From contig DATETJ010000002.1 in NCBI GenBank assembly GCA_035283685.1, forward strand, positions 62,001 to 126,000: a DNA stretch of 64,000 nucleotides. Direction: 5' to 3'. This DNA is from Candidatus Bathyarchaeia archaeon. GTDB lineage: Archaea; Thermoproteota; Bathyarchaeia; Bathyarchaeales; Bathyarchaeaceae. The notes under the pieces are model-generated. The model worked only from the letters and a program-made list of their open reading frames with translations. It did not search any database and was not told the DNA's origin. Of this stretch, positions 1-64,000 are shown one piece after another. Each line of letters opens with the position of its first letter. The stretch's first letter is position 1. The position numbers and the translations under genes are program-made.

Positions 1-378
1 TATAGTCTTGCCCAACTCTTCAGCCATCTTCGTTGATGGAACCTTGAAAACTCGCGCGCCGTCTTTGAACTCATGTCGAGGCACCATATCAGGATCTAAA
101 AGAAGCGTGCCCCCAGCCTTCAGCGTTTTAGCATAAGTTGTGAACGCTTCCTGCGACATAACCACGAGAACATCAGGCTCGACCACGCGGGGATAATCCA
201 CCTCCTCATCAGAAATGACTACCTCAGACTTACACGAGCCACCCCGAGACTCAGGACCATAAGACTGGGTCTGCACCGCATTCTTATTATCGTGAATACA
301 CGCCGCCATGGCTAGCATTAACCCAGCTCTGATTATGCCTTGTCCACCGAAGCCTGCCAATCTCACTTCAATTCGCAC
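1..378 (-). CDS. korC: 2-oxoacid:ferredoxin oxidoreductase, gamma subunit (partial)
   Basis: Partial gene cut by the left window edge; 126 codons are visible. The GTG start at 378 lies directly after the korB stop (379-381), with GGAGGG just upstream inside korB. The N-terminus reads RIEVRLAGFGGQGII, the hallmark of the gamma subunit of the pyruvate/2-oxoglutarate ferredoxin oxidoreductase family, and is followed by the typical QSYGPESRGG and SEVVISDEEVDYP blocks. The gamma domain packs on the alpha/beta thiamine-diphosphate core and completes the complex that oxidises a 2-oxoacid plus CoA to acyl-CoA, CO2 and reduced ferredoxin. Last gene seen of the D-A-B-C operon. The 3' end is not in the window. 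Confidence 0.93.
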   Translation of the reverse strand, partial: MRIEVRLAGFGGQGIIRAGLMLAMAACIHDNKNAVQTQSYGPESRGGSCKSEVVISDEEVDYPRVVEPDVLVVMSQEAFTTYAKTLKAGGTLLLDPDMVPRHEFKDGARVFKVPSTKMAEELGKTI

Positions 379-1227
379 TTAGGTCCCTCCGCCCGCCTTT
401 CTCGAGGCTGCCTTCGTTTTCATGCCTTTCAGCAGTTGACCATAGCTCGGTTTTTCAATGTCCACGAATTCACCGACGACTATGCGATTAGGCGTGACCT
501 CAGCCTTAGCTGGGTCAGTGAAATGCTGAACCACGGATGCTTCTCTGAACCACTTCATCATTTTAAGCGCTGTTTCCATTTTGTTGTATCTACCGAAGAT
601 CTCGGGGCATTCAGAAATGACCTCTAAGAACGAGAAACCTTCCTTCTGCAACGCCTTCTTGATGGACTCTGTCAACCACCGCGTCTGAAGAGTTGTCCAA
701 CGAGCAACATAAACTGCACCACAAGCTGCAGCCAAATGCACCAGATTGAAAGCTTGCTCGATGTTCCCATAAGGCGTGGTAGTAGTCCACGTTTCCAGCG
801 GCGTAGTCGGTCCACCCTGCCCGCCAGTCATGCCATAAATGAAGTTATTGGCGCAAATGACCTTAATGTCCAAGTTCCTCCGGGCGGCATGAATGAAATG
901 GTTGCCACCTATCGCAAAGAGGTCGCCATCGCCGCTGATGACAGCGACTGTCAGATCTGGGTTGGCAAGTTTGACGCCTGTTGCGAAGGCTATGGGTCTG
1001 CCATGGGTAGTGTGAAACGAGTCAGTGTTTGTGTAACCCGAAATCCGACCTATACAGCCTATTCCTGAGACCACAGCTACTTTGTCCAAATCCATGTTTA
1101 ACTCGTCGAGCGCGCGGGCAAAGCAGTTCAGGATAATGCCGTTGCCGCAGCCTTCACACCAGATATGCGGTATGCGGTCTCTGCGCAGAAACTTCTCGTA
1201 GGGGTGCCTCAATTCCTCTTCGATCAT
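379..1227 (-). CDS. korB: 2-oxoacid:ferredoxin oxidoreductase, beta subunit
   Basis: 282 aa, thiamine-diphosphate-binding subunit. Visible: an early CEGCGNG block and the TPP motif GDGD, followed about 25 residues later by the NN of ICANNFIYGMTGGQ. This subunit binds the TPP pyrophosphate through Mg2+ and, with alpha, decarboxylates the 2-oxoacid. It overlaps korA by 4 nt (1224-1227, ATGA), which indicates translational coupling, and korC follows immediately. The family includes 2-oxoglutarate, 2-oxoisovalerate and pyruvate enzymes; the D-A-B-C order and separate gamma fit the Kor type, but the substrate is inferred. Confidence 0.95.
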   Translation of the reverse strand: MIEEELRHPYEKFLRRDRIPHIWCEGCGNGIILNCFARALDELNMDLDKVAVVSGIGCIGRISGYTNTDSFHTTHGRPIAFATGVKLANPDLTVAVISGDGDLFAIGGNHFIHAARRNLDIKVICANNFIYGMTGGQGGPTTPLETWTTTTPYGNIEQAFNLVHLAAACGAVYVARWTTLQTRWLTESIKKALQKEGFSFLEVISECPEIFGRYNKMETALKMMKWFREASVVQHFTDPAKAEVTPNRIVVGEFVDIEKPSYGQLLKGMKTKAASRKAGGGT

Positions 1228-2405
1228 TTCAACGCCTCTTTCATAGCCTCTAGGATTTCTCCGGGCTTGTGTGGCTCCTCGCCCAACTTCGATAAGAAGA
1301 CCACAGGCGTTTCTTTAGCCGCCCGCTCGACTTCACGCACGATTTGGCCGCAGTTCATCTCTGGAACCACAATTGCCTTCACTGTCTTGGCAACTCGACC
1401 AACTTGTTCATCTGGAAAAGGCCATAAGGTTAGGGGACGCAGCAGCCCAGCTTTGATGCCCGCCGTTCTGGCTTTTCGAACGGCACTCAACGCAGCTCGT
1501 GCCGCAATTCCATATGCGACAACAGCTACTTCGGCGTCTTCGATCATGTCTTGCTGAACTCGAATAATTTTTTCCTTGTTTTTGCGAATCTTGTTACAGA
1601 GACGCTGCACAAGCTTTGTTTGAGCCTCAACGCTCTCAGTTCTTGGATAACCGCGTTCATCATGAGTTAATCCTGTGGCGTGAAAATGATAGCCTTGCCC
1701 AAAGATAGCCATGGGCGGAACCAGATCAGCGTCAGGCTTAAACGGAGCAAAATTCGAAGATGGCGGGTCTCTTGGCTTCTTGCGGTTGACGATTTTTATG
1801 GTCTCCTCATACGGGATGTTCACACGTTCCCACATGTGCCCCACAATTTCGTCGGCAAGCACAAAAGTTGGCACGCGATAAGTCTCAGCCAGATTAAAGG
1901 CTTCAACGGTTAAATCGAACATTTCCTGAACTGAAGAGGGCGCCAAGGCAATGATTTCGTAGTCTCCATGCGAACCCCAACGCGCTTGCATCACATCCTG
2001 TTGCCCAGGCATGGTTGGTTGACCCGTGCTTGGACCGCCTCTCATCACGTTTACAACGACGCATGGCGTTTCCGTCATCACAGCTAAGCCGATGTTTTCC
2101 TGCATTAGGCTGAACCCTGGACCCGATGTGGCGGTCATAGACTTGACTCCTGCATAAGATGCCCCAATAATAGCCGCCATCGAGGCGATTTCGTCCTCCA
2201 TCTGAATGTACACCCCATCAATCTCAGGTAACCGACGCGACATATGCTCCGCAATCTCAGTCGCCGGTGTAATGGGGTAACCTGCGAAAAATCTGCAACC
2301 CGCGGCTAGAGCGCCTTCAGCGCAAGCGATGTCGCCGCTCATGAAACGCCGTCCAGACCGAACGACTCTGGATCTCTCAGGTGCAACCGATGTAGCAACC
2401 GTCAT
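1224..2405 (-). CDS. korA: 2-oxoacid:ferredoxin oxidoreductase, alpha subunit
   Basis: 393 aa. Near the N-terminus it has AGYPITPATEIAEHM and the QMEDEIASMAAIIGAS stretch that forms the TPP pyrimidine side, then TSGPGFSLMQENIGLA and the RGGPSTGQPT signature typical of KorA subunits. The C-terminal half (about 280-390) is the transketolase-C-like domain II. It forms the active site with KorB. The ATG at 2405 overlaps the end of korD (stop at 2402) by 4 nt. The preceding ferredoxin and the downstream beta and gamma genes make a complete four-subunit enzyme. Confidence 0.95.
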   Translation of the reverse strand: MTVATSVAPERSRVVRSGRRFMSGDIACAEGALAAGCRFFAGYPITPATEIAEHMSRRLPEIDGVYIQMEDEIASMAAIIGASYAGVKSMTATSGPGFSLMQENIGLAVMTETPCVVVNVMRGGPSTGQPTMPGQQDVMQARWGSHGDYEIIALAPSSVQEMFDLTVEAFNLAETYRVPTFVLADEIVGHMWERVNIPYEETIKIVNRKKPRDPPSSNFAPFKPDADLVPPMAIFGQGYHFHATGLTHDERGYPRTESVEAQTKLVQRLCNKIRKNKEKIIRVQQDMIEDAEVAVVAYGIAARAALSAVRKARTAGIKAGLLRPLTLWPFPDEQVGRVAKTVKAIVVPEMNCGQIVREVERAAKETPVVFLSKLGEEPHKPGEILEAMKEALK

Positions 2406-2707
2406 TTTTCGATCTCCTGACTCACTTTTTCCTTAGCGTTTTTCTCGGTAGTGAATATGGCGAAATCGGGGCAAATGGCTGAGCAGAAGCCACAGAGCAC
2501 ACATGGATTGTTTGGGTTGACCTTCGGCGGATGAATGCCCCTAGCGTTAATCTCAGATGATTCCTCCAGCACCTTTCTAGGGCAGTATTCGATGCAGAGT
2601 CCGCAGCCTTTACATCTGTCCTTTATCAGGTGAACCTCGCCTTCTGGAGGCTTGACCTTGTCGGCATCTAACGGCTTCCGCCACGTTCTCACCGGCACCA
2701 AGACCAC
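2402..2707 (-). CDS. korD: 2-oxoacid:ferredoxin oxidoreductase, delta (ferredoxin) subunit
   Basis: 101 aa ferredoxin-type subunit with two [4Fe-4S] motifs, CKGCGLCIEYCP and CVLCGFCSAICP. These carry electrons from the TPP site to external ferredoxin. It starts with GTG at 2707, five bases after the stop of the HdrA-like gene. This places the Kor enzyme in the same transcript as the Hdr-like flavoproteins and suggests electron exchange between them. Confidence 0.93.
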   Translation of the reverse strand: MVLVPVRTWRKPLDADKVKPPEGEVHLIKDRCKGCGLCIEYCPRKVLEESSEINARGIHPPKVNPNNPCVLCGFCSAICPDFAIFTTEKNAKEKVSQEIEK

Positions 2708-2712
2708 CTTTT

Positions 2713-5139
2713 TCAGCCTCTCTCAGTCATCTTCTTTGATTTGGCAAGCTCCTCAGGCGTCACGGTGCTCACGATGTCTTGCATGTCCTTGATCTTCGAC
2801 GCGAATCTTTCACCTTCAGCCGCGCTTATCCAAGCCAACTGGAGTCGGTTTTTATCCAATCCGAGTCGTTCCATCTTTTGCCACAAGTGCTCTACACGCT
2901 TCTTGGTTTGATGGTTGGCGTTGATGTAATGGCAATCGCCAATGTGACATCCAGCAACCAGCACGGCTGCGGCTCCACGGGAAAAGGCATGCTCAACAAA
3001 CTTTTGGGCGACTCTGCCGGAGCACATGGTTCGAATTATGCGCACGTTAGTGGGATATTGCATGCGGCTCACTCCAGCGAAATCCGCGCCTGCATAACTG
3101 CACCAGTTACAGCAGAAAGCCACAATCTTCTCGTCAGCATCAACTTTGGTTGCAGCGTCGATCTGCGCGAAAAGCTGGGTGTCAGTGAAGTGACGCATAG
3201 TTATGGCGTTAAAGGGGCACTCAGCACTGCACGTGCCGCAGCCTGAACACGCGGCTTCAATGAGCTTAACTTTTCTCTTTTCTGGAATCGGCGCAATGGC
3301 GTTGTAGGGGCAGACTTTTGCACACAGTTGGCAGCCTGTGCACTTTTCTGTAAGTAGTTGAGAGGTTATGGCTTCTAGTGTAATTTTGCCTTTGGCCATC
3401 AAAATGCCTGCTCGAGCTGCTGCGGCGCTTGCCTGCGTTACGCTGTCCTTAATATCTTTGGGTGATTCGGCGCAGCCAGCGAGAAAGACGCCTCCTGTTG
3501 GCGCGTCTACAGGTCGAAGTTTCGGATGAGCTTCCATAAAGAACCCGTCTGGCGTACGCGACAAGACGCAGAGGCGTTGTACGATGTCACTGTCTTGGCG
3601 GGGTTCCAGCCCTGTAGACAAGATGACCATGCCCACTCTGGTTTTGAAGACTTCTTTGAGCAGTGTGTTTTCGCCGACAAGCCACAAGTCGCCAGTTTTC
3701 TTGTTTTCAACTACTTCTGTGGGCAAACCTCTGACGAATAGTACGCCTTCCTTGCGTGCACGTTGGTACAGGTCTTCGAAGCCTTTACCGAGCGCTCTAA
3801 TATCAACGTAATAAACGTAGATCTTGGTGTCAGGCCAATGCTCCTTGATGAGCAACGCGTCTTTTATGGTGTTCATGCAGCACACATTGCTGCAATAAAG
3901 GTTGGCGTTGTCAGAGCGGCTGCCCACGCACTGCACAAAAGCCACGGAATCAGGAGTCTGCATGTCGCTGGGTCGAATTAAGTGTCCGCCTGAAGGGCCG
4001 CCGGCATTGATTAAGCGTTCAAACTCCAACGAAGTAATCACGTTCAGGTACTTGGTGTAGCCGTATTGAACCAGTTTTGTTGGGTCAAAGACGTCTGCGC
4101 CTGTGGCAACGATCACGGTGCCTACGTCAAGTTCAAACGTTTCGGGTTTCATGTTGAAATCGATGGCTTTTCGTTCACAGGCTTTGAGACATTTGTCGCA
4201 GACAATTACGTTGTCTTTGTTCAAGCAGAGATTGCGGTCGATGATGTAGGCTAAGGGCACGGCTTGAGCAAACGGCGTGAAGATAGCGTGGCGCGTGGCC
4301 AAGCCAACGTCAAACTCGTTGGGCGCTGTAACTGGACAGACTTTGGCGCATTCGCCGCAGGCAGAACAGTCTTTGACGACGAATCGGGGTTTCTTCAGGA
4401 CTTTGATTTTGAAGTTGCCGATATAGCCCTTGACTTCCTGGATTTCGCTGTTTGTAAGCAACTCGATGTTTGGGTGTCTGCCCACATCCGACATTTTCGG
4501 CGCTAGAATGCATATGGAACAGTCCATAGTTGGAAAAGTCTTGTCCAACTGCGCCATTCTGCCGCCTATGCTGGGCTCCTTTTCAATAAGGTACACTTTG
4601 TAGCCTGTGTCAGCCAAATCTAAGGCTGCTTGGATGCCTGCTACGCCTCCGCCTATGATCAAGGCTTTCTGGGTTATGGGCACCGTGATTTCTTCTTGAG
4701 GTTCCAGCAAAGAGACTTTGGCTACAGCCATTCGCACCAAGTCTTTGGCTTTTTCCGTGCCAGCTTCCTTCTCGTACAGGTGCACCCAACTGCAGTGCTC
4801 ACGGATGTTAGCCATCTCAAACAAGTACTTGTTCAAACCAGCCTCTTCGCAAGCTCGCCTGAAAGTTGGTTCATGAAGCCGCGGAGAACAAGAAGCAACG
4901 ACCACTCGGTTGAGTTTCTGTTCCTTAATGTCTTTTTTAATCAGTTCTTGACCTTGATCGGAGCAAGTGTAACGATTGTCTTTAGCTAGTACGACATGCG
5001 GCAGAGTTGCGGCGAAATCTGCCACTGCCTTGCAGTCAACGCTGCCTGCTATGTTGAGTCCGCAGTGACAAACATACACACCGATGCGCAGGTCATCTTT
5101 CTGCTTGGCTGGTTTGTTCTCAGCTGTAGTTATGCTCAA
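2713..5139 (-). CDS. hdrA: HdrA-like electron-transfer flavoprotein fused to MvhD
   Basis: 808 aa. In order: an HdrA N-terminal region with a VCHCG motif (about 23-28); an FAD-binding Rossmann GGGVAG at 163-168 followed by the HdrA cysteine block MDCSIC (205-210); an inserted [4Fe-4S] motif CSACGECAKVCP (258-269); flavin domain to about 590; two C-terminal [4Fe-4S] motifs (CTGCQLCAKVCP and CSGCGTCSAECP); then an MvhD-type domain with CCNWCSYAGAD, the MCSGR cysteine and GCHIGDCHY. HdrA is the flavin-based bifurcating subunit of heterodisulfide reductase complexes; MvhD normally links it to a hydrogenase or dehydrogenase. Here the partner is probably the HdrC-GltD protein, whose stop overlaps this start (5136-5139). 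No HdrB is encoded nearby. Confidence 0.9.
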   Translation of the reverse strand: MSITTAENKPAKQKDDLRIGVYVCHCGLNIAGSVDCKAVADFAATLPHVVLAKDNRYTCSDQGQELIKKDIKEQKLNRVVVASCSPRLHEPTFRRACEEAGLNKYLFEMANIREHCSWVHLYEKEAGTEKAKDLVRMAVAKVSLLEPQEEITVPITQKALIIGGGVAGIQAALDLADTGYKVYLIEKEPSIGGRMAQLDKTFPTMDCSICILAPKMSDVGRHPNIELLTNSEIQEVKGYIGNFKIKVLKKPRFVVKDCSACGECAKVCPVTAPNEFDVGLATRHAIFTPFAQAVPLAYIIDRNLCLNKDNVIVCDKCLKACERKAIDFNMKPETFELDVGTVIVATGADVFDPTKLVQYGYTKYLNVITSLEFERLINAGGPSGGHLIRPSDMQTPDSVAFVQCVGSRSDNANLYCSNVCCMNTIKDALLIKEHWPDTKIYVYYVDIRALGKGFEDLYQRARKEGVLFVRGLPTEVVENKKTGDLWLVGENTLLKEVFKTRVGMVILSTGLEPRQDSDIVQRLCVLSRTPDGFFMEAHPKLRPVDAPTGGVFLAGCAESPKDIKDSVTQASAAAARAGILMAKGKITLEAITSQLLTEKCTGCQLCAKVCPYNAIAPIPEKRKVKLIEAACSGCGTCSAECPFNAITMRHFTDTQLFAQIDAATKVDADEKIVAFCCNWCSYAGADFAGVSRMQYPTNVRIIRTMCSGRVAQKFVEHAFSRGAAAVLVAGCHIGDCHYINANHQTKKRVEHLWQKMERLGLDKNRLQLAWISAAEGERFASKIKDMQDIVSTVTPEELAKSKKMTERG

Positions 5140-6626
5140 ACTTGTTTCCTTCCTTCCACAATTGGCTCTTCTTGAGCCGTCTTTGCGTCTCTCAAATAAC
5201 GGTCGATTTGATCGGCGGCTCGCTTCCCGGTTAGAACTGCCTCGATAACTGTTGCGGGTCCGGAGACGCAGTCTCCGCCTGCGAAAACGCCGGGCATACT
5301 GCTTTCCGCATTGAAGGGTTCAACGGCTATTGTGTTGCCTTCGCTGACTTCGACTTCCTTAGGTAGAAAAGAGAGGTCTGGAGCTTCGCCGATCGCCAGA
5401 ATTAACGTGTCCAAGGGAACGGTGAACTCTGAGCCTTCAACAGGCTTGGGCGATCTTCTTCCCGTTGCGTCTGGTTCACCAAGCGTCATCTTGACACATT
5501 CAACGCTGTTGACGCGTTCATTTTGCCCAAGAATTCGTTTGGGCGCTACTAGGAATTGGATCTTTACACCCTCATGCTCGGCTTCTTCTATCTCATATGG
5601 GTTGGCGGGCATCTCATCCCTTGATCTTCGGTAAAGAATACTTACTTTTTTGGCTCCAAGCCGAACCGCAGTTCGCGCTGAATCAATAGCTACGTTGCCT
5701 CCGCCGACGACTGCCACCCGCTCGCCCACGACAGTTTTCTTATCGCAATTGGCTTGTCGCAGGAAATCGAGGGCGTCCCAAACGCCTTTGAGGTTTTCAT
5801 TTTCGACACCGAGTCTCCTCGTCTTGTGGGCGCCCGTTGAAACTAATATGGCTTTGAAGCCCTGTTGCCACAAGTCGTTGAAGCTCAGATCGCTGCCAAC
5901 TTTGACATTGGTTTTGATCTCAACGCCCATGTTTTGAATGCGTTGGATTTCGGCGTCAACATATTTCTTGGGCAGTCGAAACTCGGGTATGCACTGTCTG
6001 AGCATCCCGCCTGCTTGAGGTGAAGATTCGAAAACCGTAACTTTGTAGCCTTTTTCGACCAATTCATGTGCAGCTGTGAGTCCGGCTGGTCCGGCGCCTA
6101 AGACTGCTACCTTTGCGTTTGGCACTTCGGCTTCAGTCTCATGCATGGGTTTTTTTCTTTTACTTGTCACGTGCGTGTCAAGGTCTTCCAGCATGTTTTC
6201 GAGATGAACTCGTTCTGGATGGAGGCATACGTATCCGAAAGAAGTCGGAAACGGGATTTCTTGGCTTATGATTTCTAGGGCTCTGTCGAATCCTTCCAAC
6301 TCGCCCTGTTCTTTAGCTATTTGTCGCACTGAGAGGAGGATTTCAGGCAGTTTGACCTTTTGTGGGCAGTGGCGGTAGCAGCGGTAGCACCAAGCGCAGA
6401 GCCACAAAGCAGGGTCTTTTATGGCTTCTCTTGGGTTGTGATAGATTTTTTCAACCAAGATACGTGGATTGTAGTCTTTTGGCAGCAGCTCGCTCATGGG
6501 ACAGCTGGCGGTGCAAATTCCACATTCAAAACAGTATTTTAGCTTTTCAGCATCTAAGAAGTGTTCTAGGACTTCTTGGGGAATCGGCGTTTTTTCGGGT
6601 TTCAAGAGCTGTCCTCCAGTAGACAT
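5136..6626 (-). CDS. HdrC-like iron-sulfur / GltD-type NAD(P)H oxidoreductase fusion
   Basis: 496 aa. Residues 1-110 are HdrC-like with two [4Fe-4S] motifs: C32, C35, C38, C42 and C77, C80, C83, C87. From about 171 it is a GltD/NfnB-type flavoprotein: FAD motif GAGPAG (177-182), the GGMLRQCIPEFRLPK block, a second nucleotide site VVGGGNVAIDSARTA followed by YRRSRDEMPA (NADPH-binding in GltD relatives), and the closing GGDCVSGPATVIEA FAD motif. Inferred role: passing electrons between NAD(P)H and the HdrA-MvhD flavoprotein, and so between NAD(P)H and ferredoxin reduced by the Kor enzyme. First gene of the operon; ATG at 6626 lies about 22 nt below a TATA-like element, so the transcript may be leaderless. 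Confidence 0.85.
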   Translation of the reverse strand: MSTGGQLLKPEKTPIPQEVLEHFLDAEKLKYCFECGICTASCPMSELLPKDYNPRILVEKIYHNPREAIKDPALWLCAWCYRCYRHCPQKVKLPEILLSVRQIAKEQGELEGFDRALEIISQEIPFPTSFGYVCLHPERVHLENMLEDLDTHVTSKRKKPMHETEAEVPNAKVAVLGAGPAGLTAAHELVEKGYKVTVFESSPQAGGMLRQCIPEFRLPKKYVDAEIQRIQNMGVEIKTNVKVGSDLSFNDLWQQGFKAILVSTGAHKTRRLGVENENLKGVWDALDFLRQANCDKKTVVGERVAVVGGGNVAIDSARTAVRLGAKKVSILYRRSRDEMPANPYEIEEAEHEGVKIQFLVAPKRILGQNERVNSVECVKMTLGEPDATGRRSPKPVEGSEFTVPLDTLILAIGEAPDLSFLPKEVEVSEGNTIAVEPFNAESSMPGVFAGGDCVSGPATVIEAVLTGKRAADQIDRYLRDAKTAQEEPIVEGRKQV

Positions 6627-6640
6627 GGGCGGAGTCCAAG

Positions 6641-6663
6641 ATATAAAAGTTTACAAATGTAAA
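6641..6663. promoter_or_regulatory. Divergent promoter region with TATA-like box and inverted repeat
   Basis: Between the Hdr/Kor operon (minus) and the ABC transporter (plus). It contains atataaaa (6641-6648; reads ttttatat on the minus strand) and next to it TTTACAAATGTAAA (6650-6663), an inverted repeat with 6-bp arms. The TATA-like box fits a near-leaderless start of the minus-strand gene at 6626, which puts the repeat upstream of TATA where an activator could bind. Function is inferred. Confidence 0.4.
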
Positions 6664-6761
6664 GGTCTGTTCAAGAGTGGCAGATGCGTGGCTCTTCAAA
6701 AAGCCTTATAATTTTCCTCGTGATGTGCCTTAACATTATCTCAGGGATAGGCGTCTTACCT

Positions 6762-7469
6762 ATGAGTGATAGTGTGGTTATTCGTGTTGAAAACTTGGAG
6801 AAAAACTATCAGCTGGGCAGGGTTCTCATACCTGCTCTACGAGATGTGAGTTTTGTTGTCAACAAAGGCGAGTTTACAGTGGTCATGGGGCCTTCGGGCT
6901 CAGGCAAGACGACTCTCCTAAATCTCTTGGGATCTATAGACAAGCCTACACGCGGTCAAATCTTCATTGATGGCAAGGACATTACCACTCTGGGCGAGGG
7001 AGAACTCACAAAACTTAGACGACACAAGATTGGCTTCATCTTCCAGTTTTATAATCTAATTCCCACCTTGACAGCGGCGGAGAATGTGGAATTGCCTATG
7101 TTGACGGCGGGCATTTCTCGGAAAGAGGCATCAAAGCGAGCTCTTCACTTGCTCGAAACAGTGGGACTAAGAGAAAGGGCAGAACACTTACCAGACGAAC
7201 TCAGCGGCGGAGAACAGCAACGAGTAACAATAGCTAGGGCTTTAGCTAACAAGCCCAGTGTCATCTTAGCCGATGAACCCACAGGCGACCTCGACACCAA
7301 AACGGGCACCGAAGTTGTTAAAGTTCTCTATAACACCGCAAAGGAGCACAATACCACAGTCGTTGTTGTAACTCACGACCCAATCATAGCCGAAAAAGCC
7401 GACAGGCTGCTTAACATGAGAGACGGACAAATCATCGGCGAGAAGAGAGTAAAGGAGCACCTGAGCTGA
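6762..7469 (+). CDS. ABC transporter ATP-binding protein, MacB/LolD type
   Basis: 235 aa from ATG at 6762. An in-frame ATG at 6684 would add 26 mostly hydrophobic residues not normal for this family; a second AT-rich box (ttataattt, near 6704) fits the later start. Visible: Walker [11 protein letters not shown]-loop [12 protein letters not shown], signature LSGGEQQR, Walker [13 protein letters not shown] and the H-loop VTHD. It belongs to the family that powers FtsX-like permeases (MacB, LolD) in moving lipoproteins, peptides or drugs. Its stop overlaps the permease start (7469), so the two form one transporter. Substrate unknown. Confidence 0.93.
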
Positions 7470-10030
7470 TGTCTCTTAGATTGGCTGCTCGAAACATTAT
7501 GAGAAGAAAGTCCCGCAACATTCTAACCTTAATTGCTATAGTGCTGGGAACATCTCTCTTAGTAGGTGTAAACATAGCCTCCACCAGCGCTCTGGCAGAA
7601 TACAGGCTCTACCTCAATCGCTTCTGGGGAGGAACCGACGTGATGATTCGTTACGCCACTCCACGACCATTCGAAGACGCCAACCTCACAATTGTAAGTC
7701 AGACCGAAGGCGTAGAAAAATACGCAGCTCGACTGTACTGGACCGCCCTCCTAAACAATGACACCAAGAAGATCCTCACAATCACGGGTATAGATGTGCA
7801 AAACGACATCGACTACCAAGATTACAACATAACCGGTTCAGCAACCATAAATGGACGAAGCATCGTCATCGGCGGCAATGCAGCAGAAGATTATGACATA
7901 GAAATTGGACAAACAATCAACATCACCACATTGGTCTATGAAAGCCAAAGCTGGAATCGGACCTACGAGTTGTCAGTTATAGGCGTCTATCATGCATCAC
8001 CACCATTGAAGTCCTTTGAGATTTTAACCGATCTAGCCACCGCTCAAGACATGGCATCGCTTGAGAACAAAATAAGCAACATATTCGTGAAAGTTAAGGA
8101 CTCGACTAGAACAATCGAAACCAGAGATTTGTTACAAGAGAAACTGGGCTTTGAGTTCGAGGTTTTGGCACCGAAGACTGAGGCGCAACAGACCATTCAA
8201 AGTCAACTACAAGGTTTTCAGATAGGCCTCAACATAATGATTTTGGTTGCTCTTCTCGTATGCGGGTTCCTCGTGTTTAACACCATGTTTATGTCGGTAA
8301 AGGAACGAACCTACGAGATAGGAGTTTTGCGTGCTGTCGGCACATCTAGAAGGCAAGTTTTCTTCGTGTTCATTCAAGAAAGCATTATTTTAGGAGTAAC
8401 TGGAACTGTTATAGGGATTTTCGCCGGACTCCTGTTATCGAATCTTTTTGTCTTGATTCTTGAAGAAGCGTTTCGAGGATTGAGGATAACAGCCATGGTT
8501 CTTACACAAGAGGCTGTTGTTTTGGGATTTCTAGGAGGACTCTTGATGGTTGTGGGCGGATCTGTCTACCCGTCGGTCTCAGCTTCGAGAGTAAACATCC
8601 TCCATGCCTTAAGACCTGAGATGAGAGTTGGAAGGAAGATTCCCGACCTCGCGTTGTTGACTATCGGGTTAGTCATATTCTTAATGGGCGTTGGTCTCAG
8701 TCTTCAATGGTTTCCGTTTTCAATGCCTTATGTTGACATGTTCCTCGTTCCCGTCGGACTCATTGTGTCAGCCGCCATTGCTGTGAAAAGGACAAGTGGA
8801 GTGGTGTTGAAACCTATTACTCTAGCGTCTGCTTGTATGGGCGTGATTCTGGATAAAAACGTGAGAAGAAAACTTCTAAGAAACGCTGTCACCATTGGCA
8901 TGATTGGAATAAGTCTCAGCTTCACAATCTTGATGGGAGGCGTACAAGTTGGAATCGTCCAAGCCGTAGAGAACAGCGTTAAAGAAGCCCTTGGCGCAGA
9001 CATAATGCTCATCTCGAACCAGACAATTCCAATCAGCAGCCTTAAGGCCAATCTCACTGAAATGGCACAGATCGAAGCCGTGACTCCCTTCAATATCTAC
9101 TGGAGAGGAACAACCAAAGCATTCAATGGCGAAAACCAAACGACTGTAGCAGTTTTTGCCATAGAACCTGAAACTTTCAACGATGTCATAAAGTATCAGT
9201 TTGTTGATTCACCTTCACCTGAGGAAGTGTTCCAGAAACTTTCCTCCAACAACGAAACTCTGATTCTCCCCGACACTTTAGCTACAAGACTAAATGTGGA
9301 AGTTGGCGGCAACCTGACTCTTATTACTTTAACCTCTGAACCAAAAAACTTCATTGTTGCAGGCATATTCACTGGCGCAGCCTTGCAGTGGATCAGCTTT
9401 GGTCCTCGCCCGATGTCTGAATCTATAGTAATATCTTTCAAAAGTGAGGCGACTTATTTTTTTGGAGTAAATGCAGCTGTGTTTTTCTTTGTTAACCTAA
9501 AAAGTGATTACAAACAACGAGCTTCTGAAGTTGTCGAAGAAATTGACAAAGCATATCCTATGTACAATTTCAATGAACGCTCTCTCACACTTCAGAACTT
9601 ACTCGTAAACGTCAGGACACAAGTGGACCGGATTTTCTCCATCTTCTCGCTCATGCTTTATTTCGCTATACTCATTTCAACCCTTGGCATAACCATTGTT
9701 ATGATTATGAACGTGACAGAAAGACGCAGAGAAATCGGTCTCTTACGGTCGCAGGGAATGAGCCGAGGGCAAATCTTGGGCATTCTGCTCTTTGAAGCCG
9801 TTTTCTTGGGCTTGGTGGGCTTTCTAGTAGGCCTGCCAAGCGGGCTCCTCCTACTTACAAGCGTAACTAACTCCACAATGGCAGTTGGATTCTTGCTGCC
9901 CTTCATAATCCCATGGACTGCGATAGGACAGGCGCTTGTCTTCTCAATAATTGCTTCATTGACTGGCGCCATTTATCCAGCCTTAAGGGCCTCCAGAATG
10001 AACATCACTAGAGCTCTACAACAAAGATGA
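7469..10030 (+). CDS. FtsX-like/MacB-type ABC permease (duplicated form)
   Basis: 853 aa. N-terminal transmembrane segment after RLAARNIMRRKSRN, an extracytoplasmic domain (about 45-250), an FtsX core of three helices (about 255-385), then a second N-terminal-like helix with another external domain (about 475-720) and a second FtsX core near the C-terminus. Both cores keep the MFMSVKERTYEIGVLRAVG / NVTERRREIGLLRSQG motif that contacts the ATPase. So it is a pseudo-dimer of two MacB-like halves, and one copy can serve a homodimeric ATPase. Several NXS/T sequons in the external domains fit glycosylation. Confidence 0.9.
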   Translation: MSLRLAARNIMRRKSRNILTLIAIVLGTSLLVGVNIASTSALAEYRLYLNRFWGGTDVMIRYATPRPFEDANLTIVSQTEGVEKYAARLYWTALLNNDTKKILTITGIDVQNDIDYQDYNITGSATINGRSIVIGGNAAEDYDIEIGQTINITTLVYESQSWNRTYELSVIGVYHASPPLKSFEILTDLATAQDMASLENKISNIFVKVKDSTRTIETRDLLQEKLGFEFEVLAPKTEAQQTIQSQLQGFQIGLNIMILVALLVCGFLVFNTMFMSVKERTYEIGVLRAVGTSRRQVFFVFIQESIILGVTGTVIGIFAGLLLSNLFVLILEEAFRGLRITAMVLTQEAVVLGFLGGLLMVVGGSVYPSVSASRVNILHALRPEMRVGRKIPDLALLTIGLVIFLMGVGLSLQWFPFSMPYVDMFLVPVGLIVSAAIAVKRTSGVVLKPITLASACMGVILDKNVRRKLLRNAVTIGMIGISLSFTILMGGVQVGIVQAVENSVKEALGADIMLISNQTIPISSLKANLTEMAQIEAVTPFNIYWRGTTKAFNGENQTTVAVFAIEPETFNDVIKYQFVDSPSPEEVFQKLSSNNETLILPDTLATRLNVEVGGNLTLITLTSEPKNFIVAGIFTGAALQWISFGPRPMSESIVISFKSEATYFFGVNAAVFFFVNLKSDYKQRASEVVEEIDKAYPMYNFNERSLTLQNLLVNVRTQVDRIFSIFSLMLYFAILISTLGITIVMIMNVTERRREIGLLRSQGMSRGQILGILLFEAVFLGLVGFLVGLPSGLLLLTSVTNSTMAVGFLLPFIIPWTAIGQALVFSIIASLTGAIYPALRASRMNITRALQQR

Positions 10031-10085
10031 ATGAGAAGGATGTCAGAAGTTGGAGTAAACCATTGGGCAGCAATGGCTTCATGGT

Positions 10086-10271
10086 TCATTGAGTTGTTTT
10101 GGACTCGAGGGTTTCAGGCTCTGGCTTGGCGAAGTCCTCTTTTTCGAACACGTTCTTGAGTTGTTGTTTCATGGTTTTCAGATCGTGGCTTAAGCCGAAG
10201 TAGTCAGCGAAGAACTCGGTTGTGCGCAGGACACGGCTTCTTCCTGCGCGCTCTCTATCTATGAGATTCAA
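10086..10271 (-). pseudogene. Truncated second copy of scpB (3' end only)
   Basis: 61 codons whose translation closely matches the last 60 residues of the complete ScpB at 11073-11699 (shared stretches: RERAGRSR, RTTEFFADYFGLSHDL, KTMKQQLKN). The nucleotide sequences are also alignable, then similarity stops sharply after atgagattcaa (10261-10271). The N-terminal winged-helix part is missing, so it should not function as ScpB. Same strand as the intact gene, about 0.8 kb downstream. Either a partial tandem duplication or the end of a diverged scpB brought in with foreign DNA. Confidence 0.8.
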
Positions 10272-10546
10272 GTCAGGAGAGGGTTAGTATGAGTGTAGAA
10301 AAAATTTTCGTGGTGAAAGTTAGACTTTTCAGTTTGTGTCTTGGGCGCTGTTTTTGTTTCTGTATGGTGGTTGTGGGTCTGTTTTCGTTGGTTTAGCGTG
10401 TTGTTCTATGTTGTTTAGCGTGGAGTTTCATGTTGGCATGCGTGAAGTTTGAATGTTGCTGGAAGTGTGGGTTTGGATGTTGGTTTGAAAGTGGTACATT
10501 TGCAGACTTAGCCTAGTCTTTCCTAGCAGCTTTACGAATTTGCGAA

Positions 10547-11064
10547 TTGGTAAATTTCGCTCTGTTTTATCAGCGGCGAGTTGGCGTTTATCCCTTAGAT
10601 TTGACCAAATCTGAGATGCGGCTGACTAGGATTCACGATGGTGTTGGGGCAAAGGCTCGGAAAACTGTCATCGAGGCTTCTGATGAGCCGCTTTTGATTG
10701 CGGTTGAGAATTTGAAGAAGGGCATGATGTTCACGATGAGCCAGCTTAATTCGAGACGGGTTCTGCCTAAAAGAAGTTGCGGTGGTTAAAAGCCCTCACG
10801 AGACAGGTTGAAGCCTTAGTCAACGTGGTTGAAGCGCTCCACAACATTGGAAGCAAATTAGCATCGGATGCGGACCTTGCGACTTTTCTATCTTCTCTAG
10901 AAAAAGAGTTTCCAACGCACCCGCAGACGCCATCACTGGGCTCTGCCACTACGGAATGTCGCACTGCAATGCGCCGAGCCTCTGTCGGCATAAACGGTAC
11001 TAGTTCTAGCATCTATGCCACAAAAGAAAGAGAAAACGAACCGCACGTATTCACCGCAGAATAA
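10547..11064 (+). other. Possible degraded coding region between the two scpB copies
   Basis: In this 0.8-kb gap two short open frames look coding-like but are in different frames: 10547-10789 (80 aa, with LTKSEMRLTRIHDGVGAKA and LLIAVENLKKGMMFTMSQLN) and 10777-11064 (95 aa, starting near ALTRQVEALVNVVEALHNIGSKL). They could be two pieces of one gene split by a frameshift near 10770-10790, or unrelated chance frames. I recognise no family. The part at 10272-10546 is G/T-rich with no convincing gene. Confidence 0.3.
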
Positions 11065-11072
11065 GAGGCATG

Positions 11073-11699
11073 CTACGTTGTCTTCGGTTGAAGTTTCTCT
11101 GGCTCTGCTTCGTCCAAATCCTCTTTCTCAAAAATGTTCTTGAGCTGCTGCTTCATAGTCTTGAGGTCGTGGCTTAAGCCGAAATAGTCGGCGAAAAACT
11201 CTGTCGTGCGTACGAGTCTGCTTCTTCCCGCTCGCTCGCGGTTTATGAGATTCAACTCCTCCAACTGCTTAACATGGCCGTAAGCGTGTTGCCCACGAAC
11301 ATCGATAACTTGTTTCTGCGGAAGCGGCTGACGATACGCTATATAGGACAACGTTTTCAACGGACCCACCGACAACAAGGGGCGCAAAGCCAAACGCCGC
11401 ACTTCAGGCGTGTACTCTGCCTTCAACTGCAGCACGTAGCGTTCATCCTGCAAGGCTAAGATCTCTATCGCTGTATCCCTAGTTCTGTACAACTCTATGA
11501 GTTTCTCAGCCGTTCTCTGAACCCTCTTTTTCGAGCGTGTCTTGAGCACCGACGCCAGTTCTCTCAAGTCGAGCGGACGCCCAGCTACATATAACGCGGC
11601 TTCGAGCAACGCCAAGTCTCGCTTCTCCACCTTATCTTCTGCCTCAGGCTTCTCCTCGGGTTTTTCTTCTTGCAACATTTTTTTCCTAGATAACTCCAA
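11073..11699 (-). CDS. scpB: Segregation and condensation protein B
   Basis: 208 aa. A charged N-terminal tail rich in E and K (about 1-30) precedes two winged-helix domains, with the family's LLEAALYVAGRPLDLRELA and LSYIAYRQPLPQKQVIDVRG segments. ScpB dimers bind the kleisin ScpA and stabilise the SMC-ScpA ring that compacts and segregates chromosomes. The start overlaps the end of scpA by 14 nt (11686-11699), so the pair is probably translationally coupled. It is the last gene of the smc-scpA-scpB operon; a truncated copy of its 3' end lies downstream. Confidence 0.9.
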   Translation of the reverse strand: MELSRKKMLQEEKPEEKPEAEDKVEKRDLALLEAALYVAGRPLDLRELASVLKTRSKKRVQRTAEKLIELYRTRDTAIEILALQDERYVLQLKAEYTPEVRRLALRPLLSVGPLKTLSYIAYRQPLPQKQVIDVRGQHAYGHVKQLEELNLINRERAGRSRLVRTTEFFADYFGLSHDLKTMKQQLKNIFEKEDLDEAEPEKLQPKTT

Positions 11700-12390
11700 C
11701 CATTGGCTTTTCCGATGTTGCCCCAGTTGAGAGCGTGATATAGATATCAGTCAGGTTTTCATCTTGCCATAACGAGACATCGCCTTTTTGAGCGAGAAAT
11801 AGGAGCACAATGAAGGTTTTGATTGCCTCAAGCTTGTTTAGTCCTTCAATGATTTTTGAGAAGAGCGCAACTTTGCCCTTGACAGCATTCTTGAGCAATG
11901 TTTGAAGGAGTTTTTCCATCTGTTTTTCGATTTCCATCAAGTATATGTTTACAGGTGGCAGAATATCAGGAGGTGTGGGAAGAATCGGTGTGGTTCTTGG
12001 CTTCAATGCAAATAGGCTTTCGCCTTTTAGAACCTCGTCGAGAACCTTCAGCAGTTCTTGTACGGTTGTTGAAGTCAGTTCGTAGCGGACAGGCAGAAAC
12101 AACGGGGGAGGGATGTTGTCCAGAGGCATTCTTGGAGGCGCAGGAGGTTCTTCCAACTTCAGTAACAACTTCGACTTCATGAGAAGAATTGTGGCGGACG
12201 AGTCTAAGGCGACTCCAGACGCCCTGAAATCTACCTCTCCTCTTTTCTCCATTTCTTCAAGGAAGGTTGTAAGAAGAAAGGCGATGCTGATCTCCCATGG
12301 TCGCAGGTTAGCTAGTTTATGTAGTTCAAAAAGGATGTTCCATGGAGGCGTGAAGAAAAAGGGCTTCTCCTTGGTTTGAGCCTCAGTCAT
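11686..12390 (-). CDS. scpA: Segregation and condensation protein A (kleisin)
   Basis: 234 aa kleisin. The N-terminal helix (PWNILFELHKLANLRPWEIS) is the SMC-neck-binding part; then LLTTFLEEMEKRGEVDFRASG and the KSKLLLKLEEP region typical of ScpA; a low-complexity proline-rich linker (about 85-140) leads to the C-terminal winged helix that caps an SMC head. It lies 3 nt after smc and overlaps scpB, giving the classic condensin operon. Confidence 0.88.
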   Translation of the reverse strand: MTEAQTKEKPFFFTPPWNILFELHKLANLRPWEISIAFLLTTFLEEMEKRGEVDFRASGVALDSSATILLMKSKLLLKLEEPPAPPRMPLDNIPPPLFLPVRYELTSTTVQELLKVLDEVLKGESLFALKPRTTPILPTPPDILPPVNIYLMEIEKQMEKLLQTLLKNAVKGKVALFSKIIEGLNKLEAIKTFIVLLFLAQKGDVSLWQDENLTDIYITLSTGATSEKPMVGVI

Positions 12391-12393
12391 TTC

Positions 12394-15300
12394 CTAGGCT
12401 GCCTCTTTCTTGAATGTAGGCGACACAACGTGGGACACGCCCTTATGCTCATAAATGCCATACACGCGCTCAGCCTTGTTCGCCATCTCGGGTTTCAGCG
12501 TTATGACAATGAACTGTGACCGCTTCGACTCCTCAACCAATAACTCGCCCAGCTTAGCCACGTGAAAAGCGTCCAAGTGAGCGTCAACCTCGTCGAGCAA
12601 GTAGAAGGCCGCTGGCATGAAGTCTTGGATGGCGAAGAGAAACGCTACAGCCGCAACTGATCTTTCACCGCTACTGGCTCCGCTTACCAGTATAGGCGGT
12701 TTGCCTGGAAACTGGACCACCATGTCGATGCCGCCGGAGAAAGGCTCTTCAGGGTTCTCAAGCTTCAAGGAAGCTTCGCCGCCGTCGGTTAGTTTGACGA
12801 AATATTTGCTGAAGTTGTCGTTGATTTTATGGAAGGCTTCCATGAACACGTGACGTTTTTTGAGTTCAATTTCATCCATGAAGGCAACGATTGACTGCTT
12901 CTCCTTTTCCAACTCGTTCATGCGAATTGAAAGTTCTTTGTAACGTCCAATCTGCTCGTTATAGTGCACCAAAGCCAACTGGTTAACTGCGCCTAAGCGT
13001 TCCAGTTCAAGTCGCATCAGCCTCAACGAGGCTTGAGTTGCCTCTATCTGCTCAAGCCTAATGGTCAGAGGCTCAGCGTACCCGTAATCATACAGCTTAG
13101 CTTTGTACTGATCCAGTTGAAGCTGCAAGGTTTGGTGGTTGAGTTGAAGCTGATTGAGCAAGCGGTCAGCATGCTCGTATTCGCTGTCCAGGCGCTGCAG
13201 TTGCTTATCGATGTCATCAATTTTGTCAGTGAACTTACTCGACTCTTTCTTGGCAGTCAAAACCGAGCGTGTTAGCTCTTCTTTTGCGGTTTCCAGTTTC
13301 TTCAGTTCATTTTCTACGGTTATTTTTTCTTCTATGGCTACTTTGACTTCTTCTTCAATTTTGGTGAGCTGGTGTTCAACCTTTCTAATCTGGATTTGTG
13401 CGTTGGTGTATCCGATTTTGAGAACGTTGTTAAGCTTTGCTTGGGCAGTGTTCAGTGAGGATTCTACGCCGCTCAGTCGCTGTCTCTTTTCGACGAGTTC
13501 GTCTCCTAGTTTGCCGCGGATAATCTCTAGCTCTTGAATGTGTGAGGGGTCAACCTTGCGTCTTAGTCCAGCGAGTTCGCCGCGAAGTTTTTGCATTTCC
13601 TTGGTTATGGCGTCGCGTTGAGCCTTTTGAACGCCGATTTCAGTTTTCTTCTTTTCAAGTCGGCTTCGAATAGCCTGAATGTTCCACTCGATTCGACGCA
13701 CGTTGCGAGCAGTGGTCTTGGCGTTTCTCTTCAGTCTTGTGATCTCGTTTTCCAACGTGACTGTAGCTTCCGTTAGACGAGCAGTTTCCTCTCTGGTTTT
13801 ATTCATCTCCTCCTGCAACCCTGTCACATCGGTGCCTCTTTTAGTCAGGTGTTCACGAAGGGTCATGACTGCGTCTTCCAAGCTCTTTATGGCGTTTTCT
13901 CGCGGGATAAGCGCTGAAAAGTCGATTGGCTCGCGGTAATATCCGCCTTCTAACGCGCCGCCCGCCTCGTAGAGATCGCCGTTCACAGTTACACTTCTGT
14001 AACCTTCCTTACTCGCGGTTAGTGCTGCTTTACCATCCTTTGCAACTAGAGTGTCGCCAAGAACATAGGTTACCGCTGGCTCGTACTGCTTGGAATACCT
14101 GACAAACTGTGAGGCTGCACCGCTTACACCGTCGATTCGTGGTTGACGAACCGGTTTAACGTCCATCAGTTCTCGCAACGGTATCAGTTTTATTCTGCCC
14201 AGTTTGAGGCGTCTGAGCGTTTCCGAGCATGTGAACGCGGTTTCGATGTCTTTGACTATGATCGAGTCCAGCCAGCCAGCTGCTGCGGCTTCAACCGTGC
14301 TTTCAGTGCCTCTTTCAGTCTTTACTAAGTTTCTTAATCGTCCAAGCACGCCCGGGATTACGCCGAGTTCACCCATCTCCTCAATGCTTCTAAGCGCCAT
14401 TTCTTGGCTGGCAACGGTTTCCGCAAGTTCACGTTGGGTTGCGAATTCAACAACTGCTTCACGCGCTGAGTCTGCGATTCTCCCAGCGTCAGCAATTTCG
14501 TGTTCAACCGCTCCCTTCTGTGAAATACGGCGTTCCAGCGTCTGCTGCAATGATTTGAGTCTGGCCTTCTGCTCGTTTTGCACTTGGTTTAGGTCAGCTA
14601 AGGATTTGTTCAGTTCATTGAGACTGGATGCAAACCTCTGTTTGCGAGTTGTGAAATCCTCAAGTCGACGTGAGAACATTCGCATGATCGTCTGGCTTTC
14701 AGCAAAGGCGCTTCTAAGCGAGATGAGGTTCTGAGAGAGTTTATCCAAGCGTTGTTCGATTTCTCTGACACGTTTGCTGTTTTCGCCCAAGCTTGCCCAT
14801 AAATCAGCGGTTTCCTTCACTAACAAGTCGTGTTGAGTTTGTTTGGCAACAACTTCCTTACTCAAACGGTTGTATTCTCGTTTGAACAACCCGACATTTT
14901 TGCGGTTTTCTTCTAACTCGTTGTTGATTGCTTGGAGTTGTTGTAGGCTGTTCTCCTTGACTTTCTTGAGCCCTTCAAGGCTTGCAGAGCTGGCGCCGAT
15001 TTTTGTTTTGAGTTCCGTCAGTTTTGATTTTGTTTCGCCGATTTGGATCTGAACTTCAAGAACTCGGGTGCCGCCTTCCTCAACTGATTCTGAGCTGAGT
15101 TTTCTCCATTCCTTCTCAATCAAGTGGCGCTGTCCGCGCTGCTCCTCCCGCATTTGTTTCAGCTTTTCGACGCGGCTTGTGGCGTCTTGAGTCTGTTTCG
15201 ACAAATCGGCGATTTTGGTCTGAGCCTCGCCTATGTCGTAGCTGATTCGCATGGCTTCAAGTTTTTTGACTTCGTTTTGTATGAAGCTGTGGCGCAGGAG

Positions 15301-15942
15301 CTGGTTGCGTTCTCTTTCAAGATCATCGACGCGTTTTTGAACTTCATCTATTCTGCCTGTGGCAGTTTTGACCTGTATCTCAGCTTGACGTAGTTTGTCT
15401 TCAGCCTCGGCTTTTTCAGCATCGTATTGTGCAATGCCAACCATGTCATCGATGATTCTCCGTCGGTCAGGAGGCGCTACCTCAGCCATCTTTGTTATCG
15501 TACCCTGAACCACAACATTGTGCCCAGAAGGACTTATGCCCACCATGGACAATGTATCCACAAGGTTGGCGCGTGAGATCCGTCTACCGTTTAGACGATA
15601 CACACTCTGTCCGTTGCGGTAGACTTCACGTGAAATAGTCACCGTAGCCGTATCAACAGGCATCCTACCATCAGAATTGTCAAACTGCATGACGACTTTG
15701 GCGGCTTTCGCCTTCTCCAGACCAGCTTCCGGCGAACCGTGAAAAACAAGTTTACCAAAATTCTCAGCCCTCAGCCTGCGCGAACTGAGTTCCCCTAGTG
15801 CAAACAGAACGGCGTCCATTACGTTTGTTTTGCCGCTTCCATTCGGTCCTGTTATGGTTGTGAAACCTCTCTCTAATAGGATGGAAACGGGTTTACCAAA
15901 GGTTTTGAAACCTTTGAGCTCGATCTTTTTCAGATGGGGCAT
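12394..15942 (-). CDS. smc: Chromosome segregation ATPase SMC
   Basis: 1182 aa, normal family length. N-terminal head with Walker A ITGPNGSGKTNVMDA; long coiled coil (about 170-500); hinge (about 520-670) with EMGELGVIPGVLGRL and a glycine-rich SGAASQFV stretch; returning coiled coil; C-terminal head with signature VSGASSGERSVAA (SSGER in place of the usual SGGE core) and Walker B FYLLDEVDAHLD. SMC dimers with ScpA and ScpB form ATP-driven DNA loop-extruding rings. First gene of the operon; a 16-bp palindrome lies about 120 nt upstream. Confidence 0.95.
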   Translation of the reverse strand: MPHLKKIELKGFKTFGKPVSILLERGFTTITGPNGSGKTNVMDAVLFALGELSSRRLRAENFGKLVFHGSPEAGLEKAKAAKVVMQFDNSDGRMPVDTATVTISREVYRNGQSVYRLNGRRISRANLVDTLSMVGISPSGHNVVVQGTITKMAEVAPPDRRRIIDDMVGIAQYDAEKAEAEDKLRQAEIQVKTATGRIDEVQKRVDDLERERNQLLRHSFIQNEVKKLEAMRISYDIGEAQTKIADLSKQTQDATSRVEKLKQMREEQRGQRHLIEKEWRKLSSESVEEGGTRVLEVQIQIGETKSKLTELKTKIGASSASLEGLKKVKENSLQQLQAINNELEENRKNVGLFKREYNRLSKEVVAKQTQHDLLVKETADLWASLGENSKRVREIEQRLDKLSQNLISLRSAFAESQTIMRMFSRRLEDFTTRKQRFASSLNELNKSLADLNQVQNEQKARLKSLQQTLERRISQKGAVEHEIADAGRIADSAREAVVEFATQRELAETVASQEMALRSIEEMGELGVIPGVLGRLRNLVKTERGTESTVEAAAAGWLDSIIVKDIETAFTCSETLRRLKLGRIKLIPLRELMDVKPVRQPRIDGVSGAASQFVRYSKQYEPAVTYVLGDTLVAKDGKAALTASKEGYRSVTVNGDLYEAGGALEGGYYREPIDFSALIPRENAIKSLEDAVMTLREHLTKRGTDVTGLQEEMNKTREETARLTEATVTLENEITRLKRNAKTTARNVRRIEWNIQAIRSRLEKKKTEIGVQKAQRDAITKEMQKLRGELAGLRRKVDPSHIQELEIIRGKLGDELVEKRQRLSGVESSLNTAQAKLNNVLKIGYTNAQIQIRKVEHQLTKIEEEVKVAIEEKITVENELKKLETAKEELTRSVLTAKKESSKFTDKIDDIDKQLQRLDSEYEHADRLLNQLQLNHQTLQLQLDQYKAKLYDYGYAEPLTIRLEQIEATQASLRLMRLELERLGAVNQLALVHYNEQIGRYKELSIRMNELEKEKQSIVAFMDEIELKKRHVFMEAFHKINDNFSKYFVKLTDGGEASLKLENPEEPFSGGIDMVVQFPGKPPILVSGASSGERSVAAVAFLFAIQDFMPAAFYLLDEVDAHLDAFHVAKLGELLVEESKRSQFIVITLKPEMANKAERVYGIYEHKGVSHVVSPTFKKEAA

Positions 15943-16062
15943 TTTCTACTAAGCGCCGTCCTCGACCTCTCTTGCTGCGATCCCTTATCTCAGACTGTCC
16001 AGTCGAATTCCGTTCTAGACAAACTTTCTATAATAAATGTCATCATATGGGTTTTAACTGTT

Positions 16063-16078
16063 GCGCAAAATTTTGCGC
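16063..16078. promoter_or_regulatory. Perfect 16-bp palindrome between the DUF2096-like gene and smc
   Basis: GCGCAAAATTTTGCGC is a perfect palindrome. It touches the stop of the minus-strand gene at 16079 and lies about 120 nt upstream of smc. With no loop it is a better fit to a dimeric protein's operator than to a terminator hairpin. Role inferred only. Confidence 0.35.
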
Positions 16079-16609
16079 TCACCTAGCTTTTCTCCGTTGA
16101 AGCTTTTCAGCAGTTTTCTGTATAAACGACTTGATCATGTTTTCGTCGCCGTACACAAGTATATATCCGTCTGGCTGGATTTTGGTTGATACTCCGCATT
16201 CAGCGGCAATTTTCTTTATTTCGCTCTTGGGTGTCTCGTTGGAAACCTGAACTCTGAGCCACTTCTGATCTTTTGGGGCGCCTGAAACGAATTTCGACGA
16301 TGGTTCAAACGGTTCTTCTTCCCCTATGTGTGTGGCTTTTCTGGCTTCGCGGAGTTTCTGCAGCCAGAGTTCGGCGAATTCAGCGCTGATTCTTTGGTGA
16401 GCCTCGAAAATTAAGTATGATTCGACGTTGCCTAAGTACAGTTCAATAGATGGGACGTTTTCTTGGTGAGTTGGGTCGGCTTTCAAGACTTGTATGAGGG
16501 TTTTGGCTGCGCGCAGGTCTTCTATGACATTCGCGGGAATGGTTTCTCCGCGTTTTCTGAATTCAACTATGAGTGAATCCAAGGTTTTCCAGATGTTGTC
16601 GTACCTCAT
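16079..16609 (-). CDS. Conserved archaeal protein, DUF2096-like
   Basis: 176 aa soluble protein. A helical N-terminal region (YDNIWKTLDSLIVEFRKRG; LRAAKTLIQVLKADP) is followed by a C-terminal alpha/beta domain (about 115-175) with WLRVQVSNETPKSEIKKIA and GYILVYGDENMIKSFIQ. From memory this layout fits the archaeal family DUF2096, whose function is unknown. It lies upstream of smc on the same strand, 136 nt away, so co-transcription is possible but not shown. Confidence 0.65.
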   Translation of the reverse strand: MRYDNIWKTLDSLIVEFRKRGETIPANVIEDLRAAKTLIQVLKADPTHQENVPSIELYLGNVESYLIFEAHQRISAEFAELWLQKLREARKATHIGEEEPFEPSSKFVSGAPKDQKWLRVQVSNETPKSEIKKIAAECGVSTKIQPDGYILVYGDENMIKSFIQKTAEKLQRRKAR

Positions 16610-16667
16610 GTTTGTGCCTCGACATTTCTGTATTGGGCTCTTTTTGGTAATTAAGCTTCTTTCTAGG

Positions 16668-17849
16668 TCATGTTTGTCTAGTTTTCGATTCGTCGATGAG
16701 CCAGAACGTCATCAACGTGCATGGGATCGTGACTAGGAATGAGAGTATGAAAGGCAACATCGGAGAAACATACTCGTACAGGAAGCCTCCTGCTAAGCCG
16801 CCTATAGCCATGAGTGTATACGTTATGAATTGGCTGCATCCCACCTCTTTTCCTCGAAGCTCTCTGGGCACTAGATCAGCTTCTAAGGCTTGATACGCAG
16901 CCGCAAACAAAGCATTGCTAGCTCCGAAGAAGAAAAAGGCAACATAAAGCATGGGCAGGTTTCCCCATATAAAGAGCAGTGGATAGGCACCGAGGAGTAT
17001 CCATGACGCTAGGAGGGGTCTCTTTCTTCCAATAATGTCGACGAGTTTGCCTGATGGCAAGGCTGTCAGAATCATAGAGGCAGTGAACCACATCATGAGT
17101 AAGGCCCAGCTGAACTCGTCGATGTGGAGTATATCTTTGGCATAGACTATCAGATAGGAGAACGTCATTGCGAAGATGAAGCTTGACAACGCATTTGTGA
17201 GGAAGAGGTGGAACATTGAGCGCGGCAGGGTTTTCCACACGTTTAGGCCTTCTTTGACGGCTTTGGGATATTCTTTAACGGCGCTTGCTAGGGTGGTCTC
17301 TTTGTCTCTGATTTGCAGGGTCTCTGTAAGCCTGATTCTGAGAACTGCGGCGACAAGGTAGAAGCCAACCACTATTACGTAGGCTATTCGCATGCTCGGT
17401 ATTAGTCCATATTGAGCAAACAAAACGGCGGCAACCGCAGGTGAAGCAACCGATGCCAAGTTATTGACAAACATTGCCACTGAGAATCCAATGCCGCGTT
17501 TTTCCGGAGGCAGCGAATCGGCGAGAATAGCTGCAAGTGCTGGTTGATAGATGAGAAAAAGGCTTGACAGCGCAAAGCCCAGTAAGATGAAGTGCCATGA
17601 CAGGGCAAACGCGAAGACAAGGTTGCTTAGAGCCATTCCAAACGTGAAGGTTACTATGAGTCCTCGTCGACCGTGCTTGTCTGCCAAATAGCCACCGGGA
17701 AATTGCACCAGCGCCAAGGCGAGAAATGAGACGAAATCTATTATTCCAATGATGAAGGGTGTGCCTCCAAGCCCAAGAACATACAGGGAGTAGTAGGTGG
17801 AGGGGATGGCGCCCGCGAAGTTCATCAATAGCCAACTCATTATCATCAC
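16668..17849 (-). CDS. Major facilitator superfamily transporter
   Basis: 393 aa with about 12 hydrophobic helices. The loop between helices 2 and 3 has the MFS motif A form GGYLADKHGRRGLI, and its repeat in the second half is SGKLVDIIGRKRPLL, so both halves of the fold are present. Proton-coupled uptake or export of a small molecule is expected; substrate unknown. The start at 17849 is the first usable ATG and leaves a short N-terminus before helix 1; ATGs two codons further in are also possible. Confidence 0.88.
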   Translation of the reverse strand: MMIMSWLLMNFAGAIPSTYYSLYVLGLGGTPFIIGIIDFVSFLALALVQFPGGYLADKHGRRGLIVTFTFGMALSNLVFAFALSWHFILLGFALSSLFLIYQPALAAILADSLPPEKRGIGFSVAMFVNNLASVASPAVAAVLFAQYGLIPSMRIAYVIVVGFYLVAAVLRIRLTETLQIRDKETTLASAVKEYPKAVKEGLNVWKTLPRSMFHLFLTNALSSFIFAMTFSYLIVYAKDILHIDEFSWALLMMWFTASMILTALPSGKLVDIIGRKRPLLASWILLGAYPLLFIWGNLPMLYVAFFFFGASNALFAAAYQALEADLVPRELRGKEVGCSQFITYTLMAIGGLAGGFLYEYVSPMLPFILSFLVTIPCTLMTFWLIDESKTRQT

Positions 17850-18139
17850 GAGTACGTTACCGCGCAGAAACGAAAATTCATTTTTTAGTTTTGAGCATAA
17901 ACTCGTATGAAATCCTCCTAAATGCCTGATGAACAGCGCCCTAAAGATCCAGAGACTAAGCTAAAACGATGCGAAATCGCCTAAAGGCGCGGTAACACAA
18001 TCATTTTCGGGCGCTCACCCTTTCAGTTCAGGCTTAACCGTTGTTGTTATTTGAGCTTTATCAAGGTTTTGCCCATTTCAATCGTGGGCTGCAGGGTTAT
18101 TTCTGGTCATTATTTTGAATTAACAAACTAAATAAGAGT

Positions 18140-18502
18140 TTGAGCATCGATAAGCCAGCGGTGGTCAGAGTGCCTCTTAGCGGAATTAAGATTGAGAGGT
18201 TTTCTGCGCTGATGAATGGCATATTCGTCGGTGTGGGAATCATCTTCTTACTCTGGGGGGCAACTGACATAGCGTTTCCGATAACAGAGAGATTCAACGT
18301 CGCAGTCTTTGGGCTTTTGCGAATAACATTGGGCATCATCTCGCTTAGTGTGGGTGTCGGGGTGGAGTCGGTTCAATGGGCAAAAATCGGAAAGGATCTG
18401 ACCCCAAGCAAAACAGCAAATCCAGCAGAGATGGAATCAAACAAGGAAACTAATCCGGCTCAGCCAATCTCGCCGGTTGAGCCGCAGCAAACCACATCCT
18501 AA
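18140..18502 (+). CDS. Small membrane protein of unknown function
   Basis: 120 aa from TTG at 18140; an ATG at 18212 would remove 24 residues. Two hydrophobic helices (GIFVGVGIIFLLWGATDIAF and VFGLLRITLGIISLSVGVGV) are followed by a polar Pro/Thr/Glu-rich tail. No family recognised. It stands alone between convergent neighbours. The 290 nt upstream (17850-18139) hold nothing I can name. Hydrophobicity and coding-like composition support it, but the start is uncertain. Confidence 0.55.
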   Translation: MSIDKPAVVRVPLSGIKIERFSALMNGIFVGVGIIFLLWGATDIAFPITERFNVAVFGLLRITLGIISLSVGVGVESVQWAKIGKDLTPSKTANPAEMESNKETNPAQPISPVEPQQTTS

Positions 18503-18670
18503 ACTCTTCAATGTTGCATCGATCCATCATCAGCGTTCAGCATACCGACTTGCGGCTGATCCATGTTGTCACGTTGGGATGGCTTTGAGTTCAGAGTTTT
18601 GCGCCGTCACGATGCCTGCAAGCTCCATAAGCGTGACAGTTAACGCTCTCCTACTGAGAAGAAAAAGAAT

Positions 18671-18898
18671 CTAAGATACATTCTTCTTTCGTCGCGACCT
18701 CCAAGGCAAATGCATAATTAACATCAGCAGCGGACACAAGAGGACAACTAGAAAGGATAAGTAAGCACTGTCGATGTTAGCGTAGACAATTGCTGCGAGT
18801 ATGGCGATCGGGATGAAGCAGAACAACATCATCATCAACAGATGTCTCTTACCGTACGATTGGCTTTCAGGTTCCTTAGACGGCCCATGGTCATGCAT
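18671..18898 (-). CDS. Small DUF2933-like membrane protein of the metal locus
   Basis: 75 aa: a His-containing N-terminus (MHDHGPSKEP), two hydrophobic helices (MMMLFCFIPIAILAAIVYAN and LSFLVVLLCPLLMLIMHLP) and a basic RSRRKK tail. Small two-helix proteins of this kind, often called DUF2933, accompany copper and other heavy-metal export genes. It overlaps the end of the methyltransferase gene by 8 nt, so it is probably the last gene of the copA-YHS-methyltransferase operon. Function unknown. Confidence 0.6.
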   Translation of the reverse strand: MHDHGPSKEPESQSYGKRHLLMMMLFCFIPIAILAAIVYANIDSAYLSFLVVLLCPLLMLIMHLPWRSRRKKNVS

Positions 18899-20276
18899 AA
18901 ATGCGCGTCACCTCCACCCCGCGGTCGGTCATCTTTCTTCCCTTTACGATTCTTCCAGCTCCCAGTAAAACCGGACGCCTGTCTTCTATCTCAATCCCCG
19001 ACTTTCTAAGCAGCGCTTCAAGGTCGGACTTGATGAATTCGGAATAATATGGTTCATAGGATTTGACAAAATGATAGATCAAAAACCTGCTGATTCTGTT
19101 TTTTGGCAACGCATAATCAACGATCACAATAGTTCCGTTTGCCTTGGTTACTCTAACCATCTCTCTCAACGATTTTTCCCTTATGGTGGGAATCATGTCG
19201 TGCAGGGCAAAGGACACGCAGGTAACGTCGAAGTTGTCGTCCTCAAATGGTAGGCTTGTGGCATTTGCTATCTCAAATTTGGCGTTCTCGTATTTGCTCT
19301 TCTGTTTGGCTACTTTGAGCATGTCTTCCGACAAGTCGATGCCGGTGACATCGAAACCTCTTTTCGCGAACGCGAACGCCTGTTTGCCTGTTCCAGTCCC
19401 AACGTCCAGTATTCTCGAACCTTTTCTTGCATTGGTGAGATCTACAACTCTGTCTCTTAACTTTGAAAGGAGTAAAGTCACGGTGTCATAGTATGGAGCC
19501 AATACGCCAGCATACTTTCTCAGCAAAGAATAGTAGCTTTCTTCTTCATGGGCTCTTCCAGAGTTGAGATTTCTGCTATTTGCTCGTTGTAGACTTTTTG
19601 TGGGTTTTAGCGCCTTGTACAGCGCTACGGTGCCGAAGATCGTCATGTACTTGGTTGTTTCTTCAACTTGGACAAAACCGGCTTTGTGGAGCATCTCGGG
19701 CAATAAGCCTTTCACGTTGTCGGACGATTCCTCAAGACGCCCAATAATTGACGACGCTAAGCGCATGATACTATTCTGCGGTTTACCTAGGTCTGCGATG
19801 TGCAGTTCTCCCCTAGGTTTGAGGACCCGGAACGCTTCACGAAGCGCACGAGCTTTGTTTTCTCGGGTGAGATGGTGAAGAACCATGCTTGAGACAAGTC
19901 TGTCAAAAGAGTTGTCGGAGTACGGAAGTTCAGTGGCTGTTCCATGGTCTAGAGCGATTTGAACGCCCGCGTTCGCAGCTTTTTGTCTTGCGACTCCTAG
20001 GATTTCCAGATCTGCGTCAAGTCCGACAACATATGCCTTTGGTTGAGTCTTCTTTAGGAGAATGGTTAGGGTTGCGGTGCCGCAGCCTACGTCCAGCACT
20101 CTGTTTTCTGGTTCAATTCTTGCCTGTTTTATTAGCTGAGGCTTGAAGGCTGATTCGCGTGCAGCCCACTTCATCATAAAATCGTAGGCAGGAGTCAAAA
20201 AACTATGGCTGAAGGCAGGAATATATCGCACATCTTCTGTTTCCCGTGTCGATTTGGGGCTGAGCAAAGTTGTCAC
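18891..20276 (-). CDS. Tandem two-domain SAM-dependent methyltransferase
   Basis: 461 aa from GTG at 20276, 13 nt after the upstream YHS gene's stop. An earlier in-frame start (20372) would overlap that gene by more than 80 nt and is less likely. Two class I methyltransferase domains in one chain: the first has VLDVGCGTATLT, then DNSFDRLVSSMVLHHL; the second has ILDVGTGTGKQAFAFAKRG, then DDNFDVTCVSFALHDM. Both keep the SAM-binding acidic turn (GLDAD, GIDLS). Substrate unknown; the position between copper genes suggests a link with metal stress or membrane lipid/quinone modification, which is inference. Confidence 0.85.
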   Translation of the reverse strand: MTTLLSPKSTRETEDVRYIPAFSHSFLTPAYDFMMKWAARESAFKPQLIKQARIEPENRVLDVGCGTATLTILLKKTQPKAYVVGLDADLEILGVARQKAANAGVQIALDHGTATELPYSDNSFDRLVSSMVLHHLTRENKARALREAFRVLKPRGELHIADLGKPQNSIMRLASSIIGRLEESSDNVKGLLPEMLHKAGFVQVEETTKYMTIFGTVALYKALKPTKSLQRANSRNLNSGRAHEEESYYSLLRKYAGVLAPYYDTVTLLLSKLRDRVVDLTNARKGSRILDVGTGTGKQAFAFAKRGFDVTGIDLSEDMLKVAKQKSKYENAKFEIANATSLPFEDDNFDVTCVSFALHDMIPTIREKSLREMVRVTKANGTIVIVDYALPKNRISRFLIYHFVKSYEPYYSEFIKSDLEALLRKSGIEIEDRRPVLLGAGRIVKGRKMTDRGVEVTRIYA

Positions 20277-20289
20277 TTCTCTGGTTTTC

Positions 20290-20484
20290 TTAGCAGCAGT
20301 GTCCCGAATGCATTGAGTGTTCAGAGTGTCCGCCAGAACCGCCGCCAGTGTATTTCGCTGGGTTCTTGTCAAACGTTGTCTTGCACATTTGGCTGCAGAA
20401 GTAGTAGGTTTTGCCCATGTACTCCGACTTGAGTTTGGCTGATTTCTCGTCTACTGTCATGCCGCATATTGGGTCTTTAGCCAT
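20290..20484 (-). CDS. YHS-domain metal-binding protein
   Basis: 64 aa from ATG at 20484; the ribosome binding site ggaggtg ends 9 nt before it, whereas an upstream GTG (20496) lies inside that site. The YHS domain has DPICGMTVDE and YYFCSQMCKTTF, so three Cys are positioned to bind a soft metal. The tail is rich in His, Gly and Cys (GGHSEHSMHSGHCC), which looks like a second metal-holding segment. It is 21 nt after copA and probably acts as a small copper chaperone or store; the metal is inferred. Confidence 0.85.
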   Translation of the reverse strand: MAKDPICGMTVDEKSAKLKSEYMGKTYYFCSQMCKTTFDKNPAKYTGGGSGGHSEHSMHSGHCC

Positions 20485-20505
20485 GTCGGTTTTCACCTCC
20501 TCGCT

Positions 20506-22623
20506 TTACAGTTTGAGCAGTTTGAGAGTTGCCGAGTTGCCCACTACGAACAGTGAACTGAAGGCCATGGCGCCTGCCGCCCAGATGGGGCTCATCGATA
20601 TGCCCAAGGGAACCAGTATGCCTGCAGCCACTGGAATAGAGACCGTGTTGTATATGAACGCCCAGAACAGGTTCTGTTTGATTTTTTTCATCGTGGCTTT
20701 GCTTAGTTTGATGGCTCGAGCTACGTCGCGCAAGTCGTCTTTGATCAGGACTATGCCGCCTGTTTCTTTGGCGATGTCTGTGCCGCTGCCAATAGCGATG
20801 CCAACTTGAGCTTGGGCAAGGGCGGGTGCGTCGTTGACGCCGTCGCCTACCATGGCTACGACTTTGCCTTGGCTCTGCAATTTCTTGATAACATTGACTT
20901 TCTCCCAGGGTAGCACGTTGGCGATAACTATGTCAAAGCCTAATTGTGCTGCCACTGCCTTAGCGGTGCGTTCGTTGTCGCCTGTGAGCATGGCAACGTC
21001 GAGTCCCATAGCTTTCAGTTGCTTGACGGCTTCAGCCGCGTTGTCTTTTGGTGTGTCCATGGCTGCAACAATGCCTGCCAGTTTGCTGTCCACGGCTAGA
21101 AGCATGGCGGTTTTGCCCTGCTCCTCGAGTTTGGTCAATTGAGCCTCAACAGGTTTCTTCACGTTGATTTTGCTTTGTTCCATTAGCCTGCGGTTTCCAA
21201 GCAGAATTGCATGACTCTTGTAGGATGCTTTGACGCCGTGTCCGGGTACAGCCTCGAATGAGTCGGCGTCGGGGATTTTGATCTCCTGTTTGTTTGCTGA
21301 TTTGATAATAGACTCAGCTAACGGGTGCTCTGAGCCTTTCTCCGCGATAGCTGCATACTCAAGTACTTCGTTTTCTTTGAAGCCTTCAAACGCCACTATG
21401 TCGGTGACCGATGGCTCTCCCCTGGTCAAGGTGCCGGTTTTGTCGAAGATTACTGTGGTTAGTTTTCGCGCGCTTTCCACGTATTCGCCGCCTCTGAGTA
21501 AGACGCCGTGTTCGGCGCCTTTTCCCACGCCAGCTAGAATTGCGGTTGGGGTTGCTATGCCCAAGGCGCAGGGACATGCAATGAGCAGTACGGCTAAGAG
21601 CACGAGGAAAGCGTTTGAAAACCCGGTGGCAACGAACCAGTAGGTGAACGCGATTGCTGCCACGGTGAAAACAGCTGGGACGAAGTATCCCACGACTCGG
21701 TCAGCTAGTTTCTGTACAGGTGCGCTGGATGATTGTGCTTCCTCTACTAAGTGGACTATTTGCATTAGGGCTGTATCTTCGCCTACTTTTGTTGCCTTAG
21801 CTTTCAGCAGTCCTGTTTTGTTTATTGTTGCGCCTATTACTTCGCTGTTAACGGTCTTTTCAACTGGGATGCTTTCGCCGGTGATGATTTTCTCGTCAAC
21901 GGATGAGTAGCCAGAGACAACAATGCCGTCGGTGGGTATCTTTTCGCCTGGCTTTACCACGAAGACGTCGCCGACTTGAACGTCGTCGATTGGAACTTGA
22001 ACCTCTTGATCGTTCCGTAGCACTCTTGCGATTGTGGGTTGCAGTTCTAGTAGTTTGCGGACCGCTGCGGCGGAGCGTCTGCGGATTGTTTCTTCGATGT
22101 ACTTGCCGAACAGCACGAAGGCCAATATGGCTACTGCTATTTGCATGTATTCTGAGCCTTCTCCGGGCACTGTTTCTAATCCTGGCAGTAGTGCGCTGAT
22201 TGCGCCGTATATCCATCCGGCTATTACGCCGGTTGATATGAGGACGTCCATGTTGATGGCTTTGTTTTTGAGGGAAAGGTAGGCTCCGTGGTGGATGCTC
22301 CATCCTGCTAGCCAGACTATGGGCGTGGATATAATGAAGAAGGCTAGGTTCCACGGCGTGATTATGCCGAGGAGCCTGAATGCCATTAACGCTTCGAATA
22401 GGCCTGCGATTGCGAAAATTCCGACTAAGCGTATGGTGGCGACGCTCAGCACGCCTAGCAGGGTCAAGGTTACGCGGCGTCGTAGGTTTTTGAGTTCTAG
22501 TTCAGGTTGTTCGAAGGTGCGGGCGCATGATTCGCTGCAGAAGTAGTATGTTCGGTCGCCGATTTTCCGTTTGATGGCTGTGTTGGCGTCGACTGTCATG
22601 CCGCATACGGGATCACGGGGCAA
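20506..22623 (-). CDS. copA: Copper-transporting P1B-type ATPase with N-terminal YHS domain
   Basis: 705 aa. Residues 1-40 are a YHS metal-binding domain (C7, C29, C33) instead of the usual heavy-metal-associated domain. Then eight expected membrane helices, actuator TGES (248-251), CPC at 350-352, phosphorylation DKTGT at 394-398, the HP motif (EHPLAES) and the [10 protein letters not shown] hinge. The last helices carry YN and MXXSS-type residues ([15 protein letters not shown]), which mark the Cu(I) P1B-1 subclass. It pumps Cu+ (perhaps Ag+) out of the cell. First gene of an operon with a YHS protein, a methyltransferase and a small membrane protein; a PadR-TRASH regulator is divergent. 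Confidence 0.95.
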
Positions 22624-22674
22624 CTTTTGTCACTTCCCTATGTTGGTTAAACGTGTATGTGAAATAGGTGTTCC

Positions 22675-22706
22675 AAGATATAAATATATCTTTTTTAGAT
22701 ATATCT
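22675..22706. promoter_or_regulatory. Paired palindromes in the copA / padR divergent promoter
   Basis: AAGATATAAATATATCTT (22675-22692) has perfect 8-bp arms around an AA spacer. AGATATATCT (22697-22706) is a perfect 10-bp palindrome, 18 bp away centre to centre. The first also reads as a TATA box for copA on the minus strand; a separate TATA-like atatttatat (22716-22725) serves the plus-strand regulator. This arrangement fits a dimeric repressor, most simply the adjacent PadR-TRASH protein, blocking both promoters. Binding is inferred. Confidence 0.55.
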
Positions 22707-22759
22707 TTTCGGATAATATTTATATGTTGGCACTCGCACATACCTTCATTGTGGGCAAC

Positions 22760-23254
22760 ATGGTTAGTCAAGCGAAAACAGACCCACTGCAGGATTTGTT
22801 GTCGGATTTCTCACGCTTCTACATACTCATGATTCTGTACGAAGGCCCAGCCCACGGCTACAGCATACTAAGCCGCTTTAAACAGCGCCTCGGCAAAAAG
22901 GTCAGCCCCAGCTTAGTTTACCCGTTTCTGCAGCAACTGGAAGAAAAAGGTCTGGTCAAGCACACACTGAAACCCGTGGGAGAGAAAGAGAAGAAAGTCT
23001 TTGAACTCACGAAAGAGGGCAAGGAACTGAGCATAGGCTTGTTCAAACGCTTCGCTGGTTTAGTCAGCATTGCCATAGAGCCAAGTCTGAATGTGTGTGC
23101 TCATTGTGGCTGCAAGGTTTACGAGGGCGGTTATCGCGAAGTCATCGATGGCAAGGATACCACGTTCTGCTGCATGCACTGTGCCAACTCCTACAAAGAA
23201 GAAAGGAGGCTGTCCAAAGGATTAGTGAAGGGTGGAAAGCATGTCCACAGTTAA
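22760..23254 (+). CDS. PadR-like transcriptional regulator with C-terminal TRASH metal-sensing domain
   Basis: 164 aa from ATG at 22760, about 35 nt after a TATA-like box; the longer upstream frame runs into copA and is not used. Residues about 10-90 form a PadR-type winged helix (LMILYEGPAHGYSI, VSPSLVYPFLQQLEEKGLV). The C-terminus (about 110-150) has CAHCGC, then FCCMHC, matching the TRASH/YHS treble-clef pattern used by archaeal copper regulators to sense Cu(I). Likely a copper-responsive repressor of copA and of itself and the YHS gene it overlaps (23241). PadR joined to TRASH is unusual; known archaeal copper sensors have a different HTH. Confidence 0.8.
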   Translation: MVSQAKTDPLQDLLSDFSRFYILMILYEGPAHGYSILSRFKQRLGKKVSPSLVYPFLQQLEEKGLVKHTLKPVGEKEKKVFELTKEGKELSIGLFKRFAGLVSIAIEPSLNVCAHCGCKVYEGGYREVIDGKDTTFCCMHCANSYKEERRLSKGLVKGGKHVHS

Positions 23255-23534
23255 AGACCCAGTTTGCGGCATGACTGTAGACGAAAAAACGGCGGCACAC
23301 AAAACAATTCACGATAACAAGGTCTACTACTTCTGCTCCTCCACATGCCAGACAGAATTTGTCAAGGACCCAGACAAATACCTGCAGCAAACGTCAACTG
23401 CTGGTCGACATGCTGGTCACTACGGCGGCTACTGCGGATCCAGCGGCTGCGGTCCACCAGCTCGAGGCGTGGCTTGGTATCTTTATCTTGGGCTTCTGCT
23501 TCTTCTGCTGCTAACATTATTGTTGGCGAGATAG
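23241..23534 (+). CDS. Membrane-anchored YHS-domain protein
   Basis: 97 aa from ATG at 23241, with a purine-rich gaagggtgg upstream, overlapping the end of the PadR-TRASH gene by 14 nt. YHS domain: [10 protein letters not shown], then YYFCSSTCQTEF. It continues with a His/Gly/Cys-rich linker (HAGHYGGYCGSSGCG) and a single C-terminal helix, WYLYLGLLLLLLLTLLLAR. Probably a tail-anchored metal-binding protein that delivers copper at the membrane. Translational coupling with the regulator implies co-induction. Confidence 0.82.
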   Translation: MSTVKDPVCGMTVDEKTAAHKTIHDNKVYYFCSSTCQTEFVKDPDKYLQQTSTAGRHAGHYGGYCGSSGCGPPARGVAWYLYLGLLLLLLLTLLLAR

Positions 23535-23566
23535 GAGACAACTAGCTGAGATGGAAGTGATGTTGA

Positions 23567-24184
23567 ATGATTGATTATGGTTATGGAGACTGGTATCTTG
23601 TAGCGTTAAACGTGCTCATTTTTGGTCTCTTCGCGTTGTTCATTCCTTTCAAAAGGAGGCTTTACAGGCTGCCTTCAAGCATCTATGTGGCGTTCGTGGT
23701 TGCTTTGTACGCCGAGATGTATGGTTTTCCATTGACGATATACGTTTTGTCTTGGCTTTTTGGTTATCAAAACCCGATGACACACATGGCTGGCCACATT
23801 TTCGCGTCTGTTGTTGGAGAGGGCTTCTTCTTCACGGTTTTGCATCCGCTTTCCGTACTGATGTTGGTGGGGGGTGCGTTATTGGTCATTTATGGATGGC
23901 AGGAAGTTTTTTCAGCACGACAAGGGTTGGTGACGACGGGCTTGTACGCTTACATGCGCCATCCGCAATACTCAGGTTTCCTTCTTCTCACTGTGGGTAT
24001 GCTGGTCCAATGGGCAACGCTTCCCACTCTCCTCATGTGGCCTCTGTTAGTCGTTCTGTATTATCGGTTGGCAAGGCAGGAGGAGAAGGATATGGAGGCT
24101 AAATTCGCAGAGAAGTACAGAGAATACAGAACCAGAGTTTCGATGTTTTTGCCGCTTCCAAGGATTAAACGAATCCGCGCCTGA
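23567..24184 (+). CDS. Isoprenylcysteine/phospholipid methyltransferase-like membrane protein
   Basis: 205 aa, about five hydrophobic helices. The C-terminal half has the motif of the ICMT/PEMT (NnrU-like) family: YAYMRHPQYSGFLLL for SAM and RLARQEEKDMEAKFAEKYREYR at the end. Such enzymes methylate lipids, prenylated compounds or other membrane-embedded substrates; the substrate here is unknown. It lies 32 nt after the YHS-membrane gene and 16 nt before another methyltransferase on the same strand, so likely one transcript. Confidence 0.8.
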   Translation: MIDYGYGDWYLVALNVLIFGLFALFIPFKRRLYRLPSSIYVAFVVALYAEMYGFPLTIYVLSWLFGYQNPMTHMAGHIFASVVGEGFFFTVLHPLSVLMLVGGALLVIYGWQEVFSARQGLVTTGLYAYMRHPQYSGFLLLTVGMLVQWATLPTLLMWPLLVVLYYRLARQEEKDMEAKFAEKYREYRTRVSMFLPLPRIKRIRA

Positions 24185-24200
24185 GAGGCTAGGTGATTGC

Positions 24201-24821
24201 TTGCCCGGTTTCGCCTCAGTGAAAGATCCTGTGGAGGTTCGGTATGATCGTGTGGCTAGGTTTTACGATGCGTTGACGGCTGTTGTTGAGTGGTTTGTTT
24301 CTAGGAATAGGCGGCTGCTGCTGCGCCAAGCGAGAGGCAGTATTCTTGAGGTGGGTGTGGGTACGGGCAGCAGTTTTAAGGATTATCCTCGGGGTAAGCG
24401 CATTGTGGCTGTGGACATCAGCCGAGGGATGTTGAGTCGAGCAGAAGCGAAGACGAAGAATTACGAGGGCGTTGTGAATCTGCGCCGTGAAGATGTGCAG
24501 CGACTCTCATTTGGCAATGGGACTTTTGACACGGTTTTTACTTCATGTGTTTTTTGTTCGGTGTCTGATCCGCTGAAAGGGCTGGGTGAACTGCACAGAG
24601 TGTTGCGTAGCGGTGGGAAACTGCTTATGGTTGAGCATGTGCGCAGTCGGGGCAAGGTGCTGGGCTGGGTTATGGACAAGTTGAACCCCATGGTGGCTAG
24701 GTACGGTGTGGACAACATCAACAGGGACACGGTGGATGTCTTGCGAAAGGTTGGGTTCCGAATTGAGCATGATAGGAACTTGGCGTATGATGTTGTGAAA
24801 GCCATAGTCGCTGTCAAGTAG
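24201..24821 (+). CDS. Class I SAM-dependent methyltransferase (UbiE-like)
   Basis: 206 aa from TTG at 24201. Motifs: ILEVGVGTGSSF (SAM binding), VAVDISRGML (acidic turn), NGTFDTVFTSCVFCSVSD, and LHRVLRSGGKLLMVEHVRS. The C-terminal part resembles ubiquinone/menaquinone-type methyltransferases. It is the third methyltransferase gene in this metal block and follows the membrane methyltransferase by 16 nt. Substrate unknown. Confidence 0.85.
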   Translation: MPGFASVKDPVEVRYDRVARFYDALTAVVEWFVSRNRRLLLRQARGSILEVGVGTGSSFKDYPRGKRIVAVDISRGMLSRAEAKTKNYEGVVNLRREDVQRLSFGNGTFDTVFTSCVFCSVSDPLKGLGELHRVLRSGGKLLMVEHVRSRGKVLGWVMDKLNPMVARYGVDNINRDTVDVLRKVGFRIEHDRNLAYDVVKAIVAVK

Positions 24822-24837
24822 GCGGGAAACCCCAAAG

Positions 24838-24860
24838 AATAAATACGATTACTCGTAATC
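24838..24860 (+). promoter_or_regulatory. Promoter and operator of the DtxR/FTR1 operon
   Basis: TATA-like aataaata (24838-24845) is followed at once by GATTACTCGTAATC (24847-24860), an inverted repeat with 6-bp arms and a TC spacer. It sits between TATA and the likely transcript start, as expected for repression. The adjacent DtxR-family protein is the obvious candidate (autoregulation). Inference. Confidence 0.5.
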
Positions 24861-24897
24861 ATTTCTACGAATGAATGACTGTTAGGGAGCATAGATT

Positions 24898-25575
24898 TTG
24901 TCAACAGTTGAACAGGTTTCCTCGACTATTGAAGAGTATTTGGAGGCTATTTACCGACTGCAGGAAAGGGACGGTGCCGCCAAAACCACGGAATTAGCTA
25001 AGAAGTTGAATGTCGCGTTGGGCACGATCACGAACACGGTTGAAAGCATGGAAAAGCAAAGCCTGGTAGTTCATGAGCCGTACAAAGGTGTCAAACTTAC
25101 AGCTAAAGGTCGAAAGATTGCTTTGAACGTTGTCCGAAGGCATCGGTTGTCTGAGTGCTTGCTGGTTGATATTTTGAAGTTGGAGTGGGGTAAAGCCCAT
25201 GATGCTGCCTGCAAGTTGGAACACGCGTTTGCTGATAAAGAGTTGATTGGGCCTTTGGAGAAGGCTTTGGGTAACCCGAAGACCTGTCCTCATGGCAATC
25301 CGATTCCGTCGGCGTCTGGAGAAATGGCTGAGGAACGATCTGAAACGCTGGCTAGCCTGAATGCTGGCGAGAAAGGCGTGATCGTGAAGGTTACGGATGA
25401 GCGAGAAGACATTCTACAATACTTGGGCAAGCTAGGCTTCAGACTGGGTGCGCGGGTGGAGGTTCAAGAGAAGGCGCCGTTCAACGGTCCCATCATGATT
25501 CGAGTTGGCGACTCGAGCATCGCTTTGGGGCAGAATGTTGCTTCTGTGATTTGGGTTAAGAGAACTAAGGCTTAG
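24898..25575 (+). CDS. DtxR-family metal-dependent transcriptional regulator
   Basis: 225 aa from TTG at 24898 with agggag upstream. N-terminal winged helix (TIEEYLEAIYRLQERDGAAKTTELAKKLNVA), then the metal-binding dimerisation domain with RHRLSECLL and the CPHGNPIP motif, and a C-terminal FeoA/SH3-like domain (about 150-222). The family uses Fe(II) or Mn(II) as co-repressor. With FTR1 17 nt downstream it is probably an iron-responsive repressor of iron uptake, binding the repeat at 24847-24860. Confidence 0.9.
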   Translation: MSTVEQVSSTIEEYLEAIYRLQERDGAAKTTELAKKLNVALGTITNTVESMEKQSLVVHEPYKGVKLTAKGRKIALNVVRRHRLSECLLVDILKLEWGKAHDAACKLEHAFADKELIGPLEKALGNPKTCPHGNPIPSASGEMAEERSETLASLNAGEKGVIVKVTDEREDILQYLGKLGFRLGARVEVQEKAPFNGPIMIRVGDSSIALGQNVASVIWVKRTKA

Positions 25576-25592
25576 AAGGAGATCGGTTCGTA

Positions 25593-26414
25593 ATGCTCGG
25601 TCAATATTTGATTGCTTTTAGGGAAGTTTTGGAAGCCGCTTTGATAACGTCCATTGTTTTGGCTTATTTAGCCCGAACTGAGCGGAAGTCTCTCTCTCGG
25701 TATGTTTGGTACGGTGTCTTTTCTGCGGTAGCTGCCAGTGTGGTGTTGGGCGCTGTTATTTGGGTGGCTTATGGCACGCTTTCAGGACCAGTTCAGAAGT
25801 TGTTCGAGGGTGCTGCTGCTTTGGTTGCTGTGGCTGTTTTGTCTTCTATGATTTATTGGATGGCTACTAAGGGTAAGGAGCTTAAGGCAGAGGTGGAGAA
25901 GCGGGTTGAGTCTATGGCGACTCGTGGTGCAGCTCTTGGCTTGGTGTCGTTTGCGTTTGTGGCAGTGTTTCGAGAAGGCTTGGAAACCGTGCTCTTCTTG
26001 ACTCCTTTCTTGGTGACTGACGCAGTGGCCACGGTCACAGGTTTATTGTTGGGCACGTTAACTTCGGTGGTGTTGGCTTACGCGATCTTTTTTGCGGGCA
26101 TGAAGATTAGCATCAGGAGGTTCTTTTATTTCACGAGCATTTTGTTGGTGTTGTTGGCTGGCGGTTTGGCTGGCTACGGAGTGCACGAACTAATTGAGTA
26201 CACGGGCTCATCGGCTTGGGGTTGGCTGGGGCAGAACGCATATGCATTAAACATCGCTTTGGATAATCTGTTGCATCATAAGGGCATAATAGGCTCAATA
26301 TTTGCAGTGATGTTTGGCTACACGGTTAAAGCCGAATGGGCTAGAGTGCTAATTCATATAACTTACCTTGTAGTTGCCATTCCGCTCGTTGTCTGGGTTT
26401 ACCGAAAGAAATGA
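25593..26414 (+). CDS. FTR1-family iron permease
   Basis: 273 aa, about seven membrane helices. The two iron-binding motifs of the family are present: REVLEA in helix 1 (AFREVLEAALIT) and REGLE in the middle (VFREGLETVLFL). Related to yeast Ftr1 and bacterial EfeU, which move iron into the cell, usually with an oxidase or other partner. Shares an operon with the DtxR regulator. A hairpin at 26440-26473 follows. The last 277 nt have a diverged, frameshifted partial copy at 32988-33266 and a shorter scrap near 35484. Confidence 0.9.
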   Translation: MLGQYLIAFREVLEAALITSIVLAYLARTERKSLSRYVWYGVFSAVAASVVLGAVIWVAYGTLSGPVQKLFEGAAALVAVAVLSSMIYWMATKGKELKAEVEKRVESMATRGAALGLVSFAFVAVFREGLETVLFLTPFLVTDAVATVTGLLLGTLTSVVLAYAIFFAGMKISIRRFFYFTSILLVLLAGGLAGYGVHELIEYTGSSAWGWLGQNAYALNIALDNLLHHKGIIGSIFAVMFGYTVKAEWARVLIHITYLVVAIPLVVWVYRKK

Positions 26415-26439
26415 TAGACTCGCCTACGTTAGACAGTCT

Positions 26440-26473
26440 CTGAAGCCTGTGCAAGTGGTCTGAGCGGCTTCAG
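26440..26473 (+). terminator. Hairpin terminator after FTR1
   Basis: CTGAAGCC (26440-26447) pairs with GGCTTCAG (26466-26473), a perfect 8-bp stem with an 18-nt loop, followed by the T-rich tcttttatc. It lies 25 nt after the FTR1 stop and before the next promoter, so it likely ends the dtxR-ftr1 transcript. Confidence 0.5.
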
Positions 26474-26492
26474 TCTTTTATCGTAAGACGCA

Positions 26493-26530
26493 ATATTTAA
26501 TACTTTGCTATGGATTATGTGTATACGAGG
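26493..26530 (+). promoter_or_regulatory. Promoter and ribosome binding site of the pilin-like cluster
   Basis: TATA-like atatttaata at 26493-26502 would start transcripts near 26520. gaggagtg (26523-26530) lies 6 nt before the ATG at 26537. This decides the start of the first gene against the in-frame ATG at 26510, which would be at or before the transcript start. Confidence 0.5.
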
Positions 26531-26536
26531 AGTGCA

Positions 26537-27424
26537 ATGATACAGTCTGAACCTTGTTCAAGAGGATTTCTTCGAAACACTAGAGCAGTTAGTCCCGCGG
26601 TGTCCACAGTTATTCTAACAGGCACCATTGTTGCCCTACTGAGTGTGACATCAGTTTACGTTAATAATGTTCTCTGGGCAAGAGCCGCGGAGGCCGATTT
26701 CAGCTCGGCGAAGCAGTTTATGCAGACGATGGGGCTTCAGATTGATGAGGTTGCATGGACGGTAGGACGCAAAGCTACGGTTCGATATTCAAGTGCATAT
26801 GGCGGGGTTGATTTCTTGCCGTCAGCCTTGAACTACGCCGTTTATGTCAAGACACAGGGCAATACAGACTATGAGTTACTTGCCTCATACGATGTAGGCG
26901 TTCTGCTTTTCAACATGCCAGTGTCAAAATACTCTTTGTACGATAGTTACTATGAGTTAGTCTACCCGGCCTCTTCCACAAATCTTACTTTAACTGGCGT
27001 ATCTGCTCCTGTTGCCCGTGTGTTTGGCGTTGAGAAATTGTCGCCTCCAATGAGTGATGGAAGCTTTGTCAGAATTGTGGTCATGCCTTCTGTGAGGTCT
27101 CTTTTCGCTAATATGACGACAACCGGCAGGGCGACTTATTATACGAGGTTATACTTGCCAGTTCTTGCAGAGGGCTTCGCTAAAGGCTCACATCAGTCGG
27201 TGACTTTTGCCGGGAATTCGGTTGCCTCAATGACCAAGAATCGGGTCACAAGCGTTAAGGTAACCGTGGATTTTCCCGCCAAGACTTCTCAGCAAGGCTT
27301 CGATTCTTCATTTTTCCACTTGCCCAGCCTTGAGCAAGTGATTGACGTCCCATCTGGTTACAGTGATTCTCAGCTTGAATTCTACGTCGGAGAGGTAAAA
27401 GTGGATCTCGGCGTCCACTCATGA
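26537..27424 (+). CDS. Archaeal type IV pilin-like secreted protein
   Basis: 295 aa from ATG at 26537. The N-terminus carries RNTRAVSPAVSTVILTGTIV, the class III signal pattern of archaeal pilins (basic leader, RAVSP, then a hydrophobic helix), processed by an FlaK/PibD-type peptidase. The rest is a beta-rich outer domain with NLT and NMT sequons. Much longer than a typical major pilin (120-180 aa), so it may be a minor or adhesive subunit. First of six co-directional genes; 15 nt before the next. No assembly ATPase or platform protein is in the cluster. Confidence 0.75.
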   Translation: MIQSEPCSRGFLRNTRAVSPAVSTVILTGTIVALLSVTSVYVNNVLWARAAEADFSSAKQFMQTMGLQIDEVAWTVGRKATVRYSSAYGGVDFLPSALNYAVYVKTQGNTDYELLASYDVGVLLFNMPVSKYSLYDSYYELVYPASSTNLTLTGVSAPVARVFGVEKLSPPMSDGSFVRIVVMPSVRSLFANMTTTGRATYYTRLYLPVLAEGFAKGSHQSVTFAGNSVASMTKNRVTSVKVTVDFPAKTSQQGFDSSFFHLPSLEQVIDVPSGYSDSQLEFYVGEVKVDLGVHS

Positions 27425-27439
27425 TAAGGAGGCATTTGT

Positions 27440-27913
27440 TTGACAAACGTAGCTATTGAGGCAGTGATATTGACGCCCATGCTAGTGATTCAAATCATAT
27501 TATTCCCCTTCGTGGCAAACACGATGGCATCTAACTGGGAAAACGCTACTCGTGACGTCACACTTAAAGAACTGGCTTCTCAAATGGCGAGTACGATTCA
27601 GCAATTGTATCTTTCCCTGAATCAACCAGAGGTTTCGGCTGGAAACATCACTCAAGCCTCAACTTTTCCCAAAGAGATTGCTGAGCACACATATAATGCA
27701 ACAGGCTTGTTGGAAGCTTCCTTTCAACTTGGTTTTGGTAAGGTTTTGTTCCTCACCGTCACCTTGCAGAAACTCGGAAATACTATTATGGTTCAAACCC
27801 CGTTAGGGCCCAACGTTTTGTGGAATGAGAAATCTCTCTTTGAAAGTTCATCTGCAAATGCTTCGATTAAGGTTCAGAAGTTCGTGAATGGCACTCTTCT
27901 TTTCTCATTTTGA
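27440..27913 (+). CDS. TadE/pseudopilin-like membrane-anchored protein
   Basis: 157 aa from TTG at 27440 with a strong ribosome binding site, aaggagg, 7 nt before. A very short leader (MTNVAIEAVI) is followed by a hydrophobic helix (LTPMLVIQIILFPFVANT); the E at position 7 recalls the Glu5 of pilins and TadE proteins. Outer domain of about 120 aa with several NXS/T sequons (NIT, NAT, NAS, NGT). No precise family recognised. Probably a minor pseudopilin. Confidence 0.65.
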   Translation: MTNVAIEAVILTPMLVIQIILFPFVANTMASNWENATRDVTLKELASQMASTIQQLYLSLNQPEVSAGNITQASTFPKEIAEHTYNATGLLEASFQLGFGKVLFLTVTLQKLGNTIMVQTPLGPNVLWNEKSLFESSSANASIKVQKFVNGTLLFSF

Positions 27914-27928
27914 TGGTCTTGGTCGAAA

Positions 27929-29158
27929 ATGACTGGTGTAACGATCGATCATATGGTTTCCCTCGTCGTTCTCATAGCGGTGCTCATGGTTTCCATGGGC
28001 GCCTTTGGGCAGATCATAGGCGCGGCAGTCACATATCAGCAGAACCATGAAGTCTCCATGAAGGCAGCTGAGCTTGCCAACGCGTTGCTGTTGAGTCCGG
28101 GGAGTCCCGATTCGTGGGGTCGAAGTGACGGCCTTCCATTGGCATTCGGGCTTCAAGATTCAGACTCGGGAGGATACTCGCTGGATGCTTTCGCTCTCTC
28201 AAGGTTGTCGTCTAGATTGCCTCTTGTCTATTATGGCAAAACGGGTCTGTGGTACAGTAACAACAGTTTGGGCGGAGGGACACTGCTTGTTCCAATGGCC
28301 AAAGCTGTAAACTATACCACTACGGCAAGATTGCTCGGTGTTGAGGGGTCTTATGCCTTCAGGCTAACAGTCGCGCCGACGTTGAATGTCTCTCTTTCTG
28401 AACTCAACCTGAACCCATTAACGGTGAAAGTTGAAGTCAGAGGCCTCACAGGCGTGGTCAGCGACGCGACTTTGAATTACTTTGCTTATCAAGTAGTTCC
28501 CCAAGTTGGTCAAGCTCCTTCGATTCAAACGATTTCAGGCACCAGCCGGACTGATCTGGCAGGTTCTGCAACGCTGGAATTCTCATCCGTGGACGGCTCG
28601 CGCTATGCCTACTCTGTTGTCATTCATGCACGTGTTGGCGGTCTTTCCGGTGTTGGCTACCGATATCGCGATATTATTGCTAACAACAAAATAGTTCCCT
28701 TGGTTGAAGACTTTGAGAATAGATCTGTTCTGCTTGCTCACAGTTGGGACCTGGGCAATTTTCCGTCGCCGGTTGAGGTTCTGTATTTCAACGCGACTTT
28801 TCTCTCTTTAGCTCAGGACTTTTGGTTGAGTGAGATTCGAATGGCTGATTCTGGCGGTTTTGTCAGAACTGGGCAGGTTAATTATGGCGTAGGTTTTGAC
28901 CACGTTCGAGTGCAGATTCCGACACAAAACGCAGGGATTTTGATTGTTGCATACAGTTCGGGAGACTACTCTGGGATAGTGACAATGCCTTGGGGAATCA
29001 GTGTTCTCGGGTTTTCTGCGATATTCGGGGGCGACACAAGTCAGGCTGATTGGGTTGCTGTTGAACTTAGGCAGGTGTCAATCAGCAAGATCTCGTATCA
29101 AGCCAAAGTGGCTGTCTGGAAGACATCGGGCTATCAGCCTGCGAGGTATACGCCATGA
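27929..29158 (+). CDS. Pilin-like surface protein
   Basis: 409 aa. N-terminal helix MVSLVVLIAVLMVSMGAFG within the first 30 residues, then a large beta-rich outer domain. The short leader and helix resemble pseudopilins; the outer domain matches nothing I recognise. Stop and next start overlap as ATGA (29155-29158), so it is translationally coupled to the next gene. 15 nt after its upstream neighbour. Confidence 0.65.
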   Translation: MTGVTIDHMVSLVVLIAVLMVSMGAFGQIIGAAVTYQQNHEVSMKAAELANALLLSPGSPDSWGRSDGLPLAFGLQDSDSGGYSLDAFALSRLSSRLPLVYYGKTGLWYSNNSLGGGTLLVPMAKAVNYTTTARLLGVEGSYAFRLTVAPTLNVSLSELNLNPLTVKVEVRGLTGVVSDATLNYFAYQVVPQVGQAPSIQTISGTSRTDLAGSATLEFSSVDGSRYAYSVVIHARVGGLSGVGYRYRDIIANNKIVPLVEDFENRSVLLAHSWDLGNFPSPVEVLYFNATFLSLAQDFWLSEIRMADSGGFVRTGQVNYGVGFDHVRVQIPTQNAGILIVAYSSGDYSGIVTMPWGISVLGFSAIFGGDTSQADWVAVELRQVSISKISYQAKVAVWKTSGYQPARYTP

Positions 29159-30486
29159 TGCGAACAATCGAGATTTTCATGGTCGCTATAATCCTTTTCG
29201 CGGCTTTTGCGATCACTATGCAATTTGCTGTATTGCCGTCGCCCAGTAATGTCTCAGGTCGGAATTTGCGTGAGCTTGCTCTGTCAACGATTGAGACTCT
29301 CGATGTAGACGACGATCTGACGAGAACGGTTTTCAGCAACACTTCAGATCCGTCTTGGGCGCGTCTCCAGAATGCACTCGCTGCATCTCTTCCCCCAAAT
29401 ATCGTGTACAACCTCACGGTGTACGATATTGTAACATCCTCCGGGGGAGTCGTCACCTACAGCTTGGTCAAGTCTTTCTCAAACTCCAGAGGCGATCTAG
29501 GAGTTGATTCTGACGCCTCGTCCTACGTGGTGGAGTCGTCGAATGTCAAGTTTGCTACGACACCTCAGAAAGTCGGGGAAAGCACCGGAAGGAACATAAC
29601 TCTCTATATCTTGAATTGCAGCGATGCAAACGGCTGGTGGATTACTGGTTACACTGCACAAAGCCTAGCCTCTGATCTGCGCGATCTGCTTTCACCATAC
29701 TTCCAGAGCACTGTTCTTGTAAATTCCACTAGTCAGTTGGGTCTCATTTTGAACGGTACTGCGCTTAGTGGAGAAAGGCTGCAAGATGCTGTGGTGATAA
29801 ATACTTTCGGCGAAGCCGTGCCGATTCCTGCAGGGTATTATACGACTCAGGGTTATGATGCAAGCCGAGGATCCTATGCAAGATACGCGTACATTTTGGG
29901 GCAAAGAGTGAATCAGTACAATTGGACGTGGGTTAGCATTGTGGGTTATCCCTTCTTCTACGTTACGAATACTTTGACGTTTTCAAGCAGTCAAAACGGT
30001 TGGGGCTTGTACGGGATGCGGCAAGTGGGGTCTGCTGGTCTTAACTCTTTTCTGCGGGGTCTAAACCTTCAGTCATATTTGTACAATAGCCAATGGATAG
30101 CGGGAAGTCCAGGTGTTGTTCGGTTTACGTGGAATGCGTCCTATTACTCGAATTACTATGGTGTCTATCCAGCTAGTTATCAGACGTCGACCAGAGCATT
30201 GCCTACATCTATTTTGAGCACGTACAATTTGCGGGTTGCACCGAACAGCTACATATTTCAGGTAGTCAATAACTGGATTGCAGGAGCTACGTTCACTCAT
30301 CGAGGTCAGGGCAATACCATTCGAGGCTCGTTTACTGCGATAGGATTGACGAGAACGCCGGATGTTAGAATCACAGCCCTGGGTCTTCTTCAGCATTACC
30401 GCCCAATCATCTACAAGTCGGAGTCTGGGGCAAGCGGCACGTCTAGGCTCGTTGTGCTACAGCTTGCAGAGCAAGGAGGTGCTTAA
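29155..30486 (+). CDS. Membrane-anchored pilin-like surface protein
   Basis: 443 aa. Starts ATG ATG (29155 or 29158), then the helix IFMVAIILFAAFAITMQFAV and a long extracytoplasmic region rich in Tyr, Asn and Ser with many sequons (NVS, NTS, NLT, NIT, NCS, NST, NGT, NWT, NAS). No catalytic motif seen. A ribosome binding site for the next gene (aaggagg, 30473-30479) lies at its 3' end. Likely a glycosylated surface component. Confidence 0.65.
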   Translation: MMRTIEIFMVAIILFAAFAITMQFAVLPSPSNVSGRNLRELALSTIETLDVDDDLTRTVFSNTSDPSWARLQNALAASLPPNIVYNLTVYDIVTSSGGVVTYSLVKSFSNSRGDLGVDSDASSYVVESSNVKFATTPQKVGESTGRNITLYILNCSDANGWWITGYTAQSLASDLRDLLSPYFQSTVLVNSTSQLGLILNGTALSGERLQDAVVINTFGEAVPIPAGYYTTQGYDASRGSYARYAYILGQRVNQYNWTWVSIVGYPFFYVTNTLTFSSSQNGWGLYGMRQVGSAGLNSFLRGLNLQSYLYNSQWIAGSPGVVRFTWNASYYSNYYGVYPASYQTSTRALPTSILSTYNLRVAPNSYIFQVVNNWIAGATFTHRGQGNTIRGSFTAIGLTRTPDVRITALGLLQHYRPIIYKSESGASGTSRLVVLQLAEQGGA

Positions 30487-30540
30487 TCAATATCTCACAG
30501 TTCCGCCTGCAACAAAGGGCAGTTTTCGACGATTGCAGCA

Positions 30541-32418
30541 TTGCTCGTAGCCATAATAATGGTCAGCGCCGTGATCGCAACGTATGCGAATATTAGGAAT
30601 CTTCCGTTTCAAGAGCCGCCTAAGGTTTTGAGTGCGCTTGAGGAAATGAACCTGTCACTCAAAGGGCTTATGCAATATGCTGTTGGATATTATGGGTCGA
30701 TTTTGCAGGTGACTGGTAACGTTAGTTACGCGAAGGATTTGACTTTGAAGTATCTTCGAAGTGGATTCGTTTATATCGCTCAGTCCAAACCTTCGTGGAA
30801 TCCGTCGTTTGACATAAAAGATTCCACTTTCTCCACCCGCTGGTACGAGCCGACGAGTTATAGTGTGGGGAATCTTTCGGTGACGTACTCGTTGTCGGGT
30901 TTGGGAATATCTCAAGTGACATATGAGATTTCATCACTTCTCAAAGTGGATGTTTTAGACACAGTGGCTGGGCAAGCAAGGGTTCTCGTCACAGTCGAGG
31001 ATGGCAAAGCAGATCTCAAGCTAGGCAGAGCGAACTTCTTTTTCTACAGGTTTTCGGACTCGGTTTGGAAGACGGTCAATCCTGCTGTTGATCCCATTGT
31101 CCATTCGAACGGAACCTACGTGTTGCAGATTCCTTCGGGAGTGGACCAGAGCTTGTACTTGATGAAAGTTTATGATTCGAGAGGCATTACAACCACTGCT
31201 TTCTTCTCTAACTCGCGGAAACCGCAGTACGCCTTAACGTTTTCTTGGAATGCCAGTCTCTATTCGTCGTTAGCAGGGGACACGCTTGTTGTGGAGTCCT
31301 TGCAGAATGGCACTTTGCGGTGGCTTGGGTCAAACCTTCAACTGTCGACTCAAGGAAAGCCTATTCTCCCGATTCCTGTGAGGGCTTTGCGTGTGAACCA
31401 GACTATTAATGGAGTTGACCGTGAAGTGCCTTTTCAGGTTGAAGATTGGGGATCAGATTACAGAGTTCCGTTGGGTTTGACAAGTAATGCGAGTCTTTTC
31501 GGCAATAGGCAAATGATTGTGTTTCTGGCTAATCATAATGTTCAGAAGGTTACGTTGTGGTGGAGTGGGCGGGATACAGTGACTCAAACGCATTACGCCT
31601 TTGTTAACAGGTATTTCGCTGGTGATGATCCTGCTTCTAGGCGGTTGACAAATGGGATTCTGACTTTGACTGTCAGTGCTTCGTACGACACGATAACGTC
31701 TTCGATTGCTGGCGGTGGTATTACTAGCACGGCGAGTTTCATGCGGCTGAACAATTATAATCCTATTTACGGGTCTAGTCCGGCTTATGTCATTCATCAT
31801 GGCATAGTCAGAGACATAATTCAGCAAGAGGCTGAATGGTCAAATGGGGCTCCAAACAGTCCTAACGTGTACTCGCAGATGTACTTCACGCTTCCAGCTA
31901 ATGCAACGTATTACACGTATGCGTTGAGAACGGTTTTTGTTGATTCTTTGCAGAGCAGGACGCTGACGGATCTGTGTGCGATTCGGCTTTCAGTTTCAGG
32001 TGGGCAGCAGCTCACGGAGAATGGAACGAGCGCGGGCTATCCTGTGTCTTCGACTGCTACGGGTTTGTTCTACAATTTTTCTGGTTTTCTGAATGGTTGG
32101 GCTCATCATTGGAGCGAGTTCATTTCTGGAAGTTCTGGCGCAGGGCTGATGTTCAGGGACAACGGTAACGAAAAACTGTACTTGTTCGACAGTGTTGCGG
32201 GTCAGATGACGGGAGGGGTTAATGTTGCTGGTGCCAGTCGGGTAATTGAGTTTAATCCAGTGGGGCGGTCTCAGTTTCCTGCGGCTTTCACGTATTCTCT
32301 TGACGTTACGTGGCATGGTGCTGTTGTTACATTCAACGGTGAGCCAATCTATCCAACCGTTGGCACTGTGGGTTTGTGGGTTCTTGTTGAGCATCCGCCA
32401 GTGATTGCGGTCAGCTAG
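30541..32418 (+). CDS. Large pilin-like surface protein, true start probably upstream
   Basis: 625 aa from TTG at 30541, but this start cuts a hydrophobic helix. Reading upstream in the same frame to the stop at 30484-30486 gives KGQFSTIAALLVAIIMVSAV, a complete prepilin-like signal (KG then a hydrophobic run), with no ATG, GTG or TTG. The ribosome binding site aaggagg (30473-30479) points to about 30487-30491, where an in-frame ATA (30490) is the nearest candidate. So either a rare start codon, a frameshift from GTG at 30479, or a sequencing error. The large outer domain is beta-rich with many sequons. No known family. Confidence 0.65.
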   Translation: MLVAIIMVSAVIATYANIRNLPFQEPPKVLSALEEMNLSLKGLMQYAVGYYGSILQVTGNVSYAKDLTLKYLRSGFVYIAQSKPSWNPSFDIKDSTFSTRWYEPTSYSVGNLSVTYSLSGLGISQVTYEISSLLKVDVLDTVAGQARVLVTVEDGKADLKLGRANFFFYRFSDSVWKTVNPAVDPIVHSNGTYVLQIPSGVDQSLYLMKVYDSRGITTTAFFSNSRKPQYALTFSWNASLYSSLAGDTLVVESLQNGTLRWLGSNLQLSTQGKPILPIPVRALRVNQTINGVDREVPFQVEDWGSDYRVPLGLTSNASLFGNRQMIVFLANHNVQKVTLWWSGRDTVTQTHYAFVNRYFAGDDPASRRLTNGILTLTVSASYDTITSSIAGGGITSTASFMRLNNYNPIYGSSPAYVIHHGIVRDIIQQEAEWSNGAPNSPNVYSQMYFTLPANATYYTYALRTVFVDSLQSRTLTDLCAIRLSVSGGQQLTENGTSAGYPVSSTATGLFYNFSGFLNGWAHHWSEFISGSSGAGLMFRDNGNEKLYLFDSVAGQMTGGVNVAGASRVIEFNPVGRSQFPAAFTYSLDVTWHGAVVTFNGEPIYPTVGTVGLWVLVEHPPVIAVS

Positions 32419-32439
32419 GTGGTTGCGGATGGGCTGTTT

Positions 32440-32985
32440 ATGAGACAGGGAATATTCGTGAAAGGCTTGGTTCCTCTACTTATTGGCGCAGTCCTCATAG
32501 TATGTGGTGTTCTGACTGGAAGAAGTGAGACTAGCGTTGTCAGCGAGAATGCGTTTGACGGTTCGTCTCCTTACGGCTTCCTTGGCAATCACGAATACAA
32601 GGCAACAGCTTACTTACTTCCTGGAGCTTACGAGCTGCGTTACAATTTTTCATCAACTGAAGCGATCAGCGAGTTCTATGTGAGCATTTTCGACCCCGAC
32701 GGCTATGAGGTAAAATCCATTTATGGTCCCCCAGCCTCGTATGAATATCAAAATGCAAACCTGACCTTTGAGACACAAAAAACTGGTCAACATACTCTCA
32801 TTCTGGGTGGTAGATGGATGTCAGCTCAGGTTGATCTCCACAGGCTGCTGCAATCAGCCAAGGTGGTGTATCCTTTTGAAATCGTCTTTTACTTGGGCGT
32901 GCCACTTTTCGTAGGCGGCTTTACTGTAAGCATTTCTGGAATTCTGATGAAGAACAAACCCACTCACTGGCTTGATAAACTCTGA
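32440..32985 (+). CDS. Membrane protein with N- and C-terminal helices, end of pilin-like cluster
   Basis: 181 aa from ATG at 32440; a GTG at 32419, directly after the previous stop, would add 7 residues. Helix near the N-terminus (LVPLLIGAVLIVCGVLTG), an outer beta-rich domain (about 35-140, with AYLLPGAYELRYNFSS and FETQKTGQHTLILGG), and a C-terminal helix (FEIVFYLGVPLFVGGFTVSI). The outer part looks like a small emp24/CARDB-type beta sandwich, which is a guess. Last gene of the cluster; the ftr1 remnant begins 2 nt after its stop. Confidence 0.6.
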   Translation: MRQGIFVKGLVPLLIGAVLIVCGVLTGRSETSVVSENAFDGSSPYGFLGNHEYKATAYLLPGAYELRYNFSSTEAISEFYVSIFDPDGYEVKSIYGPPASYEYQNANLTFETQKTGQHTLILGGRWMSAQVDLHRLLQSAKVVYPFEIVFYLGVPLFVGGFTVSISGILMKNKPTHWLDKL

Positions 32986-32987
32986 CA

Positions 32988-33266
32988 TATTTCTGCTAGT
33001 GTTGTTGGCTGGCGGCTTAGCAGGTTACGGAGTGCACGAGCTAGCTGGGTACACGGGCGCAGACGCGTGGGGGCTTGCTGGGGCAGAAAGCATACGTGTT
33101 GAATATTGCTTCAGATAACCCGTTGCATCACAAGGGTGTGATAGGTTCAATATTTGCGGTGATGTTCGGCTACTCCGTCAGCGCCGAGTGGTCACGAATC
33201 ATAACACATCTCGCCTATCTCATTGTGGCACTACCACTGATGCTGTGGGTTTATCGGAAGAAATAG
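32988..33266 (+). pseudogene. Frameshifted, truncated FTR1 remnant
   Basis: Aligns over about 279 nt with the last 277 nt of the intact FTR1 gene (26138-26414), up to both stop codons (both end WVYRKK). An extra base near 33068 (tgggggcttgctgggg against tggggttggctgggg) breaks the frame: before it the frame reads LLAGGLAGYGVHELAGYTGA, after it KAYVLNIASDNPLHHKGVIGSI. The N-terminal two thirds, including both iron motifs, are absent. Same strand as the intact gene, with the pilin-like cluster in between. Confidence 0.88.
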
Positions 33267-33365
33267 GGGCTCGTTTAGCGTCAGAGTTCCAAAGTCGAAG
33301 ACGACCTACACACTCTTGCCAATACTTGTGCGTTAGGCACGAAAACATTGTTTCTTAATGGTTAT

Positions 33366-35288
33366 TTATGGAGTTGTTTGTCCCAAGTTTGTGTTGAGTA
33401 TTCGTATGTCAAATATGTTTACGATTCCATCGTTGTTGAAGTCGGTGTTTGCATCATAGCCGGTCCAGTTGACGCCGACCCTGTGTAGGTCCACTACACT
33501 GATTGCGCCGTCGTTATTTGCATCACCTGCATAATTCACGAAGACAACGTCCTCGCATTCAAACGGGGTCCCATCAAACAGTCTACCAGCTAGAGTCAAA
33601 GTAAAGTTGCCATATCGAATGCTTTGATTGTGATATATCCATGACTCCACTGAGGCTCTGTCAAACTTAACCATGCGCTCCAGAAAACCATCGTTATCGT
33701 AATCCGATAGGTACTCGCTGGAATTTGTCACGAAGCTATACTGGGGATCGAGAACAGGTGAAATGGTTCCGGTTAGCAAGATTCCAGTAGCATTGATGTC
33801 TGAAGCGTTGTAGCCTTGAAGAGGCTGAATGTAAGCGGTGAGCCATCTCCAATCAGTTCTCAAACTAAGATTCTGCCAATCTCCTGTTAAACGCGCACGA
33901 GCGGTTCCCGACTGTATTGCTCTAATCTCAGCCATTATGGCAGACTGTGCGGGTGCGTTCCACCATGAAGTGTCTATATAATCGGGAAAAAGGGATTTGT
34001 CTCTAGTGTAACGTTCAAAATCTTGTCCTGCAAGCCACTGTTCGGGTTTTGACCTTGCCTTGTCTCCTAAAGCGATTAGCTGTGACATCCAAGCTAGTTT
34101 TTGTTCCAACGGGTCTGTTATGTTGCTGCCTCCTCTAGGAGACGACGCAATAAACCCGTGTCTGTTCTCCCATCCAGTGTTTAGCAGAATTCTCTTGTTC
34201 ATTACTGTGGCAAGGGCTCTCATGTCGGCGATCATATTTCTTCCCGCGATTCTAAGAGTGCCGTTGTAGCCTGTGCCGACTTTGTCGAAGTTCTTATTGT
34301 TAAACCAAGCTTCTGTAACCCATGATATGTCGCGTTCAGACCATGTTGACGGAACCTCAGATGCTAACACTAGCGGAAGCCACCAGCTGACGCTTACGAA
34401 ATCCAAGTCTCCGAGGTAAGTCGCTCCGGAGATTCCCTTCCTGTCCGAGGTTATTGGTGCTTCAGGATTAAGCTGCTTAACTGCGTTATAGCCTAGTCCT
34501 TCGTCGTCGAACCATCCTGCGTGGTCCACGGTGAGCAGTATGTCTTTGCCAGCGTTCTGGAAGATCTGTCTTGTTTCATTAATCATGGTGAACCATTGTG
34601 AATTGTGGTTCCAAGTGAAGTCTGCTGTTGGGTAAACCATCTCCAATGCCAACATGAATATGTCGCCGCTGACAAAATTGGGGTTTGAGGCAAGAAACTG
34701 CGCTGTGGGTCGCAAAACATTGTCCATGTAATATTGCAGGTACAATTCTCCATCGAACAGCGGGAAATCTGACTCTCTTGCTCCCCACGCGAACACTCGA
34801 GTATTATCAGTTATAGTGTTTCTGTTGGTTTGATCCCATGCAACCGAAATGCTGAATTCCATGTTAAATCCAGCGTTGTGTATTCTTTCAGCCGCAGATG
34901 GTCCATAGATTAGTGGGTCGCCGAAGCCGAAATACCATCTTTGCCAGTTTTGCATAACTCTGTTCTGCTCATAGTCGGAAGAACCCAAATGCGGAGGGAC
35001 AACGATTCCTCCTGTATCGTTGTCTATCGCGTATGTTTCCCAGATTCGCATCTGAACGTGCGTTATCTCTCCGTTTGGCGAAGCTTGCCTCAAGTCGTCG
35101 AGAGCCAACTGCCAAATGTCCGCTTCAAATTGACTGTCGAAATCTGGTACAAGAATATCCGCCATAAAGTCAGCTATTCTGAATTGAAACGTGCCAACAG
35201 AACCAGAAGTTACAGCTGCTGGACTAGGAGCGAGGACTAGCGCTGAAATAAGAAGGAAACCAACCAGTGCCGTAACTTTGGAATTCAA
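33366..35288 (-). CDS. Secreted TIM-barrel glycoside-hydrolase-like protein with C-terminal dockerin
   Basis: 640 aa. Signal peptide (KVTALVGFLLISALVLAP, A-rich cleavage region). The main domain (about 35-440) has a glycosidase-like pattern: strands ending in acidic residues such as MLALEMVYP, DILLTVDHAGWFDDE and RILLNTGWENRHG, many Trp, and FVSVSWW. The exact GH family is not certain. The C-terminus (about 590-640) is a type I dockerin: two EF-like calcium loops, DANNDGAISVVDL and DFNNDGIVNIFDI, about 25 residues apart. Dockerins normally bind cohesins; no cohesin is in the window. Probably a surface or secreted polysaccharide-degrading protein. Transcribed towards the ftr1 remnant. Confidence 0.75.
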   Translation of the reverse strand: MNSKVTALVGFLLISALVLAPSPAAVTSGSVGTFQFRIADFMADILVPDFDSQFEADIWQLALDDLRQASPNGEITHVQMRIWETYAIDNDTGGIVVPPHLGSSDYEQNRVMQNWQRWYFGFGDPLIYGPSAAERIHNAGFNMEFSISVAWDQTNRNTITDNTRVFAWGARESDFPLFDGELYLQYYMDNVLRPTAQFLASNPNFVSGDIFMLALEMVYPTADFTWNHNSQWFTMINETRQIFQNAGKDILLTVDHAGWFDDEGLGYNAVKQLNPEAPITSDRKGISGATYLGDLDFVSVSWWLPLVLASEVPSTWSERDISWVTEAWFNNKNFDKVGTGYNGTLRIAGRNMIADMRALATVMNKRILLNTGWENRHGFIASSPRGGSNITDPLEQKLAWMSQLIALGDKARSKPEQWLAGQDFERYTRDKSLFPDYIDTSWWNAPAQSAIMAEIRAIQSGTARARLTGDWQNLSLRTDWRWLTAYIQPLQGYNASDINATGILLTGTISPVLDPQYSFVTNSSEYLSDYDNDGFLERMVKFDRASVESWIYHNQSIRYGNFTLTLAGRLFDGTPFECEDVVFVNYAGDANNDGAISVVDLHRVGVNWTGYDANTDFNNDGIVNIFDIRILNTNLGQTTP

Positions 35289-35483
35289 GTCTTAATCACA
35301 TTCTCTCTGACACAAACATGCTGGAACAAAGATAGCTCTGCTAGCAGGCTATCTGCACGCTGCTTTTTTCTAGACTCCGTTCTCTTTCTCTGTCTAGCCC
35401 ATTTTCCCACACAACAAGTATTTAGAACTTGTGAAACACCGCGCGCATTCTTCTCTCAGGACGCAAGTTGATAGAAGTTGAAG

Positions 35484-35540
35484 CTCAATATCTGCCGTGA
35501 TATTCGATTACACCGTCAGCGCAGAATGGACGCGAGTTGT
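35484..35540 (+). pseudogene. Short third FTR1 fragment
   Basis: About 55 nt strongly similar to FTR1 near its 3' end: gtgatattcgattacacc here against gtgatgttcggctactcc at 33160, then ccgtcagcgc and gaatgg. Translation keeps VIFDYTVSAEWTRV, against VMFGYSVSAEWSRI in the other copies. It joins directly to the dispersed repeat that starts at 35554. It lies 2.2 kb from the larger remnant, beyond the dockerin gene. Confidence 0.7.
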
Positions 35541-35553
35541 CAACAAACACACG

Positions 35554-35875
35554 GCGCAGACTACTACTTCCAAGCAGAAACCAGCTCGGTATTATTACTT
35601 GACCTAGGCGTGAGTTAATAACATCTGAACAGAAACCCTGCCAACCACCGCAATCAACATTCAAGAAGCTACCCTAGGACAGCACAAACAGTCTACGTTT
35701 GGTGTTCAACTGCAACTGCAACTGTCCAAGTCCACGGCGCTAAGTCGCAACATTCTGGGTGATGATGTCACTGGGAACAGTCTGACGACGACGCCCACAC
35801 ACCCACAGCCTCAACGTGGTAGAAGAAGGCATAAGGGGCTTCTCTCCTTCTTCTTTTGAAATCTCTTTTCCCGCA
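35554..35875. repeat. Dispersed intergenic repeat, copy A (with hairpin)
   Basis: Shares blocks in the same order with the right end of the window (63811-64000): gcgcagact, agcagaaacc, aaacagtcta, gttcaact, caactgtccaag, tagaagaaggc, a hairpin, tttgaaatctc and ccgca. Its middle (35590-35646) also matches 50102-50152 (tattattact, acctagg, agttaataac, ccaacc). Hairpin: GAAGAAGG (35822-35829) with CCTTCTTC (35846-35853). No coding frame. The 725-nt gap 35289-36013 holds nothing else but the FTR1 scrap and AT-rich sequence. Confidence 0.6.
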
Positions 35876-36013
35876 GCGGCTGTCAGCATAGCCCCTTATG
35901 TTAAGTGGACTCGGCAGCGGAACAAAAAATCATCCAGCGTTGTCCCCAGTCAAAGTACCTCGATTTCCTCATCGTCCACTGAGTAACTATACCAGCGAAA
36001 ACTAAAAGCATTG

Positions 36014-36940
36014 CTACGCTGTCTCGGAAGCCTGAAGCTCAACCGCCATAAAATCCTCAGCCACATCAGTAGCCGGAAAAACCTTCCGCGCCTCCCTCAA
36101 CATAGCCTGCACATCCCTGTACCGAGCACTCACATGCGTCAAAATCAACCGCTTAACCCCAGCCTTCCTCGCTATTTCAGCAGCCTGCGACGGCGTCGAA
36201 TGCCCATCCCGCCTCGCCCTCACAGCCAATTCATCCAACAACGTAGCCTCATGAACCAGCAAATCAGCACCCCTAGCCAACTTCACCAAACTCCTCGCAG
36301 GCCGTGTATCACCAGAATACGCTATCTTCAAACCCGGTCTCACAGGTCCCACAACCTGCCCAGGCTTCACAACCCGCCCACTAAGGCTCGTCACGCTTTT
36401 ACCATGCTGCAACTCTGACCACAACGAGCCTTCAGGCACACACAAAGCCTTCGCTTTCTTGGGATCAAAACGTCCCAAACGCGGCTTCTCAACCAGCGCG
36501 TAACCAAAACTGGGAATCACATGAGCAGTGCGCACAGCCTCAACATAATACTCCTCCCCATCACAGACTATGCCGCCCTCACTTAACTCATGAATCTCCA
36601 ATGGAAACGTCAACACAAACTGCACTGTCTCCCTAATCGCTTCAACAAACGCCCGCAAGCCCACAGGACCATAAACCCAAAGCTTCAACCGCCTATCCAA
36701 CAACGACATCGACTGCAATAGCCCAGGCAAACCCAACACGTGATCCCCGTGCATGTGCGACACGAAAACCCTCATACTCCGATGAAAGCCTACACGCGCA
36801 CGGATCATCTGCCGCTGCACACCCTCACCGCAATCGAACATGAAAACCTCATTCTTTCGCCGCACAACCACGCTGGGCAGGGCTCTCGCATCAGTGGGAA
36901 TACTCGCTGCCGTACCCAAAAAAACCACTCGCACACTCAC
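36014..36940 (-). CDS. rnz: Ribonuclease Z
   Basis: 308 aa from GTG at 36940, 7 nt after the TrmG10 stop; an earlier start would overlap that gene. N-terminal VRVVFLGTAASIPT, the metallo-beta-lactamase motif SHMHGDHVLGLPGLL, YSGDTRP, LLVHEATLLDE and the C-terminal LTHVSARY histidine give the zinc-site set of tRNase Z. It removes the 3' trailer from pre-tRNA. Length fits archaeal short-form enzymes. Last gene of a minus-strand group with TrmG10 and PRPP synthetase, giving a tRNA-maturation pair. Confidence 0.93.
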   Translation of the reverse strand: MSVRVVFLGTAASIPTDARALPSVVVRRKNEVFMFDCGEGVQRQMIRARVGFHRSMRVFVSHMHGDHVLGLPGLLQSMSLLDRRLKLWVYGPVGLRAFVEAIRETVQFVLTFPLEIHELSEGGIVCDGEEYYVEAVRTAHVIPSFGYALVEKPRLGRFDPKKAKALCVPEGSLWSELQHGKSVTSLSGRVVKPGQVVGPVRPGLKIAYSGDTRPARSLVKLARGADLLVHEATLLDELAVRARRDGHSTPSQAAEIARKAGVKRLILTHVSARYRDVQAMLREARKVFPATDVAEDFMAVELQASETA

Positions 36941-36947
36941 AGCGCCA

Positions 36948-37985
36948 CTACACACGCTCCAACACAGCCACTTCACGAGTCAAACTCCGATGCACGTACA
37001 TATAATGCGATTCCACCACCTTAAAACCCGAACCCCCAGCCAGCATAGCGATCCGAACACCCTTCGGAAAAGCAATACACACGCGTCTGCCACACGCCAC
37101 ACAATCCTTAGCCACACGCAGAAAATCAGCCACAATATCACTGACCTCACGACCCAAAGTCTTAGCAGACCTGCCATACGGAGGATCAGTCACAATACAA
37201 TCAACAGCCCGAATAGGGGGACACCGCGCATCAGCACGCAACACACCCTCAGGCTCAACACCATAACGCCTGAGATTACGCAAACTACCCCAAACCATAC
37301 GCCACTGCACATCAAAACCCACAACCCTGCACCCAATCAACCCAGCCTCAATGAGCATACTCGCTGTACCACAAAACGGATCCAAAACCACATCCCCCGC
37401 CCTAGGCTGAGCCAAATTAACCATACACCGCGCCAACTTCGCAGGCATCGCCGACGGATGAAAAAACGGACGCCTACGAGGACCCCTCTCCACAAAAGCC
37501 TTCGGAACAACCCCCGCAAGCTTACGCCCCAGAACAAAAAAATCACCCGTCAACACACCAAAAAACGTGACATCAGGTCGCTTCAAACTGACTCTAACGC
37601 CTTCAACTCTGTCCAAAACCACAGCCCCAATCTCACGCTCCAATTCAACGCTGTCAACATCGGGCGCACTTTCACCGATCCTTCTCAACCTCACGACAAA
37701 ACTCTCACCCTTTTTGACGAACTTTTCGAACAAAGCCAAGCGACTCTGCCGCATTATCTCCTCAGTCTCAGCCTTCGCGTGGAAAATCTCGCTACAACAC
37801 ACGCGGGTCAGCGCAGCTCTACGAACAACAGCCCCAATGCAGCCAACTGCAGCTTCAACTAGAACAACCTGCCTAAGCTGTCCCACAACACTGTACCTGT
37901 GTCTCTCACTCTCCAAAATCGCCTTCAACTCAGAAACGGGCAGAGTAGCATGCTCACCAGACAACAGAAAAAACAGCTTAGCCAC
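36948..37985 (-). CDS. tRNA (guanine(10)-N2)-dimethyltransferase, TrmG10 type
   Basis: 345 aa. N-terminal THUMP/ferredoxin-like RNA-binding part (about 1-165), then a Rossmann methyltransferase with VVLDPFCGTASMLIEAGL for SAM and the NPPY-type motif VTDPPYGRSAKTLG typical of N2-guanine enzymes (archaeal TrmG10, eukaryotic Trm11). It methylates G10 of tRNA. Lies 12 nt after PRPP synthetase and 7 nt before RNase Z. The coding strand is strongly G/T-rich, which leaves a long spurious open frame on the other strand. Confidence 0.92.
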   Translation of the reverse strand: MAKLFFLLSGEHATLPVSELKAILESERHRYSVVGQLRQVVLVEAAVGCIGAVVRRAALTRVCCSEIFHAKAETEEIMRQSRLALFEKFVKKGESFVVRLRRIGESAPDVDSVELEREIGAVVLDRVEGVRVSLKRPDVTFFGVLTGDFFVLGRKLAGVVPKAFVERGPRRRPFFHPSAMPAKLARCMVNLAQPRAGDVVLDPFCGTASMLIEAGLIGCRVVGFDVQWRMVWGSLRNLRRYGVEPEGVLRADARCPPIRAVDCIVTDPPYGRSAKTLGREVSDIVADFLRVAKDCVACGRRVCIAFPKGVRIAMLAGGSGFKVVESHYMYVHRSLTREVAVLERV

Positions 37986-37997
37986 AGACCCGGCAAC

Positions 37998-38873
37998 TCA
38001 CTTCTTCAAAGCCTCAACAATCAACGGAGCAACAGAAACCTTACTCACTTTACTGGGCACAGTGTCCGTTCCGATTACTTCATCAGCGCCAGCCTTCAGA
38101 ATTTTCTCCCTAACCTCATCAGACAGCAACGGATGCACACATGCCGCGTAAACCCTTTCAGCGCCCAGCTCCTTGACCCAAGCCACAGTCTTAGTCATCG
38201 TGCCCCCGCTACTAATAATGTCATCAAAAACAACCACGGTCTTGCCCTTCACCGCCAACGGCTTCTTCTCAATAGTCACGTTGCCAGTAACCACATCACG
38301 CTGAGTTGGAACATAATCATAGTTGCCCCCAAGCACTTTGCCAGCCTCAGCCGCAGTGTCAAGTCCCTTCTTACCCATAGACAAAGCAAAAGCCCCACCA
38401 AACCCCAGCTTCCTAAAATGCTCAGCAAGCAGACCAATCGCCGACAAATCTTCAACAGGCACAGCCAACGTCTGCAAAATAGCCGGATTATGCGAATTCA
38501 CCGTCAAAACCCGACCCACACCACACGTATGCAGCAAACTCACAATCGTCTTTACGCTGAAGCATTCACCAGACCGGAACCGCTTATCCTGCCTCGCATA
38601 GGCAAAGTAAGGCACAACAGCTGTAATCGACCGGGCACCCAAATCCTTCACAGTATCAGCAAGCAGAAACAACTGAACCAAATTCTCGTTCTGAGGCGGA
38701 CCCGTAGTCTGCACAACCACGGCATCTTCATCTTTAACATCACCCTCAAGCCTGATACGCGACTCCCCATCAGGAAACCGCTTAAACTCAACAGAAACCA
38801 CCCTCGCCTTCAACTCCCCAGCTACGAGCTTGCCTAACTGCAGCGACGCTGGACCAGGAACCACAACCACCAC
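37998..38873 (-). CDS. prs: Ribose-phosphate pyrophosphokinase
   Basis: 291 aa; archaeal PRPP synthetases are about this size. N-terminal FKRFPDGESRIRL, the flexible-loop/ATP region PYFAYARQDKRFRSGE, and the PRPP-binding loop VVFDDIISSGGTM. It makes 5-phosphoribosyl diphosphate from ribose 5-phosphate and ATP for nucleotide, His and Trp synthesis. The ATG at 38873 is 58 nt after HMG-CoA reductase; TrmG10 follows 12 nt later. Confidence 0.93.
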   Translation of the reverse strand: MVVVVPGPASLQLGKLVAGELKARVVSVEFKRFPDGESRIRLEGDVKDEDAVVVQTTGPPQNENLVQLFLLADTVKDLGARSITAVVPYFAYARQDKRFRSGECFSVKTIVSLLHTCGVGRVLTVNSHNPAILQTLAVPVEDLSAIGLLAEHFRKLGFGGAFALSMGKKGLDTAAEAGKVLGGNYDYVPTQRDVVTGNVTIEKKPLAVKGKTVVVFDDIISSGGTMTKTVAWVKELGAERVYAACVHPLLSDEVREKILKAGADEVIGTDTVPSKVSKVSVAPLIVEALKK

Positions 38874-38931
38874 TGTCTTTCACTTCCGATTTTTGGACCA
38901 ACAACTAGGAACGTATGGGACATCTATTTTG

Positions 38932-40212
38932 TTATAACTTTCCCTTCGCCTTGAACTCATCAATAAGCTCTTTAGCTCTGTCCAACCTGATCTTGCGCTC
39001 TGAGATCATACGCTCCACAATCAAGTCGATCAACTCGCCCGTAGCTCCAGCCGCAATAGCCATGTTTCTAGCATGCAGCGACATGTGCCCCCGCTGAATA
39101 CCCTCACTCGCCAAAGCGCGCAACGCACCCAAATTCTGAGCCAAACCAACCGCAGCCAAAACCTCACCAAACTCAGCAGCCGACTTAACACCCAAAATCT
39201 TCAAAGCAATCTTAGCAATCGGATGAACCCGCGTCGCACCGCCAACAATGCCCACAGCCATAGGCAACTGAATCGCACCCACCAAATCGCCATGCTCATT
39301 CTTCTCCCAAACAGAAAGCGGACGATAACCACCCAAATGCGCGGCGTAAGCGTGTGCACCAGCCTCCACAGCCCTATGATCATTACACGTTGCAACTACG
39401 ACGCCTATTATACCGTTCAGAATTCCCTTGTTATGCGTAGCACAACGATAAGGATCAGCAGCAGCAAACGCATACGCTTCAATAATGCCATCAACCACTT
39501 CCTCACCGCCAAGCGCCGTCTTAGGCACAGTACACCACGCCCGAGCCAAACGCTTAGTAGCCAAATTCGAAATAATCCGCAAGTAGACTCTTCCGTGCGT
39601 AATTCTCTCGATAAGCGGCGCCACAGCCTCAGCCATAGTGTTCACAGCGTTAGCACCCATCACATCTCGACAGTCCACATGCAACTCCGTGATAACCATC
39701 GGCCCCGTTTGAGCATTGATCACCTTAACCTCCAAGTCTTTTGCGCCACCACCAACAGAAACCAGCATCGGATCCTGCTCATTCGCCTTCTTCAAAATCT
39801 CCTCCTTAGCCGCATAAATCGCCATCTTAGCCCGATGCGGATCCCTAATCCCAACCGCCTGAACCTGCCCAATCATAACCTGCGCCGTGCTATTCGTGAA
39901 AAAGCCGCCGCCCTCCCGCACCATCTTCGCCGCATAGCCAGCAGCAGCCACAACCGACGGCTCCTCAATAGCCATCGGAATCAAATAATCACGCTTGTTA
40001 ATCAGAAAATTAACAGCAATGCCCAACGGCACAGGAAACGCGCCAATCACGTTCTCTATCATCCTGTTGGCCAAGTCCATGTCTAATGAACCCGTAGACT
40101 GAAGCAGACTAACCTCTTCATCAGTTAACTCAGCGAACTCTCTCACAAGCCGCAGCCTGTCTTTTGGACTCAGCTTGTAAAAGCCAGGCATCTGCGACGT
40201 TTTTTCCTTCAT
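38932..40212 (-). CDS. hmgA: Hydroxymethylglutaryl-CoA reductase, class II
   Basis: 426 aa from ATG at 40212, placed by aaggag 8 nt upstream; a GTG at 40230 lies before that site. Motifs: ENVIGAFPVPLGIAVNFLIN, DCRDVMGANAVN, THNKGILNGI (substrate Lys/Asn) and the catalytic His in MSLHARNMAIAAG. The sequence is of the class II type (as in Pseudomonas mevalonii and Archaeoglobus), not the class I form of most archaea. It should make mevalonate for isoprenoid lipids. First gene of the minus-strand group with prs. Confidence 0.92.
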   Translation of the reverse strand: MKEKTSQMPGFYKLSPKDRLRLVREFAELTDEEVSLLQSTGSLDMDLANRMIENVIGAFPVPLGIAVNFLINKRDYLIPMAIEEPSVVAAAGYAAKMVREGGGFFTNSTAQVMIGQVQAVGIRDPHRAKMAIYAAKEEILKKANEQDPMLVSVGGGAKDLEVKVINAQTGPMVITELHVDCRDVMGANAVNTMAEAVAPLIERITHGRVYLRIISNLATKRLARAWCTVPKTALGGEEVVDGIIEAYAFAAADPYRCATHNKGILNGIIGVVVATCNDHRAVEAGAHAYAAHLGGYRPLSVWEKNEHGDLVGAIQLPMAVGIVGGATRVHPIAKIALKILGVKSAAEFGEVLAAVGLAQNLGALRALASEGIQRGHMSLHARNMAIAAGATGELIDLIVERMISERKIRLDRAKELIDEFKAKGKL

Positions 40213-40375
40213 TTTCCCAACTCCTTGCACGCCTCGGACCTCTCTACTGAACCCCTCAATCTCGTAATAACTTTAACTACATTCCACGAGCTTGGGGCAT
40301 ATGTTTTTCTACGATTATTCCTATAAGAAACTTTAACAATTAACTACACCATCTATCCCTAAAGGGAGCTTAAGA

Positions 40376-41527
40376 ATGGGCAAGAACATCGTTGTACTCG
40401 GCAGCGGAGTCGGAGGACTAATCGCAGCGAATCGCCTTAAGAAAAAGCTAGGCAAAAAACACCAAGTCTTCCTCATCGACCGAAAAACGCAATACGAATT
40501 CACCCCATCATTCTTATGGGTTCCCTTTGGGTGGCGGAAACCAAGCCAAATAATGAAAGATCTCAGCGGGCTCAGCAGAAAAGGCATCGGCTACATGAAT
40601 GCTGAAGTTACCAAAATCGATCCTGAAAACCGCGAGGTTAAGACTTCAGCCAAGGACGTAAACTACGACTACCTCATCGTGTCTTTGGGCGCAGATTTAG
40701 TTCCAGAGGCTGTGCCCGGATTCGTAGATGCTGCCGTAAATCTCTACGATCTGAACCATTTGACGCAGTTAAGGGACACCCTGACTCGGCTTTCACATGG
40801 ATCCTTGACTGTTCTCATATCTAGCACGCCTTTCAGATGCCCCGCCGCACCCTACGAAGCCGCGCTTCTAGTTGACGCTTTTCTACGCAAGAAAGGAATT
40901 CGCAAAGACATAGGCATTCAAGTCTATACACCAGAGCCTTTCCCCATGCCAGTCGCCGGGCAAGCGGTCGGAGATGCCGTGAAAAGAATCCTTGAACAAA
41001 GAGACATTAAATTCTATCCAACAATGAAAGCTATCTCGATAGACGCAAAAAAGAAGCAGATAACCTTTGATAAAGGCGAACAAGTCGGATTCGACCTCTT
41101 GATGGGAGTCCCAGTTCACAAAAGTGCAGCGGTGGTCAGAGAAGCAAAGGAACTATCCGACCAGTCCGGATGGGTGCCTGTTGACAAGGGGACGATGAGG
41201 ACACGTTACGATGATGTTTTCGCGATAGGTGATGTAACAGCTATTAAGCTTCCCTCAGGAATGATGCTGCCCAAAGCAGGTGTCTTCGCCCACTACCAAG
41301 CTGAAGTGGTGACACACAACATTGTTGCTGATATTCAAGGTGGTTCGAAAACCGAGTTTGACGGAAGAGGCTACTGCTTCTTAGAAACTGGCCACGGTAA
41401 GGCAGGGTTTGCCAGCGGCAACTTCTACTCAGCTCCGACGACAACCGTGAAGTTGCGCAGTCCAAGTCGCATCTGGCATTGGGGTAAGATTCTGTTCGAG
41501 AAATATTGGATGTGGCGCTGGTTCTAA
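40376..41527 (+). CDS. FAD-dependent oxidoreductase, sulfide:quinone reductase-like
   Basis: 383 aa, with aagggag 9 nt before the ATG. FAD motif VLGSGVGGLIAANRLKKKL, DRKTQYEFTPSFLWVPFG (typical of SQR/NDH-2), a Cys in STPFRCPAAPYEA, second FAD motif DVFAIGDVTAI and another Cys in GRGYCFLETG. These Cys correspond to two redox Cys of SQR; the third Cys of classical SQRs is not seen. The C-terminal WGKILFEKYWMWRWF could touch the membrane. Likely oxidises sulfide or another donor to reduce a quinone; a related persulfide or NADH activity cannot be excluded. Confidence 0.82.
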   Translation: MGKNIVVLGSGVGGLIAANRLKKKLGKKHQVFLIDRKTQYEFTPSFLWVPFGWRKPSQIMKDLSGLSRKGIGYMNAEVTKIDPENREVKTSAKDVNYDYLIVSLGADLVPEAVPGFVDAAVNLYDLNHLTQLRDTLTRLSHGSLTVLISSTPFRCPAAPYEAALLVDAFLRKKGIRKDIGIQVYTPEPFPMPVAGQAVGDAVKRILEQRDIKFYPTMKAISIDAKKKQITFDKGEQVGFDLLMGVPVHKSAAVVREAKELSDQSGWVPVDKGTMRTRYDDVFAIGDVTAIKLPSGMMLPKAGVFAHYQAEVVTHNIVADIQGGSKTEFDGRGYCFLETGHGKAGFASGNFYSAPTTTVKLRSPSRIWHWGKILFEKYWMWRWF

Positions 41528-42048
41528 CCCGCTTCCTCGACAGCGACTCTCCTTATCAACTCGGGCAGAGTGAAAGGGAGCCCGAACAAACTTAGATTCT
41601 CTTTGATGTGGGCAGGATTCCTCAGCACGGATTTTATTCCTTTCACGTGTGCGGCTCCAACCAAGGCCAAAACGCGTGGAGCTACTCCATTTCTCAAGCC
41701 TTCAGTCGCTACCCATGCTAGCCTTGCCGCCATGAGCGTGTCTCGTTCATGCAACAGAACGCGCCAATGAGAAGAGTTCGCGGGCAACCTACGCATTCTT
41801 TGCCAGAATTCGTTTCGCGACATGTCGATTAGCCAAATGTTGGTGTCTCTGTTCTCCAAGGTTTCAACGGCGCCGATGAATTCGCATTTTCGATTGCAGC
41901 TGTGGTTTTGCGGACACGCCGCGCAGTCGCTGTTCAGGACGTCATAACGTTTCACGTCAAGCTCGATGGCTAAGTCCGTGGGCTTAAGTTGAGCCACGGC
42001 GTCGTAGGCATCGTTTAGACTGCGTTTTGAAAAATGGACAGTTCCCAA
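41524..42048 (-). CDS. Short TraB-family protein with inserted Cys cluster
   Basis: 174 aa. N-terminal GTVHFSKRSLNDAYDAV and later VLALVGAAHVKGIKSVL match the two conserved motifs of the TraB/PrgY family (related to TIKI proteases). After LAIELDVKRYDVL comes CAACPQNHSCNRKC, four Cys spaced C-X2-C-X5-C-X3-C, where normal members have no such cluster. Normal archaeal members are about 230-400 aa with C-terminal membrane helices; those are absent, so this one is soluble. Possibly an Fe-S or zinc-bound hydrolase; function unknown. Convergent with the SQR-like gene, 4 nt overlap. Confidence 0.72.
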   Translation of the reverse strand: MGTVHFSKRSLNDAYDAVAQLKPTDLAIELDVKRYDVLNSDCAACPQNHSCNRKCEFIGAVETLENRDTNIWLIDMSRNEFWQRMRRLPANSSHWRVLLHERDTLMAARLAWVATEGLRNGVAPRVLALVGAAHVKGIKSVLRNPAHIKENLSLFGLPFTLPELIRRVAVEEAG

Positions 42049-42123
42049 GAGGTGAGTGAACTAAGTGTAGTCTATGTTGTAGATTTCTGTTTGCATGAGG
42101 TCAGGTGCAACTCTTTCTGACTG

Positions 42124-42648
42124 CTACTCGATCTTAATGATTTCTTTTTCTCGCTCTGTCTGTGATTGTTTTTTCTTTGGTATCGTTACTTCAAGGACTC
42201 CGTTCTTGTAGTTCGCCTTTGTCTTAGTAGCTTCGACGTCTGGTGTTGGCAAGTCGATCGTCTTGTGGAAATTCTTTGCTTTGATCTCCGCTTTACCTTC
42301 TGAAACATTGAACTTGATGTCGTCTTTCTCCACTCCAGGCAGCTCTATGTACAGTTTGATGTTGTCTTCGTCTTGGAAAACGTCTGTTAAGGGTTCCCGC
42401 GCTTCCTGAGGAATCTCTTTAGGCAGAGTAAGAGACTTTTGTTTTGGCTTATTGCCAAATTCGAAGCGTCCTCGGGCCACGTAGCCTTTCACACCTGGCT
42501 CTTCGATTGGTTTGATGTCCCATTCGCCTTCAAGTTTGCCGCTTTTGATGTCTTCTTCGATGTCTTCCATTTCTCTGAACATTCTTTTGGCGAATCTCTG
42601 GTATATCTTATCCACGTCGTCGAATATGTCCTGAAAATCGTCTGACAT
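42124..42648 (-). CDS. hsp20: Hsp20/alpha-crystallin small heat-shock protein
   Basis: 174 aa. Helical charged N-terminus (DDFQDIFDDVDKIYQRFAKRM), then the alpha-crystallin domain (about 85-160) with LPGVEKDDIKFNVSEGKAEI and the closing NGVLEVTIPKK (G-V-L motif), and a short tail. It forms oligomers that hold unfolding proteins. It follows the HTH regulator by 17 nt, so the two are one operon and the regulator probably controls it. Confidence 0.93.
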   Translation of the reverse strand: MSDDFQDIFDDVDKIYQRFAKRMFREMEDIEEDIKSGKLEGEWDIKPIEEPGVKGYVARGRFEFGNKPKQKSLTLPKEIPQEAREPLTDVFQDEDNIKLYIELPGVEKDDIKFNVSEGKAEIKAKNFHKTIDLPTPDVEATKTKANYKNGVLEVTIPKKKQSQTEREKEIIKIE

Positions 42649-42665
42649 TTCTCCTTTTTCACCTC

Positions 42666-43070
42666 CTATAACTCTTCCATGGCTTTGAACACTCGTCTCA
42701 AAGCTAGACTGAGCAACAGAAACCCTGCAGCGCCCGACTCAGAAGCATGGTATTTGCCGTCTTCCGATTTGACCAACAGACCGCTCTCCTGCAGTTTGCG
42801 CGTGCTCTCCCACACGGTTTTCGGGTTTAAGCCAAGGTCTCGCATGAATTCGCCGAAGCCAAGTGTCATGTCGTCTTCTTCCAAGAGTCGCGTCATCATT
42901 TTCAGGCGGGTTCCATGTGATAGAGCGTCGAATAGTTTGGAGAATTTGTCGAGTTCTGTTTCAGAGAATGCCAGCTCCCTTTCCAAGCCCTGTTTGGTCC
43001 ACTCCTCCATCGAGAGGGGCATTTCAAACAGGACTTCGCCGTTCTTCTTGAGTAGGAGCTTGAGTTTCAA
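42666..43070 (-). CDS. ArsR-like winged-helix regulator upstream of hsp20
   Basis: 134 aa. The winged helix (about 40-115) has KFSKLFDALSHGTRLKMMTRLL and FMRDLGLNPKTVWESTRKLQESGLLV, like ArsR-family and the archaeal heat-shock repressor Phr. The C-terminal LLLSLALRRVFKAMEEL may dimerise. The operon with hsp20 and an imperfect palindrome upstream (43107-43134) suggest an autoregulated heat- or stress-responsive repressor; that is inference. Confidence 0.8.
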   Translation of the reverse strand: MKLKLLLKKNGEVLFEMPLSMEEWTKQGLERELAFSETELDKFSKLFDALSHGTRLKMMTRLLEEDDMTLGFGEFMRDLGLNPKTVWESTRKLQESGLLVKSEDGKYHASESGAAGFLLLSLALRRVFKAMEEL

Positions 43071-43106
43071 TGATGTCAGCCTTCATGAAAGGGGTCTTAT
43101 TACTAA

Positions 43107-43148
43107 TTGGTAATTATCAATTATCAATTGCCAAAAGGTAATATATAA
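43107..43148. promoter_or_regulatory. Divergent promoter with imperfect palindrome (HTH-hsp20 / radical SAM)
   Basis: TTGG at 43107 to CCAA at 43134 is a 28-bp imperfect palindrome containing the direct repeat attatca-attatca. Next to it, aatatataag (43139-43148) can serve as TATA in both directions. For the minus-strand regulator the palindrome falls between TATA and the transcript start, a repressor position. Inference. Confidence 0.45.
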
Positions 43149-43230
43149 GCCTTCTGCACCAAAACATCAAAACGTAAATATCACAAGAGACTAGTCGTTT
43201 CAGTGTTTGACAAAGAGGTCTTGCCCAGCC

Positions 43231-44307
43231 ATGACTTTGCCAAGTTTCCCGAAAGAGCCACTTCACGAAGCCATGCTGTACTCGCCTCTCCCAGACAAAA
43301 AAGTACGCTGCTTCCTCTGCGCCAGAGTGTGCACAATCCCAGACGATGGACTAGGCTTCTGTCAAGTCAGAAAGAACATGGGCGGCAAACTCTACGCGCT
43401 AGCATACGGCAAAGCCTGCTCAGTAGGCGTTGACCCAATCACAAAAAAGCCTCTGGCCCATTTTCATCCCGGCGCTTCAGTCTTATCCATTGCCGTGGGC
43501 GGCTGCAATTTTCGCTGCCAGTTCTGCGACAACTGGATGATAAGCCAAGAAAAAATAGGGGGCAACGATTTTCCGCCTGAGGATGTGGTGAAAGCCACTA
43601 GAGAAAACAACTGCCAGGGCATTAGCTATACGTATACTGAACCTACGATCTTCATGGAATACGCTTTCGACACAGCTAAACTCGCCCGCCAAGTAGGTTT
43701 CTTCAACACCTTTGTTACAAACGGTTACATGACACGCGAAGCTGTGCACACGATAGCGCCCTACTTAGATGCAGCTACAGTCGATTTTAAAGGTGGAGCT
43801 GACCAGGAGTTCTACAGGAAATTTTCAGCCGTGCCCTCGGTTGAGCCCATCTTCGCAACTTTGTTGGAGATGAAACGCCACGACATCCATGTGGAAATCA
43901 CCAACCTTGTGGTGCCTAAGACCGGTGATTCATTGGAACGTATTCGTGAACTCGCCGCGTGGATAAGAGACAAAATGGGCAAAGACACGGTATTTCACAT
44001 ACTACGTTTTCACCCGGACTACAAGATGACTGACCTGGCATCTACACCAATAGAGACACTTGAAAAAGCATGCAAAGTCTCGCGTGAGGCTGGACTAAAC
44101 TACGTTTACATCGGCAACGTTCCAGGACACCCATATGAAAACACGTATTGCCCAAACTGCCACGAACTAGTTGTCAAGAGGTATAGTTTTGAGATAGTAA
44201 GATGGAATCTCAACAAGGACATGCGTTGCCCCACATGCGGCCACGGCATAGCCATCAAAGGACGATTTGAACCCACAGGCGCGTCACATCCTTACTCGAT
44301 AATCTAA
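43231..44307 (+). CDS. amrS: AmmeMemoRadiSam-type radical SAM enzyme (AmrS)
   Basis: 358 aa from ATG at 43231; a TTG at 43207 is possible. Cys-rich N-terminus (CFLCARVC), the radical SAM motif GGCNFRCQFCDNW (C-X3-C-X2-C), then GISYTYTEPTIFMEYA, VTNGYMT and a C-terminal zinc-ribbon-like pair (CPNCHEL, CPTCGHG). Matches AmrS, formerly PflA-like, of the AmmeMemoRadiSam set, in which it acts with a Memo-domain and an AMMECR1 protein; neither is nearby. Product unknown. Confidence 0.88.
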   Translation: MTLPSFPKEPLHEAMLYSPLPDKKVRCFLCARVCTIPDDGLGFCQVRKNMGGKLYALAYGKACSVGVDPITKKPLAHFHPGASVLSIAVGGCNFRCQFCDNWMISQEKIGGNDFPPEDVVKATRENNCQGISYTYTEPTIFMEYAFDTAKLARQVGFFNTFVTNGYMTREAVHTIAPYLDAATVDFKGGADQEFYRKFSAVPSVEPIFATLLEMKRHDIHVEITNLVVPKTGDSLERIRELAAWIRDKMGKDTVFHILRFHPDYKMTDLASTPIETLEKACKVSREAGLNYVYIGNVPGHPYENTYCPNCHELVVKRYSFEIVRWNLNKDMRCPTCGHGIAIKGRFEPTGASHPYSII

Positions 44308-44482
44308 TGTTGCCATGCCCAACAACGTGCCCACTTCAGACATTGTGGCTGCCTTATTCTGTAGAAGCTTCGCGATGATTTCTCCCAGAGTCTAGGCTTT
44401 TTTTGGTTGTGGCAAAGCGATGATTCGAAGTTAATGTTATATTTGTGATTCCACTTTTCGCTTATTTGTAGGATGAAAAATC

Positions 44483-44947
44483 ATGTACAACCAAATTCTA
44501 GTGGCAATTGACGGCTCTGAGCATTCTCGTAAAGCATTACGCCATGCGATTGAATTGGCTCAAAGGCTCGGCAGCAAGATCACATTAATCTACGTTTACT
44601 CTGCTGTAGTACCATTTGCACCAGTTGGTGACGCGTTTTCAGCTCCCACAGTGACCACCCCGGTCTCCTCAACCATAGCAACCAGAATCACCGAAGACGC
44701 AAAGAAACTGGGCGCCAAGATCCTTGACGAGGCAGAACAGACTGTTAAGGAAAACAACGTCATTGTTGAGAAACTGCTCATGGAAGGAGACACGGTGAAG
44801 GAAATCGTGGCTGAAGCTGCCAAAGGGGGATATGACCTCATCGTGCTTGGTCATCGGGGCATGAGCAAAATAAGCGAGATTCTCCTAGGATCAGTCAGCG
44901 AAGGGGTAAGCCATAAAGCTCGTTGCCCTGTGTTGATTGTGAAATAG
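44483..44947 (+). CDS. Universal stress protein UspA family
   Basis: 154 aa single Usp domain: QILVAIDGSEHSRKALRHAI at the start and the ATP-binding G-X2-G-X9-G-S pattern in LGHRGMSKISEILLGSVSEGV. Binds ATP and is made under stress in many archaea, role unspecified. Stands alone with its own upstream region (aggatga before the ATG). Confidence 0.92.
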   Translation: MYNQILVAIDGSEHSRKALRHAIELAQRLGSKITLIYVYSAVVPFAPVGDAFSAPTVTTPVSSTIATRITEDAKKLGAKILDEAEQTVKENNVIVEKLLMEGDTVKEIVAEAAKGGYDLIVLGHRGMSKISEILLGSVSEGVSHKARCPVLIVK

Positions 44948-44972
44948 ATAGGCTTCAATGCTCAACAATAAA

Positions 44973-45005
44973 CTTAAATATCTCTCAATGCTAGTCAATA
45001 TTGAC
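44973..45005 (+). promoter_or_regulatory. Promoter with 12-bp palindrome before the NfeD-like/stomatin operon
   Basis: TATA-like cttaaatat (44973-44981) would start transcripts near 45003-45008, giving a nearly leaderless mRNA for the ATG at 45011. GTCAATATTGAC (44994-45005) is a perfect palindrome at that point, where a bound repressor would block initiation. The regulator is unknown. Confidence 0.45.
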
Positions 45006-45010
45006 CAACG

Positions 45011-45454
45011 ATGATAATCACACTTGCGATAAAGGCAGATGACTTCAAACTAACTCAGATGCTGGACAAATTCGCCAATCAATACAAGGTCAGCTACACC
45101 CTAACTCGGCAGAACGAGCATTTCGTTCTAAGAGTCAGAACCAGCGACTTGGGCGAGTTGATCAGGCGGTTAAGCCACATTAAAGGCGCAACCTACAAGA
45201 TTCAAGAAATGTACGACACTCATCGATTTTCAGACATGATAAATGTGAACCTAACAAAGACCAACATAGATGCTTTGGTTGGCAGAACTACGGTGGCGCA
45301 CACGGATATAGACCCGATAGATGGTGGTTTGGTCAAGATTGTGGGCGAGCTCTGGTTCTGTCGGCCAAGGCAAGACCGAATAATAAAAAAGGATTCCACT
45401 GTACATATCGTTGGTGTAGAAGGGGTTAGTTTGATTGTGGAAGAGGTGAAATGA
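45011..45454 (+). CDS. Soluble NfeD-like OB-domain protein with novel N-terminal domain
   Basis: 147 aa. The C-terminal part (about 85-147) has the NfeD OB-fold pattern: LVGRTTVAHTDIDPIDGGLV, then GELWFCRPRQ and VHIVGVEGVSLIVEEV. The first 80 residues (KADDFKLTQMLDKFANQYKVSYTL; DLGELIRRLSHIKGATYKI) form an alpha/beta domain I do not recognise, and there is no membrane helix, unlike bacterial NfeD. The stomatin gene begins 4 nt later, the usual NfeD partner, which supports the call. Confidence 0.7.
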   Translation: MIITLAIKADDFKLTQMLDKFANQYKVSYTLTRQNEHFVLRVRTSDLGELIRRLSHIKGATYKIQEMYDTHRFSDMINVNLTKTNIDALVGRTTVAHTDIDPIDGGLVKIVGELWFCRPRQDRIIKKDSTVHIVGVEGVSLIVEEVK

Positions 45455-45458
45455 CAAG

Positions 45459-46358
45459 ATGTATGAGGAAATTATCCTTGCAGCGGCTATAATCATCCTT
45501 GTAGTGGTCGTTCTCTTCAGCATGGGCATGAAACGTGTTAACCAGTATGAGCGCGGAATAGTCGAACGATGGAATGCCTACGAGAGGACAGTTGAACCAG
45601 GTCTCAGGTACATCGTTCCGTTTGTTAATAGGATCTTTCGAGTTAACATGCGTGAACAAGTGATTGACGTTCCACCTCAGGAAATCATCACTGAAGACAA
45701 CGTGGTTGTAACCATTGACGCTGTTGTTTATTATCAGATCACTGACCCTGTGAAGGCTCTGTACGAAATTGAGGATTTCGAACTCGCGATAGTCAAGTTG
45801 GCGCAGACAACACTTCGAAACATAGTCGGCGAAATGTCCCTTGACGCCTGTCTGACTTCACGTGAGAAAATCAACATCGAATTGCGCAAAGTGTTGGACG
45901 AGGCAACAGATAAGTGGGGCACCAAAGTTAATCGCATTGAAGTGCAGCGTATTGATCCGCCCGCCGACATTCAAACTGCTATGCACAAGCAGAAAACAGC
46001 GGAGCAAGAACGAAGACAGATACGCTTGTTGGCAACTGGACGGAAAGAGGCGGCGATGCAAGACCGAGAAGGAACCATACTTAAGGCGCAAGGAGACGCC
46101 AAAGCCATTGAATTAGTTGCCAGCGCTCAAGCGGAAGCTGTTAAAGTTGTGGCTCAAGCAGCGAACCAGTACTTCCTTGAAAATGCACAGTTGAACAAGA
46201 AGCTTGACGTTATCAGAGATACCTTTGCTCAGCAGACTAAGATAATCGTGCCTTCAACATCTGACATACTCACAGTGCTGGGTCTTGAAGGCGGCCCAGC
46301 GGTGTTGCCCATCAAGCGAGGAAGCCAAAGCAGTGGGTCTGAGGGAACCAAGCCGTGA
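45459..46358 (+). CDS. Stomatin/prohibitin (SPFH) family membrane protein
   Basis: 299 aa. One N-terminal helix (IILAAAIIILVVVVLFSMG), then the SPFH domain: RVNQYERGIVERWNAY, PGLRYIVPFVNRI, VDVPPQEIITEDNVVVTIDAVVYY-type strands, followed by a charged coiled coil rich in Ala and Gln (AEQERRQIRLLATGRKEAA) for oligomerisation. Forms membrane microdomain rings; archaeal members pair with NfeD proteins or membrane proteases. 4 nt after the NfeD-like gene; its end overlaps the next gene by 4 nt. Confidence 0.92.
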   Translation: MYEEIILAAAIIILVVVVLFSMGMKRVNQYERGIVERWNAYERTVEPGLRYIVPFVNRIFRVNMREQVIDVPPQEIITEDNVVVTIDAVVYYQITDPVKALYEIEDFELAIVKLAQTTLRNIVGEMSLDACLTSREKINIELRKVLDEATDKWGTKVNRIEVQRIDPPADIQTAMHKQKTAEQERRQIRLLATGRKEAAMQDREGTILKAQGDAKAIELVASAQAEAVKVVAQAANQYFLENAQLNKKLDVIRDTFAQQTKIIVPSTSDILTVLGLEGGPAVLPIKRGSQSSGSEGTKP

Positions 46359-46609
46359 TCGTAACGATATTGTGGCTGGTCTTCATTGGCGTACTGGTTT
46401 GGATTCTTCTCCTATTTGTGGCAGCTTGGATTGGCTCGCCTAAGACATATACTCTGCAGAAGGAAGTTGACCTGCGTCTGACCTACAAGCGATACTTGCA
46501 CATTTATCCAAGCGCCAGAATTAGCTATCCAGAATACAAGAGGTTGCAGGTGGAGAGAGCCTTCAGGAAGGCAGTGAGCTCAACCAAAATCAAGCGCATG
46601 GTAAGGTAA
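46355..46609 (+). CDS. Small membrane protein in the stomatin operon
   Basis: 84 aa from GTG at 46355, overlapping the stomatin stop. One helix at the N-terminus (ILWLVFIGVLVWILLLFVAAW), then a basic soluble tail (KRYLHIYPSARISYPEYKRL, KIKRMVR). No known family. Overlap with the stomatin gene suggests an accessory subunit. Confidence 0.7.
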   Translation: MIVTILWLVFIGVLVWILLLFVAAWIGSPKTYTLQKEVDLRLTYKRYLHIYPSARISYPEYKRLQVERAFRKAVSSTKIKRMVR

Positions 46610-46639
46610 GGTGGAGCCGGAGAAAACTGGTTTAAATGA

Positions 46640-47779
46640 ATGGCTTCGCCTACATTTAATCAGCAGAGAGAGACGAATTTAGAGATGTTCGGCGCTTGGA
46701 GACCCGATGCCCTAGCCGTGTTGAACAATGAGAAAGCTAGGCATAGCATGCCCAGATACTTCAGCGTCATGCAAGACGAAAAGCCAGCCAAGTTCATGAT
46801 AGCCAGAAGACTCTCGGCAGACTTCACGCAGGAAAACACGCCTGAGCAACTCTGGACTCAGCACGATGAGCTGACTGACGAGTTCTGCGCCTTGGAGAAA
46901 CAGGTGGACTCTGGACACAAGAGCCTGGAACAGCTTGACTCACCAGAGAAATCATATTTTGACCTGAAAGCTGAAATCGCAAAGCGCGTCATGGAAAAAT
47001 GCTATCTATGCACAAGGCGATGCGGCTTCAACCGCGTTGCAGGCGAGTTGGGGCTCTGGTGCAAGAGCGGCACACAAATCACGGTTTCCACTATGTTTGA
47101 GCACATGGGCGAGGAGCCTGAGCTGGTGCCTTCCGGGACTGTTTTCACCATGGGCTGTACAATGCGCTGCAAACACTGTCAAAACTGGAGTATTTCTCAA
47201 TGGTTTGAGGAAGGCGAAGTTTACACGCCTAAACGGTTGGCTCACAGCGTTGAAAGTCTTAGGCAGAAGGGTTGTCGAAACGTCAATCTTGTGGGCGGTG
47301 AGCCTACATCGTGGTTGGAGCAGTGGCTGGAAACCTTCAAGCATGTTGGGATCAACGTGCCAGTGGTTTGGAACTCCAACTCCTACTATAGTGAGGAAAC
47401 CGCTAAGCTGCTGGTTGGTTTTGCCGACGTTTATCTGTTGGATTTCAAGTACGGTAATAATGAGTGTGCGACACGTATTTCAGAGGCTCCCGAGTACTGG
47501 GAAGCCTGCACTCGAAACCACTTATACGCTAAGAAATATGGTGAGCTGCTGATTCGTGTCCTAGTTCTGCCGGGGCACCTTGAATGCTGCACTAAACCCA
47601 TCTTGAACTGGATAGCGCAAAACCTTGGCAGCGGTGTGCGCACCAACGTAATGTTTCAGTATAGACCTGAGTGGAAAGCCCATGAGATTCCTGAGCTGAG
47701 GCGGAGGCTTACACGAAACGAGATGGAGCGAGCTATTCAACTAGCCAAAGACGCAGGGCTCACCAATTTCATAACATGA
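46640..47779 (+). CDS. Radical SAM protein, PflA/AmrS-like
   Basis: 379 aa. An N-terminal helical part of about 115 residues, Cys block CYLCTRRCGF, then GCTMRCKHCQNW (C-X3-C-X2-C for the [4Fe-4S]-SAM cluster), VNLVGGEPTSWLEQWLE and VWNSNSYYS. Related to the enzyme at 43231 but with a longer N-terminus and no C-terminal Cys ribbon. Similar proteins are listed as PflA-like or AmrS-like with unknown substrate. Starts 30 nt after the small membrane protein. Confidence 0.85.
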   Translation: MASPTFNQQRETNLEMFGAWRPDALAVLNNEKARHSMPRYFSVMQDEKPAKFMIARRLSADFTQENTPEQLWTQHDELTDEFCALEKQVDSGHKSLEQLDSPEKSYFDLKAEIAKRVMEKCYLCTRRCGFNRVAGELGLWCKSGTQITVSTMFEHMGEEPELVPSGTVFTMGCTMRCKHCQNWSISQWFEEGEVYTPKRLAHSVESLRQKGCRNVNLVGGEPTSWLEQWLETFKHVGINVPVVWNSNSYYSEETAKLLVGFADVYLLDFKYGNNECATRISEAPEYWEACTRNHLYAKKYGELLIRVLVLPGHLECCTKPILNWIAQNLGSGVRTNVMFQYRPEWKAHEIPELRRRLTRNEMERAIQLAKDAGLTNFIT

Positions 47780-47798
47780 GGAAAATAGAGGCGACTCT

Positions 47799-49652
47799 TT
47801 GGTTAAGAGAGCTGCATTTGTCGTTCTGCTGGTATTTGCGCTTGCGGTGGCCATCTCTAACCCAGGAACGGTGTTAGCTCAACCCAAGACATGGATAGTG
47901 GACGATGACGATCCAGCGGACTTTCAAAGAATACAAGATGCGCTAAATGCGGCAAGCTCTGGCGACACAGTTGCCGTAAAAGCTGGAACGTACAGGGAGA
48001 CGCTGCTTGTGAACAAGGCAGTTTCCATTATTGGAGAAAACAAGGAAACCACTGTTGTGGATGGAGGCGGTGTAGGGTCTGTCGTCGAAATAAGGACAAG
48101 CAACGTTGTTCTGACCAATTTTACAGTGAGTAACGCGGGCAGGACATGGGGACCACCGCCAGGACTGGGCGCTCCAGATAGTTGCATACTCGTAGACAGC
48201 GTTTCTGACGTTCTTATTGCAAATAGCATTCTCACCGATGCCGCAGTGATTGTGTGGATTGCTCAGTCATCCTTTGTTAATGTCAGCGACAACGTTGTCT
48301 TAAGCGGAGTTTATGGTGGCATAATTGGTTACGCGTCTTCAGGTCTTTCATTAACCCGCAACCTTGTGGACAACGGTGGGCTGATGGGAATGCACTTGGA
48401 CGGTTACAGCAACGACAACACAATAGCGGAGAACACGGTCATGAATAATGTGGAGGGCTTGGAACTGGAATCAGGCTCCGCAAGAAATTGGATTGAAGAC
48501 AATATCTTCACAAACAATAACGTAAGCGTAGTCCTTAACAAGTGTGGCAGATTCAACGTCTTTCGACGAAACACTTTGCTCAATAGTCTGTACAATCTGG
48601 TGGTCGTTGGCTACACTCTTGAGAGTTTCTTGCAGGACATTGATTCATCAAACCTTGTGGATGGGAAGCCAGTTTACTATTTGACTAACCTCCACGGTCA
48701 GGTCGTCAGTCCGACAAGCTATCCGGATGCAGGTTATCTTGCGATCGTGAATGGCACAGATGTCACGGTTAGAGACTTCAGCTTTGTGAGCAATGGTGAC
48801 GGTGTGTTACTGGCATACGCTAGGGACTGCACTTTAGTTAACATGACAGTTAGGGGAAACCGAGGACCATTGTTATGGGGAGGGCTTACTTTCTACAGCT
48901 CTGGTTACAACAGGCTGATCTACAGCTATGTTGGCAACAATAGTCTTGCCTTGTCCTTTTATCGCTCCGATTGGAATGAACTGTACGAAAACTACTTCGT
49001 TGACAACGAAAGGCAAGTGCTTTTTGACTTCCTCAGTCCTTTCTCGAATGAGTCATCGGGATATTTCTCAAGAAACACGTGGGACAAAGGATTCAGGGGC
49101 AATTATTGGAGCGACTACATCGGCACTGATGAGAACAAAGACGACATTGGAGATACGCTTTATGTCGTAGGCGTTAACAACGTGGATCATTATCCGCTTA
49201 TGGTTCAGTGGCCTGTCATAGACATAGCGCCACCAGACATTTTCATAATATCTCCTAGCGAACTCCAATACCCAAGCTATACAATTGACTCGACATCAAT
49301 AACTGTTATTTGGGAAGGCTGGGATGATGTCTCCGGCATAATACGATACGAAGTTAGACTCGACGGCGGCGAATGGACTCAGGCGGATGCAAACACAAGT
49401 ATCACTTTCGCAGGGCTGAGGGATGGGCTCCACACAATAGACATTAGAGCTTTTGACGCCGCAGGAAACATTAGACAGGAATCTTTCGAGTTTCGCGTGA
49501 ACACTGTGACTAGCCTATTTCTTTCCTATGTTCTCCAGGTGGTCATCGTGGTAGTCGTTATCGCCGTGGTTATAGCGGCTTTGTATTTCATTGGGAAGAG
49601 ATATCTGCCTAGACCAAGGCTGAGAAAGACCGAGCGCAGATTAGTGCGCTGA
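47799..49652 (+). CDS. Surface protein with NosD-like beta-helix, Ig-like domain and C-terminal anchor
   Basis: 617 aa from TTG at 47799. Signal peptide ending near VLAQ, then TWIVDDDDPADFQRIQDAL, which opens a right-handed parallel beta-helix (PbH1/NosD-type repeats to about 460, with GNYWSDYIGTDENKDDIGDT near its end). About 475-575 is an Ig-like domain (RYEVRLDGGEWTQAD; DAAGNIRQE), then one helix (LSYVLQVVIVVVVIAVVIAA) and a basic tail. Probably displayed on the outer cell surface, binding or modifying carbohydrate. No catalytic residues assigned. Confidence 0.82.
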   Translation: MVKRAAFVVLLVFALAVAISNPGTVLAQPKTWIVDDDDPADFQRIQDALNAASSGDTVAVKAGTYRETLLVNKAVSIIGENKETTVVDGGGVGSVVEIRTSNVVLTNFTVSNAGRTWGPPPGLGAPDSCILVDSVSDVLIANSILTDAAVIVWIAQSSFVNVSDNVVLSGVYGGIIGYASSGLSLTRNLVDNGGLMGMHLDGYSNDNTIAENTVMNNVEGLELESGSARNWIEDNIFTNNNVSVVLNKCGRFNVFRRNTLLNSLYNLVVVGYTLESFLQDIDSSNLVDGKPVYYLTNLHGQVVSPTSYPDAGYLAIVNGTDVTVRDFSFVSNGDGVLLAYARDCTLVNMTVRGNRGPLLWGGLTFYSSGYNRLIYSYVGNNSLALSFYRSDWNELYENYFVDNERQVLFDFLSPFSNESSGYFSRNTWDKGFRGNYWSDYIGTDENKDDIGDTLYVVGVNNVDHYPLMVQWPVIDIAPPDIFIISPSELQYPSYTIDSTSITVIWEGWDDVSGIIRYEVRLDGGEWTQADANTSITFAGLRDGLHTIDIRAFDAAGNIRQESFEFRVNTVTSLFLSYVLQVVIVVVVIAVVIAALYFIGKRYLPRPRLRKTERRLVR

Positions 49653-49790
49653 AATCTGTGGCATCTGCAGCTTGTCCAATTTTAACATTTGGAAACAGTA
49701 GTCGGAAGAGCAGTTCGCCGCCTACCAAAAGATATTTGTTATAGAATTCACTCGTTTATCCATCCCATAATGGAAGGCGAATGTAACAGT

Positions 49791-50000
49791 ATGCCGTTCT
49801 GTCCTGAGTGTGGAGGCGAAATGCGTTACTCATCTGCTACGAAACGTTACGCGTGCCAAAGCTGTGGGTTATCAGTGACGCATCAAGAGCTTATTGAAAT
49901 GCGGGAGCAAATGCGTCCGCCAGAGGAAACCGAGGAAGAACAACGCCAAAGACAGCGCAAAGAATACCTGAAATGGTGGCTTAGCGACAAGAAAAAATAG
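49791..50000 (+). CDS. Small zinc-ribbon protein
   Basis: 69 aa from ATG at 49791 with ggaaggcga upstream; an in-frame ATG at 49770 would add 7 residues. Zinc ribbon: FCPECGGEMRY and YACQSCGLSV (C-X2-C, then C-X2-C), as in RpoM/TFS-like and related small archaeal ribbons, followed by an acidic, Gln-rich helix and a KKK end. Possibly nucleic-acid binding; exact role unknown. Confidence 0.75.
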   Translation: MPFCPECGGEMRYSSATKRYACQSCGLSVTHQELIEMREQMRPPEETEEEQRQRQRKEYLKWWLSDKKK

Positions 50001-50095
50001 GCGCAGCAACCCTCAGCCTAGCGCGGTTTCGCTTAGGTAACAAACTTCTGGTGACGGTACCTGAACGGTAACGACCCTTCGTGTGAATTCTGTTA

Positions 50096-50152
50096 AGAAG
50101 TTATTATTACTGAAACCTAGGGGAAGTTAATAACTTCTGTTTTCAGCCAACC
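50096..50152. repeat. Inverted repeat and partial copy of the dispersed repeat
   Basis: AGAAGTTATTA (50096-50106) and TAATAACTTCT (50128-50138) are perfect 11-bp inverted arms around a loop with cctagg. The stretch 50102-50152 also aligns with 35590-35646 in repeat copy A. The gap 50001-50267 holds no gene. It may be an extra copy of the element that kept only its centre. Confidence 0.5.
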
Positions 50153-50267
50153 GCGTGTTGTGCTCTGTATCTTAATGGTCTTCATCCCCATGTTCATAAA
50201 CAATAATAGGCGCGTCGCAACGAATTAACAAGCCTAGGTAAAAGGCAGCGACAAAGGCTGGGCTAGC

Positions 50268-51029
50268 ATGTTCACTGTGTTCATTGTTGGCACTGCGGGT
50301 TCAGGCAAGTCCATGCTTACAGCCGCTTTCTCAAGCTGGCTTCACCTTCAGAAGCAGGACGTTATAACTGTGAACTTGGATCCAGGCGTCATAACTATGC
50401 CTTACACTCCTGACATCGACATTCGCGACTACATCAAAATCGAAAAGCTGATGCATGACTATCAGCTTGGACCCAACGGCGCTTTGATAATGGCTGCAGA
50501 TTTGATTGCCAATGAAGTTGAAAGATTAAGCGATGAAATCGCCTCGTTCAAATCAGACATTATCCTAATCGACACGCCCGGACAGATGGAGCTGTTTGCC
50601 TTTCGTCAAAGCGGGCCATACTTAGCCAATGAACTGGCAATAGAATCCAAGGCTTTAGTCTACTTGTTCGATTCGGTGTTCAGTTCGCATCCGCAGAACT
50701 ACGTGTCAAACATGTTTCTCGCAGCCGCAGTTTACAACCGATTCCTAATTCCTCAGGTGCACGTGCTTTCCAAAAGCGACTTGCTGCCACCCGAAGAAAC
50801 TCAGCTTATAGTGGACTGGTCAGCCGACCCGTACAAGCTAGAGACAGCCATAGACGAAAAACTCGACGGCACAAAACGCCTCTTAGCCCGTGAAACAATA
50901 CACGCAATTCACCGATTAGGCTTGAAATTCCTTCTGATACCTGTGGCAGCTAAGACTAACGAGGGATTCACGAACCTCAACGCTGCAATGGAACGCATAC
51001 TCAGCGCTGGCGAAAGGTACACGCCTTAA
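50268..51029 (+). CDS. GPN-loop GTPase
   Basis: 253 aa. Walker A/G1 VGTAGSGKSMLT, the diagnostic GPN loop in LGPNGALIMAADL, G3 DTPGQMELF, and G4 LSKSDLL. Family of archaeal PAB0955 and eukaryotic GPN1-3, dimeric GTPases tied to RNA polymerase assembly in eukaryotes; archaeal role unsettled. Its stop overlaps the convergent thioredoxin reductase by 4 nt. Confidence 0.93.
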   Translation: MFTVFIVGTAGSGKSMLTAAFSSWLHLQKQDVITVNLDPGVITMPYTPDIDIRDYIKIEKLMHDYQLGPNGALIMAADLIANEVERLSDEIASFKSDIILIDTPGQMELFAFRQSGPYLANELAIESKALVYLFDSVFSSHPQNYVSNMFLAAAVYNRFLIPQVHVLSKSDLLPPEETQLIVDWSADPYKLETAIDEKLDGTKRLLARETIHAIHRLGLKFLLIPVAAKTNEGFTNLNAAMERILSAGERYTP

Positions 51030-52009
51030 CGCTGCTGTCTAGCCGTTTCCGCATGCTTCTTAATGATGTTCAACGCCGCGGCTACACCTTGCCCAACGCT
51101 GACGGCGATTTGATATTTTCTTCCACAAGTGGCATCGCCAGCGGCGTAAACGTTTGGAATATTGGTTTGCATCTGAGCGTCAACCATTATGCAGCCTGCG
51201 CCAGCCATGTCAGTTCTAACTCCAGCTGTTGCCAACATTTCGGTCACAGGCGTTTTTTCTCCTGAGATGAAGACTCCTTTGACGTTCAGGATTAGCTCCT
51301 CTTTGGAGTTGCGGTCTCTAATCTTCACTTTTTCAACTACGTGCGAGCCCATTATTTCAGTGGCTTCAAACGTTTGCCACAGCTGCACGTTGCCTTTCGA
51401 AACCAGTTTCTCCAAGCTTTCTGATCTGTAGTGAGGCTTAAGCGCCCCAGGAATAAGATGAACCCTGTTTACGAGCCCCGCTAGGTACAGGCCGTCGGAG
51501 ATTGTCTCCTCATCTTCACCCACCAAAGCAACGTCTTGATTCTTGAAGAAGGTTCCATCACAGACTGGGCAGTAGGACACGCCCATGCCGAGAAGTTCTC
51601 TGGCGCCTGGAATCTCCACTTTCTTTCGTTGAACGCCGATCGCTAGCAAAACGGCTTTCGAACGATATTCCTTGTCGCGTGTCCAAATCAGCTTGGGATC
51701 GCCTAGCAACTCGAAGCGGATGGCTCTTGCTGGAGAGACGATTTTGGCTCCTAGCGATTCAGCCTGTTTCAGCATTTTATTGGCAAGTTCAGTGCCTGAA
51801 ATCGACTCGAAGCCGGGATAGTTCTCGATGAGTCTTGCATCGTGGAGTCGTCCGCCTGGTTTTTCTGCTTCCAAAACTAGCGTTTTCAGGTTTGCTCTTG
51901 AGAGATAAATCGCGGCGGCTAAGCCTGCTGGTCCCGCGCCTATTACGATGGCGTCGTAGGCTTGTTTTGATTCTTCAAATGGGGGAGGCAACGCTTTGGG
52001 CATCGTCAT
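51026..52009 (-). CDS. trxB: Thioredoxin reductase-like flavoprotein, altered NADPH site
   Basis: 327 aa. FAD motif IGAGPAGLAAAIYLSRANL, redox motif SYCPVCDGT (C-X2-C), C-terminal GDATCGRKYQIAVSVGQG. In the pyridine-nucleotide domain the usual GGGDSA is GEDEET and the HRR motif is missing (IPGALKPHYRS), so NADPH binding is doubtful; archaeal relatives that use ferredoxin, F420 or an unknown donor show such changes. Probably reduces a thioredoxin or the PDO at 53002. Ends against the GPN gene and lies near cinA-like and PDO genes. Confidence 0.85.
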   Translation of the reverse strand: MTMPKALPPPFEESKQAYDAIVIGAGPAGLAAAIYLSRANLKTLVLEAEKPGGRLHDARLIENYPGFESISGTELANKMLKQAESLGAKIVSPARAIRFELLGDPKLIWTRDKEYRSKAVLLAIGVQRKKVEIPGARELLGMGVSYCPVCDGTFFKNQDVALVGEDEETISDGLYLAGLVNRVHLIPGALKPHYRSESLEKLVSKGNVQLWQTFEATEIMGSHVVEKVKIRDRNSKEELILNVKGVFISGEKTPVTEMLATAGVRTDMAGAGCIMVDAQMQTNIPNVYAAGDATCGRKYQIAVSVGQGVAAALNIIKKHAETARQQR

Positions 52010-52056
52010 TTGTTGTCTTCACACACGTTGTGCGGCTTTCCTCTTGTGGTTCCATG

Positions 52057-52887
52057 TTATTTTGGCTTTTTGAACTTGATTTTCCCATGCTTCGCCTCTT
52101 CCACTAGCCCTGTGATCTGCAGCAATGCTTTGGTGACTCTTTTTTTGGCTGTTCCTGAGTCTTGCGCAGTGGTGGAGAGGTGTAGTTCAAGGTGTGGTTT
52201 GCCTTCGCCTCGCTGTCCCGGGTGTGATTTTATGTAAATGTATGGGTTGTCGTTCATGGTTTTGTCTATGAGTGGTGCCAGATCGGATTCCATTATGCCG
52301 TCAACGGCGAGGCTGGTTTCATAAAACACTGCGTTGCCCGCCATTTTTTTCAATATGGGTTGAATTGACTCGTCAAATATGGCTTCCATTTCTGGCGGCA
52401 CGCCGGGCAATGCAATAATGCTTGTGTCATCAACTTTAATGAGGACGCCTGGCGCGGTTCCAAGAGGGTTGTGTAATGGTTTTCCGCTTTCTGGCAACGT
52501 TGCCATCTTGACCCGAGGTGGGGTCAACTCCACTTTCTCTTCGATTCTGCCTTCCTGCAGGTACTGGTGATATTTTGCTTCGATCATTTTCATGGCTTCG
52601 GGGTTGACTTTCAATGGGCGTTTCAGGGCTTTGCCTATTCCTTCAAGTGTTTTGTCGTCAAATGTGGGTCCAAGTCCGCCTGTGGTGATTATCATTTGAG
52701 GCTTGCGCTTCAATGCTTCTAGAATCTCTTTGGAAATCTCGGCGATCTCATCGCCAATAACTGCCATGCGGCTGACAGCCAACCCTGTTGTGGTTATGCG
52801 TTTAGCCAACCACTGTGCGTTTGTGTTGGCGATTTTTCCGATTAGGAGTTCGTTTCCTACTCCGATGATTTCGATGTGATGTGTCAT
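52057..52887 (-). CDS. CinA-like molybdopterin-binding domain protein
   Basis: 276 aa. MoCF/MoeA-type fold in the first 170 residues: IIGVGNELLIGKIANTNAQWL, IITTGGLGPTFDDKT and LPGVPPEMEAIF, all typical of the N-terminal COG1058 domain of CinA. No C-terminal deamidase domain, as in many archaea. In bacteria the family includes NMN deamidase/ADP-ribose pyrophosphatase proteins. Divergent from the PDO gene. Confidence 0.88.
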   Translation of the reverse strand: MTHHIEIIGVGNELLIGKIANTNAQWLAKRITTTGLAVSRMAVIGDEIAEISKEILEALKRKPQMIITTGGLGPTFDDKTLEGIGKALKRPLKVNPEAMKMIEAKYHQYLQEGRIEEKVELTPPRVKMATLPESGKPLHNPLGTAPGVLIKVDDTSIIALPGVPPEMEAIFDESIQPILKKMAGNAVFYETSLAVDGIMESDLAPLIDKTMNDNPYIYIKSHPGQRGEGKPHLELHLSTTAQDSGTAKKRVTKALLQITGLVEEAKHGKIKFKKPK

Positions 52888-53001
52888 CTTTGTGTTTATC
52901 CCCTTCGTTTGTTAAGTCTGATTTGGGTTGTTGCTTTTGAGGTTTGTGTGGCTAACCTCGTAGTTACTTTTTTAAGGTTCGCGAAGGCTAGTGAATGCTT
53001 G

Positions 53002-53679
53002 GTGAAAACCGAGTTGAGCTTAATTCCTGAAGAACACAAGGCGCATTTGAAGGAAGAACTGCAGCGCAACATGACAGAGTCTGTGCGCATAGTTGTTTTC
53101 ACTCAGGAAATGGAATGCGAGTTCTGCAGAGAATCGAGGCAGCTTGCACAAGAAGTGGCCAGTCTCATGCCAGATAAGATTCTGGTTGAAATCTACGACT
53201 TTGTCAAAGATGAGGCTAAAGCAAGGGAATATGGCGTGGACAAGGTTCCAGCTGTCATTGTTCTAGGCAAGAAGGATTATGGCATACGCTATTATGGCAT
53301 TCCCTACGGTTACGAGTTTAACACCTTGATAGAAACCATAATCAACGTGTCCAAAGGCGCCACGAACCTTAGCGAGGACACTAAAGCGAAGCTGAAGGGG
53401 TTAGACAAGCCAGTGCACATACAAGTGTTTGTTACTTTAACATGCCCGTACTGTCCCGTTGCAGCTGGGTTGTCACACAAATTCGCTATTGAAAGCGACA
53501 TGGTCAAGTCAGATGTGGTTGAGGTCGGCGAGTTTCCACACCTTGCACAGAAATATAGTGTAATGGGCGTGCCAAAAATTGTCATAAACGAGCGCACAGA
53601 GCTTGTGGGCGCTGTGCCTGAAGCCCAGTTTGTGGCGCATGTCTTGCAGGCGTCCAAGCCGCCAAGCATCTACATGTAA
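53002..53679 (+). CDS. pdo: Protein disulfide oxidoreductase (double thioredoxin fold)
   Basis: 225 aa from GTG at 53002, about 30 nt after a TATA-like ttttttaag; longer frames would run into cinA. Two thioredoxin folds: the first with CEFC (EMECEFCRESRQL), the second with CPYC (LTCPYCPVAAG); each has a cis-Pro (VPAV, VPKI). Archaeal PDOs keep intracellular disulfides and take electrons from thioredoxin reductase, so the TrxB homologue 1 kb away is the likely partner. Confidence 0.88.
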   Translation: MKTELSLIPEEHKAHLKEELQRNMTESVRIVVFTQEMECEFCRESRQLAQEVASLMPDKILVEIYDFVKDEAKAREYGVDKVPAVIVLGKKDYGIRYYGIPYGYEFNTLIETIINVSKGATNLSEDTKAKLKGLDKPVHIQVFVTLTCPYCPVAAGLSHKFAIESDMVKSDVVEVGEFPHLAQKYSVMGVPKIVINERTELVGAVPEAQFVAHVLQASKPPSIYM

Positions 53680-53697
53680 GCTTCGCTGGTCAGAGAG

Positions 53698-54591
53698 ATG
53701 CAGGTAGCTAGGTCGGTTAGTGTCACCACTCTAGCAGACAATGTTGTTTACCATAGTGGTCTTTTAGGGCAGTTTGGCTTCTCAGCCTATCTAGAGATCA
53801 AGGATTATCGCGGTCAAAGGCATTCAGTTGTTTTTGACACTGGTCGTATTAGAAGCGCCTTGCTCTACAACATCAAAGCCCTCAAGCTGGATCTGTCTCA
53901 GTTAGAGTGCATAATCCTCAGCCACGGGCATCACGACCACACTTGCGCAACCGTTGAAATGATAAGAAGATCAAAGAGACGTGTCAAAGTAGTAGTTCAT
54001 CCGAGCATCTTCTACCCGCGATTCGCAGTTGAAAAAGGCAGAAGACGATATCATGGAATTCCGAAAGGAGAACTGAAAGAAGACATGCTGAAAGCTGGTG
54101 CGGAAATAGTTGAAACCACTCGACCCATCGAAATCATCCCAGGGGTTCTGACCAGTGGAGAAATAGAACGTGTTACGCCATTTGAGAAAGTTACTTGGAA
54201 AAACTTCGCCATAATTGAGGGAAAGCAGGTGAAGGACAAGGTGCCCGAAGATCAAGCCCTCTTCATCAACATAGAAAAACGCGGCGTCCTCGTTATCAGC
54301 GGCTGTGCCCATGCAGGAATCATAAACACGCTTCAATGCGCCTCAGATGTAACGAGGACTAAGCTTTATGGATTCATTGGTGGAACACACCTAATCCGAC
54401 CGAAGGAAACTAGGCTCAAAGAAACTCTCAAAGGACTCAGGGAATTCAACCTGAAACTGGTTTCTCCGGCTCATTGCACAGGACACAAAAGCATAGCAGC
54501 CATCAATCAAGCATTTCCCGAAGCCTTCATACTGAACTACGCTGGGCGCACAATCGACACAGCTAAGAAGTTGAAGGACCCTGTCTTCTGA
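53698..54591 (+). CDS. Metallo-beta-lactamase-fold hydrolase (COG1237-like)
   Basis: 297 aa. Motif SHGHHDHT (H-X-H-X-D-H type), VVFDTGR and the later SGCAHAGIINTL and PAHCTGHK histidines. Resembles the archaeal metal-dependent hydrolases linked to 7,8-dihydropterin-type pathways (COG1237), but the substrate is not set by sequence. It follows the PDO gene by 18 nt on the same strand. Confidence 0.83.
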   Translation: MQVARSVSVTTLADNVVYHSGLLGQFGFSAYLEIKDYRGQRHSVVFDTGRIRSALLYNIKALKLDLSQLECIILSHGHHDHTCATVEMIRRSKRRVKVVVHPSIFYPRFAVEKGRRRYHGIPKGELKEDMLKAGAEIVETTRPIEIIPGVLTSGEIERVTPFEKVTWKNFAIIEGKQVKDKVPEDQALFINIEKRGVLVISGCAHAGIINTLQCASDVTRTKLYGFIGGTHLIRPKETRLKETLKGLREFNLKLVSPAHCTGHKSIAAINQAFPEAFILNYAGRTIDTAKKLKDPVF

Positions 54592-54611
54592 ATGCGCTCT
54601 TACTGCTTCTA

Positions 54612-55034
54612 TTAAACCCATCTTTGGTTAAGTAGATCCCAGATTCGACCATCGTGTAAGGCGCCGTGTATGCAGAATGCGGATGTGGTTTCTCCTTTCT
54701 CGTTCAGTGTAATCAAGGCAACATGGCGCTCAATCACTTCCAACATGAAGTCTGGGTGCCCACCGTTCGTGGTAGTGAACTCTGCAACAACGACTTTGCC
54801 GCCAAGTTTGTGATCATAAGACCTCTCTATTTCGACCACGCCGTTCCAAACACTCCTCACATCTGTGGTATTCAAGAACTCCACCACCTGCAGCTCAAGC
54901 TCAGCTTGGCTAACGGGTTTCTGACTTTGCCATAGTACGTAGCCTAAAGCCCCGACGCTGAGAAGGGTAGCTGCCAGCATTAATGCTAGAGTGGGAAAGA
55001 GCATTCTCATTTTGGTTACTACCAAAGACATCAT
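54612..55034 (-). CDS. Membrane-anchored protein of unknown function
   Basis: 140 aa. N-terminal helix (LFPTLALMLAATLLSVGALGYVLW) anchors an outer alpha/beta domain of about 110 aa with LQVVEFLNTTDVRSVWNGVV and KVVVAEFTTTNGGHPDF. No family recognised; the fold may be PepSY-like, a guess. Convergent with the metallohydrolase (20 nt apart). Confidence 0.6.
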   Translation of the reverse strand: MMSLVVTKMRMLFPTLALMLAATLLSVGALGYVLWQSQKPVSQAELELQVVEFLNTTDVRSVWNGVVEIERSYDHKLGGKVVVAEFTTTNGGHPDFMLEVIERHVALITLNEKGETTSAFCIHGALHDGRIWDLLNQRWV

Positions 55035-55169
55035 GTTACTGACAGCTAGAAAAACCTAGAGTTTAGAACAGGGCTATTCGAATTCCAGAGCAGTGCACAA
55101 GATGGAGTTCTGTGGTTAAGGTGAAAACTCTTATGTGCATTCTGGGTCTTCAACTTCAGTTGAACTGAA

Positions 55170-56198
55170 ATGAAAGCTGCCGTATACCACAGTTTGAACG
55201 AGATAAAGGTTCAGGATGTGCCCAAGCCCAAGATTGGCTCGGACGAAGTCCTAGTAGAAATGAAAGCCTGCGGGGTGTGCGGAAGCGATTTGATGGAATG
55301 GTATTTACACAGTCGTGCGCCGCTGGTTCTTGGTCATGAGCCTGCAGGGGTCATTGTCGAGGCAGGAAGAAACGTCAAGGGTTTCAATGTTGGCGACCGG
55401 GTTTTCGCTCATCACCATGTTGCCGACCTGACGTGCTATTACTGCAAACACGGCGACTACACTCTATGCTCGCAGTTTGCACAGACGCATCTTGACCCGG
55501 GCGGGTTCGCTGAGTTTTTCAAGGTGCGAGCGCCCAACCTGCAGATCGACACGTTGAAGCTTCCTGATAGCGTTTCTTTTGAAGAGGCAACCTTAATTGA
55601 GCCTGTTGGCTGCTGCATCAGAGCCCAAAACAAAGCTGGCATTCAGAAAAGTGACACTGTAGCAGTAGTAGGCGCTGGACCCAGCGGCATAATTCATGCC
55701 ATGCTAGCCAAGATGGCGGGCGCCAGCCAAGTGATGATCACAGACCTTGTTGATTACAGACTAGAAATGGCTAGACGATCAGGCGTCAACGTGACAATGA
55801 ACCCCCAAAAGGAAAACGTCCCTGAGACCGTGAAACAAGCAACGGAGAACAGAGGCGCAGACATCGTAATCGTGACCGCCCCAAACGCGAAAGCAGTTGA
55901 AGACAGCATTCAAATAGTCCGCAAAGGAGGAAAACTGCTCCTCTTCGCCCCAACTCAACCAGATCAATATGCCCGCTTAAGCCCACATCGACTATTCTTC
56001 TCAGAAATCACAGTTATCCCCTCATATTCCGTTTCCCACATCGAAACCAGACAGGCGCTAGAACTCATCAGTTCAGGAAAGCTGAAAGCGAAAGAATTGA
56101 TAACACATCGCTTTCCCTTGAGCCAAACTCAAGAAGCATTTCAGACAGCAGCCAGAAGTAAAGAATGTCTAAAAGTTGTTGTCTTGAACGAGAAATAG
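55170..56198 (+). CDS. Zinc-dependent alcohol dehydrogenase family (MDR)
   Basis: 342 aa medium-chain dehydrogenase. Catalytic zinc region CGVCGSDLMEW and LGHEPAGVI; structural-zinc lobe with CYYCKHGDYTLC but fewer Cys than usual; NAD(P) motif VVGAGPSGIIHAML with an acidic TDLVD after it (NAD preference likely). Similar to threonine/sorbitol dehydrogenase relatives; substrate unknown. Upstream of DoxX and a second MDR gene on the same strand. Confidence 0.88.
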   Translation: MKAAVYHSLNEIKVQDVPKPKIGSDEVLVEMKACGVCGSDLMEWYLHSRAPLVLGHEPAGVIVEAGRNVKGFNVGDRVFAHHHVADLTCYYCKHGDYTLCSQFAQTHLDPGGFAEFFKVRAPNLQIDTLKLPDSVSFEEATLIEPVGCCIRAQNKAGIQKSDTVAVVGAGPSGIIHAMLAKMAGASQVMITDLVDYRLEMARRSGVNVTMNPQKENVPETVKQATENRGADIVIVTAPNAKAVEDSIQIVRKGGKLLLFAPTQPDQYARLSPHRLFFSEITVIPSYSVSHIETRQALELISSGKLKAKELITHRFPLSQTQEAFQTAARSKECLKVVVLNEK

Positions 56199-56279
56199 CG
56201 TCACAAGCCTAGGCATACTTATTTAGCTGAATCTTCTCAATTCTTAGGTGTAGGGTATCACATTTTGAGGTGAGAAAAC

Positions 56280-56684
56280 ATGGTATTTGAGATACTGCTG
56301 AGCATGGCGGCATGGGCATCGTTACCTCTGAGACTAGCATTGGGAGTTGCCTTCGTTTTTCACGGGTATCCAAAGCTTTTTGGACCCGGCGCAAAACAGA
56401 CGCGGGATTACATGAAAACGGTTGGTGTGCCACCGCTGTTGACAACGCTGACGGCTTTACTCGAGCTCCTAGGTGGAATCGCGCTTGTCATCGGTTTCCT
56501 GACACCAATCGTGGGTATCTTGATAGCGTTTGAGATGGTAGCAACAACGTTTCTGTCAAAGGCTAAGCTTCAGAAGAAGTCTATGCTGGGCTACGAGCTT
56601 GACATAGCGTACTTGGCAATGGCTCTGGCGCTTGTAGTTCTGGGCGGCGGACCTACGTCTCTGGACACTCTGCTTGGGCTTTGA
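56280..56684 (+). CDS. DoxX-family membrane protein
   Basis: 134 aa with four hydrophobic helices. The family pattern is clear: LALGVAFVFHGYPKLFGPG, LELLGGIALVIGFLTPIVG and LDIAYLAMALALVVLGGG. DoxX proteins are small four-helix proteins linked to quinone or thiosulfate oxidation and redox stress. It lies between the two dehydrogenase genes. Confidence 0.85.
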   Translation: MVFEILLSMAAWASLPLRLALGVAFVFHGYPKLFGPGAKQTRDYMKTVGVPPLLTTLTALLELLGGIALVIGFLTPIVGILIAFEMVATTFLSKAKLQKKSMLGYELDIAYLAMALALVVLGGGPTSLDTLLGL

Positions 56685-56799
56685 CTTCCCAACGCCCCCG
56701 TCAAACGAATCAGTTTGGGAAACCATAATACCATAGCCCACCAACTCACTATGCCAACATTCACGTTAACAGGCGTGACAAAATTTGCCTAACCAAAAA

Positions 56800-57828
56800 A
56801 TGAAAGCCGCTATGCTGCATGGCGTCAAAGATCTTCGAGTCGAATACGTTGATGTCCCAAGGGTCGGGGATGGTGAAATTCTGGTCAAGGTGAAAGCCGC
56901 GACTACGTGTGGAACCGACCTCAAGATCTATCAGCGCGGCTACGTCAGCGGCGTCATCAAGCTGCCAACAGTTTTTGGTCATGAGTGGGCTGGTGACATT
57001 GATGAGATTGGGAAAGGTGTCTCATACTTCGAAAAGGGTATGAGGGTTCGCGCTGGCAACAGCTCCCCCTGCCTTCGCTGTTACATGTGCCAGAAGGGCA
57101 AGTTCAACCTCTGCAAAGACATGATGTGGCTGTGGGGCGCCTACGCCGAATACATCAAGGTTCCGCAACGAATCGTCATGTTGAACACGCAGGTGATACC
57201 TGACCACGTAAGCTACGAGGAAGCTGCTGTGGCAGAACCGCTGGCCTGCGTTCTACACGGCGTTGAGCAGGCACAAGTCGGTTTAGGCGATACGGTTGCC
57301 ATAATCGGCGCTGGACCAATCGGACTCCTACACCTTCTAACCGCAAGAAAAATGGGTGCAGGCAAGGTCATAATCAGCGACACGATCGACGAGAGGCTCA
57401 AACTGGCACAGAAACTAGGCGCTGACGAAACCATAAACGCAAAACAGGAAGACACGGTCGAAAGAACCAAAAAACTCACAAATGGTTACGGTGCCGACGT
57501 TGTGATTGAAGCCATAGGCACGCCAGCCACGTGGGAGCAAGCACTAAGGATGGTGCGCAAAGGCGGCACGGTGCTAGAGTTTGGCGGATGCCCACCCGCA
57601 ACCGAAATCAAGGTCAGCACAGAGCAACTGCACTACGGCGAAACAACTATCATGGGCGCTTTCCACACCACGCCATTTCACTTCAAAAAAGCCCTAAACC
57701 TAATCGCGTCAGGCACGATTAACGTCAAACCATTAATCACAGACCGGATGAAACTAGGCGATATCAAGCAAGCTTTCGAAACGCTCACAACATCCAAAAC
57801 CGACATTAAAATAGCAATATTGCCCTAA
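56800..57828 (+). CDS. Zinc-dependent alcohol dehydrogenase family (MDR), second copy
   Basis: 342 aa from ATG at 56800, aligned with the start of the paralogue at 55170; a TTG at 56785 would add 5 residues. CGTDLKIYQRG and GHEWAGDIDEIG (catalytic zinc), CLRCYMCQKGKFNLC (structural zinc, four Cys), NAD(P) motif IIGAGPIGLLHLL with SDTIDERL (acidic, NAD-like). Distinct from the copy upstream in the zinc lobe. Ends 4 nt inside the convergent LysE gene. Confidence 0.88.
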   Translation: MKAAMLHGVKDLRVEYVDVPRVGDGEILVKVKAATTCGTDLKIYQRGYVSGVIKLPTVFGHEWAGDIDEIGKGVSYFEKGMRVRAGNSSPCLRCYMCQKGKFNLCKDMMWLWGAYAEYIKVPQRIVMLNTQVIPDHVSYEEAAVAEPLACVLHGVEQAQVGLGDTVAIIGAGPIGLLHLLTARKMGAGKVIISDTIDERLKLAQKLGADETINAKQEDTVERTKKLTNGYGADVVIEAIGTPATWEQALRMVRKGGTVLEFGGCPPATEIKVSTEQLHYGETTIMGAFHTTPFHFKKALNLIASGTINVKPLITDRMKLGDIKQAFETLTTSKTDIKIAILP

Positions 57829-58469
57829 ACCAATGCGGTTACGAGGAAGTAAAGTCCGAAGCCGATAAGTATCAATCCGAACAACATCAAAACAATCCTG
57901 TAGCTCTTTCTGCCCACGAACTTGATGCCCCTTCTAGCCAGATAGGCTGTGCCAGTCAACCAAGCATAGTCAATCCAAACATGCGCCACGTACATAAGAA
58001 GCACACCAGCCAAAGAAGCAAACGCCAACGAATCCAGAATCAGCTTCGAACCCACAAAAATCCACCACAAAACAAAATAAGGATTCAACCCCGTGAAAAC
58101 AGAGCCAACCAGCAGATGACTCTTCAAAGCTGTCCTCTTCTCGCCGACCTCAATAGGCTTGGACCCCAAAGACTCTCGAATCTGCCAAACTCCAAACGCC
58201 AAAAGCGCCGACCCACCAGCCAAGCCAATCACAAGCTTCACCACAGGCTGGTCAGCCACAGTCAACAAGCCCAGCGCCAACACCAACACCAGACTAAACT
58301 CGACCACCGTGTGTCCAACTGCAAACGCAAACCCGCTCTTGGCACCCGATCTAGTGCCCTCAGTAACATTCTTGACGAACAATGGTCCAGGCGCCAACGC
58401 TCCAGAAGCTGTAACACCCACAACTTCTGCCACAAGTGTGAATATGTCCACAGCAGACACCATGGTCAA
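57825..58469 (-). CDS. LysE-family translocator
   Basis: 214 aa, six hydrophobic helices. The N-terminal VVGVTASGALAPGPLFVKNV is the LysE/RhtB GPXXF-type motif, followed by AKSGFAFAVGHTVVE and GLNPYFVLWW. Exports amino acids or related solutes; substrate unknown. The gene has a decayed partial copy at 59583-59963 on the same strand, beyond the next upstream gene. Confidence 0.88.
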   Translation of the reverse strand: MTMVSAVDIFTLVAEVVGVTASGALAPGPLFVKNVTEGTRSGAKSGFAFAVGHTVVEFSLVLVLALGLLTVADQPVVKLVIGLAGGSALLAFGVWQIRESLGSKPIEVGEKRTALKSHLLVGSVFTGLNPYFVLWWIFVGSKLILDSLAFASLAGVLLMYVAHVWIDYAWLTGTAYLARRGIKFVGRKSYRIVLMLFGLILIGFGLYFLVTALV

Positions 58470-58479
58470 GACAATTTAA

Positions 58480-59514
58480 TTATCCTATTTCTGCAGTAGC
58501 AGGCTTTTGCTCACCTAACGTAGGTTTCTTCCTTTCCAGCCAGAAAAGCGATAAGAGCAACAATATGAGGTAGGCGTCCAACAAACCCCATTGTATGATG
58601 CTTCTTCGTAGCGAAGTCAAAACGACCACCATCTCCACGTCTAATTCCGAATAAGTGTCTACAGGCTCAAACCAAACAGCGTACTCTGCCGTATAAGGGA
58701 CGACAAATGAACCCGAGCCAGACCTACCAGTTTTTTGGGCAAGAAGAATCACGGGAGGCGCACTATCATGCCTGATAGAGAACTCCACGGGCGACATACC
58801 AGCATCGACTTGGAAACTGAAGCTTACCGTATCACCATTCATGAAATAGGTGTCTGAACTACTGCTTCCGCCTCCGTTTCCACCAGTTCTAGACGTTACT
58901 GTACGCGAGGGCGGGTTCATGTAGAAATATGCCAATGCGAGTGGAAGGAGGAGGGCTGCAAGGAGAATTACGGCAAGTCTCTTTCGGGTAATAGCTATCA
59001 TGAAAGGTTCCACCCGAAAATACTTAGCCACATGCGGTCTGTTGATGTACCAAAAAGCGTAAAGGGCACCGAGCACGCCCGGAACATAAACCACGCTGTC
59101 ATTGGCAACTCCAATTATCGAAGCCAACAAGCCTATGAAAGCCAACGCTGCGATGACAAATGACCCAAAACCTCTTCCTGTCCACCACAGCCAAGCAGCA
59201 GCAAACGAAACAATGGCAAGCAAGAACAAAGGGGTATACAACCAACCACCCAATACAATACTCGCAACGCCTACGAAAACAAAACTGACCGCCATCAAAG
59301 TAATGCCCACAGGTCTCTTCCTCGGGCCCCATCTCCAATAAAGCCCCAAAACAGCAATAATCACGCCCAACCCGACCATGACTGCAGCTGCATACGCAAC
59401 ATACAGGCTAAGGGGTCCATAAATCGCAGGAAAAGCAACCAACTGGCTTATCCCACCGCCCACGAGGGTCAAACCGTAAAGGAAGACCTCTTTACTGGGC
59501 AAAAACACCCTCAT
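58480..59514 (-). CDS. Multi-helix membrane protein with external beta domain
   Basis: 344 aa. About seven helices in the first 200 residues (for example LYVAYAAAVMVGLGVIIAVLG, FVIAALAFIGLLASIIGV), then a Gly/Ser-rich linker (GGNGGGSSSSDTY), a beta-rich external domain (about 220-305, NGDTVSFSFQV, FVVPYTAEYAVWF; a GOLD- or emp24-like pattern) and a last helix near the C-terminus. Function unknown. It lies between the lysE pseudogene and the intact lysE; 10 nt before the latter. Confidence 0.65.
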   Translation of the reverse strand: MRVFLPSKEVFLYGLTLVGGGISQLVAFPAIYGPLSLYVAYAAAVMVGLGVIIAVLGLYWRWGPRKRPVGITLMAVSFVFVGVASIVLGGWLYTPLFLLAIVSFAAAWLWWTGRGFGSFVIAALAFIGLLASIIGVANDSVVYVPGVLGALYAFWYINRPHVAKYFRVEPFMIAITRKRLAVILLAALLLPLALAYFYMNPPSRTVTSRTGGNGGGSSSSDTYFMNGDTVSFSFQVDAGMSPVEFSIRHDSAPPVILLAQKTGRSGSGSFVVPYTAEYAVWFEPVDTYSELDVEMVVVLTSLRRSIIQWGLLDAYLILLLLSLFWLERKKPTLGEQKPATAEIG

Positions 59515-59582
59515 AAAACACGAGAAGGCTCTGGGCTTTTATGCTTTTTCCACTTACATCAACGTTAACACACCGACAAATA

Positions 59583-59963
59583 AAGTAGGCATTCAAACCT
59601 GTGAAGACAGTGCCGACGAAGAAATGACTCCTCAAAGCAGTAGTCTCCTTACGAGTTTCAATAGGCTTCGAACTAATCGACTCTCTTATCTGAAAAAGCC
59701 CAAAAAATCAAGAGTGCTATTCCTCCAACGACGCCAACCACTAACTTCACTGTCGGCTGATCAACCACAGTTAAGAGACCGAGCGCCAGCGTCAAGACCA
59801 TACTGAACTCGACAACTCTGTGCCGACAGCAAACACAAATCCACTCCTAGCGCCAAACTTGCTACCCTCGGTAATGTTCTTAACGAACAACGGTCCCGGC
59901 GCTAACGCACCTGAAGCAGTAACTCCCACAACTTCCGCGATGAAGGTAAAGATGTCCACAACA
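59583..59963 (-). pseudogene. Decayed partial copy of the LysE gene
   Basis: Reads in the same direction as the intact lysE and matches its first 135 or so residues: VVDIFTFIAEVVGVTASGAL, PLFVKNITEG, GLLTVVDQPTVKLVVG and RSHFFVGTVFTGLNAYF. There is a missing base near 59815-59830 (GHTVVE block) and a second frame change near 59691-59712; the C-terminal third is absent. So it is dead. It lies upstream of the membrane protein gene, with the full lysE on the other side. 59964-60120 shows nothing else. Confidence 0.88.
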
Positions 59964-60123
59964 AACACAGGGAGACAAACACAATAGTTAAACTATTCCC
60001 GACTCAGCTAGAACCTCTTAGCCTTGGGAGCAACTTGCAACAAGATACTTCGCACTGAGTCCATCCGTCTTATCCGGCAGCTCTTATCTCTTCCGAATGA
60101 CGCAATAGCCTCGGACAGCAAAG

Positions 60124-60151
60124 TGGAACAAACCTATAGAAGTATGTTCCA
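60124..60151 (+). promoter_or_regulatory. Inverted repeat upstream of the multicopper oxidase
   Basis: TGGAACA (60124-60130) and TGTTCCA (60145-60151), 7-bp inverted arms separated by 14 bp, about 50 nt before the ATG at 60199. TGTTCCA also occurs once at 22669-22675 in front of copA. A shared copper-responsive site is possible but one motif match is weak evidence. Confidence 0.35.
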
Positions 60152-60198
60152 AAAAATTATTGTGTTTTGCTTCATAACTATAATATGAAGTGTCAAAA

Positions 60199-61395
60199 AT
60201 GATTAGGAAAAGATACATAGGCATAACAGTGGTGGCAGTCCTCGTCTTAGCAGGGATACTCACCCAAGCTACTGGTAGTGCATATAACCCAAGGCTGGAC
60301 TACAACAATGACGGAGTAATTGACATACAAGATCTTTTCGCTTTGGCGCAGGGATATGGCACCTCACCCGCTGCATATACGCCTCGGACCCTAAACCTGA
60401 CTCTGACAGTTCAAGGCGTGACTATTGAAGCTGTCCCGGGAAATAATTTCAATCTATGGAGCTACAACGGAACTGTTCCAGGACCAACGATTTGGGCGAA
60501 TGTGGGCGACTCGCTTCATATCACTTTGAGGAATCAACACAGCTTCATACATAGCCTTCATGTTCACGGCATCTCCTACAACATAACGTCAGATGGATCG
60601 GAGGGAGATCCGGGATATTCTGACCGTGGAATGGTTGCCACGAATCAGCAATACACTTACCATTACAAAGCCGAAAGACCCGGAGTATTCGTTTATCACT
60701 GCCACTCAGATGACAGATATCCCATCTCTGTTCACATGCAACAAGGACTCTACGGAATTATCGTTGTAAAAGCCCCCAGCATGCCCCTGCCGACGCCCGA
60801 CAGAGAATACGCAGTTTTCCTTAACGAGGTTTACGGACAGCTTTCCCTGTCCATGGCTCACGGTTGCGCCTACTGCTTCGGACAGTCGAAATTCTTCACC
60901 ATAAACACAAGACAGCTTCCACTGACTCCCACGCTTACGGCTTTGCCGGGAGAACTCGTAAGACTGTACGTCATAAATGTTGGCAACGATATACACAGTT
61001 TCCATCTCCATGGACACGCAATGTACCGATGGGAAATAATTAACAATCAATGGGCTTCGGTGCTAATCACAAATGACAACCTAGGATTCGTACCATTAGA
61101 GTCAGCAATTATCGATGTAACCGCCCAAACCCCCGGGAAATGGCTGTACCACTGCCATGTTGAGCCTCACGCTGACCTAGGAATGATGGGAGTGTTCGAA
61201 ATACAAGGGCAACGCCCACTTCAAAGTTCAGAAGTCTACGGACCTCCAAACCTAATGTCCAAATTTGATCCCGACTACGCGTTGCAGGATGCTCCAGCGT
61301 CTTCTACCTCCGATTGGTGCTCCCAAAACGCCGAATGCCCCAAAGACCTTGAATGCCCCCACCCTAGTGAATGTCCAAGCTGTCCCGAAATGTAA
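60199..61395 (+). CDS. Secreted multicopper oxidase with N-terminal half-dockerin
   Basis: 398 aa from ATG at 60199; a GTG at 60190 would add 3 residues. Signal peptide (YIGITVVAVLVLAGILTQA), then one calcium-loop dockerin-like repeat LDYNNDGVIDIQDLF (about 30-50), then two cupredoxin domains with all copper motifs: HSLHVHG and YHCHSD in the first, HSFHLHGHAM and YHCHVEPHADLGM in the second (type 1, 2 and 3 copper). The C-terminal tail is Cys-rich (CSQNAECPKDLECPHPSECP). Oxidises copper, metals or phenolics with O2, or acts as a nitrite-reductase-like protein; substrate unknown. Oxygen use is notable if the host is anaerobic. Confidence 0.88.
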   Translation: MIRKRYIGITVVAVLVLAGILTQATGSAYNPRLDYNNDGVIDIQDLFALAQGYGTSPAAYTPRTLNLTLTVQGVTIEAVPGNNFNLWSYNGTVPGPTIWANVGDSLHITLRNQHSFIHSLHVHGISYNITSDGSEGDPGYSDRGMVATNQQYTYHYKAERPGVFVYHCHSDDRYPISVHMQQGLYGIIVVKAPSMPLPTPDREYAVFLNEVYGQLSLSMAHGCAYCFGQSKFFTINTRQLPLTPTLTALPGELVRLYVINVGNDIHSFHLHGHAMYRWEIINNQWASVLITNDNLGFVPLESAIIDVTAQTPGKWLYHCHVEPHADLGMMGVFEIQGQRPLQSSEVYGPPNLMSKFDPDYALQDAPASSTSDWCSQNAECPKDLECPHPSECPSCPEM

Positions 61396-61752
61396 AGTCA
61401 AGCAAATGCTAAGCTATCTCCCCTTTTTCTTTTTCATTCATTTTGGAAGAGCTAGGACATTTCATATGGGATATGCCTTGACCAACTACCAAACACCAAG
61501 ACAAACAAGTGGTCAGCTTCAACACATTGGCTAGTCACCTTTAAACGGCTAAACGCCTATAACTGGACCAATTATGATTCACATAATCTTGCCAATTCTG
61601 CACGTTTTGCTCGTGTCATTCTGTTTGAGAGTTTAAATTTTCAGTACCCAAAAAGGCTGGCAGATACAGTCGCGTATATTCCTACATGTTTTCAACATGT
61701 TAACCATCGAATAAAGTGTTCCAGTCATCTTCCTCAACGAGGAACAGAGTAA
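61396..61752. other. 357-nt intergenic stretch without a gene
   Basis: No coding frame. It contains TATA-like ctttaaacg near 61540 and gtttaaatttt near 61631; either could be the promoter of the ESCRT-III gene that follows, which would then have a leader of 95-180 nt. Nothing else recognised. Confidence 0.4.
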
Positions 61753-62400
61753 TTGCCTGAACGATTCAAGTGGGAACAAACTGAACGTCCCGAGCCCTTG
61801 AACAGTAGAGTTAAGGGAGCCTTTCATCCATCAACATCGCTAAGACCACGCTTACAGTTAGCAATTAACCGCACAGAGGCACAGGCTCAGAAGCTAGATC
61901 AAACCTCACAACGACTTGCTGAACGCGACAAGACCATATTTGCGAAGATTGTCGAAGCCTACCAGAAACATGACGTGCAACACGCCAACGTGTTCTCCAG
62001 TGAACTTGCGGAAATCCGAAAAACCGAGAAAACAGTGATGCATGCAAGACTCGCCTTAGACCAAATAGTCCTGCGACTGAGAACAGTAACGGAGCTAGGC
62101 GACATGGTCGGCGCCCTTGCACCAATCGTAGGCGTGCTAGGCGGCATAAGAACTGCGATAACTGGAGTCTTGCCCGACGCTGGCAAAGAACTCGAACAAA
62201 TCGGAACAATGCTAAACGGAATAATCATGGACGCCGGCCAAAGCAGCGGACTAACACTGAACTTCGGCGAAGCAAACGAAGACGCCAAAGGCATCCTAGC
62301 AGAAGCAGCAACCGTAGTCGAACAAAGAATGAAAGACAAATTCCCAGACCTACCAGGCGCAACGCCAACAGCTACAGACAAAGCACAAGGCAAAACCTAA
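61753..62400 (+). CDS. ESCRT-III/CdvB-like (Snf7) protein
   Basis: 215 aa from TTG at 61753. The core helices match archaeal CdvB: LRPRLQLAINRTEAQAQKLD, RLAERDKTIFAKIVEAYQKHD, VFSSELAEIRKTEKTV and LDQIVLRLRTVTELGDMVGAL, then GKELEQIGTMLNGIIMDAG as a possible terminal helix. Polymers of this family constrict membranes in cell division and vesicle budding in Thermoproteota. The MIM/winged-helix part of full CdvB is missing at the C-terminus, where there is only a disordered tail. No CdvA or CdvC (Vps4) gene nearby. Confidence 0.85.
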   Translation: MPERFKWEQTERPEPLNSRVKGAFHPSTSLRPRLQLAINRTEAQAQKLDQTSQRLAERDKTIFAKIVEAYQKHDVQHANVFSSELAEIRKTEKTVMHARLALDQIVLRLRTVTELGDMVGALAPIVGVLGGIRTAITGVLPDAGKELEQIGTMLNGIIMDAGQSSGLTLNFGEANEDAKGILAEAATVVEQRMKDKFPDLPGATPTATDKAQGKT

Positions 62401-62401
62401 C

Positions 62402-62620
62402 TCACAATCCCACTTTACAAAAATCATCGCTCGTTCTGCTTATTTTCCACGTTAGGGTCCAACGATCATTCGGCAAACGCTTGAAAGTATTTATGCCTCG
62501 GTCATCCACCTCTGACAAATATACATCGAAACCATGCTGAGTAAACTCCATCTTAACGAAGTATTCTGCGTACCTTCCAACTTGCAGTTTGCTAAGCTTA
62601 TTCCATTCATATCTTTTCAT
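62402..62620 (-). pseudogene. Truncated PD-(D/E)XK nuclease-like protein
   Basis: 72 aa from ATG at 62620, well placed by gggagg 8 nt upstream. QVGRYAEYFVKMEFTQHGFDVYL and EVDDRGI match the start of small restriction-endonuclease-like proteins (conserved E, then D before the ExK strand). After that the sequence diverges (NTFKRLPNDRWTLTWKI) and stops 2 nt from the convergent ESCRT-III gene, before any ExK motif. So it looks truncated, but expression as a short protein cannot be excluded. Confidence 0.5.
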
Positions 62621-62692
62621 GGCGTTACCCTCCCTTAAGTGCTTGAGAGAGTTGGCTCCATCGTAAGTTCTTCTTTCCTCATGAGTGTACAT

Positions 62693-63211
62693 CTACAACT
62701 CGTCGATGTTTAAACGTAGTTGTTGCACGTTGGTTCCAATCAATTCTCTGAACTTCCTCAAGGTGATCTTGACAGGTCCGCTAAAGTATTGGGAAGGATC
62801 TCTGATGATAAAGATGTCAATGAACCTTTCACCTGCGTTCATGAAAAAACTCCCAAAATGAATCCAAACCAGGTAGTCCGACGCTATGTCTTTCTCGCCA
62901 AAATACTCGAAAGCGCTACTCCCAGTTGCTTTAACCTCGATCTTTAGTGCTTCTCCGGAACTTGTTTCAACAACTATGTCCGCTTCTCTTCCACCGAAAC
63001 TAATTCCTTGAGCATTTATGTTTGGAACTATTCTGTGTTCTTTGAGCAGATGGATGATTATAGATTCACTTAAGATGGCTGGTATTTTAGGGAACTGGAT
63101 TTTTTCAGCAAGAGGATTGTCTGACCTCAAAGCGGTGATGTGTTCAAAAACCTCTGAAAGCAAGCTAGCCAATTCTCTTATTTCATCCTTAGTTAGGCAT
63201 ATTCGGGGCAT
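62693..63211 (-). CDS. Restriction-endonuclease-like PD-(D/E)XK protein
   Basis: 172 aa. The catalytic motif is visible: D78 in GGREADIVVE, then E92 and K94 in LKIEVKATG, i.e. D-X13-E-X-K. The N-terminal part (about 1-65) is helical and ends in LKEHRIVPNINAQGISF. No methyltransferase partner in the window. Probably a DNA nuclease of a defence or mobile element; biological role not determined. Confidence 0.7.
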   Translation of the reverse strand: MPRICLTKDEIRELASLLSEVFEHITALRSDNPLAEKIQFPKIPAILSESIIIHLLKEHRIVPNINAQGISFGGREADIVVETSSGEALKIEVKATGSSAFEYFGEKDIASDYLVWIHFGSFFMNAGERFIDIFIIRDPSQYFSGPVKITLRKFRELIGTNVQQLRLNIDEL

Positions 63212-63220
63212 GACAGGTTC

Positions 63221-63361
63221 TCACCTCAACTGGTTTATTAAATCACTAGTTTTCTTTGACAACTGAGCTGTGCGAACCATCGGTCTTCTTGAATGAGGGG
63301 ATTTGACACTTAGCAGCTTCTTTATTGAAAGATGATACACTAAGAAAATCCTAGCTTCCAT
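63221..63361 (-). CDS. Possible very small protein between two genes
   Basis: 46 aa from ATG at 63361, directly after the stop of the gene at 63366. Basic: VYHLSIKKLLSVKS, RRPMVRTAQLSKKTSDLI. No family, no strong ribosome binding site. May be chance; if real, it could be an accessory to the nuclease. Confidence 0.25.
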   Translation of the reverse strand: MEARIFLVYHLSIKKLLSVKSPHSRRPMVRTAQLSKKTSDLINQLR

Positions 63362-63365
63362 CGCA

Positions 63366-63680
63366 TCATTGCTTCCATGAGTAGAGGAATCCTTTACGAT
63401 ATTTGGTGGAAACAACGAGCTTCTCGTTAACCATTTTTTGAAGAGCAAGCCTTACTCTTGTATATTGACTGGGTGCGCCTTTCGGCCAGTCTCTAAATGG
63501 GGCATTCAGTTCCTCCGCCTTATATCCAAAGATCTCGACCAGCAGACCACTTATTGTATAGCCATACTTTGTGTTTTCTTTCAGATAGTTCTTCACTTTG
63601 TCATATACTGATTCTTTGTCAAGGTCCTTCAAGGCCACCTTTATCGTTATTCCACGCTTTTTTCTGCCCACGTTGTGCAT
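63366..63680 (-). CDS. Small winged-helix-like protein
   Basis: 104 aa from ATG at 63680 with aaggagg 10 nt upstream and a TATA-like gtttataatg (63719-63728, minus strand); the longer upstream frame has no such signals. After a basic start (MHNVGRKKRGITIKVAL) it shows helices SVYDKVKNYLKENTKYGYTISGLL and VRLALQKMVNEKLVVSTKYRKG, a winged-helix DNA-binding pattern. Upstream of the nuclease on the same strand, so possibly its regulator. Confidence 0.6.
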   Translation of the reverse strand: MHNVGRKKRGITIKVALKDLDKESVYDKVKNYLKENTKYGYTISGLLVEIFGYKAEELNAPFRDWPKGAPSQYTRVRLALQKMVNEKLVVSTKYRKGFLYSWKQ

Positions 63681-63810
63681 ACATCTCAAACCTCCTTTGT
63701 TTTGCTTTACAATAATAACATTATAAACTCTATCATATAGGTCTTGTGGTCCAACAATCATAACAACATTAACATCAAAAAAATGGTGGTAGTGCAGCCA
63801 TGAGTACGCA

Positions 63811-64000
63811 GCGCAGACTGCTGTTTCTAAAGCAGAAACCTGTATACTATAATTTCTAATCAAAAGTTACCAACTCATGAAAATTCAGCCCACCTCAAAC
63901 AGTCTATGCTTGCATGTTCAACTACAACTGTCCAAGCCGACACAATAGAAGAAGGCGCTAAGCGATTGCGCCTTCTTCCTTTGAAATCTCTATATCCGCA
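63811..64000. repeat. Dispersed intergenic repeat, copy C (runs off the window)
   Basis: Same ordered blocks as 35554-35875 in about 60% of the length (gcgcagact, agcagaaacc, aaacagtcta, gttcaact, caactgtccaag, tagaagaaggc, tttgaaatctc, ccgca). Hairpin: GAAGAAGGCGC (63948-63958) and GCGCCTTCTTC (63968-63978), a perfect 11-bp stem with a 9-nt loop. Continues to the window end. The 320 nt from 63681 hold only this repeat and the promoter of the gene at 63680. Confidence 0.6.

Follow-up and report, generated by a model that had tools for sequence, protein, structure and literature searches.

Pilin-like proteins P1–P5 of a Bathyarchaeia genome as a probable type IV minor-pilin set separated from its motor

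Which machine assembles the products of a tight cluster of pilin-like genes that lies apart from any assembly genes? A Bathyarchaeia locus raises this question within the window (the whole 64,000-nucleotide stretch of DNA analysed), where the initial annotation described an orphan cluster and proposed that its products form either a filament or adhesin complex on the cell surface, by assembly in trans, or an undescribed system. The predicted reading frames confirmed its six co-directional genes with short gaps or small overlaps (−4 to ~60 nt; Table 1). No motor, platform or peptidase was found among the cluster's neighbour genes, so that their reported absence holds for the neighbourhood but not for the genome, in which all three were found elsewhere. 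Neither a Pfam match nor a credible NCBIfam match was found for the cluster proteins. P1–P5 are nevertheless more than chance open reading frames, because the same gene order is conserved in more than 30 loci, at identities mostly of 28–63%: homologues of P1 (26–54% identical) occur in 35 loci, the position and length of P2 are kept in 34, P3 is 28–43% identical within Bathyarchaeia, and P4 is 50–62% identical in Bathyarchaeia and 29–37% in Marsarchaeota/Thermoproteota.

Table 1 Features of the pilin-like cluster and its downstream edge, with apparent haloarchaeal family counterparts.
Feature	Position	Strand	Length or remark	Haloarchaeal counterpart
P1 (slot 1), class III pilin-like	26510..27424	+	304 aa, or 295 aa from ATG 26537	DUF7289
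P2 (slot 2), small pilin-like	27440..27913	+	157 aa	DUF7266 (weak)
P3 (slot 3), pilin-like	27929..29158	+	409 aa	Probably DUF7287 (weak)
P4 (slot 4), pilin-like with large alpha/beta outer domain	29155..30486	+	443 aa	DUF7288 (weak)
P5 (slot 5), KGQF-type pilin-like, large all-beta outer domain	30490..32418	+	~625–643 aa, start uncertain	
P6, two-TM orphan protein, outside conserved set	32419..32985	+	188 aa	
FTR1-type iron permease, decayed 3′ remnant of second gene, frameshifted	32991..33266	+	Downstream edge of segment	

A pilin-type N-terminal helix had been assigned to all six proteins. P1–P5 do carry a single N-terminal hydrophobic helix apiece, but P6 has two transmembrane segments (residues ~9–36 and ~149–177), is absent from every homologous locus and has no homologue in any of the 116 genomes searched from the order; it is not pilin-like and not a member of the set. 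Clear class III sites are present in P1 (TRA/VSPAVST) and P5 (NKG/QFSTIAA) only, while P2–P4 begin almost at the hydrophobic stretch and show class III features in part. The start first chosen for P1 (ATG 26537) gives the shorter of its two lengths. The outer domains, described as sequon-rich, proved mildly so, with 31 sequons against ~17 expected from shuffles; tested gene by gene, P2 alone reaches P = 0.045.

The 'orphan' status of P1–P5 is a peculiarity of this genome. Among 116 good genomes of the order, 53 contain P5, and in 45 of the 49 that have both the set and an A-type motor (FlaI/PilB-type ATPase plus TadC-like platform) P5 lies 5.6–8.0 kb downstream of that motor and in the same direction; a further three of the 49 are split by contig ends. 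Many loci preserve the complete order ATPase-TadC-P1-P2-P3-P4-P5. The set stands directly behind a type IV pilus motor throughout the order and also in a Thermoproteota metagenome-assembled genome, and motor genes flank it in Marsarchaeota-type loci.

The FlaI/FlaJ-type genes that the initial annotation suggested looking for elsewhere in the genome were found on the same contig. An A-type motor lies at ~538 kb on contig C2, ~445–450 kb from P1–P5, and has a short, paralogous set of five genes, P1′–P5′, behind it. Contamination or mis-binning is unlikely because motor and set share this one 634-kb contig. The ATPase is 65–77% identical, and the platform mostly 58–73% identical, to those of other Bathyarchaeia; two further motors lie on C5 and at C2:616 kb. 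An A24 prepilin peptidase, above cut-off, is encoded at C12:43240–43587 and adjoined by a 156-aa KKGISPILATLLLIV PilA-like pilin, a candidate major pilin, two relatives of which had no match in Pfam; a PilA-like pilin and peptidase also flank the homologous set in several relatives. Long and short sets occur together in this genome alone among the 116, and in L028 a single motor is followed by both. The concatenated tree places the set of this genome (G000) as sister to those of its own family (0.999). This tree gives no support to a recent arrival of the long set from a different family, as the 62–63% identity of P5 to G047 (family f6) might suggest, and the GC content of the set likewise agrees with that of the window (0.478 versus 0.483).

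The long and short sets correspond slot by slot. In hhalign comparisons the diagonal pairs (P1–P1′ through P5–P5′) reached 97–99.8%, including 99.6% for P1 against short-set slot 1, 97% for P2 against P2′ and 99.8% for P3 against P3′ (97.6% against the B-set P3), whereas off-diagonal values were at most ~5%, except for P5/P4′ at 64%. Comparison with the haloarchaeal families DUF7289/7266/7287/7288/7261 gave a fixed bijection that was the best match in 10 of 10 rows, although single scores were mostly weak (top 94%, slot 1); the short-set P1 of L078 matched DUF7289 at 1.3e-5, just under the cut-off. As judged by profile comparison, haloarchaeal type IV pilus loci appear to contain the same five slots, in the order 3-4-5-2-1 rather than 1-2-3-4-5 as here. 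Our literature search found no papers naming DUF7266, DUF7288 or DUF7289. The gene families of the five slots are annotated merely as DUFs or hypothetical proteins.

Given the motor linkage in relatives and these slot-by-slot matches, we consider P1–P5 probably to be a complete set of minor pilins belonging to a familiar kind of archaeal type IV pilus, with the 538 kb motor probably assembling both sets; against this last point stand the two further motors. Of the possibilities raised initially, the best supported is assembly in trans into a filament or adhesin complex at the surface, since the cognate motor and a prepilin peptidase are encoded elsewhere in the genome.

That the outer domains resemble nothing known holds for P4 (model pLDDT 83), for which no PDB fold match and no known family was found and whose short forms (139–157 aa) stop after the first domain, but not fully for P5 (pLDDT 87, pTM 0.82), whose model shows a fold like the beta-supersandwich seen in GH38, GH36 and PL26 enzymes. 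Relatives of P5 carry inserts of 100–500 aa in which no Pfam domain was found above cut-off. Among genomes with 100% identical motors, P3–P5 differ to 59–60% and P5 measures 799, 1108 or 1173 aa. Because the outer proteins diverge and alter in length far faster than an unchanged motor, we infer a pilus-tip or adhesin role, with putative binding of a glycan or surface.

Alternatively, P1–P5 could make up not the tip of a long pilus but a separate, bindosome-like surface complex for binding sugars, or the pseudopilus of a secretion system. The likeness of P5 to sandwich domains of carbohydrate-active enzymes is consistent with this, as is the motor, which models of BasE/BasF (bindosome), archaellum FlaI and UpsF match alike, all below cut-off. 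We consider it unlikely, however, because none of the loci contains a recognised substrate-binding protein, many relatives encode a peptidase and a PilA-like pilin beside the locus, and annotated type IV pilin genes lie near the haloarchaeal equivalents of the set. The Sulfolobales bindosome (BasE/BasF) and Ups pili do share a homologous ATPase and platform with the system described here, but the present motor falls below the curated cut-offs and its pilin sets have no family match. An archaellum was ruled out, since archaellin genes or FlaG/F/H/I/J neighbours were not recognised in the listed loci and the ATPase scored 373 bits, where the cut-off for FlaI is 550.

The displaced long set could also be a relic: the short set, now next to the motor, may be its sole client, leaving the old set idle and no longer assembled. 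This would fit the unique co-occurrence of both sets, the start of P5 and the pseudogene at the set's edge. The start called for P5 (TTG 30541) is too late because it removes the pilin signal. The frame is open from the stop at 30484 and reads ...NKGQFSTIAALLVAII, with no in-frame ATG, GTG or TTG as an upstream start after that stop; ATA at 30490, behind AAGGAGGTG, is a possible start. That the assembly shows no standard start codon could be due to an error in the sequence, to use of the rare start codon ATA or to decay at an early stage. The pseudogene, the FTR1 remnant, shares 74% DNA identity over 274 bp with the 3′ end of an intact FTR1 gene (25593–26414) that abuts the upstream edge of the segment; among relatives with IdeR-FTR1 no clean empty site was found, because they carry other genes downstream. 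However, all five frames are intact over their full length, P4 and P5 (the two checked) retain residues invariant across phyla, the tree of long sets gives G000 no unusually long branch, and the genes remain co-directional and closely spaced, with a strong ribosome-binding site ahead of P5, which argues that a relic is improbable. Least credible by far is a so far undescribed filament system that does without the known type IV pilus motors, which the want of an adjoining motor gene in the window might suggest but which is contradicted by the motor-linked sets of the order (45 of 49 genomes, the pattern named beforehand as telling against it), the Thermoproteota genome and the Marsarchaeota-type loci.

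The pairing of one machine with several pilin sets has precedents. Archaeal motors operate with different pilin sets (PMC4858521; PMC6491452), and known archaeal loci (Makarova, Koonin and Albers 2016, PMC4858521; haloarchaeal clade 2 and 4C) likewise comprise a motor pair followed by several pilin-like genes, one motor with more than one pilin set, and unlinked pilin sets with stand-alone PilA-like major pilins; here, by contrast, the set lies apart from the motor, which has a second one of its own, and the outer domains of P4 and P5 are large (443 and ~640 aa) and match nothing in Pfam. P1–P5 would use the 538 kb motor in trans and prime the filament, and, by analogy with bacterial type IV pili, Tad pili and type II secretion systems, would sit at its tip. 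The A24 peptidase would cleave those prepilins with a cleavable signal, P1–P5 would pack together through their N-terminal helices within the membrane, priming the growth of a pilus made of the separate PilA-like major pilin, and P4 and above all P5 would form the outermost, ligand-binding tip. The FimU-PilVWXE-PilY1 and GspHIJK priming complexes are comparably small operons of unequal-sized pilin-like proteins with a putatively shared role in priming and capping, an analogy only, as no match in sequence or in fold was found for P4 or P5. The Kil (Tad) pilus of Myxococcus, with four interchangeable minor-pilin tips (KilLMN complexes; PMC12075869), similarly appears to combine one machine with paralogous minor-pilin sets at separate loci, and big modular outer domains with tip variation; it has three tip proteins plus an adapter, as opposed to five proteins here, and is a bacterial Tad system rather than an archaeal FlaI/TadC motor. 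By using one set or the other, short or long, the cell would, we propose, obtain two different pilus tips from a single machine.

More tentatively, an ancient five-protein tip or priming complex could be a swappable cassette across Bathyarchaeia, Marsarchaeota and haloarchaea, subject to use in trans, to replacement of one set by another behind a constant motor and to uptake of new outer modules by P5; this broader possibility is the more doubtful part of our interpretation. None of the papers we read names an archaeal equivalent of the bacterial complex that primes or tips the pilus, and a five-slot set that recurs within one genome and matches between sets, and apparently across phyla, provides concrete candidates for one. 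On the cassette reading, one motor can serve two sets and archaea would have swappable pilus tips. Whether archaeal pili do have exchangeable tips, like the Kil pili of Myxococcus, is a question for which this genome, in which two sets accompany a single cognate motor, offers a natural test.

P1-P5, the five pilin-like genes of the window cluster (the long set), represent a known type of minor-pilin set of archaeal type IV pili, displaced in an unusual way. A scan of public genomes recovered 25 homologous loci, from Bathyarchaeota, Marsarchaeota, two further archaeal MAGs and one Thermoproteota MAG, across which the order P1-P5 is kept (28-63% identity within Bathyarchaeia) and the set is directly preceded by an ATPase (~545 aa) and a TadC-like platform (~566 aa), except in L025 and L026, where the motor genes flank it. 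Among 116 genomes of the order (completeness floor 85%), P5 was present in 53 and the ATPase of this cognate, A-type motor in 69; in 45 of the 49 genomes with both, P5 lies 5.6-8.0 kb downstream of the ATPase on the same strand. Three of the other four are split between contigs, and the window genome alone has P5 and motor truly apart, by ~445 kb on one contig. The initial annotation had allowed for an undescribed system and had named homologues beside a known pilus operon as grounds for refutation; with homologous sets normally sitting behind a type IV pilus motor across the order, the undescribed-system reading is largely refuted.

The cluster comprises six co-directional genes, as initially described, with small overlaps or gaps of at most ~60 nt. 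Each of P1-P5 begins with a single hydrophobic helix, and searches of Pfam and NCBIfam gave no credible hit for any of them; class III sites are clear in P1 and P5, and P2-P4 begin nearly at the mature helix. The pilin-like description, mostly right, fits these five and not the sixth gene, P6, which encodes two TM segments, has no relatives among the 116 genomes, is absent from all homologous loci inspected and lies outside the conserved set. Sequons, reported as abundant in the outer domains, show mild enrichment only (31 versus ~17 expected). The P5 frame has to start before the TTG at 30541, since that codon lies past the conserved pilin motif KGQF (NKGQFSTIAALLVAII; KKGQFSIIAAALVAIV in relatives). 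Inspection of 30484-30541 found no ATG, GTG or TTG between the stop at 30484 and the motif; an ATA behind a strong ribosome-binding site (AAGGAGGTG) is the most plausible start, as a rare start codon, or else there is a base or assembly error.

Features of the window, the window genome and related loci
Feature	Location	Description
FTR1 (iron permease), intact copy	25593-26414	Abuts upstream edge of cluster
Six-gene cluster	26510-32985	
P1		304 aa
P2		157 aa
P3		409 aa
P4		443 aa
P5		~640 aa
P5 candidate start	30490	ATA
KGQF motif of P5	30514-30525	
P6		188 aa
FTR1 remnant	32991-33266	Few bases past P6; frameshifted, 274 bp of 3' end
Secreted protein	33366-35288, minus strand	640 aa; outside cluster; two terminal DxNxDG-type repeats, dockerin look-alike
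Secreted protein	47799-49652	617 aa; NosD-like parallel beta-helix repeats and C-terminal TM anchor, judged by eye
A-type ATPase	C2:537859-539457	
P1 homologue	L009 4052-6916	954 aa (usually ~300)
Tandem long and short five-gene sets	L028 1841-15806	Thermoproteota MAG; behind one motor
Five-gene pilin set	L105 5486-10334	Salinigranum marinum, haloarchaeal plasmid; no adjoining ATPase/TadC, a second unlinked set; slot-2 gene enlarged (681 aa, PKD domain annotated), then a vWA protein

T2SSE-type ATPases occur at three places in the window genome. The A-type ATPase, on the same contig as the window (C2), is orthologous to that of the set-linked motors, with 65-77% identity to A-type ATPases of other Bathyarchaeia and only 43-49% to the genome's two others; its own platform and five shorter pilin-like genes follow (the short set, P1'-P5'; 277, 155, 387, 157 and 263 aa in order). 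Contig C12 carries an A24 peptidase whose neighbours are a CBS-domain-like protein and a pilin-like protein of 156 aa (KKGISPILATLLLIV). The motor loci of G006, G014, G029, G036, G038, G050 and G056 are likewise adjoined by a similar peptidase and a PilA-like pilin, with the type of peptidase checked against Pfam in L006. Every assembly part is therefore present, and the reported lack of ATPase, platform and prepilin peptidase does not extend to the whole genome.

Profile comparison paired the long and short sets slot by slot (P1-P1' 99.6, P2-P2' 97.0, P3-P3' 99.8, P4-P4' 99.0 and P5-P5' 99.6% probability), with off-diagonal scores of at most ~5% save P5/P4' (64%). The set around a further motor, at C2:616 kb, matches slots 1, 3 and 4 at 88-98% and slot 5 weakly. 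A haloarchaeal plasmid type IV pilus locus reads ATPase-TadC-DUF7287-DUF7288-DUF7261-DUF7266-DUF7289, a layout shared by H. mediterranei. When scored against profiles from three haloarchaeal sets, each slot of the long and the short set had a fixed best partner (1-DUF7289, 2-DUF7266, 3-DUF7287, 4-DUF7288, 5-DUF7261); since individual scores are mostly weak (2-40%, with slot 1 reaching 94%), the proposed match rests on this consistent one-to-one pattern and on no single score.

In relatives, a single A-type motor precedes a long, short or reduced set, and on sequence comparison the sets appear to be exchanged behind a constant motor. Long and short sets are mutually exclusive in all sampled genomes of the order save the window genome (G000). 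Two families have short sets, f1 (G006, G010, G014 and G000) and f6 (G038, G050 and G053), and in the tree the short-set motors of f6 fall among those of long-set carriers from the same family. G019 is the reverse case of the window, its short set lying ~1 Mb from the motor by map distance on the contig (L067, L068). In L072, L073 and L074 (G018, G008 and G015), the same motor type precedes two or three small pilin-like genes, not five. ATPase and TadC are identical among G012, G020 and G022; despite this, P3-P5 of G012 and G022 share 59-60% identity, and P5 measures 799, 1173 and 1108 aa, respectively. P4 and P5 of G022 are nearer those of G017 (78 and 82%; ATPase 93%) than those of G012 (60 and 59%; ATPase 100%), which indicates that the outer genes have recombined. 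P5 has acquired inserts of ~100-500 aa, most of them around residues 220-270 or at the C terminus; module gain is not limited to P5, because the L009 P1 homologue is about three times the usual length.

Recent import of the long set into the window genome is less likely than an old within-family history, because the long set is sister to own-family sets in the long-set tree (support 0.999) and the motor likewise groups within the family, with the carriers of short sets. The flanking FTR1 gene and remnant suggest that the segment was inserted into the second of two FTR1 copies, which would be old because they share only 74% identity; no clean empty site for the segment was found.

The predicted P5 structure (pLDDT 87, pTM 0.82) has long N-terminal helices and an all-beta outer part likened to the beta-supersandwich of GH38 mannosidases, GH36 galactosidases and PL26 lyases (E-values as low as 7e-7, probability 1.0; TM-score only 0.2-0.36). 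The modelled fold is suggestive of carbohydrate contact but does not establish that P5 is an enzyme. The P4 model (pLDDT 83) had no fold match in the PDB. Judging by anatomy and precedent, the five proteins would pack through their N-terminal helices, prime the filament and remain at its tip, with P4 and P5 outermost. In Myxococcus, a single Kil pilus machine works with four tip complexes, built of paralogous minor pilins whose outer domains are modular (PMC12075869), and archaeal PilB-C pairs have been shown or proposed to serve more than one pilin set (PMC6491452; PMC4858521). The window genome pairs one cognate motor with two five-gene sets, an arrangement that by analogy fits a motor that may serve several sets.
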